A DNA stretch of 64,000 nt. Origin: Aquimonas sp. Its GTDB lineage: Bacteria > Pseudomonadota > Gammaproteobacteria > Xanthomonadales > Xanthomonadaceae. Each line of letters opens with the position of its first letter. Position 1 is the first letter of the stretch. The DNA lies in the NCBI GenBank assembly GCA_022241605.1, contig JAKOMQ010000009.1, positions 1 to 64,000 on the forward strand, read 5' to 3'. Shown here piece by piece: positions 1-64,000 of this stretch. The position numbers and the translations under genes were made by a program. The notes below the pieces were generated by a model. It was not told where the DNA came from, made no database searches, and saw only the letters and a program-made list of their open reading frames with translations.

Positions 1-273
1 CAGCAGGAGGGCATCGAAACGGCGCACATCGACCCCGGCAAGCCTTGGCAGAATGGCACCGCGGAGAGCTTGAACGGCAAGTTCCGCGACGAGTGCCTGA
101 GCATGGAGTGGTTCCGGAGCCGGGCCGAGGCGCGGGTGATCATCGAGAGCTGGCGCCGCCACTACAACGAAGATCGCCCCCACTCGAGCCTCGGCTACCG
201 GACGCCGAAGCAGTTCAAGGACGAACAGAAGCAGAAGAACGAAGCATCAACCCACCGAGCCTCCCTCAACTAA
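1..273 (+). CDS. IS3-family transposase OrfB, C-terminal fragment
   Basis: This is the end of a DDE-type integrase-core transposase. The reading frame is open from the first base of the window, so the 5' part lies outside. The visible 90 residues contain the block WQNGTAESLNGKFRDECL, whose glutamate is the third catalytic residue of the DDE triad, followed by the usual tail with RPHSSLGYRTPKQF that marks OrfB proteins of IS3-family elements. An apparent TTG start at position 70 is internal and should be ignored. The stop codon lies about 30 bases from the presumed right end of the element. Whether the copy is intact cannot be judged here. Family assignment is confident; the exact IS name is not. 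Confidence 0.92.
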   Translation, partial: QQEGIETAHIDPGKPWQNGTAESLNGKFRDECLSMEWFRSRAEARVIIESWRRHYNEDRPHSSLGYRTPKQFKDEQKQKNEASTHRASLN

Positions 274-302
274 TCGGTGGTCCTGAAAAAGCCGGCAGGT
301 CA
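1..302 (+). mobile_element. Right end of an IS3-family insertion sequence
   Basis: The transposase fragment is followed by a short non-coding tail that ends near GCCGGCAGGTCA (291-302). Read on the minus strand the end begins TGACCTGCCGGC, and a TG...CA terminal dinucleotide is usual for IS3 elements. The boundary is inferred because the left end is outside the window, so terminal inverted repeats and target duplication cannot be compared. The tail overlaps the 3' end of the minus-strand antitoxin gene at 266-547, so the element appears to have inserted in or directly behind that gene. Confidence 0.6.
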
Positions 303-547
303 GCGGCATCGATCTCCGCCATGCCCTCGACTTCCGGGGTGCCTGCGAAGCCCGCTTCGATACGCGCCGACAGTGCGTCAAAGCGCGCCTGCATGCGGCG
401 GATGCGCGCGAACAGCCGCGCGTCAACGAGGGCGGCAACGGGCTTGCCGTCCTTGTTGATGACAATGCTGTCGTGTCGGTACTGCACCTGGTTCAGCATC
501 TCGCCGAGGTTCTGGCGAAATGCGACGGCGCTGGTTTCAGTGATCAT
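266..547 (-). CDS. Phd/YefM-type antitoxin with IS-derived C-terminus
   Basis: A 93-residue protein. Its first half (MITETSAVAFRQNLGEMLNQVQ, then SIVINKDGKPVAALVDARLF) is the DNA-binding fold of Phd/YefM antitoxins, which neutralise a toxin through the C-terminal half and repress their own operon. An AGGAG ribosome site precedes the ATG. The last eleven residues (DLPAFSGPPIS) are read from the end of the IS3 element, so the natural tail and stop were probably lost when the element inserted. No toxin gene follows; the place where it should sit is occupied by the transposase. The PIN relic at 651-845 lies upstream, not downstream, so it is not obviously its partner. The antitoxin may be an orphan or non-functional in toxin binding. 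Confidence 0.75.
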   Translation of the reverse strand: MITETSAVAFRQNLGEMLNQVQYRHDSIVINKDGKPVAALVDARLFARIRRMQARFDALSARIEAGFAGTPEVEGMAEIDAADLPAFSGPPIS

Positions 548-650
548 GGCGGGCTCCTGCTAAGTCGATATGACCAGTATGGTCGATATGACTCGAATGG
601 CGCGAGGGGAAGGCGCGAGAGTCAGGCCCTGGTTTGACCCATCCCCGCGC

Positions 651-845
651 TCAGCACCGCCAAGGATCCACCAGCGCCACGCCCGTCTCCCGAAAGTCCG
701 CCACGTTCCGCGTCGCAAGGGGCGCCGAGCGAACGCGGGCAATGGAGGCGATCATCCCGGCGGGTGCGCTCATCGGGCGACCGGCACGAAGCGGCTGCGC
801 TTCGGCCACCGTGCGCCGCTCGCGTCTTGCCAGCCGATGTGCCAG
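651..845 (-). pseudogene. PIN-domain (VapC/FitB-like) toxin relic, C-terminal part
   Basis: No start codon is available, but the minus-strand frame ending in TGA at 651 reads AGRPMSAPAGMIASIARV, then LATRNVADFRETGVALVDPW. This is the conserved C-terminus of VapC/FitB-type PIN ribonucleases: the alpha-helix normally carrying the third acidic residue, then the L-A-T-R-N strand and D-F, ending in the G-V-x-L-x-[DN]-P-W tail. In intact homologues the first block reads P-[IL]-S-x-x-D; here the aspartate position is A-P-A, so a catalytic residue is also gone. The N-terminal two thirds are absent. Recognition is by family pattern rather than alignment. Confidence 0.6.
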
Positions 846-863
846 ATCGCCTGCCCGCGAATG

Positions 864-918
864 GGGTCAAGTCGAGATTTGAGACCAGTACACCGACGCT
901 TCCCGATCTCCTCCCTGG
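864..918 (+). repeat. Direct repeat, left copy, flanking the toxin-antitoxin pair
   Basis: About 55 bases that start GGTCAAGTCGAGATTTGAGACC and end CGATCTCCTCCCTGG. They match, with a few differences and a small length change, a second copy at 1970-2028 on the other side of the intact toxin-antitoxin pair. The first 22 bases form an imperfect palindrome (GGTC...GACC). The 290 bases between this copy and the antitoxin gene show nothing else except the operator described at 1147. Confidence 0.65.
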
Positions 919-1146
919 TGCAACAAGGCTAGGAGGTCACGGCTAGCCTTGGTGCATCCCAGCTCCGGTTTACACATCTCTCGCAGGTGAGACTCGGTCT
1001 TGTCTCAACGCTGCGCGCGCGGGCCTGCAGGACCTCCACCGCCAAGCTTCGCGACCGTCTTCAACCCCGGCGACTCCATAGGGCGCAGGACTCGACCACG
1101 CCTGCCTCATCGTTGCCTGTGCAGGCCCGATTCCACATTATTTCCA

Positions 1147-1162
1147 GTACCGTTATCGGTAC
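1147..1162 (+). promoter_or_regulatory. Candidate autoregulatory operator of the toxin-antitoxin operon
   Basis: A perfect 6-base inverted repeat, GTACCG-TTAT-CGGTAC, lies 46 bases before the antitoxin start. Phd/YefM-type antitoxins usually repress their own promoter by binding short palindromes of this kind. A -10-like element is not clear, so assignment as operator is inferred from position and symmetry. Confidence 0.5.
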
Positions 1163-1208
1163 TTTTCTGTGCTAGCCTGCCCTCCGCGACGCAAGCGGAG
1201 ATGCAGCG

Positions 1209-1481
1209 ATGGCCGACAACATCCTCACCAGCGCCGAGATCAAACGGCACGGCCTCGCCGTGATCGAGGACCGCTTGGCGCTTGGCCCGGTGCATCTGAT
1301 GAAACGCAACCGGCGGGCGGCGGTGGTGCTTAGCGAGGCCGAGTACGAGCGCCTGCTGCAAGCCCAGCCCAAAGCGGTGCCCGGCCAGGGCGCGCTGCAG
1401 TGGCTGCTGACGCAGGCGCCTCAAGGCAAGCGCAGCCGCGCGCAGATCGACGCCGAACTTGAGGCAGGGCGCGACTGGTGA
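1209..1481 (+). CDS. Phd/YefM-family antitoxin
   Basis: A 90-residue antitoxin. The N-terminal part (NILTSAEIKRHGLAVIEDRL, then LMKRNRRAAVVLSEAEYERL) fits the Phd/YefM fold, in which a beta-hairpin and helices dimerise and bind the operator. The C-terminal part is basic and helical and probably wraps the toxin. The gene overlaps the next one by four bases (GTGA), so the two proteins are translated in a coupled way, as usual for toxin-antitoxin pairs. A perfect palindrome upstream is the likely self-regulation site. The pair is bracketed by diverged direct repeats (864-918 and 1970-2028), which suggests it moved in as a unit. Confidence 0.85.
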   Translation: MADNILTSAEIKRHGLAVIEDRLALGPVHLMKRNRRAAVVLSEAEYERLLQAQPKAVPGQGALQWLLTQAPQGKRSRAQIDAELEAGRDW

Positions 1482-1885
1482 TCGCCTTTCTCGATGCCAA
1501 TGCGCTGATCTACCTGATCGAGGGCGAAGCGGCGCTGGCGGCGCGAGTGCGCGCAAGGCTGCAGACGCTGGCGGCAGCGCATCCCGCTCTGCGCATCGCC
1601 CTCAGCCGGCTCAGCTGGCTGGAGTGCCGCGTGGGGCCCATCAAGTCCGCCTCGTCCGAACGCCTGGCGCGCTTTGATGCCTTCTTCCAGCAGCCCGACC
1701 TGATCTGGCTGGAGCTCGAACGCGACGTCGTTGAGATCGCCACCGAGCTGCGCGGGCGCCTGGGCCTGCGCACGCCGGACGCCATGCAAGCCGCCTGCTG
1801 TCTGAAGTTGGGGCGCGAGCACGTGATGCTGACGGGCGATCGTGGTTTTGCGCGGGTTGAGGGCTTGAAGGTCGACTGGATTTGA
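1478..1885 (+). CDS. PIN-domain ribonuclease toxin (VapC-like)
   Basis: A 135-residue PIN-domain protein that should cleave RNA with metal ions when free of its antitoxin. The four acidic residues expected for a PIN active site are visible: D6 in FLDANALIY, E49 in LSWLECR, D101 in RTPDAMQAA and D121 in LTGDRGF. Translation starts at a GTG that overlaps the antitoxin stop. Length is normal for the family and nothing is missing, so the pair is probably functional. A decayed relative of the C-terminal half of this protein (MLTDDRGFARGDSLQIV) lies at 6288-6392. The exact VapC subfamily and RNA target are unknown. Confidence 0.88.
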   Translation: MIAFLDANALIYLIEGEAALAARVRARLQTLAAAHPALRIALSRLSWLECRVGPIKSASSERLARFDAFFQQPDLIWLELERDVVEIATELRGRLGLRTPDAMQAACCLKLGREHVMLTGDRGFARVEGLKVDWI

Positions 1886-1969
1886 ACGCGGCAGCTGCCA
1901 CTCGGCGTGCTGGCCAGCAGTGGCGCGAGGGTCACAGTGGGGCGAGGGTCAGCACCGCAGAAGCGAAGT

Positions 1970-2028
1970 GGTCAGGTCTAGACTTTAGACCAGCGCACCG
2001 ACCGACACCGGACCGATCTCCTCCCTGG
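1970..2028 (+). repeat. Direct repeat, right copy, flanking the toxin-antitoxin pair
   Basis: Starts GGTCAGGTCTAGACTTTA and ends CGATCTCCTCCCTGG, in the same orientation as the copy at 864-918. It contains a perfect hairpin GGTCTA-GACTT-TAGACC at 1975-1991. Similar GGTC...GACC palindromes are common at the ends of small repeat-borne or transposase-borne elements in this order, but no transposase accompanies it here. Confidence 0.65.
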
Positions 2029-2124
2029 CTGCGGGCAGCGAGGCGAGCAGGCGGGGCATCGTGTTCTCGACCCCAATCACAGATCCAACGTTTGCCGCAC
2101 TGACTGGCTGCAATGTCCCTCCCC

Positions 2125-2405
2125 TCACAGTCCCGCCTGCTTCGCCCAGAACTCTGCCGGCGTCAGGATCGGGTGCGGGTCGGCGAGCACGAGCGGGTCC
2201 TCGTCGCCGGTGATCAGGTAATCGGCAGCACGGGTGTGCAGCGCCGCAGCAGGGTGCCGAGCACGTCCTGATCCTTCGGGTCGCACAGGTCAGGCGCGCT
2301 GCTGGTTGCCGGTTCGATCACTTTTGCCCGGATCGACAGCGCATCCACCAGATCATTGATCTCATTCGCGCTCATCCCATGCCGATGCGCGAGCCTGGGC
2401 AGCAT
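2125..2405 (-). pseudogene. Frameshifted PIN-family toxin relic
   Basis: The minus strand reads LAHRHGMSANEINDLVDALS and then PDLCDPKDQDVLGTLL, after which the frame breaks near 2240. One frame over it continues AALHTRAADYLITGDEDPLV and HPILTPAEFWAKQAGL before a TGA at 2125. Together this is the C-terminal half of the putative PIN-family toxins whose hallmark is D-x-K-D then D-Y-[LI]-[IV]-T-G-D and an I-L-T-P-x-E-F tail. The N-terminal half with the first catalytic aspartate is missing. It is therefore both truncated and frameshifted. No antitoxin is visible next to it. Confidence 0.7.
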
Positions 2406-2476
2406 GCGTGCCCGGGCGAGGCCCGCGGCGCGGCTGAGGGTTGGCCGGCGGACTCCGGAAGACGCCGACGCTCAGG

Positions 2477-3997
2477 TCATTGAAGCGGGGTTTCGAATCC
2501 GCTGGCGAACAGACGGATTCGATCATGTTCCACCGCGCCGATATCGCAAACCGAGGCCGATCCCAGGCCGGTGGCATCAATCGGCCGCAGCACTCCACGG
2601 GCATCGCTGATGGTGCAGGTTCGCCAGTCGGCGAGGTTCGGCGCCTGCGGGTTGCCAGCGTCAATCGCGGGGCTATCGGGAAGCAGCTTGATCCATCCGC
2701 CGAACTGGCGCGGCCGCGACTCGAACCAGTCAAGACGCAGCGGTGTGGGGCTGACGGAGATTCCACAGCCCGGTGCCGCGCGATCGGACAGCGTGAAGCT
2801 GGTTTCCACGTTGACGCTGCTGCCCACTGAACAGGAAGCGACCGGCCCCTGCTGCGCGCGGATGAACAGCGCATTGGACAAGCGCAACACGCTTGGCGCC
2901 AACTGGCCGGGAACGGCCTCCACACGCACCTCGCTGCCTTGGCTGCTGCCGCCCTCGGTCTTGGCGAAGCTGGTGTTGCGCAGGGTGACCATCGCCAGGT
3001 TGCTTGTTACGGCGCTGCCGTTGAAAGCATCGACTTCCCAGAAGCTGGTGTTGCGCACCTCCAGCGTTCGGCTGCGGTCACTGCTTTCGACCGTGAGCAC
3101 GCCGCGCGGCGAACCGCCCTGGAAGAACAGGCTGTTCTCGATCAGTGCGTTGCCCTCGGCATAGATCGCGCCACCGCGTGCATCGCCCGGAGCAGCCTGG
3201 CTGCCCGCACCCGCAAAGTTCTCGTTGAACGAGGTGCGATTCACGCTGAGCCGTGCGCCGCCCCCTACGTAGATCGCGCCACCCAGTGCGGCGGGTACAT
3301 TGCCGGCCGTCCCGCCTTGCGCAAAGTTCAGCTCGAACAGCGCGCCATCGCTCACCAGACTCTTGCTGCTGTCGGCAAGAAGTGCGATTGCACCCCCGGC
3401 GACGTTGAACTCGAGGTTGCTGGGGTTCCCGAACCCGTTCCCCACGAACACTGAGTCGCTGATGTTGATGCTGCGGCCGAATACCAGCATGGCGCCGCCC
3501 TGGGCACTGCGGAAGAGTTCATTGCGCAGCCCTACACAGGTAAACATCGCCACATCGTTCAGGAAGATGCTGGCGTTGCCGCTGGCCGGCCCGGCCAGGA
3601 GGCAGCCTCCTCCGCCAACCCGTCGACCGCTGAAGAGCCCCACGTTGTTCAGGGTGAAGAGGAGGTTATCCGCACCAATCTGCAGCAGCGGGCTGTTGTT
3701 CTGTGCATTGATGAGAACGCGCGGCCCGGCCACGCTGCCGATCGATATGCCGGGCTTGTCGATGCTCGGCAGCTCGCTGAGCACGTTGATTGTGCTGCCT
3801 GCGGGCACATCGAACACGATTGAATGCAGATTGCCGCTGGCTGCGTTCGCCGAGAGGATGGCGTTGCGCAAACTGCCCGCACCGCCGTCATTGGTGTTGG
3901 TGACGGTGAACGTGGCAGCGTGGGCAACCCCGGACGCAGCCCAGAAAAGCAGAACGATCGACGGCAGAAGCCGTGTCGGGAGGAGGTTCTCGAACAT
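2477..3997 (-). CDS. Secreted parallel beta-helix protein with C-terminal GFE tag
   Basis: A 506-residue exported protein of unknown function. Residues 1-27 form a signal peptide ending AHA. The mature protein opens FTVTNTNDGGAGSLRNAI, the N-terminal cap typical of large right-handed beta-helix proteins of the choice-of-anchor-Q type, and continues as irregular short beta repeats rich in G, N and S (for example GGAIYVGGGARLSVNRTSF and GGAIYAEGNALIENSLF). Near the end it has SPAIDAGNP and then CDIGAVEHD, the usual closing elements. The last residues, IRLFASGFETPLQ, resemble the very end of the protein at 19345-20571 (TIFANGFE). No enzyme motif is apparent; a surface or matrix role is only inferred. 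Confidence 0.8.
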   Translation of the reverse strand: MFENLLPTRLLPSIVLLFWAASGVAHAATFTVTNTNDGGAGSLRNAILSANAASGNLHSIVFDVPAGSTINVLSELPSIDKPGISIGSVAGPRVLINAQNNSPLLQIGADNLLFTLNNVGLFSGRRVGGGGCLLAGPASGNASIFLNDVAMFTCVGLRNELFRSAQGGAMLVFGRSINISDSVFVGNGFGNPSNLEFNVAGGAIALLADSSKSLVSDGALFELNFAQGGTAGNVPAALGGAIYVGGGARLSVNRTSFNENFAGAGSQAAPGDARGGAIYAEGNALIENSLFFQGGSPRGVLTVESSDRSRTLEVRNTSFWEVDAFNGSAVTSNLAMVTLRNTSFAKTEGGSSQGSEVRVEAVPGQLAPSVLRLSNALFIRAQQGPVASCSVGSSVNVETSFTLSDRAAPGCGISVSPTPLRLDWFESRPRQFGGWIKLLPDSPAIDAGNPQAPNLADWRTCTISDARGVLRPIDATGLGSASVCDIGAVEHDRIRLFASGFETPLQ

Positions 3998-4443
3998 GCG
4001 GGCACCGTGGTTTTGGATTCACTACGCTGCGATACGTCTTGGCTCCGCGATTCGCGACACAGCCAGCCGCAGGCGTGGGGCTGTCCAAGTATTCCGCGTG
4101 TGCAAGGGTTTTCTGGAGCTGTCCTGGTGCCGCCCAGCGGGGCAAGAGTGCTGGCATGCACATCAGGGTGGGCTGGACCGCGAGTAGCGAGCCTGCAGCG
4201 CGCGCGAGCGGGGTGCTGCAAGTCGCTATCGGTGCAAGCTGGCTTACAGCACGCCGCTGCTCGCAGGCGATCAAGCCGCTTGCCCCGGCCCGGCATGAGC
4301 AGGTGGCGTTGATTGTCCCAGCGTCACGGTCGGCATCGCCGAGCGGCCGTGCCTTTGACGGCGCGGCGCTTGCAGCCCATCGGGTTGATGCCAACCACGC
4401 CGCTCGCGGGATCACACGAACGGCGCGGTCGCATCACGCCTTG
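3998..4443. other. 446-base intergenic region, no feature recognised
   Basis: The stretch separates two minus-strand secreted-protein genes. Open frames cross it on both strands, but they read as high-GC shadow frames without recognisable motifs or ribosome sites. No hairpin terminator or repeat of the families seen elsewhere in the window was found. The promoter of the beta-helix gene presumably lies in the part next to 3997. Confidence 0.5.
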
Positions 4444-5619
4444 TCAGTGCAGGGTCACCGTCACCGTCGCCTCGTAGATCGCCGAGGGATCGCCGCCCTG
4501 TTCGATCGACCACAAGATCACGTCGGCCGAGCGTTCGACCGGGCCTTCGAACAGCGTCTCGCCAGCGGCGGAGACGATCGAGATGGATTCGTCGAGGTCC
4601 AGCAGGGCCGCCGACAGGCGCACTTCAACCATCCGTCCGCTGGGGCCCTCAAGCGTGATGGTCTGGCCGTCAACCGAAGCAACGAGGCCGTCTCCGTCCT
4701 CGCCGCCCTCCGGCAATGCGAGCCAGTAAAGCGCGTCCTGCTGCGCGCGGCCCAGGCGCCACACCACGCGCATCGGCCAGGCATCACGCACGAAACCCTC
4801 CATCCACGGCACCGCGACGCGATCTTCCAGGTCCATCCAGTGCCCTTTATTGGCGTGGATCCGGACCTGATGCCGGTAGCCCTCTGGATCCGCGGCCCTC
4901 AGTGCGGCGAGCGTGCGCCCGTAGCGCGCAGCCTCGGCTGCGCGATCGTAAGCGCTGTCCTGTGCGCCCATGTGGATCGCGAAAGGGAGATTGCGCAGAT
5001 TCTCCACGGAAACACCGTTCGGGTGTCCGGCCATCATGGCTGCGGCCGCGAAACGGTCTGCCATGCGGGGCGCGAGTTGGTACACCCCGTCGCCGCCTGC
5101 CGAGTAGCCCATCAGGTAGACGCGATCCGGGTCCACCGTGCCGGCTGCGACAAGTGCATCGATCAACCGGACCAGCAGCGCATCCACGGTCGGCCCATGC
5201 CAGCAGTCCCACTCGTCGGTCGGCGCGCGCGGGGCGATGTAGATGCCCTCCGCAGGCGCATACGAGTGCCCGAGTTCGAGCTGATTGGCCCACTGCTCGT
5301 CGTTGTACTCGCTCGCGGTGCCGCCGCCGCCGTGCAGAGAGATGAACAGCGGTCGCCGCCGTCCGTCCTCAGCTTCACACGGCGCGGTGCAGGCCTCGCC
5401 CTCGCCGCCCTCGAAGCTCAAGGCGTGGAAGCGCAGTTCGGCGCCGTCAAGATCGATGCGCCCCGCCTCCAGCTCCGCGGCAGTTTCCGAGGCAAAACGG
5501 TTTGCGTAGTCGGCCCAGCTGGCCGCGGCCGTCTCCGTCGCTTCCTGCGCGGTCAGGCCGGCCTCGGCGGTGCCCGCGACCAGCAGGGCGAGTGAAAACC
5601 CAAACGCTACGTGCTTCAT
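4444..5619 (-). CDS. Secreted alpha/beta-hydrolase, PHB-depolymerase-like esterase
   Basis: A 391-residue exported serine hydrolase. Residues 1-20 are a signal peptide. The fold is read from LFISLHGGGG (oxyanion region, about 91-100) and the nucleophile elbow MGYSAGG with Ser173. The acid could be D221 in GAQDSAYDRA and the base H260 in NKGHWMDLE. The arrangement, including RPLFISLHGGGGTASEY and DRVYLMGYSAGGDGVY, resembles the esterase/PHB-depolymerase group that acts on polyester or acylated substrates. After residue about 290 comes a beta-rich tail without enzyme motifs. Four cysteines in the N-terminal half may form disulfides. The substrate cannot be told from sequence. Confidence 0.8.
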   Translation of the reverse strand: MKHVAFGFSLALLVAGTAEAGLTAQEATETAAASWADYANRFASETAAELEAGRIDLDGAELRFHALSFEGGEGEACTAPCEAEDGRRRPLFISLHGGGGTASEYNDEQWANQLELGHSYAPAEGIYIAPRAPTDEWDCWHGPTVDALLVRLIDALVAAGTVDPDRVYLMGYSAGGDGVYQLAPRMADRFAAAAMMAGHPNGVSVENLRNLPFAIHMGAQDSAYDRAAEAARYGRTLAALRAADPEGYRHQVRIHANKGHWMDLEDRVAVPWMEGFVRDAWPMRVVWRLGRAQQDALYWLALPEGGEDGDGLVASVDGQTITLEGPSGRMVEVRLSAALLDLDESISIVSAAGETLFEGPVERSADVILWSIEQGGDPSAIYEATVTVTLH

Positions 5620-6074
5620 CGACTCTCCCCAGTGGCTGGCCGCGAGGATGGGCGCGGATGCGCGATGGTAGGGCTAACGGGATGCAAAGTGCGCAGGCGG
5701 ATCGGCGTGGATGCGCGCGAGTCAGGAGGTGCTCGAAAACATCCGTGCTCTCGGCCGCGCTAGTGTCGTGATTCGTACTTGGCGGACAGTAGCTGCAAGC
5801 GGATTTGTGTGGCTGGCAAGGCGCGACGACGAGTCATGGCAGGGCTATGGCGAGGAGCAGGAACGCTGTCAGCCGCGCAAAGACGCCGCAGACAGGTTCG
5901 CTCAAGTGCGACTCACTACACCAGGGATCCGGCAGCACTGCGCCCGTTTCGGGATCGTTCGACTGAACCGCCCCGTCGCACTCGATGCTGGCGCGGATCC
6001 GGGCAAGGGCCGCTCTCAAGAAACGCAGCGCTCGCCATGGCTCTTGGCGTCATGGCCCCACGAAAGCAGCTGTG

Positions 6075-6151
6075 TGTAGGAGCGAGCTCGCTCGCGACCG
6101 GGGCACGTGAGGGCAGCCAGAGGCCGCGATCGCCTGCAAGCAGGCTCCACA
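6075..6151. repeat. REP-type inverted pair (GGAGCGAGCTCGCTCGCGA class)
   Basis: Begins TGTAGGAGCGAGCTCGCTCG and ends GCAAGCAGGCTCCACA. The two halves are inverted relative to one another (TGTAGGAGC...GCTCCACA), which is the layout of REP or BIME units known from Pseudomonas and Xanthomonas relatives. It lies in a gene-poor stretch (5620-6287) in which nothing else was recognised apart from weak matches to the long palindrome family near 6181-6239. No REP-associated tyrosine transposase gene is in the window. Confidence 0.7.
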
Positions 6152-6287
6152 AGGAGCGCGAGCGGACGAATTCCGTTTTCTTGAAAAACATCCGCACCGC
6201 ACAGCGGCGCTGAGACTCTCTCAGGGCCTGTGAGAACCCGTACTGCGCAGAGGGCGCGCGGGAACCTGCGCGCAGCTTTTGCCCTGC

Positions 6288-6392
6288 GAGCCCCGAGGTG
6301 CGTGCCGCCAGTCGCTGGATCGAGGCGACCGGATGCTCACGGATGACCGTGGCTTCGCTCGCGGGGATAGCCTCCAGATCGTCAGGCTCTGA
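6288..6392 (+). pseudogene. PIN-toxin relic, last third only
   Basis: The plus-strand frame ending in TGA at 6390-6392 reads ACRQSLDRGDRMLTDDRGF followed by ARGDSLQIVRL. This lines up with the tail of the intact toxin at 1478-1885 (LKLGREHVMLTGDRGFARVEG and so on), including the last acidic residue in T-D-D-R-G-F. No upstream coding sequence or start codon can be joined to it. It is the third decayed PIN toxin in the first 6.4 kb. Confidence 0.6.
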
Positions 6393-6568
6393 CGCGGCGC
6401 TGGACCTGCCCAGAAGAGACGAGGCGATGCTGCGACCAGTGGCAACGCCGTTCCAGCGGACTCCCGTGTCACCAGCGAATCTAGGTTAATCCGACAGTGC
6501 TACCCTCGGCGGTCCGCTACGCGCGACCACTTCGTGTCGCGCACCTACATTTTCCAGTTGGAGACATC

Positions 6569-7681
6569 ATGCAAAACCTCAAAACCCTGCTCGCTGACCT
6601 CAAGGCACGTCAGGACGATCCCGCCATCAGCATCCTGATGCCGACCCATCGCAGCTTTCCTGACAACAAGCAGGATCCGATCACCCTGAAGAATCTGGTC
6701 AAGCAGGCCGAGGAGCGGCTGCTGGCGCAGATGGACAAGCGTGAGGTCTGGCCGATCATGGAAGCGATCAACGCTGAGGTGGAAGCGCACGACCACAGCC
6801 AGAACCTGGAAGGGTTGGCGCTGTTCGCCGGTGGCGGGCGTGCGGATATCGTGCGGCTGCCGTTCGCGGTCAATGAGCGCGCGATCATCGATAGCAACTT
6901 CACCACCCGCGACATCTCGCGCGGGCTGTTCGATGCCGTGAGCTATTTCGTTGTGGTCATCTCGCGCGAGTCCGGCCGCCTGTTCCAGGCCTACAACGAT
7001 CGCGTGGTCCACGTGTTCGACCGCAACACCAAGCTGCAGGGCCACAGCTTTCCAATCAAGAACCACTCCCTGTACAGCACCAGCGGCCACGATCGCTCAC
7101 AGGCGCCGAGCGAAGACAATCTGCTGAAGGAGTTCCTCAACGTTATCGACAAGAGCCTTCAGGAAATCCAGGGCGCACGCGGCAGCGACCGCCTGCCGGT
7201 CATCGTCATGGGCGATGCGCGCAACGTTGGCCTGTTCAAGCAGCTGTCGGACCGCCCTGACGACATCGTCGGCGAAGTCACCAATTCCGCGGACCTCGAG
7301 GCAGATGCCCATACCTTGATTGCCGATGCCCAGCACGCCGTGGCCCTGCACCGCGATGCAGTGGAGGCCGCAGCGATGAATCAGCGCGGGCAGGCACACG
7401 GCGCCAATCGTCTGCTCACCGATTTCTCCGACATCTTTCGCACCGTGGGTGAAGGCAACTGCGAGCGCCTGTACGTCCGCCGCGGCTTCATCCAGCCGGG
7501 CGTGATGGACAGTGACGCTCGTACCGTAACGCTCAGCGAAGACGCCACCGCCGATGGCGTCACCGACGACGTGGTGGATGAGCTGATCGAGTTGGTCCAG
7601 GCCAACGGCGGCGACATCGCCTTCCTCTCGGCCAGCACGCTAGGCGACGAAGCACCGCTGGCACTGCAGACGCGGTACTGA
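6569..7681 (+). CDS. baeRF3-type release-factor-like protein, putative ribosome hibernation factor
   Basis: A 370-residue protein of the bacterial archaeo-eukaryotic release-factor-like group (baeRF family 3). Members resemble eRF1/Dom34 in fold and some have been assigned as ribosome hibernation factors; the role here is taken from the family. Visible blocks are ISILMPTHRSFPDNKQDPI near the N-terminus, YFVVVISRESGRLFQAYNDR in the middle, RLPVIVMGDARNVGLFKQLS, and a C-terminal domain ending DIAFLSASTLGDEAPLALQTRY that matches the GG/SA-type loop region. The ATG at 6569 is chosen because GGAG precedes it; the frame is open further upstream to 6497 without a ribosome site. It stands alone, followed by a strong hairpin. 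Homologue recognition is good, biochemical role uncertain. Confidence 0.75.
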   Translation: MQNLKTLLADLKARQDDPAISILMPTHRSFPDNKQDPITLKNLVKQAEERLLAQMDKREVWPIMEAINAEVEAHDHSQNLEGLALFAGGGRADIVRLPFAVNERAIIDSNFTTRDISRGLFDAVSYFVVVISRESGRLFQAYNDRVVHVFDRNTKLQGHSFPIKNHSLYSTSGHDRSQAPSEDNLLKEFLNVIDKSLQEIQGARGSDRLPVIVMGDARNVGLFKQLSDRPDDIVGEVTNSADLEADAHTLIADAQHAVALHRDAVEAAAMNQRGQAHGANRLLTDFSDIFRTVGEGNCERLYVRRGFIQPGVMDSDARTVTLSEDATADGVTDDVVDELIELVQANGGDIAFLSASTLGDEAPLALQTRY

Positions 7682-7716
7682 GAGCGTAGACGTGCTCCAG
7701 ACGCACTCGGCATGCC

Positions 7717-7758
7717 GCACCTGATCCACCGCTAACGCGTTGGCGGTGGATCAAGTGC
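7717..7758 (+). terminator. Strong hairpin behind the baeRF gene
   Basis: Two 16-base arms, GCACCTGATCCACCGC and GCGGTGGATCAAGTGC, pair with one mismatch around a 10-base loop (TAACGCGTTG). It starts 36 bases after the stop codon. There is no T-run, so it may stabilise mRNA or help Rho rather than act as an intrinsic terminator. Confidence 0.55.
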
Positions 7759-8126
7759 GGAACAAAATGCGAGGAGGAGCCGCAGCGGACCTATGACGGC
7801 GTCGAACAACCGCGAGCGGCACCCAAAGTAGCCGGCAGATGCTCATGCTTGGCTGCGCGCGGCACGCTGTATCGAAGCCAGCCAGAACCGTCCGAGGGTG
7901 CAGGTTCTTCGGCCGCCAAAGCATCCAGCAACGCATGGACCTCGCGCAAGACGCTGATCCGGGTGCGGCAGGCTCATGGCCGGCCCGGGTCAACGGCCTC
8001 ACGAACCCTGCGTCTGGCGATCTTGGGAGAATTCGCTCTGCTGCGCTTGCCCCTGCACAGGCGGACCTCGCCATTTGCAGGGTCTCCGCACCAGCGTTGT
8101 GTCGGAAAACCCTTGCGATAAGGCAT

Positions 8127-8300
8127 TTGATTCTTGCCGTGGGCCTGACCGTAGCTTTTTGCGGCTGCGCCACGCTCTTCAATAGCCAGTCTCAGGCCAT
8201 CACCGCTTCCAGCGCGCCCGAAGGAGCCCGTGCCAGCGTCGGCGATCGCGGGGGACAACGCGTTCTTGCGGGGGCGGGCGGCTCCGTCGCAGCTGGATAG
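8127..8300 (+). pseudogene. Possible lipoprotein relic
   Basis: The frame from a TTG at 8127 reads LILAVGLTVAFCGCATLF and then NSQSQAITASSAPEGARASV, which looks like the start of a small lipoprotein (hydrophobic stretch, cysteine, then a PEGA-like S-x-P-x-G-A-x-V strand). Beyond that the frame turns into G/R/A-rich sequence and stops at 8300, while a neighbouring frame shows a possible continuation (PSQLDSRQARRG). This suggests a frameshifted remnant. The 450 bases before it (7682-8126) contain only the hairpin at 7717. Confidence 0.3.
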
Positions 8301-8830
8301 TCGCCAGGCGAGAAGAGGCTGCACCATGCCCTCGCGAGCAACGCCAGCAGCGTCAGGCAGCGCAGCCACGGTCCCCGGGCACCCACAACGTCAGCATCCG
8401 CTGCGAGCGCCGGCTGAAGCCGGAAACACCCGACTACCTGGGCCGTTTCAGACACCCTGACAAGCGCGAACCCAGGCGTCGTGCTTCCTAGCCCCGCGCT
8501 CCGTCATTGGCCTCACCGAGGCCGTTGTGCATATGGCAGCCACAATGTGCGCTTGGCCCAGCTCGACGACCGCGTCAGTTTGCGAAAGAAAGCGCAGGAC
8601 GCGCTCTGCGCGTAGCATCCCCAGAGCGTGGTGCAAGCCCTCCGAGGCCGGACCACTGCCGGCCAAAACTGTTGATCAACCCTGAGCCGACAGTGCCTGC
8701 CGATCCTCTTGGGTAACGCAGGCGCGCATGTGTTTGGCGAACGACAGACCTGCTGCGCCACGCCCCTGACGCCTCGCCATGCAAGTGTTTGTGCGGCGCG
8801 CCAAGCATATTCGAACAAGGACGCGAACCG
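8301..8830. other. 530-base region without recognised genes
   Basis: Between the lipoprotein relic and the DUF2254 gene. Short frames on both strands show no motif or ribosome site. The last bases supply an AAGGA-type ribosome site for the next gene. No repeat of the other families was seen. Confidence 0.5.
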
Positions 8831-10174
8831 GTGAAACTGCAGATCATCAAGAATTGGAGCCGGCTGCGCTCGAGTTTCTGGTTTACGCCAGCCAGCATGG
8901 CCCTAGGGGCGGTCGTTTTGGCAATCACATTAGTCAGCTATGACGCCTACGTCTCCGAGTGGATGGCCGACCGCTTCGGCTGGCGCTTTAGGACTGGAGC
9001 GGATGGCGCCAGTGCTGTACTTGGGGTCATTGCGGGATCCATGATTACGATTGCCGGTGTTGTTTTTTCAATGACCCTGGTTGCGCTTTCGCTTGCCTCC
9101 TCGCAGTTGGGCCCGCGCCTGCTGCGAAATTTCATGCGCGACACAAGTACCCAGGTGGTACTGGGCACCTTTATCGCCACCTTTGTCTACTGTCTGCTCG
9201 TGCTGCGGACCATCCGACGCGACGAAGCGGCTGCGTTCGTTCCTCACCTTTCGGTAAGTTTGGGCGTCGTGCTTGCGGTTGTGAGCGTAGGTGTTTTCAT
9301 CTACTTCATTCATCATGTCGCGGTGTCCATTCAAGCCAACGAGATCGCTGCCCGGCTCGGCAAAGAGACCATCGAAAGGATGCAAAAGCTGTTTCCGGAC
9401 GACATCGGCGAAGCCGTCGGTCAGGATTCGCTTGATCCCTCGGATGAAAGTCTTGAACAGGTTCTCACGCTCGAGATCCAGTGTGTCGCCGCAGACAGAA
9501 ACGGTTATCTCCAGCTGATCGATGGAGACGCTCTTCTGGAGCTCGCGACCAAGGAAAACGTGGTCGTCCGGATGGAGAGGAAACCGGGCAATTACGTGAC
9601 GGCCGGATGCACGATTGCCTCGGTGTTCGCCAAACGCCCGGTTTCGGATGGCTTCCTCAGGCAGATCCACACGCTTTACGTGCTGGGCAATCAGAGAACG
9701 TCTGATCAGGACATGGAGTTTGGCGTCAATCAGCTGGTGGAAATTGCCGTGCGCGCGCTTTCTCCAGGCCTGAACGACCCGTTTACAGCCATTGCATGCG
9801 TAGACCACCTCGGGTCGGTGTTGAGCCGGCTTGCGGAGCGCAAGATGCCCTCACCTTATCGCCAGGACCACGAGAAACATCTTCGCTTGATTCTGCGTGC
9901 CGATACGTTCTGCGAGGTCGCGGATGCTGCGTTCAACCAGATTCGACAATATGCCGGCTCAAGTGCTGCCGTCAGCATTCGCCTGCTGGACACCATCGAA
10001 CTGATCGCCAATTTTGTGCGTCGGTCTGAGGATCGCAGCACACTGCTCCGGCACGCGGCGATGATTGCTCGGGGAGCAATCGCCTTGCCTGAAACCGAGG
10101 ACCGGCTGGCGGTGGAACGCCGTTGGCAGGCCGTTGCAAAGCAGCTGGATGAAGCCGCCGGCGCGCAAGGCTGA
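8831..10174 (+). CDS. DUF2254-family integral membrane protein
   Basis: A 447-residue inner-membrane protein of a family without established function. Four hydrophobic segments can be placed near residues 18-38, 62-86, 103-125 and 137-160; the last runs into HHVAVSIQANEIA. The C-terminal 270 residues are soluble and carry the family blocks RNGYLQLIDGDALLELA, RTSDQDMEFGVNQLVEIAVRAL and SPGLNDPFTAIACVD. Translation probably starts at GTG 8831, preceded by AAGGA; an upstream ATG at 8789 lacks a ribosome site. By eye the gene uses more A/T at third codon positions than its neighbours, which would fit acquisition by transfer, but this was not measured. A mini palindrome follows the stop immediately. 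Confidence 0.85.
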   Translation: MKLQIIKNWSRLRSSFWFTPASMALGAVVLAITLVSYDAYVSEWMADRFGWRFRTGADGASAVLGVIAGSMITIAGVVFSMTLVALSLASSQLGPRLLRNFMRDTSTQVVLGTFIATFVYCLLVLRTIRRDEAAAFVPHLSVSLGVVLAVVSVGVFIYFIHHVAVSIQANEIAARLGKETIERMQKLFPDDIGEAVGQDSLDPSDESLEQVLTLEIQCVAADRNGYLQLIDGDALLELATKENVVVRMERKPGNYVTAGCTIASVFAKRPVSDGFLRQIHTLYVLGNQRTSDQDMEFGVNQLVEIAVRALSPGLNDPFTAIACVDHLGSVLSRLAERKMPSPYRQDHEKHLRLILRADTFCEVADAAFNQIRQYAGSSAAVSIRLLDTIELIANFVRRSEDRSTLLRHAAMIARGAIALPETEDRLAVERRWQAVAKQLDEAAGAQG

Positions 10175-10237
10175 GAACCGGTGAACACCATCCGCCTACA
10201 CCGATTGCAGCAGGCGGACGGTTCTTCACATGCTCTC
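10172..10237. repeat. Dispersed palindrome family, mini form
   Basis: About 65 bases: GAGAACCGGTGAACACCATC on the left, GGCGGACGGTTCTTCACATG near the right. The right half, read on the minus strand, gives GAGAGCATGTGAAGAACCGT and then CCGCCTGCTGC, nearly the same as the left ends of the longer copies. It begins at the stop codon of the DUF2254 gene and would fold as a single hairpin. Confidence 0.7.
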
Positions 10238-10268
10238 GCCGCTGGTGGCGCGGTGCTGCTGCACGCCA

Positions 10269-11666
10269 TCAGCCTGGCTCGGGTGGCAGGGACGGGGTCA
10301 GCAGGTTCTCACCCGGGGTCCAGGACCTGCGGGCCTGTTCCTGGATCTCGCCCGCTTCGCTTTGCAGGCCGGCTTCGGCCTTGGTCGCCACGGTTTCCGG
10401 CAGCGTTGTCGGCTTTGCCGCCGCCGCGGCCGCCGGTTCTGCCGCGCTCGCGGGCTCGACCATGTGGACCGGCACCCCATGCGGAAAGGTGACTTCGCGT
10501 GCTTCGTCGGGCAGCGAGATCTTCGCTTCCTGGAAGGCCCGCTTGATCAACCGGATAGTGGATGACTTCACTTTCGACCAGCTGTGCTGGCCACCGTCCA
10601 GCCAGAAGAGGACCCGCAGATCCACCGTGGCCGGGCCGAGTCTGTCCACCAGCACCAGGGGCTCGGGCTCCTCAAGAATGGCTGGATGGTCAGCCAGCAC
10701 CTTGAGCGCGACCTCCTGGGCAAATGCAATGGAATCCTCGTAGCCGATGCCGACGATGAAATCCTCACGCCGGTTGGGGTTGCTGGTGAAGTTGCGGATC
10801 GCGCTTCGGAAGACGGTCGAATTGGGCATCAGCACCTGATTGCCGTCGAGCGTCATCAGCACGGTGACACGTGATGTCAGCCGCTGCACATAGCCGGTGA
10901 CGCCTGCGACCTCCACCAGGTCACCTTCTCGAAAAGGCTGCTGCAGGCTCAGGAACAGGCTGGCCAGAAAGTTCTCGGTGATGTCGCGGAAGGCGATGCC
11001 CAACACGAGGCCGATCAAGCCGGTGCCGCCGACCAGGGTGAGGGCGAGCTGGGTCAGCCCGGCGATCCGCAGCACCAGATACAGGCCGGCGACCATCACC
11101 AGGATGCCGCCCGCGCGGGCCAGCACCTCGCGCAGCAGGCGACTGAGCGTCCGTTCCAGTAGCAGGCGTCGAAGCAGCCACACGGTCAACCTGGCGACAC
11201 CCCATGACAAGGCGAGCACGAAGGCTGCCACCAGCAACAGCGGCAGCAGCCCGATGAACTCGCGCGCGAAGTCGCTCAGGGCACGGACGGTCGGATCGAA
11301 ATCCAGAATCTTGCTTGGGGTCACCCTGATCTCGTTGACGACCGCCACCACACCCTGGGTGTTCTTCGCCAGGTTGCCGGCCCACAGCCTCGATTCTTCC
11401 TTCTCCGTGGTTCCCGTCAGAAAGACGATGCCTTCGCGAACAGTGACGCCAGGCCCGCCGAACCAGCCGGTCGTCGCGAGAATGCTCTGGAGTCGTCGCT
11501 GGATTTCCTCATCCTTGGCGACCGGCTGCACGTCGACCCTCTCCGGGGGCGCAGACAGGCCGTCGGGCGCCTTGGCGGGCACGGATTGGTCCTGCCCAAG
11601 CTCCGGCGTTTGCGCCGCGACCGGCGCGCACAAGTGGACGGCACAGCAAAGCAGGAAGGCGCGCAT
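10269..11666 (-). CDS. MscS-family mechanosensitive channel with periplasmic BON domain
   Basis: A 465-residue small-conductance mechanosensitive channel. The start at 11666 gives a signal peptide (MRAFLLCCAVHLCAPVAAQ); the frame is open further upstream but reads as non-coding. Residues about 50-114 are a BON domain (EIQRRLQSIL, then GVTVREGIVFLTGTTEKEE and VVNEIRVTPS), a module that binds membranes or envelope components. Three membrane helices follow (about 139-160, 184-203, 208-226), the third being the pore helix with LVGGTGLIGLVLGIAFRDI. The MscS beta-domain carries DLVEVAGVTGYVQ and PNSTVFRSAIRNFT, then an alpha/beta domain. The last 70 residues are A/P/E-rich and disordered. It should release solutes on hypo-osmotic shock. 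Confidence 0.9.
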   Translation of the reverse strand: MRAFLLCCAVHLCAPVAAQTPELGQDQSVPAKAPDGLSAPPERVDVQPVAKDEEIQRRLQSILATTGWFGGPGVTVREGIVFLTGTTEKEESRLWAGNLAKNTQGVVAVVNEIRVTPSKILDFDPTVRALSDFAREFIGLLPLLLVAAFVLALSWGVARLTVWLLRRLLLERTLSRLLREVLARAGGILVMVAGLYLVLRIAGLTQLALTLVGGTGLIGLVLGIAFRDITENFLASLFLSLQQPFREGDLVEVAGVTGYVQRLTSRVTVLMTLDGNQVLMPNSTVFRSAIRNFTSNPNRREDFIVGIGYEDSIAFAQEVALKVLADHPAILEEPEPLVLVDRLGPATVDLRVLFWLDGGQHSWSKVKSSTIRLIKRAFQEAKISLPDEAREVTFPHGVPVHMVEPASAAEPAAAAAAKPTTLPETVATKAEAGLQSEAGEIQEQARRSWTPGENLLTPSLPPEPG

Positions 11667-12303
11667 CAAGCCAATTGGCCGCCAACCAACGCGCCCAGCG
11701 CCGGGTGCGCCCTGCGACGTGCCGGCGCTGGACGCCGAGCCTGCGTGCACGCGGCCGGTTTCGCTTTTCGAAGGGCAACTGGTGCTGTCCAAGTCCCTTG
11801 CACCCGCTGTGTCGTCCACTGGCACACTCCAACTCATCCGAGGCGCGATGTCGACGCCGGGTCGGCTGCACGCTACCCGATCGGCCGACTGACGCACAGC
11901 GGAAAATGCGGCGATGGCGTGTCTTTCGGCAAGGCTGCATGGCCGGTGCGCCGCTGAGCCGCGATGAACAGATCATCAGTGTGTGCCGGCGTCTTTGCGT
12001 CCGGCAGACAAGCGAAAGTCTGACCAACTCCAGCCTCAACATTGTTCGGACGTCGCGAGTCCGGCGCCGGCCCGGACTCGCTCTCGCCGGGTCAAGAACT
12101 GTGCTGTTTGACCCGCGGGCGCGCCATCGCTGGCGCAGAAGAAGCTCGGACAGACCAGAGCTTTCCCGTCGCCCGGATCCCGCCAAGCCCCCGCATCTCA
12201 GCCATGCTGTCGCCAAAAAACGCTATCCTCCGCGAGCGGACGGCGCGCGACCTGCCGCTGCGGTGCGCCGCTGCATGCTCGTGTTCAACCAGGGGGATTT
12301 CCG
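11667..12303. other. 637-base intergenic region between divergent genes
   Basis: Lies between the minus-strand channel gene and the plus-strand LamG gene, so it should hold both promoters, but no clear promoter pair was recognised. It contains one hairpin, CGGGTCAA (12088-12095) with TTGACCCG (12108-12115), loop 12 bases. Long open frames on both strands appear to be high-GC shadows. Confidence 0.45.
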
Positions 12304-13098
12304 ATGCGTTTTCTGACTGTCGCCAGCGCCGTGCTTGCGCTTGTTTTGGCCGCGCCCGCGGCAGCCCAGCTGACCGTAGTGGCCGAGTACCGGATGGGTG
12401 AGGACGACGTAGGCGCGGTGATCGGCGGCCCCGGCGCTGCGCAGACGCAGCCCGGCGCAGCTGGCAGTCCGCTGCAGCAGTTTGGGGCACCTGTATATGG
12501 CGCCGGCGGCACGCCACGTGGGCGCACCAGCACGCTTTCGATGCGCTTCGACGGCAGCAGCGCGCGCTATGGCGGCCCCGCGCTGGCCATGCCCACCGAC
12601 AACTTCGGCGTGGAGGCGTGGGCGCGCAGCAACAGCACCACGGGCAACGCCATGATTGTCTACAACGGCAATTCTGCGACCAGTGGTTTTGGCCTCTTCC
12701 GCAGCGGCGCCAACTGGGCCTTTCTCTACGGCGGCATCGTGATTGGCGGATCGACTCCGGTGACACCTGGTTGGACGCACCTCGCCATCGTCCGCGATGC
12801 CGGCGTCAACCGCTTCTTCGTCAACGGCATACAGGTGTCGACCAGCGGGGAAGCCCCCAACCCGCCCGCCGGCGCCCTCAACATCGGTGGCAACAACCTG
12901 CTGGCGACCGAGTTCTTCGACGGTGAAATCGACGAGGTGCGCCTGTTCACTTTTGCACCGGGCGCGTTTTCGCCAAGCCTGCTGAATACGGCCGAGCGGC
13001 CGGCCATGCCGGTTCCGTCGCTCACCCTGACGGGCTCCGCGTTGCTCGCACTGGTGCTCGCGCTGCTGGGCGTATTCGCGCTGCGTTCGCGCTCCTGA
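12304..13098 (+). CDS. Secreted LamG/concanavalin-like protein with IPTL-CTERM-like sorting tail
   Basis: A 264-residue exported protein. Residues 1-21 are a signal peptide (ending APAAAQ). Residues about 75-215 form a LamG-type jelly-roll: FGVEAWARSNSTTGNAMIVY, then GWTHLAIVRDAGVNRFFVNG and EFFDGEIDEVRLF, the classical order of strands in laminin-G/concanavalin domains that bind glycans or proteins. The C-terminus has a short motif VPSLTLTG, a hydrophobic helix ALLALVLALLGVFAL and the basic end RSRS, the tripartite pattern of IPTL-CTERM sorting signals, which are processed by exosortase-like enzymes. No such sorting enzyme is in the window. GGGGATT precedes the ATG. The ligand is unknown. 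Confidence 0.8.
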   Translation: MRFLTVASAVLALVLAAPAAAQLTVVAEYRMGEDDVGAVIGGPGAAQTQPGAAGSPLQQFGAPVYGAGGTPRGRTSTLSMRFDGSSARYGGPALAMPTDNFGVEAWARSNSTTGNAMIVYNGNSATSGFGLFRSGANWAFLYGGIVIGGSTPVTPGWTHLAIVRDAGVNRFFVNGIQVSTSGEAPNPPAGALNIGGNNLLATEFFDGEIDEVRLFTFAPGAFSPSLLNTAERPAMPVPSLTLTGSALLALVLALLGVFALRSRS

Positions 13099-13460
13099 GT
13101 CGCGGGGGCCCGGCCCACGTGTGCCGCAAGCGTGGTGAGCGCTGCGGCATGCGTAGCCGGGATCGGCTCCGGCACGGCGCAGGCCCAGGGGCCCGGCGCA
13201 AGCGGTGGACATGGCGGCCAAGGCCGTCCACCGACACCACCACGTCACCGACGCAGTCGAGGCGTGCCGGCGCCGCTTCCGGGGAGCCCGCCCTCATGCG
13301 GACTCCTCGGCTGCTCGTGCCACCTGCGGGCGTCTCCGGGCATGGCCGTGCTCATGCGAAGGCCCCGCCCGATGTGCGCCAGCGCCCAGACCGCTGCAGT
13401 CGGCTGGATGCTAAGGTCTCGCTTGGGCAACGTCGCCCGATTCGTTTGAGGAATTCGACC
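13099..13460. other. 362-base intergenic region, nothing recognised
   Basis: Separates the LamG protein gene from the dodecin gene. Several overlapping open frames cross it but none has a ribosome site or known motif. The only clear signal is GAGGA just before the dodecin ATG. Confidence 0.5.
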
Positions 13461-13667
13461 ATGGGCTCAGTTACGAAAGTTATCGAAGTTTCATGCTCCT
13501 CCACGCAGAGCATGGAAGACGCGGTGCAGACCGGCCTGCACAAGGTTGCGGAAACGGTGAAGAACATCAAAGGCGCCTGGCTGAATGACATCAAGGTCAT
13601 TACCGCCGACGACGGCAGCATCACCGAATGGCGCATCAATATGCGCGTGAACTTTCTGGTGAAGTAA
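13461..13667 (+). CDS. Dodecin-family flavin-binding protein
   Basis: A 68-residue dodecin. These small proteins assemble into hollow dodecamers that store or buffer flavins. The sequence shows the family order: a first strand VTKVIEVSCSS, the helix SMEDAVQTGLHKVAETVKNI with the W-D/M-E-D-A-V pattern, a middle strand GAWLNDIKVI containing Trp39 in the region where dodecins stack aromatic residues on flavin, and the last strand ITEWRINMRVNFLVK. Length is standard. GAGGA lies nine bases ahead of the ATG. It appears monocistronic. Confidence 0.9.
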   Translation: MGSVTKVIEVSCSSTQSMEDAVQTGLHKVAETVKNIKGAWLNDIKVITADDGSITEWRINMRVNFLVK

Positions 13668-13779
13668 CGCACACGCAGCCGCGGACGGCCTTGGGCCACC
13701 CGCGGCTGCATGCCGGATGGCAACTGCCATCGCGTGGGGTCGCGGCGCGGCGCATATCGACGCCCCAACACTTCGGCCT

Positions 13780-14370
13780 TCAAGCTCGTAGCGCGTTTTC
13801 AGTCCCTGGCGTCTGACTCTCAAGCGGATCGATGGCACTCGATCGACGTACGCCAAAGGCGGAATGCTTGACCTCGACGCCCAGCGCGCCCGGCGTCGAA
13901 AACAGGCTGCGCTGCAGCGGGCTTGCGCCAAACGACATCCCGCCCATTGGCGCTTCGACATCGATATCCGCCACGGCGTCCGGCGCCAAGCCAGTGACCG
14001 AGAGCCAGATGCGTGCGAGACCTGCTACCGGGATCTCCAGAGCCTGCCAGCCGCCCACTGCGGGTGACAGGGCGTAGCGGCCGACGACCTGCGCGCCTGC
14101 CAGGGAAAGCCCTGGTTCGATATCGCCCTCGCCAGCCGCGAAAACCCGGACAGCGCTGGGCAAAGAATGGTGCTGACCGAAGCTGAAGCCCATCAGCTGG
14201 GCCGAGACCGGACGGGTGACATCGCGCTCGACCACGCCCAACTGCGCAGCACACCATTCGACCTCTGAGCTGAAAGCATGTGAAAACCATCCGCCTGCTG
14301 CGGTCGCCGCTGGGCGCCCTCGCGACGGCGTCTGGGATTTTTTACACGCTCTGCGTTCTTCGCACGCCAT
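13780..14370 (-). CDS. Hypothetical protein, probably 5'-truncated by a palindrome copy
   Basis: I do not recognise this frame. From about 14274 downwards the codons look like real coding sequence of this genome (G/C in most third positions, balanced composition): VEWCAAQLGVVERDVTRPVS, then LSLAGAQVVGRYALSPAVGG and ALEIPVAGLARIWLSVTGL. The first 33 residues of the open frame are read out of the repeat at 14276-14355, so the original start is unclear or lost. There is no signal peptide or membrane helix in what remains. It may be a remnant of a larger protein. Confidence 0.35.
   Translation of the reverse strand: MACEERRACKKSQTPSRGRPAATAAGGWFSHAFSSEVEWCAAQLGVVERDVTRPVSAQLMGFSFGQHHSLPSAVRVFAAGEGDIEPGLSLAGAQVVGRYALSPAVGGWQALEIPVAGLARIWLSVTGLAPDAVADIDVEAPMGGMSFGASPLQRSLFSTPGALGVEVKHSAFGVRRSSAIDPLESQTPGTENALRA
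14276..14355. repeat. Dispersed palindrome family, short form
   Basis: About 80 bases: left end CATGTGAAAACCATCCGCCT, centre CGCTGGGCGCCCTCGCGACG, right end TTTTTTACACGCTCTGCG. It pairs left with right imperfectly and matches the copy at 49828-49914 almost base for base. Confidence 0.85.
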
Positions 14371-14565
14371 ACATAAGAAGAGGGACGGCAGGCCGCGGTG
14401 GGGGTTTGGTCACTTCACCTGTCTGTCAGCGCGCGGCAATCTGCGCAAGCACTGCGGGCAGACATCCAGCCGCTCGTGCGGGCATGGAGCGGCGTGTGAA
14501 GGGCAGCTACGCCGATGCAGCCGTAAGATTTGCGGCAACGCTGCGAAGCCACTGGAGCGATCAAT

Positions 14566-15273
14566 ATGCTCGACCTCTACTACTGGCCCACCCCCAACGG
14601 CCACAAGATCACCCTGCTGCTGGAAGAGCTGGCCGAAGCCGGGGCCGCACTGCCCTACCGCCTGAAGCCGGTCAACATCGGCCGCGGCGAGCAGTTCGAG
14701 CCGGACTTTCTGGCGATCGCGCCGAACAACCGCATTCCGGCCCTGGTGGACCATGCGCCAGCCGACGGTGGTGCACCCCTCAGCGTGTTCGAGTCCGGCG
14801 CGATGCTGCTCTACCTCGCGGAGAAAACCGGGCGCTTCCTGCCGCAGGACCAGCGCGAGCGCAACGCTGCGCTGGAATGGCTGTTCTGGCAGGTCGGCGG
14901 GCTGGGGCCGATGACCGGCCAGTACGGCCACTTCCACGTCTACGCGCCGGAGCCGGTGCCCTACGCGCAGCAGCGCTACCGCGCCGAGGCCCTGCGCCTG
15001 CTGGGAGTGCTGGAGCGGCGCCTGATCGGCCGCGCTTTCCTGGCCGGCGCGGAGTACAGCATTGCCGACATGGCGGCTTACCCCTGGATCAACGTCTACG
15101 ATAAAGCGCCGCTCGACCTTGAGCCCTTCCCCGAGCTGCGGCGCTGGCAGGCGGCAATTGCGGCGCGTCCGGCCACTGCACGCGCCTACGCGCTGGGCAA
15201 GGAGCTCAGCGGCGCGGGGCGGTCGCTTGATGATGAGGCGCGGCGGGTGCTGTTCGGCACCTCGGCACCGTAG
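14566..15273 (+). CDS. Glutathione S-transferase family protein, Ure2p/YghU-like
   Basis: A 235-residue cytosolic enzyme with the two GST domains. The N-terminal thioredoxin fold starts LDLYYWPTPNGHKITLLLEE and carries NRIPALVD with the cis-proline and VFESGAMLLYLAEKTG with the glutathione-binding E-S pair. The C-terminal helical domain contains LEWLFWQVGGLGPMTGQYGHF and AEYSIADMAAYPW, both typical of the Ure2p/YghU (nu-class) group that uses glutathione disulfide in disulfide-bond reductase reactions. GGAG is suitably placed before ATG 14566; the upstream frame from 14530 lacks a ribosome site. Substrate unknown. Confidence 0.88.
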   Translation: MLDLYYWPTPNGHKITLLLEELAEAGAALPYRLKPVNIGRGEQFEPDFLAIAPNNRIPALVDHAPADGGAPLSVFESGAMLLYLAEKTGRFLPQDQRERNAALEWLFWQVGGLGPMTGQYGHFHVYAPEPVPYAQQRYRAEALRLLGVLERRLIGRAFLAGAEYSIADMAAYPWINVYDKAPLDLEPFPELRRWQAAIAARPATARAYALGKELSGAGRSLDDEARRVLFGTSAP

Positions 15274-15375
15274 GGGCCGAGGGCAGGCTGCGTGGCCGCG
15301 CGCTGTCGCGGACAGCTGCGCGGCGTCGTACCAAATGCTTGGGGAGCCGGCGTGGTCGAAGAACAGGGTGCCTGC

Positions 15376-15933
15376 ATGCAGTCCGATCCATTTGCGGAAA
15401 CCACCGGCGAGGCCGACAGCCTGGACGCCCTGCTGCGCCCCGCGGCCTATGCCCGCCTGCGCGCGATCGCGGCTGGCGCGCGTCGGCGCCTGCCCAGCGA
15501 AACCCTCAACACCACGGCCCTGGTCAGCGAGGCCTATCTGCGGATGGCCGAATCGCGGCTGCGCACCGGCAAGGACGGCCCGCTGGACCGCGCCGGGTTT
15601 TTCGCGCTGTTCGCCAGCGTGGTGCGCAACACCCTGATCGACCACCTGCGCGCGCGCTCTGCCGACAAGCGCAGCGGGCAGCACACCACGCTGTCGCACG
15701 CCGGCGCGCTGGCCTTCGACGCCGAAGCCGGCGCCCGCCTGCTGGCCGTGGATGCCGCCCTGGAACGCCTGCGCGACAGCCATCCGCGGCTGGTGCAGGT
15801 GGTCGAGATGCGCTTCTTCGCCGGCTACGACAACCACGAGATCGCCGGGCTTCTGGGCCTGAACGAGAAAACCGTGCGGCGCGACTGGCTGCAGGCCCGT
15901 GCGCTGCTGGCGGAGGCGCTGGATGATGCCTGA
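15376..15933 (+). CDS. ECF-type RNA polymerase sigma factor (first cassette)
   Basis: A 185-residue sigma factor of the ECF group that is co-encoded with Ser/Thr kinases. Region 2 includes LNTTALVSEAYLRMAESR and FFALFASVVRNTLIDHLRAR; region 4 includes VVEMRFFAGYDNHEIAGLLG followed by the recognition helix NEKTVRRDWLQARALL. No anti-sigma gene is adjacent; instead the stop codon overlaps the start of a transmembrane protein kinase, the arrangement of ECF groups whose activity depends on phosphorylation by the partner kinase. The ATG at 15376 is preferred; the frame runs open to 15292 without a clear start. A homologous cassette lies at 20690-23958. Confidence 0.88.
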   Translation: MQSDPFAETTGEADSLDALLRPAAYARLRAIAAGARRRLPSETLNTTALVSEAYLRMAESRLRTGKDGPLDRAGFFALFASVVRNTLIDHLRARSADKRSGQHTTLSHAGALAFDAEAGARLLAVDAALERLRDSHPRLVQVVEMRFFAGYDNHEIAGLLGLNEKTVRRDWLQARALLAEALDDA

Positions 15934-18451
15934 GCCACCGATCGACAGCAGCCACTGGTCGGCGGTGGAGGCCGCGTTTGATCGCTTGGTCGACCTCCCG
16001 GAAAGCCAGTGGCCGCAGGCGCTGGATGCGCTGGCCAACGAGCTGCCGCCGGCAGCGCTGACGCACGTGCGCAGCCTGCTGGCGCGGCTGGCCGAGCGGC
16101 CCGGCCTGCTCGACGCGCCGGCTGCCGCGGGCCTGGGGTTCGAGCGCGATGTGGCACCCGGCAGTGCGATCGGACGCTGGACCGTACAGGGCCGGCTCGG
16201 CAGCGGTGGGCAGTCGCTGGTGCTGGCGGTGGGTCGTCGCGAGGGCGGCTTCGAGCAGCAGGCGGTGATGAAGCTGCCGCGCGGCAGCAGCTTCGATCGC
16301 GACTCCGCGCGCCGCCTGCTGCAGGAGCGGCAGGTGCTGGCGCGACTGCAGCATCCGGGCCTGCCGGCGGTGCTGGACGGCGGCGTGCTGCCCGACGGCA
16401 GCCCTTGGCTGGTGATCGAGCGCGTGCATGGCGAGCCAATCGACCGCTACTGCGAGCGCCACGGGCTGGGCCTTGCGGCGCGCCTGCGGCTGATCGTGCA
16501 GGTGGCGGAAGTGCTGGCGGCGGCGCATGCGCAGCTGGTCCTGCACCGCGACATCAAGCCCGGCAACGTGCTGGTGGAGGATGGCGGCCGCGCGGTGCTG
16601 CTGGATTTCGGCGTCGCCCAGAGCCTGGACCAGGAGGCCAGCCGCACTGCGGCCGGCTACACGCTGAGCTATGCCGCGCCCGAGCAGATCCGCGGCGAGC
16701 GCGGCACCGTCGCCACCGACCTCTACGGCCTCGGCGCGCTGGCACTCAAGCTCTGCAGCGGCCGCGCGCCCTTCGAGGGGCTGGAGACCGCGGCCCAGGT
16801 GCAGGCCGTGTTGGGGGGTGATCCGCCGCTTCCCGCGGGCCTGGACAGCGATCTTGCCGCGATCCTCGCCACCTGCCTGCGTCCGCTGCCCGCGCAGCGC
16901 TATGCCTCCGCGGAAGCCCTGCGGCTGGACCTGCTGGCCTGGCTGGAAGGACGCCCGGTGCGCGCCCGCGCCGGCGGCCGTCGCTATGTGTTCGGCAAGT
17001 TCCTGCGTCGGCACGCGCTGGCGGTCGGCGCCTCTGCAGCGGCGGTGCTGCTGCTGGCGGGCGCCACCGGCGTGGCCCTGCAGCAGGCGGCGCAGTCCGA
17101 GCGCGCGCGCCTGCAGGCGGTGGCAGCGCAGGGGCAGGCCGAGCGCTCGGCGCAGCGCGCGCTCAGCATCAACAGCCTGTTCAATGAGGCGCTGGCAGAG
17201 CTCGGGCGCATCGAGCAGCACGACGAGCAGATCGACCCGGAAGCATTGCTGGCCTTTGTCGAGGAGCGTGCCGCTCAGCCTGGCCTGCTCCCAGATGCGC
17301 GAGCCGACGTGCTGAACCAGCTCGCCGTGGTCCACAACTCCGCGGGCCGCGTCGAGCACTCCCTGGCCTTGCTGGACCGCTCACAGGCGCTCTGGGAAAG
17401 CCTGCCGGCTGATCATCGGGAGCGCAGCTTCGAGGTAGCCACCTGGAGGCTGCGTGCGCAGCACCTGCGCTGGGCGCAACGGCCCGTCGAGGCGCTCGTT
17501 GCCGCCGACCGCGCCCTGGTGCTGCTATCGGAAATGGACGAAGCAGCCAACGTCTTGCAGCTTTCGGAGGTGCAGGACTCGCGAGCAAGCCTGCTGATCG
17601 ATACCGGCCGCATCGAGGAAGGCCTGCAGCAGCGCCGCGCCACCCTTGCGCTGGTCGACCGCCACGGCGAAGCAACGCGGCAGCGGATGTTCTATGCGGC
17701 AAGCAACCTGGCGGTTGACCTGATCCGTTCCGGCTACGAGGACGAAGGCATCGACCTGCTGCGGGCGCGGATCGAAGCACTCGATCCGGTTGCCGCTGCA
17801 GCCTTTCCGCAGGGGCCGGCGATCCTGATGGTGCAGCTGGCCCGAGCCCTGCGCCTGCGCGGCGAGCACGCTGAAGCGCTGGACTGGTACGTGCGCGGGA
17901 TCGAACTGCGCGAACAGCACCACGATCCGCGCCATTTCACGTTTCTGCATGGGCGCGGCGAGCGTTTGGTCTTCGAGCTGGAAGCGGGGCGGCCGGCCCA
18001 CGAGGTGTTGCTGGGCCTGAACGCACTGCTGGATCAGTTCGAACAGGCCGGTCACACCCAGGCGATAACCGTGGCATCCCTGCAGGCCTGGCGGGCCCGC
18101 GCCGCCGCCGAGACCGGCGATGCTGCACAGGCACGCACGGCCCTGGATGCAGCGACAGCAGCGCTGATCAGCCTGCCGGACGGCCAGCAAAACCAGCCGA
18201 TGCCCTGGCTGCAGGTGGTGCAGGCCGCGCAGGCGCTGGGCGAGAGACAAGCGCTTGCCGACAGCTTGCTCAGTCTGCAGTCGGTGCTGGAACGGTTCCA
18301 TAGGCCAAGCCATCCGCTGCTGAGTGCCGCGCGCGCGCGCAGTGATGCGCTCGCCGGCCGCCAAACGGAAACCAGGCAAACCTGTGACTTGCTGGGTCAA
18401 AGCCTGGTGCGCGAGCACAGTTATCTCAGCCTGGGCTGCCCGTTGCGCTAA
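15926..18451 (+). CDS. Transmembrane Ser/Thr protein kinase with periplasmic helical-repeat domain (first cassette)
   Basis: An 841-residue Hanks-type kinase. Glycine loop GRLGSGGQ near 89-96, catalytic lysine K116 in AVMKLPRG, HRDIKPGN at 207-214, DFG at 227-229 and SYAAPEQIRG at 248-256 are all present, so it should be active, though the loop lacks the usual third glycine-aromatic pattern. One membrane helix follows at about 363-386. The remaining 450 residues are helical, leucine/alanine/arginine-rich and TPR-like, and would be periplasmic. Start: the gene overlaps the sigma stop; GGAGG lies 9 bases ahead of ATG 15926, while ATG 15923 is also possible. It probably senses an envelope signal and phosphorylates the sigma factor encoded just before it. 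Confidence 0.88.
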   Translation: MPEPPIDSSHWSAVEAAFDRLVDLPESQWPQALDALANELPPAALTHVRSLLARLAERPGLLDAPAAAGLGFERDVAPGSAIGRWTVQGRLGSGGQSLVLAVGRREGGFEQQAVMKLPRGSSFDRDSARRLLQERQVLARLQHPGLPAVLDGGVLPDGSPWLVIERVHGEPIDRYCERHGLGLAARLRLIVQVAEVLAAAHAQLVLHRDIKPGNVLVEDGGRAVLLDFGVAQSLDQEASRTAAGYTLSYAAPEQIRGERGTVATDLYGLGALALKLCSGRAPFEGLETAAQVQAVLGGDPPLPAGLDSDLAAILATCLRPLPAQRYASAEALRLDLLAWLEGRPVRARAGGRRYVFGKFLRRHALAVGASAAAVLLLAGATGVALQQAAQSERARLQAVAAQGQAERSAQRALSINSLFNEALAELGRIEQHDEQIDPEALLAFVEERAAQPGLLPDARADVLNQLAVVHNSAGRVEHSLALLDRSQALWESLPADHRERSFEVATWRLRAQHLRWAQRPVEALVAADRALVLLSEMDEAANVLQLSEVQDSRASLLIDTGRIEEGLQQRRATLALVDRHGEATRQRMFYAASNLAVDLIRSGYEDEGIDLLRARIEALDPVAAAAFPQGPAILMVQLARALRLRGEHAEALDWYVRGIELREQHHDPRHFTFLHGRGERLVFELEAGRPAHEVLLGLNALLDQFEQAGHTQAITVASLQAWRARAAAETGDAAQARTALDAATAALISLPDGQQNQPMPWLQVVQAAQALGERQALADSLLSLQSVLERFHRPSHPLLSAARARSDALAGRQTETRQTCDLLGQSLVREHSYLSLGCPLR

Positions 18452-18542
18452 GCGACTCAGTAGCCATGTCCGTCATCAGCGGCGGATTTCGACCTCGGTT
18501 ACATCCGCACTCCGCGGTGACACCGCCAAGAGGTCAGAACCC

Positions 18543-19328
18543 ATGCGTCGCTTCCATCTTTCGCTGCTGCCGGGCCTTCTGCTCGGCCTCGTGTCTGCTC
18601 CCGCGTTTGCGACGGGCGGCTTCTACGAGATCAATGATGCCTGCAAGGCTATTGGCTGCTTTCCGGGCGACAACCCGGCGACGCCGACCATCGAGATCAC
18701 AAACGAAACAGTCAACAGCGGCATCGCCAGCTTCCGACTCAGTGGCAGCCTGACCAACACGGTTGGCAACACCGCCTCGATCCTCGTTGAGACGAATCAG
18801 GAAGTTTCGATCGATCTTCAGGGTCACCAGATCCTCTGCACGCTCGAGACACCCTGCCAATCTGGCAACAGCGCCGGCGTTCAGATCAATGGCTTCGGCA
18901 AGGTTCGCATACACAACGGCAGCATCAGCAACTTCCGCGATGGTATTCGCGCGGACAACAACTCCTTCTTGATCGCCGAGCACCTGACCATCAGCGGGGC
19001 CACCGACGACGGCATCCAGATGGGTCGCGGCGTTGTCCGGAACAGCCAGTTCGTCAACACCCGCTACGGCATCTTCGCCACCACCCGGTCGATCCTGATC
19101 GAGGGGAATTCCTTCCACGACACGCGCCCCACGCCGACACAGCAGCCGCTCATTGGAGCCCAGATCGCCAACTCGGGCTGCTCGGGCAACGTGATCGCCG
19201 CCGGCAACTCGATCCTGAATCTGAGTAACTGCATCGAGCTCGGTCCGAACCTTTGTGGCAGCCAGCGCTGCGGCTTTGGTGGGCTGCAGGCCTTCGACCC
19301 CAGCGTGAGCGGCAGCAATGACAAGTAG
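18543..19328 (+). CDS. Secreted right-handed beta-helix protein
   Basis: A 261-residue exported protein. Residues 1-22 are a signal peptide ending APAFA. The rest is a NosD-like beta-helix: VSIDLQGHQILCTLETPCQ, then GVQINGFGKVRIHNGSISNF, RDGIRADNNSFLIAEHLTIS, DDGIQMGRGVVRNSQF and TRYGIFATTRSILIEGNSF, successive rungs ending on polar turns. Such folds occur in polysaccharide lyases and surface proteins; no catalytic set is obvious. Six or more cysteines suggest disulfides. It sits between the two sigma-kinase cassettes and 16 bases before the next secreted-protein gene, so the two are probably one transcript. GAGG precedes ATG 18543. Confidence 0.78.
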   Translation: MRRFHLSLLPGLLLGLVSAPAFATGGFYEINDACKAIGCFPGDNPATPTIEITNETVNSGIASFRLSGSLTNTVGNTASILVETNQEVSIDLQGHQILCTLETPCQSGNSAGVQINGFGKVRIHNGSISNFRDGIRADNNSFLIAEHLTISGATDDGIQMGRGVVRNSQFVNTRYGIFATTRSILIEGNSFHDTRPTPTQQPLIGAQIANSGCSGNVIAAGNSILNLSNCIELGPNLCGSQRCGFGGLQAFDPSVSGSNDK

Positions 19329-19344
19329 GCCGGGGAGGCATCGA

Positions 19345-20571
19345 ATGAAGCTCAGGTCGTGCGCTGCGCTGTCGCTGGTGTTCGCCGGCGTTCTGCCGGC
19401 AGCGAGTGCCAGCGCCAGCACGGCCTGTGCGGAGAGCGATCCCACCTTCGTGCTGGCCTCGCCGGGCGCCGCCGCGCGTGTCCCGGGCGGCGTGGTGCTG
19501 CCGCATGAGATCTATGTCGCCTGCCCCGAGCCCGACATCCTGCTGCCGCTGGCCGCAGCGCAGGCGGCCGGCGCCGGCATCGATGCCATCACTCCCGACC
19601 GCTTTGACCTCGGCGGCAACAGCGTGCTGGTGTCGTTCGACCGCCAGGTTGGGGGATTCAGGCCAGCCGACGTGCTGCGCTGTGCGGTCGGCAGCGGCAG
19701 CGCAGGCACGAGCTGCACTCGCGTGTTTGATGCCGCGGCACGCGGCATACCCGCACATGTCAACCTGGTCGGCGTGGATCAGCTCGGCACGCGCGAAGAC
19801 CCGCAGCTGGTTGTCGCCTTCGACCAAACGTTCCGACTTGGCGAAGCCGTGCTGCGGCCACAGCGGATGTATACGTTCGCCCAGAACGGCAGCGCAGGGC
19901 CCGGGCCTGTGCCACCTCCCTACATCGCCTCCGAGAACGGCCTGGACCGGGCGACCGGTCTGGCGGACATCAGTCTGGTCTGGAACAACCGTCTGGCGAT
20001 CGTACGGGACCGCTGGTCGCGCTCCAGCGGCGGTGGGGGCGTTCCAGGGCCCGGGCGCATCGGTTTGCAGTTCAACAACACCAGCGAAGTGTTCCGCGTG
20101 TTTGATTTCGCCGCGGTTGATCCGTCGTGGCGCGCCAGCGGCGTTGCAGGCCTCGGCAGCCAGAGCCACGCCCGCGCCACCTTCGAGGCCGGAAGCGTCA
20201 GCGTCGACGAGACCGTTGGCAGCGTCAACCTGAGCGTGCTCCGGCCGGTTCCACCGTTCACTAACGTCCTGCTTACCGCACAGGGCACGATTCGCTACTC
20301 GGTGGTGCTTATCAATGGAACGGCAATTGCGGGGCAAGATTACAACGCTGCGCCGCCGCAGCTGGTGCAGTTCGACCACGGCAACAACACGCCGCAGTCG
20401 GTCGGCTTCTCGGTGATCAACAACGCGATCGCGGATGGCGATCGGACCTTCACCGTACGCATGACGCCCATCAGCGCTTTCGCCGCGCCGGGAGAGTTCA
20501 TGGAAGTGCAGATCACGATCGTGGACGACGAAGGTGGGGGCAGCACGATCTTCGCCAACGGCTTCGAATAG
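19345..20571 (+). CDS. Secreted protein with Calx-beta-like domain and C-terminal GFE tag
   Basis: A 408-residue exported protein with a signal peptide (residues 1-26). The first 270 residues match no family I recognise; they contain several cysteines and blocks such as PHEIYVACPEPDILLPLAAA and QLVVAFDQTFRLGEAVLRP. Residues about 280-390 read like a Calx-beta domain: SVSVDETVGSVNLSVLR, GTAIAGQDYNAAPPQLVQF, then NAIADGDRTFTVRMTPIS and VQITIVDDEGG, a Ca2+-binding beta-sandwich found in adhesins and matrix proteins. The protein ends STIFANGFE, close to the end of the protein at 2477-3997. GGGGAGG precedes ATG 19345. Its operon position between two sigma-kinase cassettes suggests a target or input of that system (inference). 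Confidence 0.8.
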   Translation: MKLRSCAALSLVFAGVLPAASASASTACAESDPTFVLASPGAAARVPGGVVLPHEIYVACPEPDILLPLAAAQAAGAGIDAITPDRFDLGGNSVLVSFDRQVGGFRPADVLRCAVGSGSAGTSCTRVFDAAARGIPAHVNLVGVDQLGTREDPQLVVAFDQTFRLGEAVLRPQRMYTFAQNGSAGPGPVPPPYIASENGLDRATGLADISLVWNNRLAIVRDRWSRSSGGGGVPGPGRIGLQFNNTSEVFRVFDFAAVDPSWRASGVAGLGSQSHARATFEAGSVSVDETVGSVNLSVLRPVPPFTNVLLTAQGTIRYSVVLINGTAIAGQDYNAAPPQLVQFDHGNNTPQSVGFSVINNAIADGDRTFTVRMTPISAFAAPGEFMEVQITIVDDEGGGSTIFANGFE

Positions 20572-20689
20572 GCCTTCACGCGCCCGCCCTTGGCCGTCTT
20601 GGCCGAGGCGGGCACAATCCGGACGGGCGCTGGCCCGTCCGGATTTCGGACCACCGCGCCCGCGCATCCTCAATTCGCGGGGCTCCAGC

Positions 20690-21289
20690 ATGCAGCACAG
20701 CGCAGAATCGTCCGCTCTCGGACAGATCACCGCCATCCTGGCCGCCGCCGGCGACCCCAATCCGCTCGACACCCTGCTGCCGCTGGTGCACGGCGACCTG
20801 CGCCGGCTGGCGCGGGCACAGCGCCGGCAGATGGAGCCGGGCGAGACGCTCTCGACCACGGCGCTGGTCAACGAGGCCTATCTCAAGCTGCGCCGGGCCG
20901 ACTATCCGGGCCTCGCCAACCGCGCGCATTTCTTCTCGCTGGTGGCGCGCGCCATGCGCCAGATCCTGATTGACCACGCGCGCTCGCGGCTGGCCGAGGC
21001 GCGCCGCATGGACCACGTCGAACGCGAGCTGCGCGACAAACCGGCCGAGGATGCGCGCGAGCTGGCCCAGCTGCTGGAGATCGATTCGGCCCTGAACGAG
21101 CTGGAGAAGACCCAGCCGCGCCTGGCCGAAGTGGTGCTGTATCGCTACTTCGCCGGCTATTCGGCCGCCGAGACCGCCGAGCTGCTGGAGGTCACCGAGC
21201 GCACTATCAACCGCGACTGGCAGAAGGCGCGGGCCTTCCTCAGCCTGGCGCTGGATCAGCCGATGGCGGACGGGGACGCACCGGCGTGA
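20690..21289 (+). CDS. ECF-type RNA polymerase sigma factor (second cassette)
   Basis: A 199-residue relative of the sigma factor at 15376-15933, with the same N-terminal L-D-x-L-L-P layout. Region 2 has LSTTALVNEAYLKLRRADYP and FFSLVARAMRQILIDHARSR; region 4 has VVLYRYFAGYSAAETAELLE followed by TERTINRDWQKARAFL. The conserved R-D-W-x-x-A-R end of the recognition helix is shared with the first cassette. The stop overlaps the GTG start of the following kinase by four bases, so translation is coupled. The start at 20690 excludes an open upstream stretch that lies in the spacer after the GFE-tagged protein. No anti-sigma factor is adjacent. Confidence 0.9.
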   Translation: MQHSAESSALGQITAILAAAGDPNPLDTLLPLVHGDLRRLARAQRRQMEPGETLSTTALVNEAYLKLRRADYPGLANRAHFFSLVARAMRQILIDHARSRLAEARRMDHVERELRDKPAEDARELAQLLEIDSALNELEKTQPRLAEVVLYRYFAGYSAAETAELLEVTERTINRDWQKARAFLSLALDQPMADGDAPA

Positions 21290-23958
21290 GTGGCACCGCC
21301 GACGGCCGCGAATCCCTGCCCGAGCGATTCCGGCGGCTGGAGCCGCTGCTGGATCGCGCACTGGATCTCGACGGCGCCGAGCGCGAGAACTTCCTGCGCC
21401 TGTGCCGGGAAATCCATCCCGATCTCTACCCGGACCTGATCAAGGCGCTGGGCGCCGATGGCTCCGATCTGCCGCGGCTGGGCGGGCTGGCGGCGGCGCT
21501 CACCGAAGAGCGCGCCACCGATCGTCGCGGCCTCAAGGCCGGCCCTTGGCAGCTGCTGGAGAAGATCGGCCGCGGCGGCATGGGCACGGTCTACCTCGCC
21601 AAGCGCGCCGATGGCGCCTTCGACAAGCGCGTGGCGGTGAAGCTGCTGCGCAACTCCGACCTGCGCTTCAAGCAGCAGCTGGAGCGCGAGCGCCAGGTGC
21701 TGGCGCGGCTGGAGCATCCCAGCATCGCCCGCCTGCTGGACGGCGGCGTGATGCCGGACGGCCAGCCCTATCTGGTGATGGAGCTGGCCGAGGGCCGCGA
21801 TCTGGACAAATGGGCGGCACAGGTGGCGCCTGATCTCGACACCCGCCTGCGCGTTTTCCTGGCCATCTGCGGCGCAGTCAGCGAGGCGCATGCGCAGCTG
21901 ATCGTGCATCGGGATCTGAAGCCCTCCAACGTGCGCGTCAACGACGAGGGCCAGGTCAAACTGCTGGACTTCGGCATCGCCAAGCTGCTGGACGCCGAGG
22001 CCGGCCGCGGCGACACCCGCGCGCTGGCGCTCACGCCCGAGTACGCCGCACCCGAGCAGCTGCGCGGCGAGCCGGTCAGCACCCGCAGCGATGTTTATGC
22101 GCTGGGGGCTTTGCTCTATCAGCTGCTGACCGGGCGCACCCCGCACCCGGGATTTGACGGCAACTGGGCCGGCTTCATCAGCCGCGTCTGCGAGGAGGAC
22201 GCCGAGCCGCCCAGCCGGCACGACACCCGCGAGATCCCGCGCGCGCGCCTGCGCGGCGACCTCGACGCCATCGTGCAGATGGCGCTGGCCCGCGATCCGG
22301 CGCGTCGCTACGCCTCGGTCGAGGCGCTGGCGGATGACCTGCGCCGCTATCTGGACGGCCGCCCGGTGCGCGCGCATGCGCCGGGGCTGGGCTATCGCCT
22401 GCGCAAATGGGCGCGTCGGCACGCACTGGCCGCCGGCCTCGGCGGCGCCGCCACGGTGGCCCTGTTGGCGGGTCTGACCGGAGTGCTGTGGCAGGCCCGG
22501 ATCACCGCCGCCGAGCGCGACGCCGCGCAGCTTGAGGCGCAGCGCTATGAGACCGTGATGAACCATCTCGGCCTCATGTTCCGCGACGCCGCCGCGGTGT
22601 CGGGCGATGCCGGTCGATTGTCGGCCCGCGAGCTGCTGCGCGGCAGCGCAGCCCAGGTCGAACAGGCCTTCGCCGATGACCCCGCTACCGGTCGGCTGGT
22701 GCTGGCAACCGTCGGTGAGCTCTATGTCTACCTGCAGGATTTCGCCTCCGCGCGCCCCCTGCTGGAGCGCTTCCTGGAGACCCAGGACGGCAGCGAGCCC
22801 GCCAGTCTGCGCGCCCAGGTGCTCGGCGACCTCGCCCTGGTTGATATCCGCCGCGGCGAGCCGGCTTTGGGCTGTGAGCGCGCCGAAGCCGCAATCGCGC
22901 TGCTGGAAGCGCAGCCCAGCGACCAGCGGGTCGTGCTCAGCAACGTGCTGAACAACTACGGCCAGTGCCTGCGCCTGCTCGGCCGGCCGGCGGAGTCGCT
23001 GGCCGCCTACGAGCGCGCGGCCGCGCTGCGCTACGCCGTCTCCGGCGCCGACAGCGTTCTCACCGCCGCGGCCGACCACAATCTGGGGACGGCCTACTAC
23101 ATGCAGGGCCGCAATGCCGAGGCCCGGCGCCAGTTCGAGCTGTCCTTGGCGGGCTTCGAGCGCAACGGCCAAGGCCGCAGCAGCCATGCCGGCAACACCC
23201 TCAACAATCTGGCGGCAATCGCATTCACCGAAGGCCGTCTGCCGGCAGCCGCGGAATACTTCGAGCGCGCACTGTCGGTGCAGCGCGAGGTCAACGGTGA
23301 GTCCGCGGCGCTGGGCGCGCTCAGCAACAACTACGGCAAGCTGCTGACCCTGCGCGGGGAGCTGGCGGATGCTGAAGCGCTGCTGCGCGAATCGCTGGAC
23401 CTGCAGACCCGCTTCGTCGGCGCCGACTCGCCGGATGCCGGATTCACCCATCTGAGCCTCGGCGACCTGGCATTGGCCAGGGCTGAGCCGACCGCCGCGG
23501 TGCAGTCTTATCAGCTGGCGCGTGGTCTGTTCGAGGGGCGCTTCGGTCCGGACCATCTGTTTTCGGCGCGGGCACGGCTGGCCGAGGCCATTGCGCTGTC
23601 ACGCAGCGGGCGTGCGCCGCTGGCCGAGGCCGCCTTTGCGACCGCCATGAAGCAACTCGGAGCGCTGCCCGGCGCCATGCCCCAGCGTCTGCTGGGCGGC
23701 GGCCATTGCGCGCGACTGCTGGAGTCCCTGGCCGGTCGACTGCGCAGCGATCCCGCCGACCGCGAAGGCTGCGCCGCGCTGGCCTCAAGCCTGGCTGCGG
23801 GCCATCACGAGCGACTGGAAGCCGAGCTGTTGCTCGCGTTGGACGCCGACGAGCGCGCACAGGCACAGGCGCTGCTGCAGAGAATCGAGGCAGCGCTCGG
23901 CCCGGCCAGCCCACGGCTTCCGGTGCTAGCAGCGCTGGCGCCTGCCTCCGGGTCATGA
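21286..23958 (+). CDS. Transmembrane Ser/Thr protein kinase with TPR domain (second cassette)
   Basis: An 890-residue Hanks-type kinase with a textbook catalytic core: GRGGMGTVYLAKRADGAF (loop at 95-100), K119 in VAVKLLRNS, HRDLKPSN at 208-215, DFG at 228-230 and LTPEYAAPEQL at the activation segment, where threonine precedes the APE motif as in the PknB-like group. A single membrane helix lies at about 379-402. The periplasmic half is a run of TPR units (for example VLNNYGQCLRLLGRPAESLA, LGTAYYMQGRNAEARRQFEL and LNNLAAIAFTEGRLPAAAEY). The GTG start overlaps the sigma stop. The domain order equals that of the first cassette, implying an old duplication, but the sensor regions have diverged much more than the kinase cores. 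Confidence 0.92.
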   Translation: MSGTADGRESLPERFRRLEPLLDRALDLDGAERENFLRLCREIHPDLYPDLIKALGADGSDLPRLGGLAAALTEERATDRRGLKAGPWQLLEKIGRGGMGTVYLAKRADGAFDKRVAVKLLRNSDLRFKQQLERERQVLARLEHPSIARLLDGGVMPDGQPYLVMELAEGRDLDKWAAQVAPDLDTRLRVFLAICGAVSEAHAQLIVHRDLKPSNVRVNDEGQVKLLDFGIAKLLDAEAGRGDTRALALTPEYAAPEQLRGEPVSTRSDVYALGALLYQLLTGRTPHPGFDGNWAGFISRVCEEDAEPPSRHDTREIPRARLRGDLDAIVQMALARDPARRYASVEALADDLRRYLDGRPVRAHAPGLGYRLRKWARRHALAAGLGGAATVALLAGLTGVLWQARITAAERDAAQLEAQRYETVMNHLGLMFRDAAAVSGDAGRLSARELLRGSAAQVEQAFADDPATGRLVLATVGELYVYLQDFASARPLLERFLETQDGSEPASLRAQVLGDLALVDIRRGEPALGCERAEAAIALLEAQPSDQRVVLSNVLNNYGQCLRLLGRPAESLAAYERAAALRYAVSGADSVLTAAADHNLGTAYYMQGRNAEARRQFELSLAGFERNGQGRSSHAGNTLNNLAAIAFTEGRLPAAAEYFERALSVQREVNGESAALGALSNNYGKLLTLRGELADAEALLRESLDLQTRFVGADSPDAGFTHLSLGDLALARAEPTAAVQSYQLARGLFEGRFGPDHLFSARARLAEAIALSRSGRAPLAEAAFATAMKQLGALPGAMPQRLLGGGHCARLLESLAGRLRSDPADREGCAALASSLAAGHHERLEAELLLALDADERAQAQALLQRIEAALGPASPRLPVLAALAPASGS

Positions 23959-24046
23959 CTTAGAACCCAAGCGCCCTTGCAGCTTGCGCAGTGGGCGCGG
24001 AGCATGCGGTCATGTTTGCTTCCCACTTCGGCCTGACACCCTCACA

Positions 24047-24856
24047 GTGAGCCGTTTCCTGGTCTTCCAGCACGTCGCCGCCGAGCCACTGGGCACGCTT
24101 GATGCCCTGTTGCGTCGGCGTGGCCATCGGCTGCGCTTCGTCAACTTCTGGCGCGATCCGCAGGCGCGGCCACAGGTAGAGCGCTACGACGGCCTGATCG
24201 TGCTCGGCGGCGCCATGAACGTGGAGGAGCAGGCCCAGCGCGAGCACCTGCGCATCGAGATGCACTGCATCGAGCAGGCCCTGAAGCGCGGCCTGCCGGT
24301 GCTCGGCATCTGCCTCGGCGCCCAACTGCTGGCGCATGCGCTGGGCGCAGCGGTGCGGCGCCTGCCGCGGGCGGAGATCGGCTGGCACCGCATCGAGACC
24401 ACCGAGGCTGGCCGCGCGGATCCCGTACTGGCGCCGCTGGGCCTGGGCGCGCCGGTGTTCCAGTGGCACAGCCGAGGCTTCGAGCTGCCGGACGGAGCGG
24501 TGCGGCTGGCGGGCTCGCGCGACTGCCCCGAGCAAGCCTTCCGCCACGGCAGCCGCGCCTATGGCCTGCAGTTCCATCTGGAAGCCAATGCCGCACTGGT
24601 GCAGCGCTGGCTGACCAATCCCGCCTACCGCGCTGAACTGGAGAGCCACCGGCCCGGACCCGACCCCGCCCGGATCCTGCGCGACACCCAGCGACTGGTG
24701 CATGCCCAGCAGGCGCGCGCCGAGGCCGTGTTCAACCGATTCCTGGATCTGCTGGGCCCGGCGCCGCGCGGCCACGCCGCCCTTGGCCCGGCCTGGTCGC
24801 CGTGGCTGCCTCGCCCGGTCCTGCCGCGACTGCCGATGGCCGCCGAGAGCCTGTGA
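24047..24856 (+). CDS. Class I glutamine amidotransferase (GMP synthase-like)
   Basis: A 269-residue protein with a single GATase1 domain. DGLIVLGGAMNVEEQ is the oxyanion region, PVLGICLGAQLLAHALG carries the nucleophilic cysteine, and GLQFHLEAN the histidine and glutamate of the triad. Stand-alone proteins of this type are related to GuaA-like amidotransferases and gamma-glutamyl hydrolases; the acceptor is unknown. A GTG start at 24047 is chosen because the upstream frame has no ribosome site. The C-terminus is remarkable: the last codons and stop (AGC CTG TGA) belong to the left end of a dispersed palindrome, so the original end of the gene was probably altered. Confidence 0.85.
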   Translation: MSRFLVFQHVAAEPLGTLDALLRRRGHRLRFVNFWRDPQARPQVERYDGLIVLGGAMNVEEQAQREHLRIEMHCIEQALKRGLPVLGICLGAQLLAHALGAAVRRLPRAEIGWHRIETTEAGRADPVLAPLGLGAPVFQWHSRGFELPDGAVRLAGSRDCPEQAFRHGSRAYGLQFHLEANAALVQRWLTNPAYRAELESHRPGPDPARILRDTQRLVHAQQARAEAVFNRFLDLLGPAPRGHAALGPAWSPWLPRPVLPRLPMAAESL

Positions 24857-24885
24857 GAACCATCCGGCTGCCGCGCTCGCCGCGG
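24845..24885 (+). repeat. Dispersed palindrome family, left half only
   Basis: GAGAGCCTGTGAGAACCATC followed by CGGCTGCCGCGC matches the left end of the full copies and then stops; no right end follows. It supplies the stop codon of the amidotransferase gene. Confidence 0.7.
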
Positions 24886-25019
24886 TGTGCCAAAGGTGAC
24901 CGCGTCCGAACTTGCCAGCCGCGCTGAGCGCCATTCACAAGCGGTTCGCATCTGCGACAATGCGCGCGGCGGCGCCAACAGGGGGGCAGCCGCTGCCCTT
25001 TCCCCACGCTGGAACCGCC

Positions 25020-26177
25020 ATGAGCCGACTCCGCTTGCTCCAGACCGCGCCGCTGGCGCTGGCCCTGTCTTCCTTGTTGCTCGCCCCCGCCCTGCAGGCG
25101 CAGACGCCAATCCTTGCCGATCAGCCTGCCAGCGGCCGGCTCGACGCAGGATCGCCGCGCGCCGACGATGGCACCCCGTATCAGCTCTATGAATACACCG
25201 GACGCCCCGGCGAGCGCCTGCGCATCCGCATGGAGTCGAACGACTTCGACAGCTATCTCGCGGTAGGCAGCGTGGCCGCGCCCGGCTGCTCGGACGACTG
25301 CAGCGTGGATGACGACAGCGGTGGCGGCCTGAATGCCGCGCTGGCGTACAGCGTGCCGGCGTCCGGCAAAGTGCAGATCCGCGCCAACAGCATCAACTCC
25401 GCCGCCGTTGGCGACTACACCTTGAGCGTCACCGTGGCGCCGCCGCCGGCGCCCGCACGTCCGCAGGCGCTGCGGCTCGATACGGATGTCGAAGGCCGGC
25501 TCGGCGACAGTTCCGCGCGCGATACGGAGGATCGACCGCATGACCTCTGGACCGTCTCGGGGCGTCGCGGCCAGAGCGTTCAGGTACGACTGGACTCCGA
25601 CGACTTCGACGCGTTTGTCGAATACGGCCGGATCGAGCGCAATCAGTTCGTCAGCCAGGCCAGCGATGATGACAGCGGCCCTGGGCTCAATGCCCGCCTG
25701 ATGGTCACGCTGGACGCCAGCGGACGCGGCGTGGTGAAGGTGACCAGCCCCAGCGGCAGCGCCGCCGGCAGCTACCGGCTTCGCGTGGGCGATCCGCTGC
25801 CGCAGCGCGAGATCGTGGCCCAGACCGTGCCAGTTGGGGAGTCCGTGCGCGGCCAGCTGGACGAAAACGACCCCTTCGATGACGAAGAGGCCCGCTTCGA
25901 CGTGTTCCGTATCGAGGGCCGGCCGGGTCAACGCGTGGTGGCGCGCCTGCAGAGCGAGAGCTTCGACCCCACCCTGAAGTGGGGTCTGTTCGAAGGCGAA
26001 ACGTTCCTTCAAGAGGCCTTTGATGATGACAGCGGCGGCGGCACCACCGCCCAGCTCAGCCTGACCCTGGACGAGGACGGCGTCGGCCGACTGCTCGCGG
26101 TGGGGCTGATGGGCGGCCAGGGCGGATACACCCTGTCCGTGGTGGCGGCACCTCGCCCCGCGCAAGCTGAGCGCTGA
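25020..26177 (+). CDS. Secreted protein with three PPC-type beta-sandwich repeats
   Basis: A 385-residue exported protein. Residues 1-28 are a signal peptide ending LQAQ. The mature part consists of three pre-peptidase C-terminal (PPC)-like domains of about 110 residues, near 30-140, 150-260 and 265-378. Each follows the order G-x-L/G-R-L, then Y/W-x-x-x-G-R-x-G-x-x-[LV]-x-[IV]-R, then F-D. Each contains an acidic loop: VDDDSGGGLNA (97-101), SDDDSGPGLNA (216-220) and FDDDSGGGTTA (335-339), a likely Ca2+ site repeated three times. PPC domains normally ride on secreted proteases; here no catalytic domain is present. A single-domain relative lies at 58970-59410. The ATG at 25020 is preferred over upstream frames. 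Confidence 0.82.
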   Translation: MSRLRLLQTAPLALALSSLLLAPALQAQTPILADQPASGRLDAGSPRADDGTPYQLYEYTGRPGERLRIRMESNDFDSYLAVGSVAAPGCSDDCSVDDDSGGGLNAALAYSVPASGKVQIRANSINSAAVGDYTLSVTVAPPPAPARPQALRLDTDVEGRLGDSSARDTEDRPHDLWTVSGRRGQSVQVRLDSDDFDAFVEYGRIERNQFVSQASDDDSGPGLNARLMVTLDASGRGVVKVTSPSGSAAGSYRLRVGDPLPQREIVAQTVPVGESVRGQLDENDPFDDEEARFDVFRIEGRPGQRVVARLQSESFDPTLKWGLFEGETFLQEAFDDDSGGGTTAQLSLTLDEDGVGRLLAVGLMGGQGGYTLSVVAAPRPAQAER

Positions 26178-26357
26178 GATCCTGTGAGAACCATCCGCCT
26201 ACTGCGGCCGCTGCTGGACGCTCGCGGAGGCAGCGCGCTGCGCTAATTCCGCGGTCATTTGACCCGCCAACCCCCCCTGAATTCGCGCAGCGCGCCCTGC
26301 CACGAACGCCCAGCGACGCGCTCGCTACGGCGTCTGGTTCTTTCACACGCTCTGAGC
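26176..26357. repeat. Dispersed palindrome family, long form
   Basis: About 182 bases starting GAGATCCTGTGAGAACCATC and ending TTTCACACGCTCTGAGC, directly after the PPC-protein gene. The insert absent from the short form (GCGCTGCGCTAATTCCGCGG ... CTGAATTCGCGCAGCGCG) has its own inverted symmetry, so the whole unit can fold as one long interrupted hairpin. Confidence 0.88.
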
Positions 26358-26363
26358 ACTTTC

Positions 26364-26393
26364 GTACGGCCCCGCAACCGTGCGGGGCCGTAC
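26364..26393. terminator. Perfect GC-rich hairpin
   Basis: GTACGGCCCCGCA and TGCGGGGCCGTAC form a perfect 13-base stem around ACCG. There is no T-run on either side. It follows the long palindrome by six bases. Confidence 0.5.
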
Positions 26394-26431
26394 AGGCTTG
26401 CATCCGGATCCAATGTTTAAGAGCATTTGCG

Positions 26432-26463
26432 CCGCCCGATGGTTTTCCATCGGGCGGTTCTGT
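26432..26463 (+). terminator. Hairpin with short T-rich tail before the M48 peptidase gene
   Basis: CCGCCCGATGG and CCATCGGGCGG make a perfect 11-base stem around TTTT, followed by TTCTGTTTT. It lies 56 bases before the peptidase ATG, so it could end the upstream transcript or act as a leader structure of the peptidase mRNA. Confidence 0.6.
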
Positions 26464-26518
26464 TTTGCAGCATTCATTCCACACTGCGCGGGCATAGCGC
26501 CCGCATGGAGCACAGACG

Positions 26519-27265
26519 ATGGACCGCAGACACTTCCTGTTTGCCGCGGGCGCTTTTGGCGTCGCCGGCTTCGCCCAGGCCAGCGAAAGCCGCCTTGGCA
26601 ACATGCTCGGCGCCGCTCGCAAGGGCGCAGCCGCCGCCAGCCTCAGCGATGAAGACGTGCGCGCCTACGGTGCGCAGATGGTCACCTACGCCGACGCCCA
26701 GCACCGCGTCGCACCGGCAGGCAACAGCTACGCGCAGCGACTGGCCACGATTACCCGCGGGCTGGAAGAGGACAACGGCCTACGCATGAACTACAAGGTC
26801 TATCTCGACCCGCAGATCAACGCGATGGTCACCCCGGACGGCAGCGTGCGTGTCTACAGTGGCCTTCTGGATGCCTTCACCGATGACGAGATCCGCTTCG
26901 TCATGGGGCATGAGATCGGCCATGTCGCCCACAACCACACCCGCAAGCGCCTGCAGACCGCGCTGGCGGCCAGCGCCGCCCGCGACGCCGCTGCATCCTC
27001 CGGCAGCGGCCGCGTGGCACAGCTCGCCGACAGCCAGCTCGGCGGCCTGCTGGAGCGCGTAGTCGCCGCCCAGCACTCACAGGGCAACGAGCGCGAGGCC
27101 GACGACTACGGCATGCAGTTCATGGCCCGCCGCAACTACGACCGCAAGGCTGCGGTCAGTGCGCTCGACAAGATGGCCGCGATGGGCGGCGGCGGCGTGT
27201 CCTGGCTCAGCACCCACCCGGACCCGAAGCGCCGCGCCGACCGCATGCGCAAGCAGGTTGGCTGA
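26519..27265 (+). CDS. M48-family zinc metallopeptidase, exported
   Basis: A 248-residue peptidase related to the periplasmic LoiP/HtpX group. It begins with a short basic segment and hydrophobic stretch (MDRRHFLFAAGAFGVAGFAQ) that looks like a signal or lipoprotein-less leader and contains R-R. Zinc ligands are H131 and H135 of HEIGH with catalytic E132, and E193 in NEREADDYG. The family blocks VYLDPQINAMVTPDGSVRVY before the HExxH and a THPDPKRRADRM end are all present. Such enzymes remove misfolded or damaged envelope proteins. The gene converges on prpF, with a perfect 28-base palindrome between them serving both as terminator. Confidence 0.9.
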   Translation: MDRRHFLFAAGAFGVAGFAQASESRLGNMLGAARKGAAAASLSDEDVRAYGAQMVTYADAQHRVAPAGNSYAQRLATITRGLEEDNGLRMNYKVYLDPQINAMVTPDGSVRVYSGLLDAFTDDEIRFVMGHEIGHVAHNHTRKRLQTALAASAARDAAASSGSGRVAQLADSQLGGLLERVVAAQHSQGNEREADDYGMQFMARRNYDRKAAVSALDKMAAMGGGGVSWLSTHPDPKRRADRMRKQVG

Positions 27266-27290
27266 AGCCTTCGGCCCGGCTGAGGAAGAC

Positions 27291-27318
27291 GAAAGGCCCG
27301 GACATGTCCGGGCCTTTC
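27291..27318. terminator. Bidirectional terminator between the peptidase gene and prpF
   Basis: GAAAGGCCCGGACA and TGTCCGGGCCTTTC form a perfect 28-base palindrome. With A-rich sequence before and T residues at both stem ends it suits termination of the converging transcripts. Confidence 0.8.
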
Positions 27319-27346
27319 ACATTGGAACAGCGGGTGAAACCAGGGC

Positions 27347-28540
27347 TCAGAAGCTGTCCGCAGGCACCCGCACGAAGCCTTCCATCAGGATCCGCGCGCT
27401 ACGGCTCATGATCGCCTTGGTGACGCGCCACTCGCCGTTCTCGCAGCGCGCCTCGGCACCCACGCGCAGGGTGCCGGAAGGGTGCCCGAAGCGCACCACG
27501 CTGCGCTCGCCGCCACCGGCCGCGAGGTTGACCAGGGTGCCGGGGATCGCCGCCGCCGTGCCGATCGCCACCGCGGCCGTGCCCATCATCGCGTGATGCA
27601 GCTTGCCCATCGACAGCGCGCGCACGCGCAGGTCGATCTCTTCGGCACGCACGGTTTTGCCGCTGGAACTCACGTAGTCCGCCGCGGTCGCCACGAAGGC
27701 GACCTTGGGCGTGTGCTGCCGCTTGGCGGCCTCTTCAGGCGTCTTGATCAAGCCCATGCGCAGCGCACCAGCGGTGCGGATCGCCTCGAAGCGCGCCAGC
27801 ACGGCCGCGTCACCATTGATGTCCCCCTGCAGCTCGCTGCCGCTGAAGCCGATCTCGGCGGCGTTGACAAACACGGTCGGGATGCCGGCGGTGATCATCG
27901 TCGCCTGCAGGGGGCCGATGCCGGGCACGTCCAGCGTGTCGACGAGATTCCCGGTGGGGAACAGCGCGCCGCCGCCTTCGCCTTCGCCTTCGTCCGCGGG
28001 ATCGATGAACTCGAGAACAATCTCCGCCGCTGGGAAGGTCACGCCGTCGAGCTCGAAGTCACCGGTCTCCTGGACTTCGCCGTTCGTGATCGGCACGTGC
28101 GCCAGAATCGTCTTGCCGATATTGGCCTGCCAGATCCGCACCACGCAGACACCGTCCTTCGGCAGGCGGTTGTTGTCGACATAGCAGGCTTGAACTGCAA
28201 AAGCGCCGGCGGCGGTCGAAAGGTTGCCGCAGTTGCCCGACCAGTCGACGAAATCGGTGTCGATCGAGACCTGGCCGTAGAGGTAGTCGACATCGTGATC
28301 GGGCTTGGCGCTCTTCGACAGGATGACGCACTTGCTGGTAGACGAAGTCGCCCCGCCCATGCCATCGGTGTGCTTGGCGTACGCGTCAGGGCTACCGATC
28401 ACGCGCTGGAACAGGCGGTCACGGGCGCGGCCGGGCACCTGCGCGGATTCCGGCAGGTCTTCGAGGCGGAAGAACACGCCTTTGGAGGTGCCACCGCGGT
28501 AGTAGGTGGCTGGGATACGGAGCTGGGGGGGGTTGGGCAT
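27347..28540 (-). CDS. prpF: 2-methylaconitate cis-trans isomerase
   Basis: A 397-residue PrpF. It isomerises the trans/cis forms of 2-methylaconitate so that AcnD, rather than PrpD, can serve the 2-methylcitrate cycle for propionate use. Diagnostic blocks are IPATYYRGGTSKGVFFRLED at the N-terminus, HTDGMGGATSSTSKCVILS, DWSGNCGNLSTAAGAFAV with the conserved cysteine, and GKLHHAMMGTAAVAIGTAAA near the end. It is the last gene of the prp cluster on this strand and starts only a few bases after the stop of the DUF559 gene, whose GAGGACTAG end provides its ribosome site. Confidence 0.96.
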   Translation of the reverse strand: MPNPPQLRIPATYYRGGTSKGVFFRLEDLPESAQVPGRARDRLFQRVIGSPDAYAKHTDGMGGATSSTSKCVILSKSAKPDHDVDYLYGQVSIDTDFVDWSGNCGNLSTAAGAFAVQACYVDNNRLPKDGVCVVRIWQANIGKTILAHVPITNGEVQETGDFELDGVTFPAAEIVLEFIDPADEGEGEGGGALFPTGNLVDTLDVPGIGPLQATMITAGIPTVFVNAAEIGFSGSELQGDINGDAAVLARFEAIRTAGALRMGLIKTPEEAAKRQHTPKVAFVATAADYVSSSGKTVRAEEIDLRVRALSMGKLHHAMMGTAAVAIGTAAAIPGTLVNLAAGGGERSVVRFGHPSGTLRVGAEARCENGEWRVTKAIMSRSARILMEGFVRVPADSF

Positions 28541-28543
28541 TAC

Positions 28544-28942
28544 CTAGTCCTCGAAACGTGGGGGCTTTTCTCCCCTCCCCCCTGGAGGGGGAGGGGTCGG
28601 GGGAGAGGGGGAAGAGACTTGCAGCACACTCAAAATCTGCTCCAGAACCGCCTCAGGTTCCCGCAGGATCTGATCGTTCCAGAATCGGATCACCCGGTAG
28701 CCGCGAGCAGCAAGCCAGCTATCGCGCTCCCGATCAGATTCGGATTCGGCATGCTGACCTCCATCTGCCTCGACAACTAATTTGGCACCCAGATGCACGA
28801 AGTCGACGATGTACGGACCGATAGGATGCTGGCGTCGAAACTTCTGGCCGCAAAGCCGGTACGCCCTAAGCCTGCGCCAGAGCATGTGCTCAGCATCCGT
28901 CATGTTCCTGCGCAAGCGCTTGGCGAAGTCGCGAGATTCCAT
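28544..28942 (-). CDS. DUF559 protein (endonuclease-like fold) embedded in CTCTCCCC repeats
   Basis: A 132-residue member of the DUF559 family, small proteins related to very-short-patch-repair and restriction-like endonucleases. Blocks seen: RNMTDAEHMLWRRLRAYRLC, KFRRQHPIGPYIVDFVHLGA, KLVVEADGGQHAESESDRER and GYRVIRFWNDQILREPEAVL. The V-D-F...V-V-E-x-D-G-x-x-H pattern fits a PD-(D/E)xK-like active site. The ribosome site (GAGAGGGGG just before ATG) is part of the repeat at 28942-28984, and the last 25 residues (SPPTPPPPGGRGEKPPRF) are translated from the repeat at 28568-28612. The gene interrupts the prp cluster between acnD and prpF, which argues for insertion as a unit. Biological role unknown. 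Confidence 0.82.
   Translation of the reverse strand: MESRDFAKRLRRNMTDAEHMLWRRLRAYRLCGQKFRRQHPIGPYIVDFVHLGAKLVVEADGGQHAESESDRERDSWLAARGYRVIRFWNDQILREPEAVLEQILSVLQVSSPSPPTPPPPGGRGEKPPRFED
28568..28612. repeat. CTCTCCCC-type repeat, copy 1
   Basis: CTCCCCTCCCCCCTGGAGGG followed by GGAGGGGTCGGGGGAGAGGG. It is an inverted relative of copy 2 at 28942-28984 and forms the 3' end of the DUF559 gene. Confidence 0.8.
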
Positions 28943-28984
28943 CCCCCTCTCCCCAACCCCTCCCCCTCCAGGGGGGAGGGGCTT
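28942..28984. repeat. CTCTCCCC-type repeat, copy 2
   Basis: CCCCCTCTCCCCAACCCCTC followed by CCCCTCCAGGGGGGAGGGGC. Together with copy 1 it brackets the DUF559 gene in opposite orientation and gives it a purine-rich ribosome site. The following 330 bases up to the small ORF at 29321 hold only copy 3. Confidence 0.8.
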
Positions 28985-29148
28985 ATGTCCTGCGATTGCT
29001 AAGCGCGTGGCGAACGGTCATCTATCGCATGTCCGAGTTCCAGCAGCTGCTAGAAACGCGCATCTGATGCGACGGCAACGCTGCATCTCGGATTCAGCGC
29101 CTTGACCTCACGGTTGCCGATTCGGTCACCTCGCCCTCAGCTGTGCTC

Positions 29149-29191
29149 CCCTCTCCCCTAGTGGGAAGCGGAGGCAGGCCGGGGGAGAGGG
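29149..29191. repeat. CTCTCCCC-type repeat, copy 3 (diverged)
   Basis: CTCCCCTCTCCCCTAGTGGG ... GGCAGGCCGGGGGAGAGGGC. It has the same two-armed layout as the other copies but with a longer, diverged centre. Confidence 0.65.
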
Positions 29192-29320
29192 CGGAAGTGA
29201 CCGAACCATTCAATCGCACAAGCGCACTGGATTCCGCAGCATCCAGGAGTCAAAGCCGATGGCGTGAACCAAGCGGGCCCAACAATCGCGAAAGGATCGA
29301 TTGATGCGCTTGGGTGCACG

Positions 29321-29533
29321 TCAGGCGCCACCGGCACCCGCCTGGACCCACTCTACGTCGGAGGGCTTTAGCGAGAACCAACCGGAAAGCCAAAGGTAAC
29401 CGTCGGGCTGCACCTCCTCAATCACGTGAACGACCCCGATCTGTGACCGCAGGTTGTCAACGTCCTCCTGAGGCAGTTCGTTAACCAGCCAGTCTGGAAT
29501 CGCGAGCACTCGGACCTTGTCGCCGACTTTCAT
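29321..29533 (-). CDS. Small hypothetical protein behind acnD
   Basis: A 70-residue protein I do not recognise. It reads MKVGDKVRVLAIPDWLVNEL, then DVDNLRSQIGVVHVIEEVQP and DGYLWLSGWFSLKPSDVEWV, the look of an SH3-like beta barrel (K-V-G-D-x-V-x-V-L start, later G-Y-L-W-L strand). It starts 35 bases after the acnD stop and is likely in the same transcript. ATG 29533 and ATG 29539 are both possible; no strong ribosome site is visible. It is acidic and lacks a signal peptide, so it is probably cytosolic. Confidence 0.6.
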   Translation of the reverse strand: MKVGDKVRVLAIPDWLVNELPQEDVDNLRSQIGVVHVIEEVQPDGYLWLSGWFSLKPSDVEWVQAGAGGA

Positions 29534-29567
29534 GCGCATTGCCGCACCCGATTGGTAGCAGAGCCCC

Positions 29568-32174
29568 TCAGACCGCCCCCGCCAAAAAATCCTGCGCAAA
29601 CCGCTGCAGCACGCCACCCGCCTCGTAGATCGACAGCTCTTCCGCGGTGTCCAGGCGACAGCGCACCGGCACCTCCACGCGTTCGCCATTACGGCGATGA
29701 ACGATCAGGCTCAACGTCGCGCCTGGTGAGCGCTCGCCGACGACGTTATAGGTTTCGCTGCCGTCCAGGCCCAAGGTCAGCCGCGTGGTGCCGGCCATGA
29801 ACTCGCAGGGCAGTACGCCCATACCGATCAGGTTGGTGCGGTGAATCCGCTCGAAGCCCTCGGCGACGATGGCTTCGACACCGGCCAGACGCACGCCCTT
29901 GGCCGCCCAGTCGCGCGAGCTGCCCTGGCCGTAGTCGGCGCCGGCGATGATGATCAGCGGCTGGCTGCGCTCCAGGTAGGTCTCGATCGCTTCCCACATC
30001 CGCGTAACCTGCCCTTCCGGCTCGATACGCGCCAGCGAGCCGCGGCGGATCGTGCCGTCGGCGTCGCGCACCATTTCGTTCTGCAGGGTCGGGTTGGCGA
30101 AGGTGGCGCGCAGCGCGGTCAGGTGGTCGCCGCGGTGGGTGGCGTAGGAATTGAAGTCCTCTTCGGGCAGTCCCATCTTGGCGAGGTATTCGCCGGCCGC
30201 GCTGTCGAGCAGGATCGCGTTGGAGGGCGAGAGGTGGTCGGTGGTGATGTTGTCGCCGAGTACGGCCAGCGCTCGCAGGCCAGCCAAGGTGCGCGGCTTG
30301 GCCAGCGCGCCCTCCCAGTAGGGCGGACGGCGGATGTAGGTGCTCATCGGCCGCCAGTCGTACAGCGGGCTGACCTTCTCACCGGTCTCCAGCTTCAGCT
30401 TGAACATCGGCTCATACACCGCGCGGAACTGCTCGGGCTTGACCGCCTGCTTTACCACGGCATCGATCTCGGCATCGGTCGGCCACAGATCCTTGAGCAG
30501 GATCGGCGTGCCGTCCTCGCGATGGCCCAAGGCATCGCGCTCGATGTCGAAGCGGATGGTGCCGGCGATGGCATAGGCCACCACCAGCGGCGGCGAGGCC
30601 AGGAAGGCCTGCTTGGCGTAGGGGTGAATGCGGCCGTCGAAGTTGCGGTTGCCGCTGAGCACAGCGGTGGCGTACAGATCGCGCTCGATGATCTCCTGTT
30701 GGATGGCAGGATCCAGCGCGCCGCTCATGCCGTTGCAGGTGGTGCAGGCGAAGGCCACGATGCCGAAGCCGAGCTTCTCCAGCTCGGTCTTCAGGCCGGC
30801 CTCCTCCAGATACAGGGATACCGCCTTGGAGCCCGGCGCCAGTGAGCTCTTCACCCAGGGCTTGCGCGACAGGCCCAGCGCGTTCGCCTTCTTGGCCAGC
30901 AGGGCGGCGGCGATGACGTTGCGCGGGTTGGAGGTGTTGGTGCAGCTGGTGATGGCGGCAATGATCACCGCGCCATCGGGCATCAGGCCCTGCGCTTCCT
31001 GCGCGCGGGCGGCCTCAAGATTGCCGGCGATGCCGCGAGCGGCAAGCTCGCTGGTGGCGACACGCGCATGCGGGTTGGACGGCCCGGCCATATTGCGCAC
31101 CACGCTGGACAGATCGAAGTGCAGCGTGCGCTCGTAGGTGGCCGTGGCGAGGTCATCGGCCCACAGGCCGGCGGTGCGCGCGTAGTTCTCGACCAGGGCG
31201 ACCTGCTCGTCGCTGCGGCCGGTCAGGCGCAGGTAGTCCAGCGTCTGGACGTCGATGAAGAACATCGCGGCGGTGGCGCCATACTCCGGCGCCATGTTGG
31301 AGATGGTCGCGCGGTCGCCCAGGGTGAGCGCGGAGGCGCCCTCGCCGCGGAACTCCAGGTAGGACCCGACCACCTTGGACTTGCGCAGGAATTCGGTCAG
31401 CGCCAGCACGATGTCGGTGGCGGTGATGCCCGGCTGCGGGCGGCCCGAGAGTTCAACGCCGACGATCTCCGGCAGGCGCATCCACGAGGCCCGGCCCAGC
31501 ATCACGTTCTCGGCTTCAAGCCCGCCCACGCCGACCGCGATCACGCCCAGCGCATCCACATGCGGGGTGTGGCTGTCGGTGCCGACGCAGGTATCCGGGA
31601 AGGCAACCCCGTCCTGCACGTAGATCACCGGCGACATCTTCTCCAAGTTGATCTGATGCATGATTCCGTTACCCGGCGGAATCACATCGACGTTCTTGAA
31701 GGCGCGCTTGGTCCAGTCGATGAAGTGGAAGCGGTCCTCGTTGCGGCGATCCTCGATGGCGCGGTTGCGCTCGAAGGCATCCGGCACGTAGCCGCCGCAC
31801 TCCACCGCCAGCGAATGGTCAACGATGAGCTGCACCGGCACCACCGGATTCACCTGGGCCGGGTCACCACCCTGCTCGGCGATCGCATCGCGCAGGCCGG
31901 CGAGGTCGACCAGGGCGGTTTGACCGAGGATGTCGTGGCAGACCACGCGCGCCGGAAACCAGGGGAAATCTCGCTCGCGCTTGCGGTAGACCAGCTGCTC
32001 AAGGCATTCGCGCAGGATCGAGGGCTCGCAGCGACGCACGATGTTCTCGGCGTGCACGCGCGCGGTGTAGGGCAACGTCGCCCAGGTACCCAGCTGGATC
32101 GCATCGACCGCCTCACGGGCGTCGAACCAGTCGAGGGCGGTGCCGGGCAGCGGTTTGCGGTGGTTTGTGTTCAT
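29568..32174 (-). CDS. acnD: Fe/S-dependent 2-methylisocitrate dehydratase
   Basis: An 868-residue aconitase-family enzyme that dehydrates 2-methylcitrate in the propionate pathway and works with PrpF. Cluster-binding cysteines appear in AITSCTNTSNPRNV and in FACTTCNGMSGAL, the aconitase pattern C...CxxC. Other family blocks are CVGTDSHTPHVDALGVIAVG and the C-terminal swivel domain GADYGQGSSRDWAAKGVRLA. The context (prpC upstream, prpF downstream) and YNV-type ending of the swivel domain favour AcnD over housekeeping AcnA. The leader in front of its ATG is partly a GGGATT repeat (32176-32204) and has no obvious ribosome site. Confidence 0.95.
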   Translation of the reverse strand: MNTNHRKPLPGTALDWFDAREAVDAIQLGTWATLPYTARVHAENIVRRCEPSILRECLEQLVYRKRERDFPWFPARVVCHDILGQTALVDLAGLRDAIAEQGGDPAQVNPVVPVQLIVDHSLAVECGGYVPDAFERNRAIEDRRNEDRFHFIDWTKRAFKNVDVIPPGNGIMHQINLEKMSPVIYVQDGVAFPDTCVGTDSHTPHVDALGVIAVGVGGLEAENVMLGRASWMRLPEIVGVELSGRPQPGITATDIVLALTEFLRKSKVVGSYLEFRGEGASALTLGDRATISNMAPEYGATAAMFFIDVQTLDYLRLTGRSDEQVALVENYARTAGLWADDLATATYERTLHFDLSSVVRNMAGPSNPHARVATSELAARGIAGNLEAARAQEAQGLMPDGAVIIAAITSCTNTSNPRNVIAAALLAKKANALGLSRKPWVKSSLAPGSKAVSLYLEEAGLKTELEKLGFGIVAFACTTCNGMSGALDPAIQQEIIERDLYATAVLSGNRNFDGRIHPYAKQAFLASPPLVVAYAIAGTIRFDIERDALGHREDGTPILLKDLWPTDAEIDAVVKQAVKPEQFRAVYEPMFKLKLETGEKVSPLYDWRPMSTYIRRPPYWEGALAKPRTLAGLRALAVLGDNITTDHLSPSNAILLDSAAGEYLAKMGLPEEDFNSYATHRGDHLTALRATFANPTLQNEMVRDADGTIRRGSLARIEPEGQVTRMWEAIETYLERSQPLIIIAGADYGQGSSRDWAAKGVRLAGVEAIVAEGFERIHRTNLIGMGVLPCEFMAGTTRLTLGLDGSETYNVVGERSPGATLSLIVHRRNGERVEVPVRCRLDTAEELSIYEAGGVLQRFAQDFLAGAV

Positions 32175-32175
32175 T

Positions 32176-32204
32176 TGAGAGCCGGGATTGGGGATTGGGG
32201 ATTC
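32176..32204. repeat. GGGATT-type repeat next to acnD
   Basis: GAGCCGGGATTGGGGATTGG GGATTCG. It is the inverse of the copies at 32896-32933 and 56568-56588 (GAATCCC...CCCGGCTCT). The two copies at acnD and prpC thus bracket the GNAT gene in opposite orientation. Confidence 0.65.
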
Positions 32205-32245
32205 GTTCGGAGCGGGAGCGTGTCGCGCGGCGAGGGAAGTCTGGT

Positions 32246-32743
32246 CTATCGGGGCAACAGCTTCTTGAAACCGATATGGCTGTCGACATAGCCCAGGCCA
32301 CGATAGAAGCGATGCGCATCGACGCGACTCGCGTCAGAGGTCAGCTGCAGCAGCGCGCAGCCACGCTCACGCGCTCGCTCCTCGCAGGCCCGCATCAGCT
32401 GCGCGCCGAGGCCGTGGCCACGCACATCGGAGGCGATGCGCACGGTTTCGACGTTGCAGCGCCAAGCGCCAACGCGACCCAAGCCGGGGATGAAGCTGAG
32501 CTGGGCCATGCCGAGGATGCGGCCACCCAGCTCGGCCACGATGAGCTGTTGATTGGGGTCGGCACTGATCGCCTCAAAGGCCCTGAGGTAGCTGGGGTTG
32601 GCAGCGTCAAACTCGCGGTTCTTGCCGAGGGCGTCGTCTGCGATCAGGGCGAGCAGTACGCCGAGATCGCCAGCGTGTGCAGGCCTGAAGATTGGGCGCA
32701 AGGCTGCGGGTTCACGCGCGTCTGCAACAAAGGTGGGACTCAT
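32246..32743 (-). CDS. GNAT-family N-acetyltransferase inside the prp cluster
   Basis: A 165-residue acetyltransferase. The acetyl-CoA binding motif is NVETVRIASDVRGHGLGAQL followed by MRACEERARERGCALLQLTS, with the R-G-x-G-x-[GA] pyrophosphate loop as RGHGLGA, and the end RVDAHRFYRGLGYVDSHIGF. The start at 32743 is preferred because GGAG lies upstream and the longer open frame is made of repeat sequence. It lies between prpC and acnD, where such genes are seen in related genomes as well; one idea is acylation control of a CoA-linked enzyme, but substrate is unknown. Confidence 0.85.
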   Translation of the reverse strand: MSPTFVADAREPAALRPIFRPAHAGDLGVLLALIADDALGKNREFDAANPSYLRAFEAISADPNQQLIVAELGGRILGMAQLSFIPGLGRVGAWRCNVETVRIASDVRGHGLGAQLMRACEERARERGCALLQLTSDASRVDAHRFYRGLGYVDSHIGFKKLLPR

Positions 32744-32799
32744 CGGAACACTCCGAGCAGGAATGCCGCGGATTGGAGAAGGTGGCCGCTTCGACCGGA

Positions 32800-32838
32800 C
32801 CCTCTCCCCAACCCCTCTCCCACCGGGAGAGGGGCTTG
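32800..32838. repeat. CTCTCCCC-type repeat, copy 4
   Basis: CCCTCTCCCCAACCCCTCTC CCACCGGGAGAGGGGCTTG. Two-armed inverted unit like copies 1-3, situated upstream of the GNAT gene. Confidence 0.8.
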
Positions 32839-32895
32839 AATGCACAGGACGATGGGACTGGCCGAAGGGTGGTGACGAAGCGGATCGCTTCAAAC

Positions 32896-32933
32896 GAATC
32901 CCGAATCCCGAATCCCAAATCCCGGCTCTTGAT
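32896..32933. repeat. GGGATT-type repeat next to prpC
   Basis: Tandem 7-base units: GAATCCCGAATCCCGAATCC CAAATCCCGGCTCTTGAT. It overlaps the prpC stop region. A single-unit relative (GATTCCCCATTCCCGGCTCT) is found at 56568-56588 behind the fasciclin gene. Confidence 0.65.
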
Positions 32934-34096
32934 CAGCTGCGCTGATCCAGCGGCACAAACTCCAGATCCTCCGGCCCCACGTAATTCGCGCTCGGCCGGA
33001 TGATCTTGCCGTCGATGCGCTGCTCGATCACGTGCGCGCTCCAGCCGGAGGTGCGGGCGATCACGAACAGCGGGGTGAACATCGCCGTCGGCACGCCCAT
33101 CATGTGGTAGCTGACCGCACTGAACCAGTCGAGGTTGGGGAACATCTTCTTGATGTCCCACATCACCGACTCCAGGCGCTCGGCGATGTCGTACATCTTC
33201 ATCGAGCCGGCCTCTTCCGACAGCTCCTTGGCGATCTGCTTGATCACCACGTTGCGCGGGTCGGAGACGGTGTAGACCGGATGGCCGAAGCCGATGATGA
33301 CTTCCTTGCGCTCGACGCGGGCGCGGATGTCGGCCTCGGCCTCGTCCGGCGTTTCGTAGCGCTTCTGCACCTCGAACGCGACCTCGTTGGCGCCGCCGTG
33401 CTTGGGCCCGCGCAGCGCGCCGATCGCACCGGCGATGCAGCTGTGCATGTCCGAGCCGGTACCGGCGATGACGCGGCCGGTAAACGTGCTGGCGTTGAAC
33501 TCGTGCTCGGCGTAGAGCACCAGCGAGGCGTGCATGGCCGCGACCCAGCTCTGCTTCGGTTTTTCACCGTGCAGCAGATGCAGGAAGTGGCCGCCGATGC
33601 TGTCATCGTCGGTCTCGACCTCGATGCGCTTGCCGTTGTGGCTGTAGTGGTACCAGTACAGCAGCATCGAGCCCAGCGAGGCCATCAGCTTGTCCGCAAT
33701 GCCGCGCGCATCCGGATGGTTGTGATCGTCCTTTTCCGGGGTCAGGCAGCCGAGCACTGACACGCCGGTGCGCATCACGTCCATCGGGTGCGCCGAGGGC
33801 GGCAGCTGCTCCAGGGCGGTCTTCAGGCCCGCTGGCAGGCCGCGCAGGCTCTTGAGCCTGGCCTTGTAGGCGCTGAGTTCGGCGCGATTGGGCAGCTTGC
33901 CGTGCACCAGCAGATGGGCGATCTCCTCGAACTCGCAGCTGCGCGCCACGTCCAGGATGTCGTAGCCGCGGTAATGCAGGTCATTGCCGCTGCGGCCGAC
34001 CGTGCACAGCGCGGTATTGCCGGCGGTGGTGCCGGACAGGGCGACCGACTTCTTGGGCTTGAAGCCGGGGGTAGCGGGGGCGGTGGATTCAGTCAC
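32933..34096 (-). CDS. prpC: 2-methylcitrate synthase
   Basis: A 387-residue citrate-synthase-family enzyme that condenses propionyl-CoA with oxaloacetate. Family motifs: [16 protein letters not shown] with the first catalytic histidine, [14 protein letters not shown] with the second histidine, and [20 protein letters not shown] near the end. The residues around [20 protein letters not shown] and HYRGYDILD at the N-terminus separate the methylcitrate synthase branch from GltA. Translation begins at GTG 34096 with GGAGAAG in front. It follows prpB by about 70 bases on the same strand, and the locus is divergent from prpR. Confidence 0.96.
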
Positions 34097-34164
34097 GGGC
34101 TTCTCCGTTGACAGTGGATGGGGGCGCGCTGGCGAGGCTCCGCCGCGCGAGGTGCGCTGTGCGA

Positions 34165-35052
34165 TTACTGCTTGGCCTTGGCGAACAGCGCGTCGAGGCG
34201 CTGCTCGAAGGCGTGGTAGCCGATCGCTTCGTACAGCTCCATGCGGGTCTGCATGGTGTCGACCACGTTCTTCTGCGTGCCATCGCGGCGGATCGCGGTG
34301 TAGACGTTTTCGGCGGCCTTGTTCATGGCGCGGAAGGCCGACAGCGGATACAGCACGATGCCGACATCGGCGCCGGCCAGCTCGTCCACGGTGAACAGCG
34401 GGGTGGAGCCGAACTCGGTGATATTGGCCAGCACCGGAACTTTCACCGCTGCGGCGAACTGCCGATACATCGCCAGCTCGGTCATCGCCTCGGGGAAGAT
34501 CATGTCGGCGCCGGCCTCGACGCAGGCCACGGCGCGCTCGATCGCCATATCGAGACCTTCGACCGCCAGCGCATCGGTGCGCGCCATGATCACGAAGTCG
34601 GGATCGGCGCGCGCGTCCACCGCGGCCTTGATGCGGTCGACCATCTCCTGCTGGCTGACGATCTCCTTGCCCGGGCGATGGCCGCAGCGCTTGGCGCCGA
34701 CCTGGTCCTCGATGTGCATGGCGCCGGCTCCGAACTTGATCAGCGACTTCACCGTGCGGGCCACATTGAAGGCCGACGGCCCGAAGCCGGTGTCGACGTC
34801 GACCATCAGCGGCAGGTCGCAGACATCGGTGATTCGACGCACGTCGGTGAGCACGTCATCGAGCGTGCTGATGCCGAGATCGGGCAGTCCCAGCGAGCCG
34901 GCGGCCACGCCGCCGCCGGACAGATAGATCGCCTTGAAGCCGGCGCGCTGGGCCAGCAGCGCGTGGTTGGCATTGATCGCGCCCGGCAGCTGCAGCGGCT
35001 TCTCGCTGGCGACGGCGGCGCGGAACTTGGCGCCGGCGGAGGGGTGGCTCAT
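34165..35052 (-). CDS. prpB: 2-methylisocitrate lyase
   Basis: A 295-residue lyase that splits 2-methylisocitrate into pyruvate and succinate, the last step of the cycle. It belongs to the isocitrate-lyase/PEP-mutase superfamily: active-site loop KRCGH with Cys123, Mg2+-binding stretch [20 protein letters not shown], and [19 protein letters not shown]. The start at 35052 has AGGAG in front; the frame extends further but without a ribosome site. It is the first gene of the minus-strand operon, with a sigma-54-type promoter 70 bases upstream and the divergent activator gene prpR beyond. Confidence 0.96.
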
Positions 35053-35122
35053 GGGGAACTCCTGTCGAAAGGAACCGGGTGAGGATGCGCGCGTTGCAGC
35101 GGGCGGGTGTCGGAGCTGATAC

Positions 35123-35139
35123 ATCAAGACCCGTGCCAG
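35123..35139 (-). promoter_or_regulatory. Sigma-54 promoter of prpB
   Basis: On the minus strand CTGGCACGGGTCTTGAT matches the -24/-12 consensus YTGGCACGRNNNTTGCW at every defined position except one or two in the -12 part (TTGAT for TTGCW). It points at prpB, 70 bases away, and the neighbouring regulator PrpR is a sigma-54 activator, which makes the assignment consistent. Confidence 0.75.
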
Positions 35140-35210
35140 CCCAGCCAAGGGCGCTCATTCAGTCCAAGCCATTGATTCTTTGGAAACGAAGCCAGGCCAC
35201 GACAGGCGAA

Positions 35211-35261
35211 TGTTGCGAGCATATGTTTCAATGCAACACCTGCAGCAGCATGTTGAAACAT
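35211..35261. promoter_or_regulatory. Candidate PrpR operator overlapping the prpR start codon
   Basis: A perfect 9-base inverted repeat, ATGTTTCAA (35223-35231) and TTGAAACAT (35253-35261), with a second pair TGTTGC (35211-35216) and GCAACA (35233-35238). The right arm contains the first two bases of the prpR ATG. Positioned about 75-135 bases upstream of the prpB sigma-54 promoter it could be an enhancer for PrpR and, at the same time, block prpR itself. Confidence 0.6.
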
Positions 35262-36876
35262 GAGCGACAGCCCCGCCAACACCCGCCTGCCCGTCATCTG
35301 GACCGCATCCGTCTCGCGCCTGTCCCAGCTGCTGCGCGAAGTCACGCCCGAGTTCGACGGCCGCGCCCGCATCGAGAATCTCAATCTCGGCTTCGAGGAC
35401 GCGGTGCGCCACATCCGCACGCGGCTGCCGCGCGAGCGGGTGGACGTGCTGATCTCGGCCGGCAGCAACGGCGCCTACCTGCGCAACCGTATCAGCCGCC
35501 CGCTGGTGCTGGTGCGCGCCTCGGGTTTCGACCTGATGCAGGCGTTGTCGCGCGCGCGCCGCATCGCCGAGCGCATCGGCGTGATCACGCACGAAACCGA
35601 TCTGCCGGTGTTCGCCGAGTTCCAGCGCCACTTCGGCCTCGACATCGCCCAGCGCAGCTTCACTACCGCCGAGGAAGCGCGCTCGGCCGTGGGTGACCTC
35701 GTCAGCCAGGGCGTGCGCGCGATCGTTGGCACCGGCCTGGTGACGGAGTTGGCCGAGCAGGCCGGCGTGGCGGGCGTGCTGATGTACTCGGCCGATTCGA
35801 TCCGGCAGGCGTTCGAGAGCGCGCTCGATGTGGCCAGGCCCCTGATCGCGCAGGAGGATCACGCCCCCAGCCCGCGGGCGAAGAAGCCCGGCGCGCCGCG
35901 GCATGCGCTGGAGGATCTGGTCGGCGCGAGTGCCGCCATGATCGAGCTGCGCGAGCAGATCCGCCGCGCCGCCATGAGCCCGGCCACGGTGCTGATCCAG
36001 GGCGAGACCGGCAGCGGCAAGGAGCTGGTCGCCCAAGCCCTGCACGGGGTCAGCCCGCGCCGGCGCGGCGCCTTCGTGGCGATCAACTGCGGCGCGGTGC
36101 CGGAGTCGCTGCTGGAAGGCGAACTGTTCGGCCACGACGAAGGCGCCTTCACCGGCGCAAGAAGAGGCGGCCGCGCCGGCCTGATCGAAACCGCCAGCGG
36201 CGGCAGCCTGTTTCTCGATGAGATCGGCGAAATGCCGCTGGCCCTGCAGACGCGCCTGCTGCGCGTGCTGGAGGAGCGTGAGGTGCTGCGCGTGGGCGCG
36301 TCCACCCCGATCCCGGTCGACCTGCGGGTGATCGCCGCCAGCCACGTCGACCTGCGCGCGGCGGTGGCAAACAGCCGCTTCCGCGCCGACCTGTTCTACC
36401 GCCTCGACGTGCTGCGCCTGCGCCTGCCGCCGCTGCGCGAGCGCCGCGGCGACCTGCCGCTGCTGATCACCAGCCTGCAGGACAGCCTGCGCCGGCGCGG
36501 CCTGGGCATGCGTGAGCTGAAGTTCAGTGCTGAAGCGATCGCACTGCTGGCTGGCTACGTCTGGCCGGGCAATGTGCGCGAGCTGCGGAACCTGCTGGAG
36601 CGGCTGCATGCGCAGGTGGATCCGGCGGTGGTGGAGATCGACGCGGCGGCACTGCTGCGGCTGGCGCCGGAGCTGGCAGGCCTGTCCACAGCGGGCCCAT
36701 CATTGTCGCCGCCGCAAGACTCTGCCGGGCCGACCGCCAACCCGGACAGGCCGACTGCTATGCAGCTACGTGCGCTGCTGGGCACGCACGGCGGTTCCCG
36801 CAGTGCAGCCGCAAATGCGCTTGGCATCTCGCGCAGCACACTGTGGCGGTGGCTAAGGCAAGCCGGCGATTCCTGA
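35260..36876 (+). CDS. prpR: Sigma-54-dependent transcriptional activator of propionate catabolism
   Basis: A 538-residue enhancer-binding protein. Residues 1-200 are the PrpR sensory domain (DVLISAGSNGAYLRNRI, then GVRAIVGTGLVTELAEQAGV), which senses 2-methylcitrate in characterised homologues. The AAA+ domain has Walker A GETGSGKE (248-255), the sigma-54 contact loop GAFTGA (295-300), Walker B LFLDEIGE (about 317-324) and the R-finger region RADLFYRLDVL. A Fis-type helix-turn-helix closes the protein (SRSAAANALGISRSTLWRWL). It is divergent from prpB; a perfect inverted repeat overlaps its own start codon, suggesting autoregulation. Confidence 0.94.
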   Translation: MSDSPANTRLPVIWTASVSRLSQLLREVTPEFDGRARIENLNLGFEDAVRHIRTRLPRERVDVLISAGSNGAYLRNRISRPLVLVRASGFDLMQALSRARRIAERIGVITHETDLPVFAEFQRHFGLDIAQRSFTTAEEARSAVGDLVSQGVRAIVGTGLVTELAEQAGVAGVLMYSADSIRQAFESALDVARPLIAQEDHAPSPRAKKPGAPRHALEDLVGASAAMIELREQIRRAAMSPATVLIQGETGSGKELVAQALHGVSPRRRGAFVAINCGAVPESLLEGELFGHDEGAFTGARRGGRAGLIETASGGSLFLDEIGEMPLALQTRLLRVLEEREVLRVGASTPIPVDLRVIAASHVDLRAAVANSRFRADLFYRLDVLRLRLPPLRERRGDLPLLITSLQDSLRRRGLGMRELKFSAEAIALLAGYVWPGNVRELRNLLERLHAQVDPAVVEIDAAALLRLAPELAGLSTAGPSLSPPQDSAGPTANPDRPTAMQLRALLGTHGGSRSAAANALGISRSTLWRWLRQAGDS

Positions 36877-36919
36877 GCCGGTCGGCACACGCCCGACATG
36901 CGCGCAGGCGCAGCAAACG

Positions 36920-37921
36920 TCAGCGCCCCGCGTCCTCGCACTGCGCCGCATAGTCCGGCAGCCGCGGCGCGCCGACGAAGGGTGGCTGCGGGGCCAGCGC
37001 CTGCTGGCGCGCCTGTTCGAGCCAGGGCGAGCCGCGGAAATGGGTGTCGAACAGGACCTGGGCGCGGCTGTAGTCCTCGGGCTCCACGCCCTCCATGCGG
37101 CTGCGATCGCCTGCGTAGCCGAGCTCCTCGGCCATCAGCTGGGACAGCGCGCGGGCAGTGCCGGTCTGGCGCCATTCGTCGGGAATGACGCCGGCGAAGA
37201 AGGCGAAGCCGCGCGACTCCAGCGCCCAGTGCCACATGCTGGCAGCGGCGGGGTGGCCGCTCTCGAAGGCGCGCTGGAACATCGGCCAGGCCTCCATGCG
37301 GTAGGCGTGGTAGAGCTGCGGGTCGCGCAGCAGGGACTCGCCGTCGATCCCGACCGCGTTCGCAAACTGCTGCATGGAAGGCACGTGGCCGCGGCGGGCG
37401 GCGGCCAGGAAATAGCGCGAGGCCTGTTCCACGCGTGCAGGCTCCAGCGCCTCGCAGTCGCTGCGGGCACGACGGTTCTGCGCCAGCAGGCGGTCGAGCT
37501 CGGCGGTGCGCGACTCCAGCTCGGCGTCATCAAGGTCCATCCGCGCCAGCGCATCGATGGCGCGGTCGTCGGAGAAGCTGCCGGTGTTGCGCAGGGTGCG
37601 GCAGCGCACCAGCTCGGCGGCGATCCGGCAGGCCGAGGCGGCATCGCCGGCGCGGAAGCGTTCGGCGAGCTGATCCAGACGCTGCACCAGGGGCGCCTGC
37701 GGATCCGGCAGGGCCGGCAGTGCGGAAGGCGCGGTGGTGTTCAGCAGCCGCAGGTCCTCGGGCTCGGTCAAGTCGAGCCCGGGCCGCGGCGCGGTAGATT
37801 CGATGCCCGTTCCCATGGGCGCCAACGCGGGAGGTGGGCCGGATCGATCAAGCCACAGCCAGAGCAGCAGGCCGCAGGCCGCCGCCACGGCCAGCGCCGC
37901 CATCCAACTTGAATGCTTCAT
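36920..37921 (-). CDS. Membrane-anchored hypothetical protein
   Basis: A 333-residue protein of unknown function. An N-terminal helix (WMAALAVAAACGLLLWLWL) anchors it, followed by a proline-rich linker and a helical soluble domain with cysteines at CRIAAELVRCRTL. Stretches such as YFLAAARRGHVPSMQQFANA and AFESGHPAAASMWHWALESR look like isolated Sel1/TPR-type helices (A-x-x-G-x-x-x-A). The start is uncertain: ATG 37921 is used; a GTG at 37957 in frame is possible. It is not obviously linked to its neighbours and probably has its own promoter near 37960-38060, shared divergently with ppa. Confidence 0.6.
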   Translation of the reverse strand: MKHSSWMAALAVAAACGLLLWLWLDRSGPPPALAPMGTGIESTAPRPGLDLTEPEDLRLLNTTAPSALPALPDPQAPLVQRLDQLAERFRAGDAASACRIAAELVRCRTLRNTGSFSDDRAIDALARMDLDDAELESRTAELDRLLAQNRRARSDCEALEPARVEQASRYFLAAARRGHVPSMQQFANAVGIDGESLLRDPQLYHAYRMEAWPMFQRAFESGHPAAASMWHWALESRGFAFFAGVIPDEWRQTGTARALSQLMAEELGYAGDRSRMEGVEPEDYSRAQVLFDTHFRGSPWLEQARQQALAPQPPFVGAPRLPDYAAQCEDAGR

Positions 37922-38085
37922 CCTTTTCGAGTCCACGTGGAAACGCCCAAGGTTCACTGCTCGGCCTGCGCGGACAGCCGGGTGGAGCTTGCCATGGCAG
38001 GCCCCGACATCAACCCGTGGTGCGCCGCAGCAGCCTATCCCGTATCCTTGTGCGATTTACCCTTCCAGCCTGCAAGGAACCAACC

Positions 38086-38634
38086 ATGGGCCTCGAACTT
38101 GTCCCCTCCGGCCGCGACGTGCCGAACGAGATCAACGTCGTCATTGAAATCCCCAAGGACGCCGAACCGGTCAAGTACGAGGTCGACAAGGACACCGGCG
38201 CGATCTTCGTCGATCGCATCCTGTCGACGCCGATGCGCTATCCCTGCAATTACGGCTACGTGCCGCACACGCTGTGCGGCGACGGCGACCCGGCCGACGT
38301 AATGGTGATCCTGCCGCTGCCGCTGATCCCCGGCTCGGTCATCCGCTGCCGCCCGGTCGGCGTGCTGAAGATGAGCGACGAAGCGGGCTCGGACGAGAAA
38401 CTGCTGGCGGTGCCTGCCGGCAAGGTGTTCGCCGGCTACACCCACATCCAGGACATCGACCAGGTGTCCGCCCATTGGCTGGAGCGGATCGGCCACTTCT
38501 TCGAGCATTACAAGGACCTGGAGAAGGGCAAGTGGGTCAAGCTCGAGGGTTGGGGCAGCGCCGAAGAAGCCCGCGCGATCCTGATGGCTGCAATCGCACG
38601 CTTCGACGCGACCGAAGACAAACCCAAGTTCTGA
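38086..38634 (+). CDS. ppa: Inorganic pyrophosphatase (family I)
   Basis: A 182-residue soluble pyrophosphatase that hydrolyses PPi released in biosynthesis. Metal- and phosphate-binding residues are in the family blocks EPVKYEVDKDTGAIFVDRIL, RYPCNYGYVPHTL, and the signature DGDPADVMV (D-x-D-P-x-D), plus the later KVFAGYTHIQDIDQV and HFFEHYKDLEKGKWVKLEGW. Length is standard. AAGGA precedes ATG 38086; the longer open frame upstream is spurious. A dispersed palindrome in reversed orientation follows the stop after about 17 bases. Confidence 0.96.
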   Translation: MGLELVPSGRDVPNEINVVIEIPKDAEPVKYEVDKDTGAIFVDRILSTPMRYPCNYGYVPHTLCGDGDPADVMVILPLPLIPGSVIRCRPVGVLKMSDEAGSDEKLLAVPAGKVFAGYTHIQDIDQVSAHWLERIGHFFEHYKDLEKGKWVKLEGWGSAEEARAILMAAIARFDATEDKPKF

Positions 38635-38651
38635 TGCCCGAGGGTGCTGGC

Positions 38652-38839
38652 CTCAGGGCGTTTCAGAAAATCCAGACGCCGTCGCGAGGGGGTTGCTGGG
38701 CGTCAGCGGCAGGGCGCGCTGCGTGAATTCAAGGGACTTCTGCGGGCCACAGTGACCGCCGAAGTCGCGTCGCGCGCTGCCGCCACGGGCGTCCAGCGGC
38801 GGCCGCATCAGCCGGGTGGTTTTTTGCACAGGCGCTCAG
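38652..38839. repeat. Dispersed palindrome family, long form, reversed orientation
   Basis: Read on the minus strand it starts CTGAGCGCCTGTGCAAAAAA and CCACCCGGCTGATGCGGCCG, and carries the long-form insert (CTTGAATTCACGCAGCGCG). It fills the convergent gap between ppa and the diguanylate cyclase relic, and the relic's TGA stop lies in the repeat's terminal CTGAGCGCC. Confidence 0.85.
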
Positions 38840-40438
38840 CCCCGTACGACGCGGTTGCGGCCGGCGCGCTTGGCGGCGTACATCGCCTGATCGGCTGCAT
38901 TCAGCAGGGCATCGGCGGTCTCGCCAGCATCGCCGCCAACCACGCCCAAGCTGGCCGTGCAGCTCAGACTGGCGCCCTCACCGCCTGCCAGCGCCAGTGA
39001 TTCGATGCGCTCGCGGACGCGCTCTGCCAGCCGCTCACAGGCGTCCATCTCCGCGCCGGGCAGGATCAGCAGGAACTCCTCGCCGCCCAGGCGCGATACG
39101 GTATCGCTGGCGCGGACCAGCGTGCGCAACGATTCGCCCACGGCGACCAGCACGCGGTCGCCCGCGGCGTGGCCGTGGCTGTCATTGATCTGTTTGAAGT
39201 GATCGCTGTCGACGAAGATCAGGCCAAAGCTGACGCCCTCGGCGCGCCGGCGCAGCAGCTCCGATTCCAGCCGCATCAGAGCGGCGCGACGGTTGGCGAG
39301 GCCGGTCAGGGCATCGGTTTCGGCCAACTGCTTGAGGGCGTCACGCTGACGCCTGAGGTTGCCCAACCGCAGCATCAGCATGGCGCTGGCGATCAGCACG
39401 ATCCAGCTGGCTCCGGCCACAAGCAGCTCGGTTTTGTAAGGCGCGATCTGCTCCGGGACCAGCAGGGCTATCGCGCCAACCAGGCTGATCGGCGTCAGCG
39501 CCAGCAGGTTGCCGGACGCGTAGCCCGAGCCCTGTCGCGTACGCGAGGCGCTGGCGAGCGCCCCCCCGGCAAACGCGAGCACGACCAGAAGCTCGCCCAG
39601 CCAGCCGATGCTCGGAATGAGGCCGATCGGCAGCAGCATGGCGGCGCAGGCAATCAGGGCAAGCGTGGCGTTCAGCAGAGCCAAGGCCCACTAGGCCGAA
39701 TCCGCCAGACGACGGCCGCCGCGCGGGCCGAGCATCAGCTGCAGGGTGCCAGCGCCCACGAGCAGGGGCAGGAACACCAGCAGGCGCGAGCGCATCTGTC
39801 CGGTGGGCAGCCAGGCCTCCGGGTAGCCGGAGAGGCCGGATCAGCAGCGCGATCCACAGCGCCATCAGCCCGGTCACCGCTGAGAACATCAGCAGCGCAC
39901 GCTCGCGTGCAACCAGCCATGCGGTGAAGGTGGAGAGGGCGATGCCGAGCGTGATTGCCAGCACCGCTACACGGAAGGCGAAACGGAGGATGTCAACGTG
40001 CTGCACGGCCGAGGGACTGCCGTGGGTCACCACCGGCGGCCAACGCGCGAACACCACGCCGGCCGTTTCGACCTCGATGGGCGCGCGGCTGCCTGCCGGC
40101 GGCACGAACACGCCGCCGACGCCGGTGCGGAAACGTGAGTCCATGCGCCCACCGTGTCCGAACTGCCCGCAAAAGCTGCGCTCGCCGTGGCTGAGCCGCG
40201 CCAGATCAACGCTGGCACCACCAACCATTACCGCAACGGGCGCCCCGCTCCAGCCCTCGGGCGGCGGCTCGATGCTCAAGCTGCGCCACGTCAGGCCGTC
40301 GGCCTCGGGGCAAGGGCCACTGGCGCTGACGCCCCAGCCCTCGGCCTGCACGGCACGCAGCACGAATCCCGCGCCGGATGACGGCTGCGCAGCAGACAGC
40401 ACCGGCAGCCAGGAGAACAACCAGACTCCAAGCAACAT
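38836..40438 (-). pseudogene. Broken 7TM-type diguanylate cyclase
   Basis: The first part starts at ATG 40438 with a signal peptide (MLLGVWLFSWLPVLSAAQ), a periplasmic beta-domain and the first membrane helices (VAVLAITLGIALSTFTAWLV, then ALLMFSAVTGLMALWIALLI). Near 39835-39845 the frame breaks; one frame over it continues GYPEAWLPTGQMRSRLLVFL, but then meets an in-frame TAG at 39693-39691. From 39684 on the frame is open again: more membrane helices and a GGDEF domain with DALTGLANRRAALMRLES, DSDHFKQINDSHGHAAGD and RLGGEEFLLILPG. The catalytic signature is GGEEF and would be active if expressed. With two lesions the gene is most likely dead, or the C-terminal part is made alone from an internal start. 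Confidence 0.8.
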
Positions 40439-40506
40439 GCAAAGGCGCGTGAGCCTGTGCCTGCTGCCAGACACCGACAACCTGGGCCGGTTCGCCAACG
40501 AGGGGC

Positions 40507-41496
40507 TCAACCGCGCTCCAGCAGCCTGCGCAGATCGATCACGGCGGCATTGGCGCGTGAAACGTAGTTGGCCATCACCAGGGAATGGTTGGCGAAGAAA
40601 CCAAAGGCCGCGCCGTTCAGCACGATCGGGCTGCCCAGGGCCTGCTGGCTTTCCTCCAGCTCGCGGATGACCTGGCGCAGGCTGGCTTCGGCGTTCTTGT
40701 CGCGCAGCACCTGGGCGAAGTCGTGCTCGGCCGCGCGCAGGAAGTGCAGCAGGGCCCAGGTGCTGCCGCGGGCCTCGTAGAAGACGTCGTCGATCTCGCT
40801 CCAGGGCGTGCGCGAGAGCGTTGGCGAGGCTTCGGCGGGGGCTTCGCCCTCGACGCGCTTGCCCTGGCGGGGGGCGGCGCTGGCCGACAGCCGCTGCGAC
40901 AGCGAGCCCAGGCGTTTCTCGACCACCGACAGCCAATCGGCGAGGTTGTCGGCGCGCGCGTGGAACTGCGCCGCGGGCCGACCATCACCGGGCAGGCGGC
41001 GGCCATAGGCCTCGATATGGGCGATCGCCTTCCGGTATTGACTCTCGGACGAGGGCAGCAGCCAGCGGTTGTTGGGGGAAGAAAACAGCGGATCAGCTTC
41101 GGCCAAGTCGGGGTCCTCGACACTTTGGCTCTGCGAGCGGCTGAATTCGTTGCGGAAGGCCTTGGCGTAATCGCGCACCTGCACCAGCGCACCGAACTCC
41201 CAGTTGGGCACGTTGTCCATCAGCACGCCGGGCGGCAGACGGTCATTGCTGAGGTAGCCGCCGCGCTTGTCGAGCAGGGTTCCGGCAACGACGCGCAGGG
41301 CTTCGACGCTGACCGCGCCAACCGCGAGGCGTCCGCCGCGCGCTCCCGCGCGATCCTGCGCCGCGGCCACCGGGTCGAAGACCGGCGGCTCATGGTCCCA
41401 CCACCACATCAGCGCCAGCATCATCAGCAAAGGCAGGCCAATCACTACAGCGCCGAGCGCGAGCCAGCGCCGGGGGTGAGAACTGAGGCTGTTCAT
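40507..41496 (-). CDS. DUF2333-family membrane-anchored protein
   Basis: A 329-residue protein of a family of unknown function. One N-terminal membrane helix (LALGAVVIGLPLLMMLALMW) is followed by W-W-D-H-E-P and a periplasmic domain. Family blocks: LDKRGGYLSNDRLPPGVLMD followed by NVPNWEFGALVQVRDYAKAF, EIDDVFYEARGSTWALLHFL, and the end PIVLNGAAFGFFANHSLVMA then NYVSRANAAVIDLRRLL. GGGAG sits in front of ATG 41496; the much longer open frame upstream is not coding. The gene diverges from the ilv operon. A role in cell-envelope processes is sometimes proposed, not shown here. Confidence 0.88.
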   Translation of the reverse strand: MNSLSSHPRRWLALGAVVIGLPLLMMLALMWWWDHEPPVFDPVAAAQDRAGARGGRLAVGAVSVEALRVVAGTLLDKRGGYLSNDRLPPGVLMDNVPNWEFGALVQVRDYAKAFRNEFSRSQSQSVEDPDLAEADPLFSSPNNRWLLPSSESQYRKAIAHIEAYGRRLPGDGRPAAQFHARADNLADWLSVVEKRLGSLSQRLSASAAPRQGKRVEGEAPAEASPTLSRTPWSEIDDVFYEARGSTWALLHFLRAAEHDFAQVLRDKNAEASLRQVIRELEESQQALGSPIVLNGAAFGFFANHSLVMANYVSRANAAVIDLRRLLERG

Positions 41497-41621
41497 GACG
41501 ACTCCCATCCCTTGCGCTGCGGCAAAGTCACGAGTGTAGAACGCCGCGCAAGACGATGCGCAGACCCGGACCGCCAGCTGCGCGACGCCGGAGACCGTTG
41601 GTCGCATAGTCCGGAAGGTTG

Positions 41622-41650
41622 TTGACACCTGCGCAGAGCCTGTGATTTGC
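41622..41650 (+). promoter_or_regulatory. Candidate sigma-70 promoter of the ilv operon
   Basis: A consensus -35 box TTGACA at 41622-41627, then a 17-base gap and a weak -10 box (ATTTGC, 41645-41650). Transcription would begin near 41657, leaving almost no leader before ATG 41659, which is one reason to consider a later start for the leader peptide. Confidence 0.45.
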
Positions 41651-41658
41651 TGCAGCGC

Positions 41659-41796
41659 ATGAACCGCCTGCCTGCCCACCGCCGCCCGACTGCCCGCACC
41701 GCCCAGGTGCAGGTGACAAACGCGCGCATCGCGGCGGCCGCTCTGGCGCTGCTCGTACTCGTACTTCTTATTGGCCTGCCACCCGGCGCGGGATAG
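41659..41796 (+). CDS. ilvL: ilv operon leader peptide
   Basis: A 45-codon reading frame that ends in a run of regulated codons: [18 protein letters not shown] then TAG. Nine of eleven codons in [12 protein letters not shown] are Leu, Val or Ile, the three products of the operon, and the P-P end resembles the enterobacterial ilv leader peptide. A terminator hairpin starts 52 bases after the stop. Ribosome stalling in this run when a branched-chain aminoacyl-tRNA is scarce should prevent terminator formation. A GTG at 41713 (reading [13 protein letters not shown]) is an alternative, shorter start of more usual length. The leader's CGTACTT can pair with AAGTACG just behind its stop, a plausible 1:2 stem. 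Confidence 0.75.
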
Positions 41797-41847
41797 GAAA
41801 GTACGGTCCGAAGCACAGCCCCCAGGGCACAGGATCCGAAAACACCG

Positions 41848-41883
41848 AAAACCCCGCCCCGGCAACGAGGCGGGGTTTTTTCT
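41848..41883 (+). terminator. Attenuator terminator before ilvD
   Basis: AAAACCCCGCC (41848-41858) pairs perfectly with GGCGGGGTTTT (41869-41879) around a 10-base loop, followed by a T-run. It lies between the leader peptide and ilvD, which has no other gene in front, so it can only serve to control the ilv operon. Confidence 0.88.
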
Positions 41884-41924
41884 TGCCCGCCCGCCACCCC
41901 TCCACCGCCACCAGGAATCCCCCC

Positions 41925-43568
41925 GTGCAGAGCGACGCAATCAAGACCGGTCCCGCCCGTGCCCCCGCCCGCGCCATGCTGCGCGCCACGGGTCTGGATG
42001 ACGCCGCGATCGCAAAGCCGCTGGTGGCGGTGGTTCATACCTGGTCGGATGTCAGCCCCTGCAACATCAACCTGCGCGAGCTGGCCCAGCACGTCGGCAT
42101 CGGCGTCCGTCGCGCCGGGGGCACGCCGATCGAGTTCAACACGATTGCCGTTACCGACGGCATCGCCATGGGCTCGGAGGGCATGCGCGCATCGCTGCCC
42201 TCGCGCGAGGTCATCGCCGACTCCATCGAGCTGGCCGTGCGCGGCCACTGCCTGGACGCTGTCGTGCTGCTGGTCGGCTGCGACAAGACGATCCCCGCAG
42301 CCGCGATGGCGCTGGGCCGCCTCAACCTGCCCGGCCTGATCCTGTACGGCGGCACCATCCTGCCGGGCCGCTGCAAGGACAAGGCGATCACCATCCAGGA
42401 CGTGTTCGAGGCGGTCGGCGCACATTCGGCCGGGCGCATCGACGACGCCGAGCTGATGGAAGTCGAGAAGGCCGCCTGCCCCGGTGCCGGCGCCTGCGGC
42501 GGCCAGTTCACCGCCAACACCATGGCCATGGTGATGACCTTCCTGGGCCTGTCTCCGATGGGCCTGAACGACATCCCCGCGCCCGCGCCGGAAAAGCGCG
42601 ACGCGGCCGAAGCCTGCGGTGAGCAGGTCATGCACCTGTTTGCGAATCAGGGCCCGCTGCCGCGCGAGATCATCACGGTCGACAGCCTGCGCAACGCCGC
42701 GCGCGCGGTGTCGGCCACCGCCGGTTCGACCAATGCCGCCCTGCATCTGCTGGCGATCGCGCACGAGGCCGGCGTGGCCTTCGATCTGGAAGAGTTCCAG
42801 GCGGCATCGAGCGTGCCGGTGATCGCCGACCTCAAACCCGGCGGCCGCTATACCGCGGCCGAGCTGTACACGATGGGCGGCACCGCACTGGTTGCCCGGG
42901 AAATGAAGGATGCCGGGCTGCTTTTCGATACGCCCACCGTCAGCGGCCGCAGCTTCTTCACCGAGATTGACGCCGCACCAGCGGGTGACCCCAACCAAGA
43001 CGCTGTTCGCCCGGTGAGCGATCCCATCAAGCCCACCGGCGGCTACTCGATTCTCTACGGCAACCTCGCGCCCGAGGGCTGCATCGTCAAGCTGGCCGGC
43101 CACGGCCGTCGTCGCCATGAAGGCCCGGCCAAAGTGTTCGATTCCGAAGACGCCGCGTTCGCCGCCGTGCAGGCGCGCGAGATCGAGGCCGGCGACATCG
43201 TGGTGATCCGCTTCGAGGGCCCGGCCGGCGGCCCCGGCATGCGCGAGATGCTGGCGGTCACCGCAGCACTTGTTGGCCAGGGTCTGGGCAACGAGGTCGC
43301 GCTGATCACCGACGGCCGCTTTTCCGGAGCCACCCACGGCTTCATGGTCGGCCACGCCAGCCCGGAAGCCGCGCGTGGCGGCCCGATCGCCCAGCTGGCC
43401 GACGGCGACACCGTGATCATCGACGTGGACCGGCGTGTGCTGGAAACCACCGCCGACCTGTCGCGCCGCATCCCCGCCCGCATCGCCGCGCGCGTCGAGA
43501 CCGGCGTGCTGGCCAAGTACGCCCGGCTGGTCAGCTCCGCCTCGCGCGGCGCGATCACCACCGGTTGA
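41925..43568 (+). CDS. ilvD: Dihydroxy-acid dehydratase
   Basis: A 547-residue Fe/S dehydratase that converts dihydroxy-isovalerate and its isoleucine homologue to the keto acids. Cluster cysteines are visible in [24 protein letters not shown] and [19 protein letters not shown], the last being the family signature. Other blocks are [20 protein letters not shown] and the C-terminal [22 protein letters not shown]. Translation starts at GTG 41925, with AGGAA in front; the frame is open to 41883 but without ribosome site. It is the first structural gene after the attenuator, unlike the enterobacterial order where ilvG comes first. Confidence 0.95.
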
Positions 43569-43621
43569 TGCCGCTGCCGCCCCTATCCACCCACTCACGC
43601 CCCGAACGAGCCAAGGAATAA

Positions 43622-44665
43622 ATGATGAGCCAGCCGACCAACCCTGCCGCCACCCTGCCCCGCGTCGCCATCGTCGGCTACGGCAGCCAAGGCCGCGCCC
43701 ACGCGATGAACCTGCGCGACTCCGGCGCTGATGTCGTCATCGGCCTGCGTCCAGGCGGCCCGACCGAGGCCAAGGCCAAGGCGGACGGATTCACCGTCAA
43801 GACGCCCGCGGAGGCCATCCGCGAAGCCGGCCTGATCGCCGTGCTGACGCCGGACATGGTGCAGCCACAGCTGTATCGCGAGCACATCGAGCCGAATATC
43901 CAGCCCGGCACCTGCCTGCTGTTCGCGCACGGCCTGAACGTGCACTACGGCGAAATCACCCCGCGCGAGGATCTCGATGTGATCCTGGTGGCGCCCAAGG
44001 GCCCGGGCGCGCTGGTCCGCCGCGAATTCGAGATCGGCCGCGGCGTGCCCTGCGTCTACGCCGTCAACGCCGATCGCTCCGGCAAGGCCGAAGAGCTCGC
44101 CTTGGCCTACTGTGCCGGCGTCGGCGGCGCGCGCGCCAAGGCGATCAAGACCACCTTCAAGGAAGAGACCGAGACCGACCTGTTCGGCGAGCAGGCGGTG
44201 CTGTGCGGCGGCGCGACGAAGCTGGTGCTGGCCGGCTGGGAAACCCTGGTCGAAGCCGGCTACCAGCCCGAGATCGCCTACTACGAGTGCCTGCATGAGC
44301 TCAAGCTCATTGTCGATCTGCTCTACGACGGCGGCCTGACCCGCATGCACGAGTTCATCAGCGAGACCGCGCAGTACGGCGACCTGACCCGCGGCCCGCG
44401 GGTGATCGATGCCGACACCAAGGCACGCATGAAGGAGATCCTGACCGAGATCCAGGACGGCACCTTCGCGCGTCAGTGGATCGCCGAGTACAAGGCCGGC
44501 AACCCGGAATACCAGCGCCTGAAGCAGGCCGACCTGGATCATCCCATCGAGAAGATCGGCAAGACCCTGCGCGCCGAAATGGCCTGGCTGAATGCCGCAC
44601 CGAAGGCTGCAGAAACCCCCGCCGCCGACGCGCCCGCTGCAAAGCGGCAGGACGCCGCCGCATGA
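43622..44665 (+). CDS. ilvC: Ketol-acid reductoisomerase
   Basis: A 347-residue class I enzyme that isomerises and reduces acetolactate or acetohydroxybutyrate. The NADPH-binding loop is [20 protein letters not shown]; the Mg2+/substrate region comprises [20 protein letters not shown] and [20 protein letters not shown], and then [19 protein letters not shown]. Short length and a single knotted domain mark the class I form. The start could be 43622 or 43625 (ATGATG), with AAGGA in front. The last about 20 residues are A/P-rich and variable. Its stop overlaps the acetolactate synthase start by four bases (ATGA). Confidence 0.96.
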
Positions 44666-46428
44666 ACGCCCGCGCCGCCCAAAGCCTGGACGCGCCTGTG
44701 GTGTCGGCCATGCCTGCGTCCGCGCCTTCTGCATCGACGGCCTCGAAGCCGGCCAAGAACGGTGCCGAACTGATGGCCCGCTGCCTTGAAGCCGAGGGCA
44801 CGGACGTGCTGTTCGGCTACCCGGGCGGCGCGATCATGCCCTTCTACGATGCGCTCACCGGCTCTTCGATGCGCCATATCCTGGTTCGCCACGAACAAGG
44901 GGCCGCGCTGGCAGCCAACGGCTTCGCGCGCGCCTCCGGCAAGGTCGGCGTGTGCGTGGCCACCTCGGGGCCCGGCGCATCCAACCTGGTCACCGGCATC
45001 GCCGATGCCTTTCTCGATTCGGTGCCGATGGTGGTGTTGACCGGGCAGGTGCCGACCACCCTGATGGGCACCGACGCCTTCCAGGAGCTGGACGTCTACG
45101 GCATGACCCTGCCGATCGTGAAGCACAGCTTCCTGCTGCGCTCGATCGAAGACCTTCCCAAGGTGGTGCACGAGGCCTTCCGCATCGCCAAGAGCGGGCG
45201 CCCCGGACCGGTGCTGATCGACTTCCCGAAAGACGTGCAGAACGCTCCAGCCGAGCACCTGCGCCCGCTGCCGCCGTCAACCCATGACACCCTGCCGCAG
45301 CCTTCGGCGGCGCAGCTGATCGAAGCCATCTCAGCGATCGCCTCGGCCGAGCGTCCCATCGTCTACGCCGGCCAGGGCGTGGTGCTGGGCGATGCGGTGG
45401 CGGAGTTCCGCGCCTTCGTCGAGGCTGCGCGGCTCCCCACCGTGCTGACGCTGCGCGGCCAGGGCAACCTGCCGCCGGATCATCCCTACCTGATTGGCAT
45501 GTTGGGCATGCACGGCACCCGCGCGGCGAATACCGCGGTGCAGGAGTGCGACCTGTTGATTTGCATCGGCGCGCGCTTCGACGACCGCGCCACCGGCAAG
45601 CTGAGCACGTTCGCCCCGGACGCGCGGGTCATCCATCTGGACGCCGACCCGGCCGAGATCAGCAAGCTGCGGCGGGCCGATGTGCCTCTGTACGGCGACC
45701 TGCGCGACTCTCTGCATGGGCTGGTGGCGGCACGCGGCAACTGCGAGGAATGGCATCAGCGCTGCCAGCGGATGCGCGCGAACTTTGCGCCGCGCTATGA
45801 CGCTCCCGGCAAGGGCGTCTATGCGCCTGCCCTTTTGAGGCGACTGTCGGAGCTGATGCCGCCTGATACGGTGGTTGCCTGCGATGTCGGTCAGCACCAG
45901 ATGTGGGTAGCCCAGCACTGGCGCTTCCACCATCCGCGCAACCACCTGACCTCGGGCGCGCTGGGCACCATGGGCTTCGGCCTGCCTGCAGCGATGGGCG
46001 CGCAGTTCGGCTGCCCGGATCGCCCCGTCGTGCTGGTCTCCGGCGACGGCAGCATCATGATGAACATCCAGGAGCTGGCCACGGTCGCGCGCTGCAAGCT
46101 GCCGATCAAGATGGTGCTGCTGGACAACAGTTCGCTGGGCATGGTCAGGCAGTGGCAGGAGCTTTTTTTCGCGAAGAATTTCAGTGAGATCGACCTCTCC
46201 GACAACCCCGACTTCGCCGCGCTGACCCGCGTGTTCGGCATTCCCGCCGTCCGCCTGGAGCGCCGCGAGGACACGGAGGCGGCGCTGCGCGAGCTGATGG
46301 CCACCCCGGGGCCGGCGCTGCTGCACGTGATCATCGACGCCCGCGCCAACGTGTGGCCGCTGGTGCCACCCAACCACAGCAACGCCACCATGCTGGACGA
46401 GACCCCAACCCATGCGATTCCGGCTTGA
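44662..46428 (+). CDS. ilvG: Acetolactate synthase, large (catalytic) subunit
   Basis: A 588-residue thiamine-diphosphate enzyme catalysing the first common step of branched-chain amino acid synthesis. After an A/S/P-rich extension of 35 residues come [20 protein letters not shown] with the invariant region before the catalytic glutamate in [39 protein letters not shown], and the cofactor motif [20 protein letters not shown] ending in [18 protein letters not shown]. Naming as ilvG rather than ilvB or ilvI follows the neighbouring ilvM-type small subunit. It overlaps ilvC by 4 and ilvM by 17 bases, so all are translationally coupled. Confidence 0.94.
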
Positions 46429-46648
46429 TCTGACGCTGCGGCCGGCCGAAGGTGCGCTGCTGCGCGTGCTGGGCACCGCCGAACGCCGCGGCTATACGCC
46501 TTTGGCTATCGAAGGCCAGCGCAGCGGGGACGATGCCTCCTGGCACCTGCAGCTGACGCTGTCCGGTGAGCGTCCGCCCGAGGGCCTGTGCCGACAGATG
46601 GAGAAGCTCTACGACTGCCTGAAGGTGGAGGTGGCGGAATGTCCTTGA
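46412..46648 (+). CDS. ilvM: Acetolactate synthase small subunit (ACT-domain, IlvM-like)
   Basis: A 78-residue ACT-domain protein expected to stabilise or regulate the large subunit. It reads [33 protein letters not shown], then WHLQLTLSGERPPEGLCRQM and EKLYDCLKVEV, the beta-alpha-beta-beta-alpha-beta order of a single ACT domain. Short length is normal for IlvM. It starts inside ilvG and ends inside ilvE (10-base overlap). Valine sensitivity cannot be predicted. Confidence 0.85.
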   Translation: MRFRLDLTLRPAEGALLRVLGTAERRGYTPLAIEGQRSGDDASWHLQLTLSGERPPEGLCRQMEKLYDCLKVEVAECP

Positions 46649-47499
46649 GCCTCTGGTACAACGGCGAAATCGTTCGCGTCGATGAGGTCGGCATCCACCC
46701 GCTCGCGCATGGTCTGCACTACGGCACCGGAGTGTTCGAGGGCATCCGCGCCTATGCATCTCCCGCCGGCGCCGCGGTGTTCCGCCTGCGCGATCACCTG
46801 GAGCGCATGGCTCGTGGCTGTGACGCGCTGGGCATCCGGTTCTCGGTGAGCGAGTTCGAGGCGGCTACGCTCGCCGTGCTGCGCGAGAACCGGCACCGCG
46901 ACGCCTATATCCGGCCGCTGGCGACTTATGCGCGTGGCGGACTTGGGCTGGATGTCGAAGTGCTGGGCGAGGACGTGCTGGTGGCGTCCATGCCGTGGAA
47001 ACCGCATCTGGGCAGCGATCGGGTCAGGCTCACCCACAGCCCGTATCGGCGCAATACGGCCGCGGCAATTCCGCCGCTGAAACTGTGCGGTGCGTACGTC
47101 AACTCGATTCTTGCCAAACGCGAGGCGACGTCGCGCGGATTCGGCGAAGCCCTGTTCACCGATCTGCAGGGGCACGTCGTCGAGTGCACCGGCGAGAACG
47201 TGTTCATGGTCAAGGGCGGCCGCGTGACCGCGGTCGAACACCCCGACGCCCTGCCCGGCATCACCCGCGCCACGGTGATCGAGTTGGCCGGCGCGGAGGC
47301 GCGCCCGGTCGCGCTGGATGAACTCATGGACGCCGACGAGATCTTCCTCACCGGCACGTCGGCGGAGATCGCCCAGGTCGGCTGGCTGGATCAGCGCGAG
47401 TTCGGTGCCAATCCGATCAGCCTGGAGCTGAGGCGCCTGTATGAGCGCGTAGTCACTGGCCAGGAACACTCACGCAGCGCGTGGCTGACGGTCTACTGA
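46639..47499 (+). CDS. ilvE: Branched-chain amino acid aminotransferase
   Basis: A 286-residue fold-type IV PLP enzyme that converts the keto acids to Leu, Ile and Val. Visible are LWYNGEIVRVDEVGIHPLAH, the motif GLHYGTGVFEGIRAYAS, the region PPLKLCGAYVNSILAKREAT with the probable PLP-binding lysine (K of LKLCGAY), and GHVVECTGENVFMVKGGRV plus LPGITRATVIELA, all typical of bacterial class IV branched-chain transaminases. The start overlaps ilvM. It closes the operon; a long palindrome follows the stop within a few bases. Confidence 0.92.
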   Translation: MSLSLWYNGEIVRVDEVGIHPLAHGLHYGTGVFEGIRAYASPAGAAVFRLRDHLERMARGCDALGIRFSVSEFEAATLAVLRENRHRDAYIRPLATYARGGLGLDVEVLGEDVLVASMPWKPHLGSDRVRLTHSPYRRNTAAAIPPLKLCGAYVNSILAKREATSRGFGEALFTDLQGHVVECTGENVFMVKGGRVTAVEHPDALPGITRATVIELAGAEARPVALDELMDADEIFLTGTSAEIAQVGWLDQREFGANPISLELRRLYERVVTGQEHSRSAWLTVY

Positions 47500-47500
47500 T

Positions 47501-47683
47501 GAGAGTGTGTGAGAAAACCATCCGCCTGCTGCGGCCGCCGCTGGGCGCCCGTGGCGGCAGCACGCTACGCGAATTCCGCGGTCATCTGGCCCGCCAACCC
47601 CTTGAATTCGCGCGCCGCGCTTCGCCACCAACGCCCAGCGACGCCCTCGCTACGGCGTCTGGGTTTTTTCACACGCTCTGAGC
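47501..47683. repeat. Dispersed palindrome family, long form
   Basis: Starts GAGAGTGTGTGAGAAAACCA and ends TTTTTTCACACGCTCTGAGC. It is the best preserved long copy: left and right 55 bases are imperfect inverse complements, and the centre has CTACGCGAATTC facing GAATTCGCGCGCCG. It follows ilvE directly. Confidence 0.9.
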
Positions 47684-47713
47684 GCGGGCGGCATCGGGGA
47701 CGTTACTGCGCGC

Positions 47714-47750
47714 ACAAAAAAAAAACCGGCAGACACGAAGTCTGCCGGTT
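47714..47750 (-). terminator. Intrinsic terminator of the phasin gene
   Basis: On the minus strand AACCGGCAGAC-TTCGT-GTCTGCCGGTT is followed by ten T residues. The stem is perfect with 11 base pairs. It could also receive residual ilv readthrough from the other side, where no T-run exists. Confidence 0.88.
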
Positions 47751-47862
47751 CGGAAAGCGCCAAGGACAGGGAGGGAGGTTGTCCTCGGGCTGTCGGCCGC
47801 CGCGGCTTGCCGCGGCGACAGACCTGGGGGGCGCGGGGGCCGCCCCTGATGTGCGTGGCGGA

Positions 47863-48252
47863 TCAGGCGGCCTTTTTGGGCGCAGCCTTGGCCACCGGGC
47901 GGGCAACGGCCTCGCTGGCGACGTCGAAGTTGGTCTTGGCCAGACCGGCCAGCGCTTCGGAGGTCTTGAGGTTCTGGCCGACAAGCTCCTGGCTGACGGC
48001 GATCAGGTGCTCGGAAGCATCCTTCACGAAGGTCATGGTCTTGGGCAGCAGCGTCTTGGCGGTCTCGAGGTCGCGCACTTCGGCGGCTTCGCTGGCGAAG
48101 GCCGAAACGGCGCTCAGGCGGCCTTCGAGGGCCTTGGCCTGAAGGGCGGCAATCGCTTCGAAGTGCTCCACCGCGATCGCGTTCATGCGCAGGGCGGATT
48201 CGGTCAGCTGCTTGGTGTACTGGCTGAACTGGGCGTTGATCTGATCGAACAT
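47863..48252 (-). CDS. Phasin family protein
   Basis: A 129-residue helical protein of the phasin family, which coats polyhydroxyalkanoate granules. It starts MFDQINAQFSQYTKQLTESA and goes on ALEGRLSAVSAFASEAAEVR, TLLPKTMTFVKDASEHLIAV and SQELVGQNLKTSEALAGLAK, an uninterrupted amphipathic helix pattern, with an Ala/Lys-rich tail (VAKAAPKKAA). Length is typical. No polymerase or depolymerase gene for the polymer is near. It is monocistronic between its own terminator and a 166-base upstream region. Confidence 0.88.
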   Translation of the reverse strand: MFDQINAQFSQYTKQLTESALRMNAIAVEHFEAIAALQAKALEGRLSAVSAFASEAAEVRDLETAKTLLPKTMTFVKDASEHLIAVSQELVGQNLKTSEALAGLAKTNFDVASEAVARPVAKAAPKKAA

Positions 48253-48303
48253 GGCGTTCTCCTGAACTGTGCGGCGGGGTGTGGGAAGAGACTAGCCCAG
48301 ACT

Positions 48304-48317
48304 TTGCTGCATCGCAA
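48304..48317. promoter_or_regulatory. Possible regulator site upstream of the phasin gene
   Basis: TTGCTGCATCGCAA is a short dyad (TTGC...GCAA), 52 bases before the phasin start. Granule regulators of the PhaR type bind TGC-rich dyads in front of phasin genes in other proteobacteria. No phaR gene is in the window, so this remains a suggestion. Confidence 0.3.
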
Positions 48318-48418
48318 CATAAACGGGCAAAGAAGCCGCCTCTCGTTTAGTCAAGATTCAGTGAAATGCTTGACACAATCTGTTAACCCTGAGTTCCCAT
48401 ACGCTTGGGTAGGGAAGA

Positions 48419-48775
48419 TCAGGGGCCGCGATAGCGAGCGCCAGACGTGCAGGTTTCGTGCACGACCACCATGGAAAGCTCGGCCAAAGCGGGCTTCAAC
48501 TGTTCCCAGATCCACACTGCCAAGCGTTCGCTGGTCGGGTTTTCAAGGCCCGGCACATCATTCAGATAGTGATGATCGAGCCGGTCGTAGATCGGCTGGA
48601 ACGCCGCCTTGATGTCGGCGAAATCCATCAGCCAGCCCATCTCGGCGTCGAGTTCGCCTTCGACGTGGATCTCCACCCGAAAACTGTGCCCATGCACGCG
48701 AGCGCACTTGTGGCCAGGCGGGACCTTGGGCAAGCGATGTGCGGCCTCCAGGGTGAAGACCTTGAAGATTTCCAT
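48419..48775 (-). CDS. queD: 6-carboxytetrahydropterin synthase (queuosine pathway)
   Basis: A 118-residue enzyme that converts 7,8-dihydroneopterin triphosphate to 6-carboxy-tetrahydropterin, an early step of queuosine synthesis. Zinc ligands are H13 in EAAHRL and H28/H30 in VHGHSF; the catalytic cysteine is C24 in [11 protein letters not shown]. Later blocks [28 protein letters not shown] and [16 protein letters not shown] carry the catalytic His/Asp/Glu set. The start at 48775 gives the standard length; the frame is open to 48820. No other que genes are adjacent. Confidence 0.92.
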
Positions 48776-48843
48776 GGTGGGCTCCGGAAACGACGTGGGC
48801 CCCGCTCGCGCAGGGCCCACGGGTGGCGTATTGGTCGCTCAGT

Positions 48844-49701
48844 TTACGCCGCGAACAGCGCCTTCATCTTCTTCATCGCCGCCGATTCGATCTGGCGGAT
48901 GCGTTCGGCGGAAACGCCGTACTCGTCGGCGAGTTCCTGCAGGGTGATCTTGCCGTCACCCAGCCAGCGCCGCTTGACGATGTCCCGCGACCGCGCGTCA
49001 AGGCTGGCAAGGCCATCGCGGAGAATCTCAAGCCGGTTCTCTTCCTCGTCCTCTGCCGCATAGACCAGCGAAGGATCACCGCCCTGCTGGACGAGGTACG
49101 CAGCCGGCGCAGGACGGGCGTCATCATCGGAGTCCGCCGGCGCATCAAAGCCGATGTCCTGACCCTGCAGGCGCGCCTCCATCTCCAGCACCTCGGACTC
49201 CGGCACGTTGAGGTCGCGGGCAATCGTCTTGACCTCTTCATGGTTCATCCAGCCCAGCCGGCGCTTGCTTTTGCGCAGGTTGAAGAACAGCTTGCGCTGG
49301 GCCTTGGTAGTGGCGACCTTGACGATGCGCCAGTTGCGCAGGATGAACTCATGCATCTCGGCGCGAATCCAGTGCACGGCAAAGCTGACCAGTCGGACGC
49401 CCTGATCGGGATCGAAGCGCTTGACCGCCTTCATCAGGCCAATATTGCCTTCCTGGATCAGGTCCGCCAGCTGCAGGCCATAGCCCTTGTAGCCGCGGGC
49501 CACGTGCACGACGAAGCGCAGGTGGGACAGCACAAGATGGCGTGCCGCTTCGAGGTCCTGCTCGGACTGGTAGCGCCGCGCCAGGGTTTGTTCATCCTCC
49601 ACGGCCAGAACCGGGATCCGGTTGACCGAGCCGATATAGGCGTCCAGCGTCCCGATGGCGCTGAGAGCGGGAAAATTGTGAGCCACCAGAGGCTGTGACA
49701 T
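48844..49701 (-). CDS. rpoH: RNA polymerase heat-shock sigma factor (sigma-32)
   Basis: A 285-residue group 3 sigma factor. Region 2 has [40 protein letters not shown] and [20 protein letters not shown]; between regions 2 and 3 is the RpoH-specific stretch [20 protein letters not shown], the Q-R-K-L-F-F-N-L-R signature used by DnaK/DnaJ control. Region 4 ends [23 protein letters not shown] 49701 is chosen because GGAGAAG precedes it; ATG 49713 has no ribosome site. A CIRCE-like operator lies 22-48 bases upstream, implying control by the HrcA repressor in addition to the usual sigma-32 circuitry. Confidence 0.96.
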
Positions 49702-49722
49702 GGGCTTCTCCATCAAGCGATT

Positions 49723-49749
49723 TTAGCAGTCTAGCCCTGAGAGTGCTAA
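49723..49749. promoter_or_regulatory. CIRCE-type HrcA operator in front of rpoH
   Basis: TTAGCAGTC-N9-GAGTGCTAA differs from the CIRCE consensus (TTAGCACTC-N9-GAGTGCTAA) at one of 18 positions, with exact spacing. It sits 22 bases before the rpoH start codon, where bound HrcA would block transcription. The hrcA gene is not in the window. Confidence 0.82.
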
Positions 49750-49827
49750 ACCGCGGGTGAAGTTCCTGAGGGGCCTTTGGACGCGCCGACTGTTCAAGGT
49801 GGGGCAAGCGCCACTGAAATCAAGCCT

Positions 49828-49914
49828 GAGAGCCTGTGAAAAAACCCTCCGCCGGCTGCGGCCGCCGCTGGGCGCCCTCGCTACGGCATCTGGGTTTATT
49901 CACACGCTCTGAGC
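49828..49914. repeat. Dispersed palindrome family, short form
   Basis: GAGAGCCTGTGAAAAAACCC ... GGGTTTATTCACACGCTCTG AGC. Left and right ends are inverse complements with few mismatches. The ung gene reads into its right end and stops on its terminal TGA. Confidence 0.88.
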
Positions 49915-50622
49915 GGGCTCAAGGGCTGAGCGAGGCGGCAGCCGCCAATCCACCGGCTGCTCGCCGCGGCCCTGCAGGTACCGGTTGGCGGCCGAAAAAT
50001 GGCCACAGCCCAGAAACCCGCGGTGCGCGGACAGAGGCGACGGATGTGGAGCGCGCAGCACGGCGTGACGAACGCGGTCGATGAGCTTGCCCTTGGCCTG
50101 CGCGTAGCTGCCCCAGAGCATGAACACCAGCCCCTCGCGCTCGTGGCCCAGGCACTCGATCACTGCGTCGGTGAAGGCCTCCCAGCCGCGCCCCTGATGC
50201 GAGCCGGCCTGGCCCGACTCCACCGTCAGCACGGCGTTCAGCAGCAGTACGCCCCGTCGAGCCCAAGGCAGCAGGCAGCCGTGATCTGCCGGGGCGATGC
50301 CCAGGTCGCTCTGCAGCTCCTTGAAGATGTTGCCCAGCGAAGGCGGGATGGCCACGCCGGGCGGCACCGAGAAGCTGAGCCCATGGGCCTGACCCGGCCC
50401 GTGATAGGGATCCTGGCCCAGGATCACCACCTTGACGGCGTCGAAGGGCGTGCTGTCGAGAGCGCTGAAGATTTGCCCGGCAGGCGGATGGATACGGGCG
50501 CCGGCGGCGCGGCGCTCCAGGAGGAAGCCCCTCAGGGCCTGCATCTGCGGCGACAGCAGGGAATCGGACAGGCGCGATTTCCAGCTCGGGTGCAGGCGCA
50601 CCCGCTCCAGCTCGACGCTCAA
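49900..50622 (-). CDS. ung: Uracil-DNA glycosylase
   Basis: A 240-residue family 1 enzyme that removes uracil from DNA. Motif A is VVILGQDPYHGPGQAHGL with catalytic Asp71; LLLNAVLTVESGQAGSHQGR is the uracil-recognition region; HPSPLSAHRGFLGCGHFS is motif B. The start is uncertain: TTG 50622 overlaps the stop of the upstream response regulator and gives the usual N-terminal length; GTG 50601 is an alternative. The last residues QSV and the TGA come from the right end of the palindrome repeat at 49828-49914. Coupling to a response-regulator gene is unusual for ung. Confidence 0.94.
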   Translation of the reverse strand: MSVELERVRLHPSWKSRLSDSLLSPQMQALRGFLLERRAAGARIHPPAGQIFSALDSTPFDAVKVVILGQDPYHGPGQAHGLSFSVPPGVAIPPSLGNIFKELQSDLGIAPADHGCLLPWARRGVLLLNAVLTVESGQAGSHQGRGWEAFTDAVIECLGHEREGLVFMLWGSYAQAKGKLIDRVRHAVLRAPHPSPLSAHRGFLGCGHFSAANRYLQGRGEQPVDWRLPPRSALEPAQSV

Positions 50623-51467
50623 GCCTCCTGCACCTTCTGTCGCATCAGCCGGCCCACCCGCAGCTGGAACAGCAGCTTTGTGACCAGCAGGCGCTCCTCG
50701 ATGGGCTTTTCCACCAGGTCATTGGCGCCGGCGCGCAGCAGGGCCGACTGGTTGGCGGGATTGTCGTCGCCCGTCATCACCAGGATCGGCAGCTGGGCCT
50801 TGCTGTAGGCGAAACGACCCCGCACATGCTCCAGCAGGTCATGGCCGGTCATGCCGCCCTTGAGATACACATCGGTCAGCACCAGGTCCACGCCCGGAAC
50901 ATTGCCCGCATCCACATGGCCCTGCAGCTGGTCCAGGCCGTCCTCGACGCTGACCACGTGACTGACCCTCAAGCCGTGCTTTTCCAGCATGCGACGGGTG
51001 GCGACCGCCACGACCTTGCTGTCCTCGACATACAGCACATCGCCGCCGGTTTCGTCCTCTGGCCGCACGTAGCCACGAATGAAGGCACCCAACGCGGCAA
51101 AGCCCAGCGACTTGTCGAAGTAATCGGTGACATCGTCGCTGAAACTGCGCTGCACCAGCCGCTCATTGACGTCGCCAGACACCACGATGATCGGGATGAA
51201 GGCCTGTGGCGCATGCTCGCGCACGTAGCGGGCCAGCTGCAGGCCGTCCATGTCTGGCAGGCGCAAGGCCGTGGTGACCAGATCGATAACGCCGTTCTGC
51301 AGGGCAGCCTGAGCGTCGGCACCGGTCTCGCAGGACACCACTTCGACGCCCGGCAGCTCGGCGCGCAACACCTGCTCGATCAGGCGCCGCACCACCTTGG
51401 ATCCGTCCACCACCATCACCCGCGGGGTCTCGGACGTGATGTGGCGGGTGATGCTGGCTCCGCTCAT
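50619..51467 (-). CDS. Response regulator with two receiver domains, the first lacking the phospho-acceptor
   Basis: A 282-residue protein made of two receiver (REC) domains and nothing else. REC1 (about 15-135) starts VMVVDGSKVVRRLIEQVL; at the phospho-acceptor position the usual L-D-L is replaced by Ala67 in TTALRLPDMDGL, so it cannot be phosphorylated in the normal way. REC2 (about 143-270) is complete: acidic pair in LYVEDSKV, Asp199 in LVLTDVYLKGGMTG, T-G in LVMTGDD and the conserved lysine in DLVEKPIEE. No output domain is attached; it may act as a phosphate-dependent adaptor for another protein such as a cyclase or kinase. GGAGG precedes ATG. No histidine kinase gene is nearby. Confidence 0.88.
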   Translation of the reverse strand: MSGASITRHITSETPRVMVVDGSKVVRRLIEQVLRAELPGVEVVSCETGADAQAALQNGVIDLVTTALRLPDMDGLQLARYVREHAPQAFIPIIVVSGDVNERLVQRSFSDDVTDYFDKSLGFAALGAFIRGYVRPEDETGGDVLYVEDSKVVAVATRRMLEKHGLRVSHVVSVEDGLDQLQGHVDAGNVPGVDLVLTDVYLKGGMTGHDLLEHVRGRFAYSKAQLPILVMTGDDNPANQSALLRAGANDLVEKPIEERLLVTKLLFQLRVGRLMRQKVQEA

Positions 51468-51524
51468 GCTGGCCTCCGCAGGCGAGGAACCGGAGCCACC
51501 GGCCAGGTGTGGACGCTTCCACTG

Positions 51525-52520
51525 TCAGTGCTCATCGACCCTTCTCCCCGATTCGACCTGCCGCAGGTGATGGCCGACTGCAAGGTATGCGCCCAGCCAC
51601 CCCAGGCCGGCGGCGCCGGCCAGCACCGCGGAACCGTCGAGGATACTGAATCCGTGCAGGCGGAACCCACTGCCATAGCTTTCAGCCAGCTCGGCGGCCG
51701 GCACCGAGAGCCCTGCGACCAGGGCAGCCAGCACCGCCAGCGCCAGCATTCCGGCGCCTAACCCGTACCAGACCCCGAGATACAGGAACGGCCGCCTCAC
51801 AAAACCCGCGGTGCCGCCGAGCAGGTGGATGACCGCGATCTCCTCGGCGCGGCCCTGCACGTCCAGACGCACGGTATTGCCCACCACCAGCAGTGCGCCC
51901 AGCACCAGCAGGACGGTCAGCGCCTGCGCAAAGCGTTGACCCAGCGCCAGCCAGCCATCGAGCCGCTGGCGCCAGAGCGCGTCGTGCTGCACCAGTTCAA
52001 CTCCCGGCAGCGTCTGCAGCGCAGCGACCAGCGCGGCGGGATCAGCTCCGACCTCCGGCACCACTTCCAGCACCGCAGGAATAGGATTGCTCTCCAGCAG
52101 GGCGAGGGCTTCGGCGAATCCTGCCAGGGCACGGAACTCGTCGAGACCCTGCTCCGGGCTGCGTACGCCCACCTCGGCGACGCCGGAAAGATCGCGTGCC
52201 GCCTGCAGGCTGACCTCAATCGCCTCGGGCTCAAGCTCGACCGCCAGAAACACGCCGATCTCACGTGACTGTTCGACCGCGCCAGACAGCTTCTGCAGGT
52301 TGCCGATGAGCAAGCCAAGGGCCAACGGCAGCGCCAGCGCGATCGCCATCACGCCGACCGTCAGCCCGCTCGCGAACGGCCGCGTCCACAGCCGTCCGAG
52401 GCTGGACACCAGACTGAAGAGGTGCAGCTGCAGCCAGTTCTGAAGGCGCCCACCCAGACGCGCTGAACCCGGCGCCGGACGCGGGCTGGCGGCGGGGCGA
52501 CGCCGACGATTGCGGCTCAT
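51525..52520 (-). CDS. ftsX: Cell division ABC transporter, permease subunit
   Basis: A 331-residue FtsX. A basic N-terminal tail of about 45 residues precedes the first membrane helix (TVGVMAIALALPLALGLLIG). The extracytoplasmic loop (about 75-200) includes EIGVFLAVELEPEAIEVSLQ, and then three helices with LTVLLVLGALLVVGNTVRLD and VQGRAEEIAVIHLLGGTAGF, a signature of FtsX. With FtsE it transmits ATP hydrolysis at the divisome to cell-wall hydrolases. The start overlaps the ftsE stop by four bases (ATGA). It is the last gene of the gspF-ftsE-ftsX run. Confidence 0.93.
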   Translation of the reverse strand: MSRNRRRRPAASPRPAPGSARLGGRLQNWLQLHLFSLVSSLGRLWTRPFASGLTVGVMAIALALPLALGLLIGNLQKLSGAVEQSREIGVFLAVELEPEAIEVSLQAARDLSGVAEVGVRSPEQGLDEFRALAGFAEALALLESNPIPAVLEVVPEVGADPAALVAALQTLPGVELVQHDALWRQRLDGWLALGQRFAQALTVLLVLGALLVVGNTVRLDVQGRAEEIAVIHLLGGTAGFVRRPFLYLGVWYGLGAGMLALAVLAALVAGLSVPAAELAESYGSGFRLHGFSILDGSAVLAGAAGLGWLGAYLAVGHHLRQVESGRRVDEH

Positions 52521-53236
52521 GCGCGCTGGCCCGGGCGGTAGTCGTCGACCAGCCGGCCGTGGTCCAACACCAGCACCCGCTTGCCCAGCCGGCGCACCAG
52601 ATGCAGATCGTGGCTGGCCACCAGCACTGCCGTGCCCTGCGAAGGCAGTTCGGCGAACAGCGCCATGATGTCCTCGGCCAGCTGCGGATCGAGGTTGCCG
52701 GTAGGCTCATCGGCCACCAGCAGCGGCGGCTGGGCGATGATCGCGCGGGCGATGCCGACGCGCTGCTGCTCGCCGGCCGAAAGCGCCAGCGGCGAGCTGC
52801 GCTCGCGCGCCAGCAGGCCCACCCGCTCAAGCGCGGCGCGCACCCGCCGCTCCAGCTCCGGGCGCGGCGTGCCGGCAATCAGCAGCGGCAGGGCTACGTT
52901 GTCGAACAGGCTGCGATCCAGCAGCAGGCGGTGGTCCTGGAACACCATCCCGACCCGGCGGCGCAGGTAGGGCACCTCGCGGGCCGCCACCTGGGCCAGA
53001 TTGCGTCCCTCCAGCAGCACCTGCCCGCGCGAGGCACGCTCGGCCAGGTGGATCAACTTGAGCAGGGTGCTCTTGCCGGCGCCGGAGTGGCCAGTGACGA
53101 ACACCATTTCCCCGCGCCCCATTTCGAAGCTCAACTCGCGCAGGGCCTCGTGGCCGCCGGCGTAGCGTTTGGTCACGCCCTCGAAGCGCAGCAGCGGGGC
53201 GGGCTCGGCGGCGGGCGCACGGACGGCGGCAGGCAT
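52517..53236 (-). CDS. ftsE: Cell division ABC transporter, ATP-binding subunit
   Basis: A 239-residue ATPase. Walker [10 protein letters not shown] (49-57), signature [17 protein letters not shown], Walker [13 protein letters not shown] and switch histidine SHDLHL are all present. The aromatic Y-loop region reads [20 protein letters not shown]. The signature motif is L-S-A-G-E where L-S-G-G-E is usual. ATG 53236 overlaps the stop of gspF by one base (TGATG), so the type II secretion platform gene and the division ATPase are translationally coupled, an unexpected neighbourhood. Confidence 0.95.
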
Positions 53237-54429
53237 CAGCGGATCAGGGTGTTGATCTGGAAGATCGGCAAGAGTATGGCCAGCACCACGAACAGCACCA
53301 GTCCGCCGACCAGGAGGATCACGCCGGGGCCGAGCGCGGCCATGGCCACGCCCAGCGCAGTGTCGAGCTCGCGCTCCTGCTGGGCCGCGGCCTCGCCGAG
53401 CATGGCGTCGAGCCGGCCGCTGCGCTCGCCGCTGGCGATCAACCGCAGCGCCACCGGCGGGAACTGGCCGCTGTCGGCCAGCGCGCGTGACAGCGCCTGG
53501 CCTTCGCGCACCCGCAGGCTGGCGCGCGCCAGCGCCTCGCGCAGCAGCTGGTTCTGTACCACCTGGCTGGCGATACTCAGCGCCTCCAGCAGCGGCACCG
53601 CGGCAGCCGTCAGCAAAGCCAGGGTGCGGGCGAAGCGGGCGGTGTCCATGGCCCGCGCCAAACGGCCCCAGACGGGGATGCGCAGGCTGACGCGATCGAG
53701 GGCAGCGCGAACGCCGGGCTGGCGCAGTGCGAAACCCAGCGCAACGACGGCTGCGACCAGCAGCAGCGCCAGCCAGCCGCCCCATGACTCGATGAAGGCC
53801 GACAGCGCCACCAGGATCCGGGTCGGCAACGGCAGGGCCTGACCAAACTGGCTGAACACGCCGATGACCTGCGGGACCACCCAGATCATCAATGCGGTCA
53901 CCACCGCGATCGCCACGGTCGACAGCAGCAAGGGATAGGTCAGCGCCAGCAGCACCCGGCGCGAGAGCGCATCGCGGCTTTCCGCGTAGTCGGCCAGACG
54001 CAGCAGCACCGCATCAAGCTTGCCGGCGGCCTCGCCCGCGGCCACCGAAGCCCGGTACAGCGCAGGAAACGAGCCGGGAAACTCGGCCATCGCCGCGGCC
54101 AGCGTGCTGCCCTCCAGCACCCGTGCACGCAGGGCCATCACCTGGCTGCGCAGGCGCCCTTCGCTGCCTTCGGCCAGCGCGGCCAGCGACTCGTCGATCG
54201 GCAGCCCGGAGGCCACCAGGGTGGACAGCTGACGCATCAGCAGTGCGCGCTCCGCGCCGCCGATACGGCGTGCCCCAGGCGCCGACCCGCTGCGGGTTTC
54301 CTCCACGCTCAAGGGGTTCAGCCCGCGCTCGCGCAGCTGCGTGCGCGCGGCGCGCGCGGTGTCCGCCTGCAGCACGCCGCGGGCGCGGCGGCCTTCGGCG
54401 TCGAGCGCGCTGTACTCGAAGGCGGGCAC
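53236..54429 (-). CDS. gspF: Type II secretion system inner-membrane platform protein F
   Basis: A 397-residue protein of the GspF/PilC family with two T2SSF domains (about 60-190 and 265-390). It opens MPAFEYSALDAEGRRARGVL, which is the family start, and carries LSTLVASGLPIDESLAALAE and the mirrored LALLTAAAVPLLEALSIASQ. Helices are at about 160-185, 210-230 and 365-390. GspF anchors the ATPase GspE and the pseudopilus base. The gene lies 5 kb away from gspE and ahead of ftsE. The alternatives are PilC for type IV pili; the presence of gspC, D and E in the same window favours GspF. Gene start as given begins with a typical family N-terminus. Confidence 0.88.
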   Translation of the reverse strand: MPAFEYSALDAEGRRARGVLQADTARAARTQLRERGLNPLSVEETRSGSAPGARRIGGAERALLMRQLSTLVASGLPIDESLAALAEGSEGRLRSQVMALRARVLEGSTLAAAMAEFPGSFPALYRASVAAGEAAGKLDAVLLRLADYAESRDALSRRVLLALTYPLLLSTVAIAVVTALMIWVVPQVIGVFSQFGQALPLPTRILVALSAFIESWGGWLALLLVAAVVALGFALRQPGVRAALDRVSLRIPVWGRLARAMDTARFARTLALLTAAAVPLLEALSIASQVVQNQLLREALARASLRVREGQALSRALADSGQFPPVALRLIASGERSGRLDAMLGEAAAQQERELDTALGVAMAALGPGVILLVGGLVLFVVLAILLPIFQINTLIR

Positions 54430-54444
54430 GACGGCGGCCTGGGC

Positions 54445-55197
54445 TCAGCGCGGCGGCAGCGGCCGGCCGACCTTGAGCTGCAGGGGCCACCGCACCCGCC
54501 GGGGCTGCGCCGGATCGCCCCAGGCTGCCGTCATCGGTTCGGCGATCTGCAGCACCGGGTCGCTACCGTGCTCGCGCAGATACGCCTGGCTGGCAGACCA
54601 GCTGCGCAGATAATCGAGGTATTGGCTGAGCTCCATGTCCTGCTCGATGGCGAACCGCGGCGCTTCAATCGGCTCGAAGGGGAAGCCCAGCTCGGCGTAG
54701 GCGTTCTCGACGTGGCGGCGCTCCGGCGGCCAGTAGGGCGCCAGCAGGCCGCGATAGAGCCGCATGAAGACCTGATCCACCGACGGCTGCACGACGCTCA
54801 GGCCGTAGCACCAGACCGCAATAACGCCGTCCTGGCGCAGCACGCCGTAGGCGGCATCGTAGAAAGCCTCGACGTCAAACCAATGCAGGGCCTGGGCGAC
54901 GGTGATGAGGTCGACGCTGCCGCGCGGCAACGAAGGCAGCTCGGCCGGCTCGACGCGATAGTCGATGTTGCCGCGGCCTTCCGCGCGCGCGATCTGCGCG
55001 GCGCTGGGGTCGGTGGCCACTACCCGCTCGAAGCGTGCGGCCAGCGGCAGTGCGCATTGGCCGCTGCCGCAGCCGACGTCCCAGGCCAGCTCACGCTCGC
55101 CCGGCTGGCTGGCCAACCAGTCGAACAATGCGTCGGGGTAGCCGGGACGGGCCGCGGCATACAGCCCGGCCTGGGCGGAAAAATGGTCTTTGAACAT
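54445..55197 (-). CDS. Class I SAM-dependent methyltransferase
   Basis: A 250-residue methyltransferase. The SAM site is LAWDVGCGSGQCALPLAARF (motif I) followed by VVATDPSAAQIARAEG (motif post I), VDLITVAQALHWFDVEAFYD (motif II/III), the W-F-D after H being common in the trans-aconitate/ubiquinone-like group of small-molecule methyltransferases. The N-terminus DHFSAQAGLYAAARPGYPDA is typical of this group too. ATG 55197 gives a complete protein; the upstream open frame is non-coding and overlaps the divergent GNAT gene's leader. Substrate unknown; no link with gspF 15 bases downstream is evident. Confidence 0.88.
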   Translation of the reverse strand: MFKDHFSAQAGLYAAARPGYPDALFDWLASQPGERELAWDVGCGSGQCALPLAARFERVVATDPSAAQIARAEGRGNIDYRVEPAELPSLPRGSVDLITVAQALHWFDVEAFYDAAYGVLRQDGVIAVWCYGLSVVQPSVDQVFMRLYRGLLAPYWPPERRHVENAYAELGFPFEPIEAPRFAIEQDMELSQYLDYLRSWSASQAYLREHGSDPVLQIAEPMTAAWGDPAQPRRVRWPLQLKVGRPLPPR

Positions 55198-55282
55198 GGC
55201 GCGGAGTCTAGCCCGGATAACCCGCTGTCGGGCGTCCGGGTGGCAGACTGCCCGGCCCCGCCCCGCCTGCGTCGACGCCGTC

Positions 55283-55747
55283 ATGACCACACCCCACCTC
55301 CGCGCCGCCACCTCCGCCGATATCGGGGTGCTGGTCGACTTCAATGCCGCAATGGCCCTGGAAACCGAGGCACTGGAATTGGACCGGGAGCGGCTGCAGC
55401 GCGGCGTGGCGGCGCTGCTGGCCGCGCCTGCGCGCGGGCGCTACCGGCTGGCCGAACTGGATGGCCAGGTGGCCGGCGCGCTGCTGCTGACTTTCGAGTG
55501 GAGCGACTGGCGCTGCGGCGACTGGTGGTGGATCCAGAGCGTGTACGTGCGCCCTGAAGCGCGCCGGCGCGGCGTGTTCCGCGCGCTCTACCGCAGCGTG
55601 GCGGACGAGGCCCGCGCCGACCCCGGCGTCTGCGGCCTGCGCCTGTACGTCGAACGCGACAATCTCGCGGCCCAAGAAACCTATGCCTCGCTGGGCATGG
55701 CCGAAACGCACTACCGGATGTACGAGGCGAGCACGCGCGCGCCCTGA
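55283..55747 (+). CDS. GNAT-family N-acetyltransferase
   Basis: A 154-residue acetyltransferase, divergent from the methyltransferase. It begins HLRAATSADIGVLVDFNAAM and has the family core WWWIQSVYVRPEARRRGVFR, with the acetyl-CoA loop R-R-R-G-V-F, then VCGLRLYVERDNLAAQETYA and SLGMAETHYRMYE. Length is normal. The acceptor cannot be inferred. ATG 55283 is the first in-frame start after the intergenic region; the ribosome site is weak. Confidence 0.87.
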   Translation: MTTPHLRAATSADIGVLVDFNAAMALETEALELDRERLQRGVAALLAAPARGRYRLAELDGQVAGALLLTFEWSDWRCGDWWWIQSVYVRPEARRRGVFRALYRSVADEARADPGVCGLRLYVERDNLAAQETYASLGMAETHYRMYEASTRAP

Positions 55748-55953
55748 AACCCGCGCTCACGCAGCTCCGACATGGTCATCACGCGCGGTGCGCAGCAGTG
55801 AATTCGGTCTTGGCATCCATCAAGACGTCACTCACCGGAAAAGCACAGGCGTTGAACATGGACACGCCCAGACTCTGCCCCACGACCACCGCAGCGCCGC
55901 TGCGGCGGGCCGTGCCCTCGCATGACCTGCCCACCACCAAACGGAGTTCCCCA

Positions 55954-56457
55954 ATGTTCAAGCGTCTGATGCTCATCACTGCCGCCCTTCTGATCGCGCC
56001 GCTGGCATTTGCCGGCAACCACGGCAACCACGGTGGTTACGGCGAAAAGAAGGCCGGCACCATCGTCGAGGTTGCCGCCGGCAACCCCGACTTCTCCACC
56101 CTGGTCGCTGCCGTGCAGGCCGCCGGCCTGGTCGACACCCTGAACAGCGAAGGCCCGTTCACGGTGTTCGCTCCGACCAACGCCGCCTTCGAGAAGCTCC
56201 CCGCCGGCACCGTCGAGAACCTGCTGAAGCCCGAGAATCGCGAGCAGCTGGTTGCCGTGCTGACCTACCACGTGGTGGCCGGCAAGGTGATGGCCGCTGA
56301 CGTCGTCGGCCTGACCGAAGCCAACACCGTCAACGGCAAGGCCATCAGCATCGACACCAGCAACGGCGTACGCATCAACAACGCCAACGTCACCGCGACC
56401 GACATCGCCGCGAGCAACGGCGTGATCCACGTGATCGACACGGTGATCCTGCCGTAA
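55954..56457 (+). CDS. Secreted fasciclin-domain protein
   Basis: A 167-residue exported protein with one FAS1 domain. Residues 1-20 are a signal peptide (LITAALLIAPLAFA), then a His/Gly/Asn-rich linker (GNHGNHGGYGEKK). The FAS1 signature is present as DFSTLVAAVQAAGLVDTLNS, GPFTVFAPTNAAFEKLPAGT and VLTYHVVAGKV, ending DIAASNGVIHVIDTVILP. FAS1 proteins mediate adhesion or matrix contacts. GGAG precedes ATG 55954. A strong terminator follows 20 bases after the stop. Confidence 0.93.
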   Translation: MFKRLMLITAALLIAPLAFAGNHGNHGGYGEKKAGTIVEVAAGNPDFSTLVAAVQAAGLVDTLNSEGPFTVFAPTNAAFEKLPAGTVENLLKPENREQLVAVLTYHVVAGKVMAADVVGLTEANTVNGKAISIDTSNGVRINNANVTATDIAASNGVIHVIDTVILP

Positions 56458-56477
56458 GCGACCAGCATCCGCTGTCG

Positions 56478-56513
56478 AAAAAGCCCCGGGGCGCAGGCTC
56501 CGGGGCTTTTTTG
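56478..56513 (+). terminator. Intrinsic terminator of the fasciclin gene
   Basis: AAGCCCCGG (56481-56489) and CCGGGGCTT (56500-56508) with A-rich flank before and six T residues after. The loop is GGCGCAGGCT. Confidence 0.9.
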
Positions 56514-56588
56514 TTGGGGATCGAAGATGCCGCTGGGCTGCCGTAGGCGTCTCGCCCCCGGCTCTCGCGATTCCCCATTCCCGGCTCT

Positions 56589-57494
56589 TCAGTGCCTTCG
56601 CATCGCGGCATCCAGCTCCGCCAACACGTCCGTGCCCTCGATCTCGACCAGCTCGGCCGCAACGCCGTGGGCTGCAAGCACGGCTTGCCACTGCCGAGCG
56701 CGCATCTGGCGCATGCGGGCAACGGCCGCCGCGGGCAGGCCAAGCGCGGCGGCTTCGGCTTCCAGTCCGGCCGGGCGCTGCAGGGCGATCCGGACCTGGC
56801 CCTCAGCGAACAGGGCGGGAGGCTCCTGCTCGACGTTGACCACCTCGCGCCCCTGCGGAGTGAACAGGGCGGCCTCCAACAGCGACCACACCGGCGCCAG
56901 GCCGGCATGTTCATACTGCAGTGCGGTCATTGCGCAGAGATCGTGCAGGCTCAGGTAGCGCACGTGCTCCAGCGGCAGCTCGAAAGCCTTCTGCAGGGCC
57001 AAGGCGGTCGCCGCCCCTGCCATGCCCTTCTCCATCAGCTCATCCTCCATGCGTCGGCCGACCGCTGCGATGCGGTCCGGGCGACCGTGCAGGACAAAGG
57101 GCAGCAGCCGCAGCGGGCCGCCGAGCAGGGTGGGATCCGGCTGCAGGGCGCGAGCCGGCATACGCCCGGCGCTGGCCCACAGCCCAACCACGCGCGCAGC
57201 GCTGCGCTCGCCGGGGGCACCCACCAGCAGATCGGCAAGGGCGGCATGCACCGGCCAGCCCGGACGCAGCAGCTCGGCCGGATCGAAGGCGGCAAAGGCA
57301 AGCCCAAGGTCAAGCTCCAGCGCCTCCGGCAACAGGCGCTGCAGGTCGATCAGCACCTGCTCGATAAGGGGTTCGGTGGCAGCCTGGCCCAGGCTGTCGC
57401 GGCCGCCGGGGAACTGCACCGGCGCATCTTCGGCAGTGGCGGAGGGGCTGACTTCAAGCGCGAGTGCGCCGAAGCAGTTGAGGCTGTCTTCCAT
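56589..57494 (-). CDS. Hypothetical cytosolic protein, divergent from thiolase
   Basis: A 301-residue protein I cannot place with certainty. It is alpha-helical and rich in L, A and E. Stretches such as LWASAGRMPARALQPDPTLL, RLLPFVLHGRPDRIAAVGRR and AGAATALALQKAFELPLEHV followed by RYLSLHDLCAMTALQYEHAG look like a compact helical enzyme or adaptor fold; no metal, nucleotide or DNA-binding motif stands out. ATG 57494 is preferred over 57539. It shares a 112-base divergent promoter region with the thiolase gene, which may point to a common regulation. Confidence 0.65.
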   Translation of the reverse strand: MEDSLNCFGALALEVSPSATAEDAPVQFPGGRDSLGQAATEPLIEQVLIDLQRLLPEALELDLGLAFAAFDPAELLRPGWPVHAALADLLVGAPGERSAARVVGLWASAGRMPARALQPDPTLLGGPLRLLPFVLHGRPDRIAAVGRRMEDELMEKGMAGAATALALQKAFELPLEHVRYLSLHDLCAMTALQYEHAGLAPVWSLLEAALFTPQGREVVNVEQEPPALFAEGQVRIALQRPAGLEAEAAALGLPAAAVARMRQMRARQWQAVLAAHGVAAELVEIEGTDVLAELDAAMRRH

Positions 57495-57606
57495 GGTGAT
57501 CCTGCAGTTGGGAAAGTTGCGCGGACTGCGACTCAACAAAGCCCGTGGCTAAAGCCTTCGCTCGGAAAGCCTGCGCTATTATCGGACGCTCGACCCAGAT
57601 GACGGC

Positions 57607-58902
57607 ATGAAGCGCATGACCAGCCCCCGCTCCGTCCGCCCCGTCGGCATCATCGGCGGCGTCCGTATCCCGTTCTGCCGCAACAACACGGCCTATGCGG
57701 ACGTCGGCAACCTCGGCATGTCGATTCGTACCCTCGGGGCTTTGGTCGAGCGCTTCGGCCTGCATGGCAAGGCGCTGGGCGAGGTGGCGCTGGGTGCGGT
57801 GCTCAAGCACAGCAGCGACTGGAACCTGGGCCGCGAGGCTACGCTCTCCTCCGGCCTGTCGCCGGCGACGCCTGGCATCACCCTGCAGCGCGCCTGCGGC
57901 ACCAGCCTCGACACGCTCATCCACGTTGCCAACAAGATCGCGCTGGGCCAGATCGACTCCGGCATCGGTGGCGGCTCCGACACCACTTCTGACGTGCCGA
58001 TCAACGTCAGCCGCCCGCTGCGCAGGCGCCTGCTGGATGCCAACATGGCGCGCTCGGCAGGCGATCGCCTGCGCGCCTTCCGCGGCTTTTCGCCGCGCGA
58101 GCTCAAGCCCGAATTCCCCGGCGTCGGCGAACCGCGCACCGGCAAGAGCATGGGCCAGCACTGCGAGCTGATGGCAAAGGAATGGGGTATCCCCCGCGCA
58201 GAGCAGGACGCGCTGGCCGCGGCCTCCCATCACAAGGCCGCCGCTGCCTACGAGCGCGGCTTCTTCGAGGGCCTGGTGGTGCCCTTCCGCGGGGTCAGCC
58301 GCGACAACATCCTGCGCGGCGACACTTCGGTCGAGAAGCTGGCCACCCTCAAGCCTGCCTTCGACAAGATTTCCGGTGCGGGCACGCTCACCGCTGGCAA
58401 CTCCACCCCGCTGACCGATGGCGCTGCGGCAGTGCTGCTCGGCAGTGCCGATTGGGCCGAGGCGAACGGCCTCAGGGTGCAGGCCTGGCTGGTGGATGCG
58501 CAGGTGGCCGCGGTGGACTTCGTGCACGGCGACGGGCTGCTGATGGCCCCGGCCTGGGCAGTGCCGCAGATGCTCAAGCGCCACGGCCTGAGCCTGCAGG
58601 ACTTCGATTTCTACGAAATCCACGAGGCTTTCGCCGCACAGGTGCTGTGCACCCTGCGCGCTTGGGAAAGCGAGGCGTTCTGCCGCGACAAGCTGGGGCT
58701 GGACGCACCGCTCGGCAGCATCGATCCGGCCAAGCTCAACGTGGTTGGCAGCTCGCTCGCCTTCGGCCATCCGTTCGCTGCCACCGGCGCGCGCATCGTC
58801 GCCACCTTGGCCAAGCTGCTGGAAGAACGCGGCAGTGGCCGCGGTCTGGTGTCGGTCTGCACCGCCGGCGGCATGGGTGTGACCGCCATCATCGAGCGCT
58901 GA
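57607..58902 (+). CDS. Acetyl-CoA C-acyltransferase (thiolase), FadI-like
   Basis: A 431-residue thiolase. The acyl-binding cysteine is in TLQRACGTSLDTL, the histidine in YEIHEAFAAQVLC, the G-H-P box in LAFGHPFAATGARIV and the catalytic Cys in SVCTAGGMGVTAII. It has the long insertion and R-x-P-F-C-R start (GGVRIPFCRNNTAYADV) seen in the FadI branch that cuts 3-ketoacyl-CoA in beta-oxidation or makes acetoacetyl-CoA. No fadJ-type partner is adjacent. A very strong terminator follows. It could feed polyhydroxyalkanoate or fatty-acid metabolism; the direction cannot be told. Confidence 0.92.
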   Translation: MKRMTSPRSVRPVGIIGGVRIPFCRNNTAYADVGNLGMSIRTLGALVERFGLHGKALGEVALGAVLKHSSDWNLGREATLSSGLSPATPGITLQRACGTSLDTLIHVANKIALGQIDSGIGGGSDTTSDVPINVSRPLRRRLLDANMARSAGDRLRAFRGFSPRELKPEFPGVGEPRTGKSMGQHCELMAKEWGIPRAEQDALAAASHHKAAAAYERGFFEGLVVPFRGVSRDNILRGDTSVEKLATLKPAFDKISGAGTLTAGNSTPLTDGAAAVLLGSADWAEANGLRVQAWLVDAQVAAVDFVHGDGLLMAPAWAVPQMLKRHGLSLQDFDFYEIHEAFAAQVLCTLRAWESEAFCRDKLGLDAPLGSIDPAKLNVVGSSLAFGHPFAATGARIVATLAKLLEERGSGRGLVSVCTAGGMGVTAIIER

Positions 58903-58920
58903 GACTCCCTGAGCTGCATG

Positions 58921-58955
58921 CGCAAAGCCCGCCGAAAGGCGGGCTTTGCGTTTTT
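58921..58955 (+). terminator. Intrinsic terminator of the thiolase gene
   Basis: CGCAAAGCCCGCC and GGCGGGCTTTGCG form a perfect 13-base stem around the stable GAAA loop, followed by TTTTT. It also faces the converging PPC-protein gene. Confidence 0.95.
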
Positions 58956-58969
58956 ATGCCGCGCGAAAC

Positions 58970-59410
58970 TCAGCGCCCGAGCACGCTGATCCCGTAATAG
59001 CAGGGCGCGCTGCTGCACTCGAACATGGTCACGGTCAGCTCGAACTTGCCGCTCCAGCGCGGGGTGATCCGCACTACCGGGGCGTCATCGTCCAGCTCGT
59101 CCTCGGCAACCACGTTGCCGTTCTCGTCGCGCAGCTTGAGATCTAGGTCGGAGCAGTCCTGGTCGCAGACCGAGACGATGATGTACTCACGGCCGGACTC
59201 AAGCTCGAAGCTGTACCGGTCGCTGGCGCTGTTGCCAAGCAGGTCGTAATGATCGTCGAAGGCGCGCCTGAAGCCCTCGGTCTCGGCGATCCTCTTGGCG
59301 GCTTCGAGTTGGGCTCGAACCACCGATTCATAAGGGTTGGCGTGCGCCACCGGGACGGCGGCCAACAGGGCAAACGCGCAGTACAGGGCAAAGCGGCGAA
59401 TGGCGGGCAT
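58970..59410 (-). CDS. Secreted single PPC-domain protein
   Basis: A 146-residue exported protein. Residues 1-24 are a signal peptide ending AHA. After a short helical part (VVRAQLEAAKRIAETEGFRR) comes a PPC-like beta-sandwich: DRYSFELESGREYIIVSVCD, QDCSDLDLKLRDENGNVVAE, then DELDDDAPVVRITPRWSGKF and ELTVTMFECSSAPCYYGISV. Four cysteines probably form two disulfides. The D-x-D-D-D-A-P loop corresponds to the acidic loops in the triple-repeat protein at 25020-26177. It lies just downstream of gspE on the same strand (about 110 bases), so it might share a transcript with the secretion genes. Confidence 0.82.
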   Translation of the reverse strand: MPAIRRFALYCAFALLAAVPVAHANPYESVVRAQLEAAKRIAETEGFRRAFDDHYDLLGNSASDRYSFELESGREYIIVSVCDQDCSDLDLKLRDENGNVVAEDELDDDAPVVRITPRWSGKFELTVTMFECSSAPCYYGISVLGR

Positions 59411-59521
59411 GCTGACCTCAGGCTGGGTGGGGTGGCTGCAGGAAACGGCACGTGACGGCGACAGCTCCGCGCGACGCGTCCAGACTGGCATCAGCCCCGC
59501 CACGCCATCGCGGCAGGCGGA

Positions 59522-60997
59522 TCAATCCTCGCGGGTGACCCGCAGCACTTCATCCGCCGAGGTGATGCCAGCCAGCACCTTACTCCAGCCGTCATCAAGG
59601 ATCGAGGGCGTGTGGCGCCGCGCCTCGCGGCTGAGCGCGACCTCGGCGGCACCGGCGTGGATCAGGGCGCGCATTGCCTCATCGACCAGCACCACTTCGT
59701 ACAGACCGCTGCGGCTGCGATAGCCGCTGGCGCGGCCGGGCAGCTCGGCGCGTGGTCGCGCGAAGCGCAGCTCCGGATCGGGCGCACGGCCAAAGGCGGC
59801 GAATTCGGCGGCGCTGGGCGCATACCACTCGCAGAGTTCGGGGTCGAGCCGGCGCACTAGGCGCTGGGCCAGCACGCCGAGCAGCGAGGAGGAAAGCAGG
59901 AAGGGCTCCACGCCCATGTCGTGCAGACGGGTCACTGCACCCACCGCCGAGTTGGTGTGCAGGGTGGACAGCACCAGGTGACCGGTCAGCGAGGCCTGCA
60001 CCGCGATCTCGGCGGTTTCCAGGTCGCGGATCTCGCCCACCATCACCACGTCGGGATCCTGGCGCAGGATGGCGCGCAGGCCGCGAGCGAAGGTCATCTC
60101 CACCTTGGGGTTGACCTGGGTCTGGCCGATGCCATCGAGGTAGTACTCGATCGGGTCTTCCACGGTGAGGATGTTGCGGGTGCTGTCGTTGAGCCGCGAC
60201 AGGGCCGCATACAGCGTGGTGGTCTTGCCCGATCCGGTGGGGCCGGTAACCAGCAGAATGCCGTGAGGGCGATGGATCAGGCGATCGACGTGTCCGAGCG
60301 CGACCGGATCCATCCCGAGTTCGGCCAGGTCGAGCCGGCCGGCCTGCTTGTCGAGCAGGCGCAGCACCACGCGTTCGCCGAAGCCGGCGGGAATAGTCGA
60401 CACCCGCACGTCGACCGGGCGGCCGGCAATCCGCAGGCTGATGCGGCCGTCCTGAGGCAGGCGCTTCTCGGCGATGTCGAGCTTGGCCATCACCTTGATG
60501 CGGCTGACCACCGGCTGCGCGACCGCCTTCTGCGGGCGCAGCACCTCGCGCAGCACGCCGTCGACGCGGAAGCGCACCAGCAGACTGTGCTCGAAGGGCT
60601 CCAGGTGGATGTCGGAGGCGTTCTCTTTCACCGCCTCGGTCAACAGCGCGTTGATGAGGCGGATGATCGGCGCCTCGTCCTCGCTCTCCAGCAGGTCCTG
60701 CGGCTCGGGCAGGGCCTCGGCCAGCTGGTTCAGGTCCAGCCGCTCATCGAAATCGGCGGCCATCGCCATCGCCTCATCGCCACCGCCCTCATAAAGCCGG
60801 CGCAGGAGGGCGTCGAAGGCTTCGGGCTCGTAGCGGCTGAGCTTGAGCGGGCGCCCCAGGTGGCGACGCAGCTCGGCGATGACCTCGGGTGCCACGCCGC
60901 GACGCCAGGCGACCTCCGCCTGCGCCTCGTCCAGCGCCAGCACGGCGGCGCCGTGGCGGCGGGCGAAGCCAAAGCCCGGGCGCTGCGGCAGGCTCAC
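59522..60997 (-). CDS. gspE: Type II secretion system ATPase
   Basis: A 491-residue hexameric ATPase that drives pseudopilus assembly. Walker [11 protein letters not shown] (252-261), Asp box [20 protein letters not shown], Walker [21 protein letters not shown] and His box [20 protein letters not shown] are intact. N-terminal blocks [20 protein letters not shown] mark the N2 domain. Unusual: the zinc-binding tetracysteine module normally found between the His box and the C-terminus is gone; the corresponding region ([18 protein letters not shown] ... [16 protein letters not shown]) has one cysteine only. The start overlaps the gspD stop by four bases. No gspF follows; a gspF gene lies 5 kb further on. 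Confidence 0.94.
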
Positions 60998-63048
60998 GGC
61001 CGCGGCGGCTCCGGCTGCTGCGGCGGTGGCGGTGGATTGCGGAACAGGTCGGCCGGCAGCTCCGGCAGCAGCGGCTGATACTCACCGCCGATGCGGCTCT
61101 CCGAGCGCTCGCGCACGCGCAGCTGCTCGGTGCGGATGTAGTTGTACTTCTCCGACGACACCGCCGCCTCGGTGGCGGCATCGCGCAAGATGGTCGGGCG
61201 CAGGAACACCACCAGATGGCGCTTGCTGCGCGAGGCCGCGCGGTTCTTGAACAGCTTGCCGAACAGCGGGATCCGCGACACACCGGGCACGCCCTGCACG
61301 TTCTCCGTGGTTTCCTCGGAGGTGAGTCCGCCGAGCACCAGCAGGCCGCGGTCCGGCACCAGCACGGTGGTCGACAGCTCGCGCTTGTTGGTGATCAGGT
61401 CGATTGCGCCCGAGGCCTGCGGCGCCAGTGCGGAGACTTCCTGCTTCAGCACCAGCCGCACCGCATCGCCCTCGTTGATGTGCGGGGTGACGGTGAGGAT
61501 CACGCCGACATCCTTGCGCTCGACCGTCTGGAACGGGTTGGTCGGCTGGTTGACCCCACCGCCGGCGGCGGTATTCGTGTACTGGCCGGTCAGGAAGGGC
61601 ACCTCCTGCACCACCTTGATTTCGGCCTCCTGATGGTCAAGGGTGACGATGCTGGGGCTGGACAGCACGTTGGCGCGGCCGTCGCCGCGCAGGGCCTTCA
61701 CCAGCGCGCCGAGCTGGAACACGGTGACATCGTCGCCACCGGGCCCGAGCGGCAGGCGCAGGGACCCGCGCAGGTAGCCGACGTTCAGCCCGCTGCCGCG
61801 CACCGCGCCGAGTGGATCAAGGATGCCGCCGACGATGCCGCTGTTGCCGGCTCCGGGGAAGTTGGTGCCGCCAATCACGCCGCGGCCGTCCTCCCCGACA
61901 TTGGTGCTCTGCCACTGCACGCCCAGCTCGGAGATCAGCTCGTCGCTCAGCTCGGCGATGATCGCCTCCACGTGCACCTGCGCACGCCGCACGTCGAGCT
62001 GGCGCACCACCGAGGCCAGCTCGCGGAACACCGCCGGCTGCGCGCTGATCACCAGCGCATTGGTTTCCGGATGGGCCTGGATCGTGGCCGAGCGCGCGCC
62101 TTCCGCGCCCGGGGCCTGCCCGGTCAGGGTGGCGGCCACGCCCTCCAGCACCGGCACCAGGGCCGCGGCACTGGCGTTGCGCAGGTAGACCACCTGGGTG
62201 GAATCACCGCCGTCCAAGGGCGTGTCCAGATGCACCACCAGGCTGCGCGCGCGCAGGCGCTGGGCGCGGTCGCCGGACAGCAGCAGAGAGTTGCTGCGCT
62301 CATCCGCCAGCACCCGCGGCTGGGCCCCGGCGGCGCCGGTCGCGCTTTGCTCAAGCGCGATCAGGGTGCGCGCGATCTCGACCGCGCTGGCGTGGCGCAG
62401 CGGGATCACCTCGATCTCCGCATCGGCGGCGACATCGACCCGCCGGATGATGCTGCTGATCCGCTCCAGGTTGCCGGCGCGATCAGCCACCAGCAGGCTG
62501 TTGCTGCCGCCGTGCGCGGCCACATGCGCCTGCTGCGACAGCAGCGGCCGCAGCAGCGCGGCCATCTCATCGGCGCTGACGTGCCTGAGCTCGATCAGCC
62601 GGGTGAGCACCGCGTCCGGGCCGCCGTCGACCGCGCCCAGGCTGCCCTGCTGGGCGGCGCTGACGTCGGGGACGATCTTGGTCATGCGCCCGGACGCCAC
62701 CGCGGCGTAGCCGTGGACGCGCAGCACCGACAGGAACACCTCGTAGATTTCGTCGGCCGTCATCGGCTGGCTGGAAATCACGGTGACCGCGCCGGCCACG
62801 CCCTGGTCGACGATGAAGCTGCGGCCGGTGATCTCGCTGACGGTCTGGATCAGCACGTTGATGTCGGCCGCCTTGAGGTTCAGCGTGTGGCGGCCGCTGC
62901 CGTTGCCGACAGGTGCACTCGCCGCCTGCGGCACAGCCTGCGGGATCATCACCACCGGCGCCTCCTGGGCGATGGCAGGCGACAGCATCAATGCGGCGGC
63001 AAGGGCGGCGCTGAGCGCGTGAGAGCGGAGGCGGCGAGGATTGGGCAT
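60994..63048 (-). CDS. gspD: Type II secretion system secretin
   Basis: A secretin of about 684 residues forming the outer-membrane channel. The start at 63048 gives a regular signal peptide ([22 protein letters not shown]); ATGs at 63057 and 63075 are possible. Domain order: N0 ([20 protein letters not shown]), N1 to N3 repeats (for example [20 protein letters not shown] and [20 protein letters not shown]), then the secretin core with [21 protein letters not shown]-type strand, [27 protein letters not shown] and [20 protein letters not shown] followed by [18 protein letters not shown]. The C-terminal tail is proline-rich ([13 protein letters not shown]) and lacks a clear pilotin-binding S-domain. 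It sits between gspC and gspE. Confidence 0.95.
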
Positions 63049-63124
63049 TCCGGGCATCCGGGTGGGGGACGGCATCAGGGGGCGGCACCGGTGACGGTGG
63101 TAGCCGGCGATCTTTCCACAGCGG

Positions 63125-64000
63125 CTATTTGAGGTCCACGCCCAGCTGCTGCTCGCTGCCATCGCGGACCACGGTCAGACGAAGAGAGCGCGCCTCGCGC
63201 AGAGTCTGCATCAGCTCGGCCTGGCGCTGCGGACCGTCCAACGGAATGCCGTTGACCGCCGTGACCAGATCGGTGGGGCGCAGGCCGCTGCGGCGCATCA
63301 GCTCGCTGTCGCGGCCGGCCGAAACCCGCACGCCGGCAAAGCGGCCGTTCTCCAGCACCGGAATCACCTGCAGCTGGCTGGCGAGCGCAGCGGCGTCGAT
63401 GCCGGTGGCATCGCGGATGCTCTCCATGCTGGGCCCGCCCGGGGCGATCATCGGGTTGATGAAGGGCGAAGGCATGCTGCGATCCACCGGGCCGCCGCGC
63501 ACCGGCCCCGGGCTGGCGCTGCGCGGCAGCGGGCCTGGCGCCAGCCCCTCCCTCGGCAGGCTCAGGCCCTCGGTGACGCCGTTGCGGGTAAGCAGCACAC
63601 GGCCGGCGCTGATGCCAACCAAGCGCGCCCCCCCGGGCAGGTCATCCCCCACCCGGTAGCGCTGATGCGCGCCGGACTCGTCGGCGATGATGGCGACGCC
63701 CTCGTCCTCGGTTTCAAGGTTGAGGGTGCCGCGCAGACTGAGCTTGAGCGCGGTCTCGGGCGCCTGTGCGGCGAGCGCGGCGAGATCCAGCGCAGCGCCG
63801 CTCTGCCCAAACAGATGCGCGCGCGCAATGGACGTAGCCGGGGCTGCCGCGGCGCCTGCGCCGGGCAGCTGCAGCGGCTGGGGCGCCGGCAGGCTGGGGC
63901 CGGCCAACAGCAGGAACACCAGCCTCAGCAGGGCGAACAGGGCCAGCACGCCGCAGGCAAGGGCCAGCAGGCGCGCAGCGCCGGCCGACCCCAGCCACAG
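63125..64000 (-). CDS. gspC: Type II secretion system protein C (clamp), 5' end outside the window
   Basis: The frame is open to the right edge, so the first residues are missing. What remains has a membrane helix (LLALACGVLALFALLRLVFL), the HR domain (ARAHLFGQSGAALDLAALAA, then LSLRGTLNLETEDEGVAIIA and YRVGDDLPGGARLVGISAGR), a P/G/S-rich linker and a C-terminal PDZ domain (GVRVSAGRDSELMRRSGLRP, then DLVTAVNGIPLDGPQRQAEL). GspC links the inner-membrane platform to the secretin and is thought to take part in substrate choice through the PDZ domain. The gene is followed by gspD after about 75 bases on the same strand. Confidence 0.92.
   Translation of the reverse strand: MWLGSAGAARLLALACGVLALFALLRLVFLLLAGPSLPAPQPLQLPGAGAAAAPATSIARAHLFGQSGAALDLAALAAQAPETALKLSLRGTLNLETEDEGVAIIADESGAHQRYRVGDDLPGGARLVGISAGRVLLTRNGVTEGLSLPREGLAPGPLPRSASPGPVRGGPVDRSMPSPFINPMIAPGGPSMESIRDATGIDAAALASQLQVIPVLENGRFAGVRVSAGRDSELMRRSGLRPTDLVTAVNGIPLDGPQRQAELMQTLREARSLRLTVVRDGSEQQLGVDLK

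Follow-up and report, generated by a model that had tools for sequence, protein, structure and literature searches.

A predicted HrcA operator superimposed on the predicted promoter region of rpoH in many HrcA-bearing Gammaproteobacteria

Can the HrcA repressor control the synthesis of sigma-32 itself? The regulation of sigma-32 is mostly known from E. coli, and an E. coli control genome gave no HrcA match. The question is raised by a locus of the window (the whole 64-kb stretch of DNA analysed here) in which a CIRCE-like inverted repeat adjoins rpoH. The initial annotation had proposed that HrcA represses the synthesis of sigma-32 through this repeat. From the comparisons given below, we consider it quite probable that HrcA controls rpoH through this repeat, which would be a genuine operator lying over the promoter region of the gene.

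The CIRCE repeat and the genome that carries it

The repeat TTAGCAGTC-N9-GAGTGCTAA, whose spacer is TAGCCCTGA (thus TTAGCAGTC-TAGCCCTGA-GAGTGCTAA), agrees with the CIRCE pattern, an inverted repeat of the form TTAGCACTC-N9-GAGTGCTAA, at 17 of 18 positions and has the usual 9-base spacer. It is the sole match with at most three mismatches in the 64 kb, and 100 dinucleotide shuffles of the window gave none, which bears out the match before rpoH that had been annotated. The repeat occupies the place expected of CIRCE in the promoter or 5' leader of a heat-shock gene, as it adjoins rpoH and overlaps promoter-like elements (Table 1). Its placement was thus correctly described; its distance from the gene was given as 22 bases and is actually 21 from the ATG at 49701, or 9 from a second in-frame ATG at 49713. 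In many members of the window's family, an ATG is found about 10 bases 3' of CIRCE. The gene itself is clearly an rpoH (TIGR02392, 411.5 bits for a cut-off of 323.1).

Table 1. Features of the rpoH locus in the window
Feature	Position	Strand	Remarks
rpoH (sigma-32)	48844..49701	-	285 aa from ATG 49701; alternative in-frame ATG 49713; profile match
GGAG, probable Shine-Dalgarno sequence for ATG 49701	49708..49711	-	read by eye
Possible sigma-70 -10, TAAAAT	49720..49725	-	extended TG at 49727-49728; 18-base spacer
CIRCE operator (predicted)	49723..49749	-	rpoH sense TTAGCACTC-TCAGGGCTA-GACTGCTAA; motif scan and conservation in relatives
Putative sigma-E -10, CTCTCA	49738..49743	-	spans the junction of the left half-site and the CIRCE spacer, three bases on each side
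-35-like TTAGCA	49744-49749	-	start of the left half-site
Sigma-E-type -35, GGAACTT	49760..49766	-	10 bases upstream of CIRCE

The surroundings of rpoH (window 47863-52520, minus strand) comprise a phasin-like gene, a gene of the 6-pyruvoyl tetrahydropterin synthase family, rpoH, a uracil-DNA glycosylase gene, a response regulator gene with two receiver matches and ftsX. Thus, ung and the response regulator gene separate ftsX from rpoH.

The assembly to which the window belongs (75 contigs, 2.98 Mb in total, completeness 75%) encodes one HrcA (PF01628, 214.7 bits; TIGR00331, 318.3 bits for a cut-off of 197.2), whose absence would have refuted the proposal according to the initial annotation. 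A scan of this 75% complete genome with at most three mismatches found two CIRCE sites only, one before rpoH and the other before groES. Furthermore, no CIRCE was found at this threshold in the 3.7 kb that surround hrcA, in which genes like grpE and dnaK were recognized by eye 3' of hrcA. The genome also carries rpoE (TIGR02939, 331.5 bits for a cut-off of 236.15). The product of the gene that follows it matches PF03872 (RseA_N) but remains under the NCBIfam cut-off for RseA (52.4 against 263 bits).

Distribution of the rpoH site and of hrcA

Sixty genomes of the order were searched, 59 of them from relatives of the window's genome; 36 of the sixty belong to its family (itself included) and 24 to the rest of its order. 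HrcA was detected in 47 of them and rpoH in 59, whose DNA 5' of rpoH was compared. One genome (G010, 72% complete, hrcA present), in which rpoH was not detected, was left out of the counts, as was a second, weaker rpoH-like gene of G052. Just 5' of rpoH, CIRCE with at most three mismatches occurs in 38 of the 46 genomes that have hrcA against none of the 13 that lack it (n = 59); with at most five mismatches, these counts become 43/46 and 0/13. Thus, five of the eight hrcA-bearing genomes without a site at the stricter threshold carry one with four or five mismatches. As for the three others, inspection by eye revealed a copy with an 8-base spacer in G049, a decayed copy in G015 and none in G052. 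The site is therefore conserved before rpoH, in step with hrcA, as would be expected if HrcA represses sigma-32 synthesis in the way initially proposed. In the same way, groES, matched in 58 of the 60 genomes, is preceded by CIRCE (at most five mismatches) in 45 of 45 genomes with hrcA and in none of the 13 without it. G006 and G031, both of the window's family, have neither hrcA nor an rpoH site at up to five mismatches, and G031 retains a CIRCE remnant with a 10-base spacer before rpoH.

A sample of named genomes, made of the best 80 of at least 591 rpoH relatives and including a few loci with little upstream DNA, extends this observation. CIRCE (at most three mismatches, within 400 bases 5' of rpoH) was found in 43 of these best 80; the carriers include Dyella, Luteimonas, Pandoraea, Rugamonas, Trinickia, Polynucleobacter, Nitrosomonas and Methylocaldum. 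No CIRCE was found at the rpoH loci of Vibrio, Haemophilus, Shewanella, Aeromonas and enterobacteria among the same 80. Fifty of the 80 genomes were searched for HrcA and, by a hand tally, the rpoH site is present in 23 of 27 genomes with hrcA versus 2 of 23 without it. These two exceptions (L013 and L048) are metagenome-assembled genomes of 1.7 and 1.8 Mb whose completeness is not given. Xanthomonas pisi has a decayed copy with five mismatches. In Pseudoalteromonas luteoviolacea (L041), which counts among the 27 genomes with hrcA, a perfect CIRCE lies 60 bases 5' of the rpoH match; its HrcA match is weak and distant (E 1.2e-11) and is possibly a divergent or acquired HrcA.

The breadth of the arrangement was surveyed with a directional composite, GGAAC-N10-13-TTRGCANTC-N9-GANTGCTAA, which joins CIRCE to the sigma-E-type element described in the next section. 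In an even sample of the class (369 genomes), 101 carry this composite, and the backwards control gave none among the matches listed for the same genomes. HrcA was detected in 268 of the 369 genomes and in 98 of the 101 that have the composite; the three others (G114, G285 and G444) are 62, 72 and 75% complete. The strict composite is missing in 170 of the 268 hrcA-bearing genomes; the genomes without the composite also number 268, and hrcA was detected in 170 of these. Thirty of the 101 loci were fetched, and every one of these 30 composites precedes rpoH and shares its strand. In a sample of the phylum, 10 of 398 genomes (window's included) carry the composite, and all 10 are labelled as belonging to the window's own class or closer.

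Promoter elements overlapping the operator

The promoters described here are predicted from sequence with the consensus sequences of sigma-E and sigma-70 promoters. In the aligned rpoH sites, GGAACTT, the -35 element of sigma-E promoters, stands 9 or 10 bases before CIRCE. The left half-site closes, 15-16 bases further on, with CTC or GTC, which together with the following NNA resembles a sigma-E -10 element. In the window, this candidate promoter reads GGAACTT-N16-CTCTCA, in which the distance between -35 and -10 is suitable and CTCTCA is not the best form of the consensus.

The groES CIRCE sites of the same genomes provide an internal control for these elements. GGAACTT (at most one mismatch, gap of 8-11 bases) adjoins 37 of 43 rpoH sites versus none of 45 groES sites (Fisher p 7e-19, relatedness ignored). 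Likewise, an A at spacer position 3 of CIRCE is found in 37 of 43 rpoH sites versus 3 of 45 groES sites (p 7e-15, relatedness ignored), and also in 93 of the 101 composites of the class survey. At the named loci, the overlap between the sigma-E-type promoter and CIRCE is common but not universal, since GGAACTT (at most one mismatch) is present at that spacing in 25 of the 43 rpoH sites and missing in 18. A Bordetella-labelled metagenome-assembled genome (L052) has CIRCE without an adjoining GGAACTT.

A C-to-G change in the left half-site, which turns CTC into GTC, is seen in the window's family in 18 of 32 rpoH sites versus 9 of 33 groES sites (Fisher p 0.024). It was considered that a sigma-E -10 (GTC) alone could account for this change; this was rejected because the change is seen at groES too and the right half also changes. 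Altered HrcA tolerance is thus just as likely a cause as a sigma-E -10. More generally, half-sites with C and G swapped (TTAGCAGTC and GACTGCTAA) are common in this family at the CIRCE of both genes, which suggests a shift in what its HrcA tolerates.

There may be a second, sigma-70-like promoter whose extended -10 falls in the right half-site, and the evidence about it is mixed. A consensus scan of positions 49600-50000 revealed exactly one sigma-70-type site, TTAGCA-18-TAAAAT with TG (9/12; shuffles mean 0.0, sd 0.2), and the TAA of its candidate -10 is part of CIRCE itself. A T at position +3 after CIRCE counts in favour of this promoter because a -10 formed from the right half-site would end in this T. 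This base is present in 41 of 43 rpoH sites versus 20 of 45 groES sites (p 1e-7), in 42 of the 43 named rpoH sites and in all 30 fetched composites. However, two observations go against a sigma-70 promoter at rpoH: an A at +2 is rarer there (24/43 versus 40/45 at groES), and the -35-like TTGGCA or CTGGCA, usual at groES (40/45), is rare (5/43). If the sigma-70-like -10 were used in the window (49699-49725), transcription would start near ATG 49713 and the rpoH mRNA would be nearly leaderless.

The groES sites of the relatives (L173-L230) are strand-asymmetric: on the sense strand, the left half starts with TTGGCA or CTGGCA in 40 of 45, and 2 of 45 show the mirror change in the right half. This asymmetry fits a -35-like hexamer or a tolerance of G-U pairs in the mRNA. 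Such changes (TTGGCACTC on the sense strand) were also considered as evidence for an RNA hairpin and set aside as non-discriminating, since a left half-site altered in this way also comes closer to a sigma-70 -35.

Proposed regulation, alternatives and precedents

What the sequences show directly is the operator, the fact that it goes together with hrcA and, at a fixed spacing, elements of the sigma-E type. From these, we infer how rpoH would be controlled. Once on CIRCE, HrcA would mask the sigma-E -10, carried by the left half-site within GGAACTT-N16-CTCTCA, together with any sigma-70 hexamers, among them the less certain TTAGCA-N18-TAAAAT whose extended -10 derives from the right half-site. 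Occlusion is thus the simplest mechanism, and HrcA would most likely repress rpoH by blocking the access of RNA polymerase to its promoter. In other bacteria, the activity of HrcA depends on GroEL. Titration of GroEL would therefore be expected to raise rpoH along with groESL here: heat or misfolded protein would draw off GroEL, HrcA would become less active and both would be derepressed, while envelope stress would provide an additional drive through sigma-E. Together, the co-occurrence with hrcA and the promoter overlap suggest that the HrcA/CIRCE and sigma-32 heat-shock circuits, which are usually drawn separate, are probably wired together in the HrcA-bearing relatives.

The main alternative, which is possible but which we regard as rather unlikely, is that HrcA does bind but that rpoH is dominated by sigma-E or by post-transcriptional control (translation, turnover of RpoH); CIRCE, which may still be a real operator, would then only fine-tune expression. 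In E. coli, the control of RpoH takes place largely after transcription. Furthermore, rpoH can apparently run without HrcA, as the 13 relatives of the order that lack both hrcA and CIRCE have GGAACTT (7) or GAACTT (1 more) within 300 bases of rpoH in 8 cases, neither being present in the other 5. In the same way, GAACTT lies about 146-185 bases 5' of rpoH in four named enterobacteria without hrcA (L023, L036, L045 and L053); it was not found 5' of rpoH in another one (L050), nor within 400 bases at the Vibrio loci. However, the strong co-occurrence with hrcA speaks for more than fine-tuning, as does the mean pairwise identity in the family (32 sites), which is far higher in the half-sites (0.88) than in the DNA further upstream (0.29), a contrast inflated by the choice of sites on their likeness to CIRCE.

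It is much less probable that the repeat acts as a 5' hairpin of the rpoH mRNA, involved in stability or thermosensing, instead of as a DNA operator. A perfect CIRCE could fold, the window copy sits just before the start codon, and CIRCE hairpins are said to influence mRNA stability in other bacteria. Yet an RNA element would not need hrcA, and all 13 hrcA-lacking genomes are devoid of the site at up to five mismatches. This association with hrcA and the C.C mismatch in the stem of the window copy make the role of a hairpin less likely. One-sided changes are also frequent among relatives, and if transcription began at the sigma-E-type promoter, the left arm would be missing from the transcript. 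Lastly, that CIRCE is a chance palindrome or the relic of a lost regulation is scarcely credible: the window copy has one mismatch to the consensus and some relatives hold decayed copies, but the absence of matches in the shuffles and the conservation of the site, at the same place in most hrcA-bearing genomes of the order and across the class, refute a chance origin.

The preferred reading, an HrcA operator that controls rpoH, departs from the best known HrcA/CIRCE systems, those of groESL and hrcA-grpE-dnaK-dnaJ, by its target. The operator and the repressor are the same, and groES of the window's genome has its own CIRCE. However, these operons encode chaperones, whereas the target proposed here is a regulator of transcription, and the hrcA locus of this genome is itself without a CIRCE of at most three mismatches.

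As for earlier reports, a 2003 paper by Permina and Gelfand, which reportedly deals with the heat-shock regulons of beta-, gamma- and epsilon-proteobacteria, may list rpoH sites, and such sites may likewise have been reported in a study of Geobacter RpoH or in a review of heat-shock regulation. In a partial search of the literature, neither the sigma-E/CIRCE composite nor its class-wide pattern was found described. A CIRCE before rpoH has already been predicted: in Geobacter sulfurreducens, it was placed 5' of rpoH, at -51 from the translation start, in Table 8 of a 2004 study (PMC545781). This prediction, computational like ours, concerns the same operator and the same target gene. However, it bears on one species, and the accessible part of that study describes no promoter overlap, whereas many genomes of one class, a sigma-E-type overlay and a co-occurrence with hrcA are involved here. 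The sigma-E half of the arrangement also has precedents, since a sigma-E-type promoter drives rpoH at E. coli rpoH P3 and at fam, the rpoH of the betaproteobacterium Bordetella bronchiseptica, whose promoter is transcribed in vitro by SigE according to the part of the study consulted (PMC3490749). This supports in principle the sigma-E half of our proposal. The difference is that P3 belongs to a host without an HrcA match, whereas the sigma-E -10 predicted here lies inside an HrcA operator.

It may be, and we hold this with as much doubt as belief, that rpoH is governed in a large part of the Gammaproteobacteria (broadly defined) by a compact switch that joins a single HrcA operator to a sigma-E promoter and probably to a sigma-70 promoter. 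Through GroEL and HrcA, the folding load of the cytoplasm would then gate both the housekeeping and the envelope-stress synthesis of sigma-32. In bacteria without hrcA, such as the sampled enterobacteria, this gate would be gone and the sigma-E-type promoter would often stay. If HrcA does gate rpoH in the relatives that have hrcA, the two branches of the heat-shock response, that of HrcA and that of sigma-32, would form a hierarchy there, in which GroEL would feed back through transcription on the regulon as a whole.
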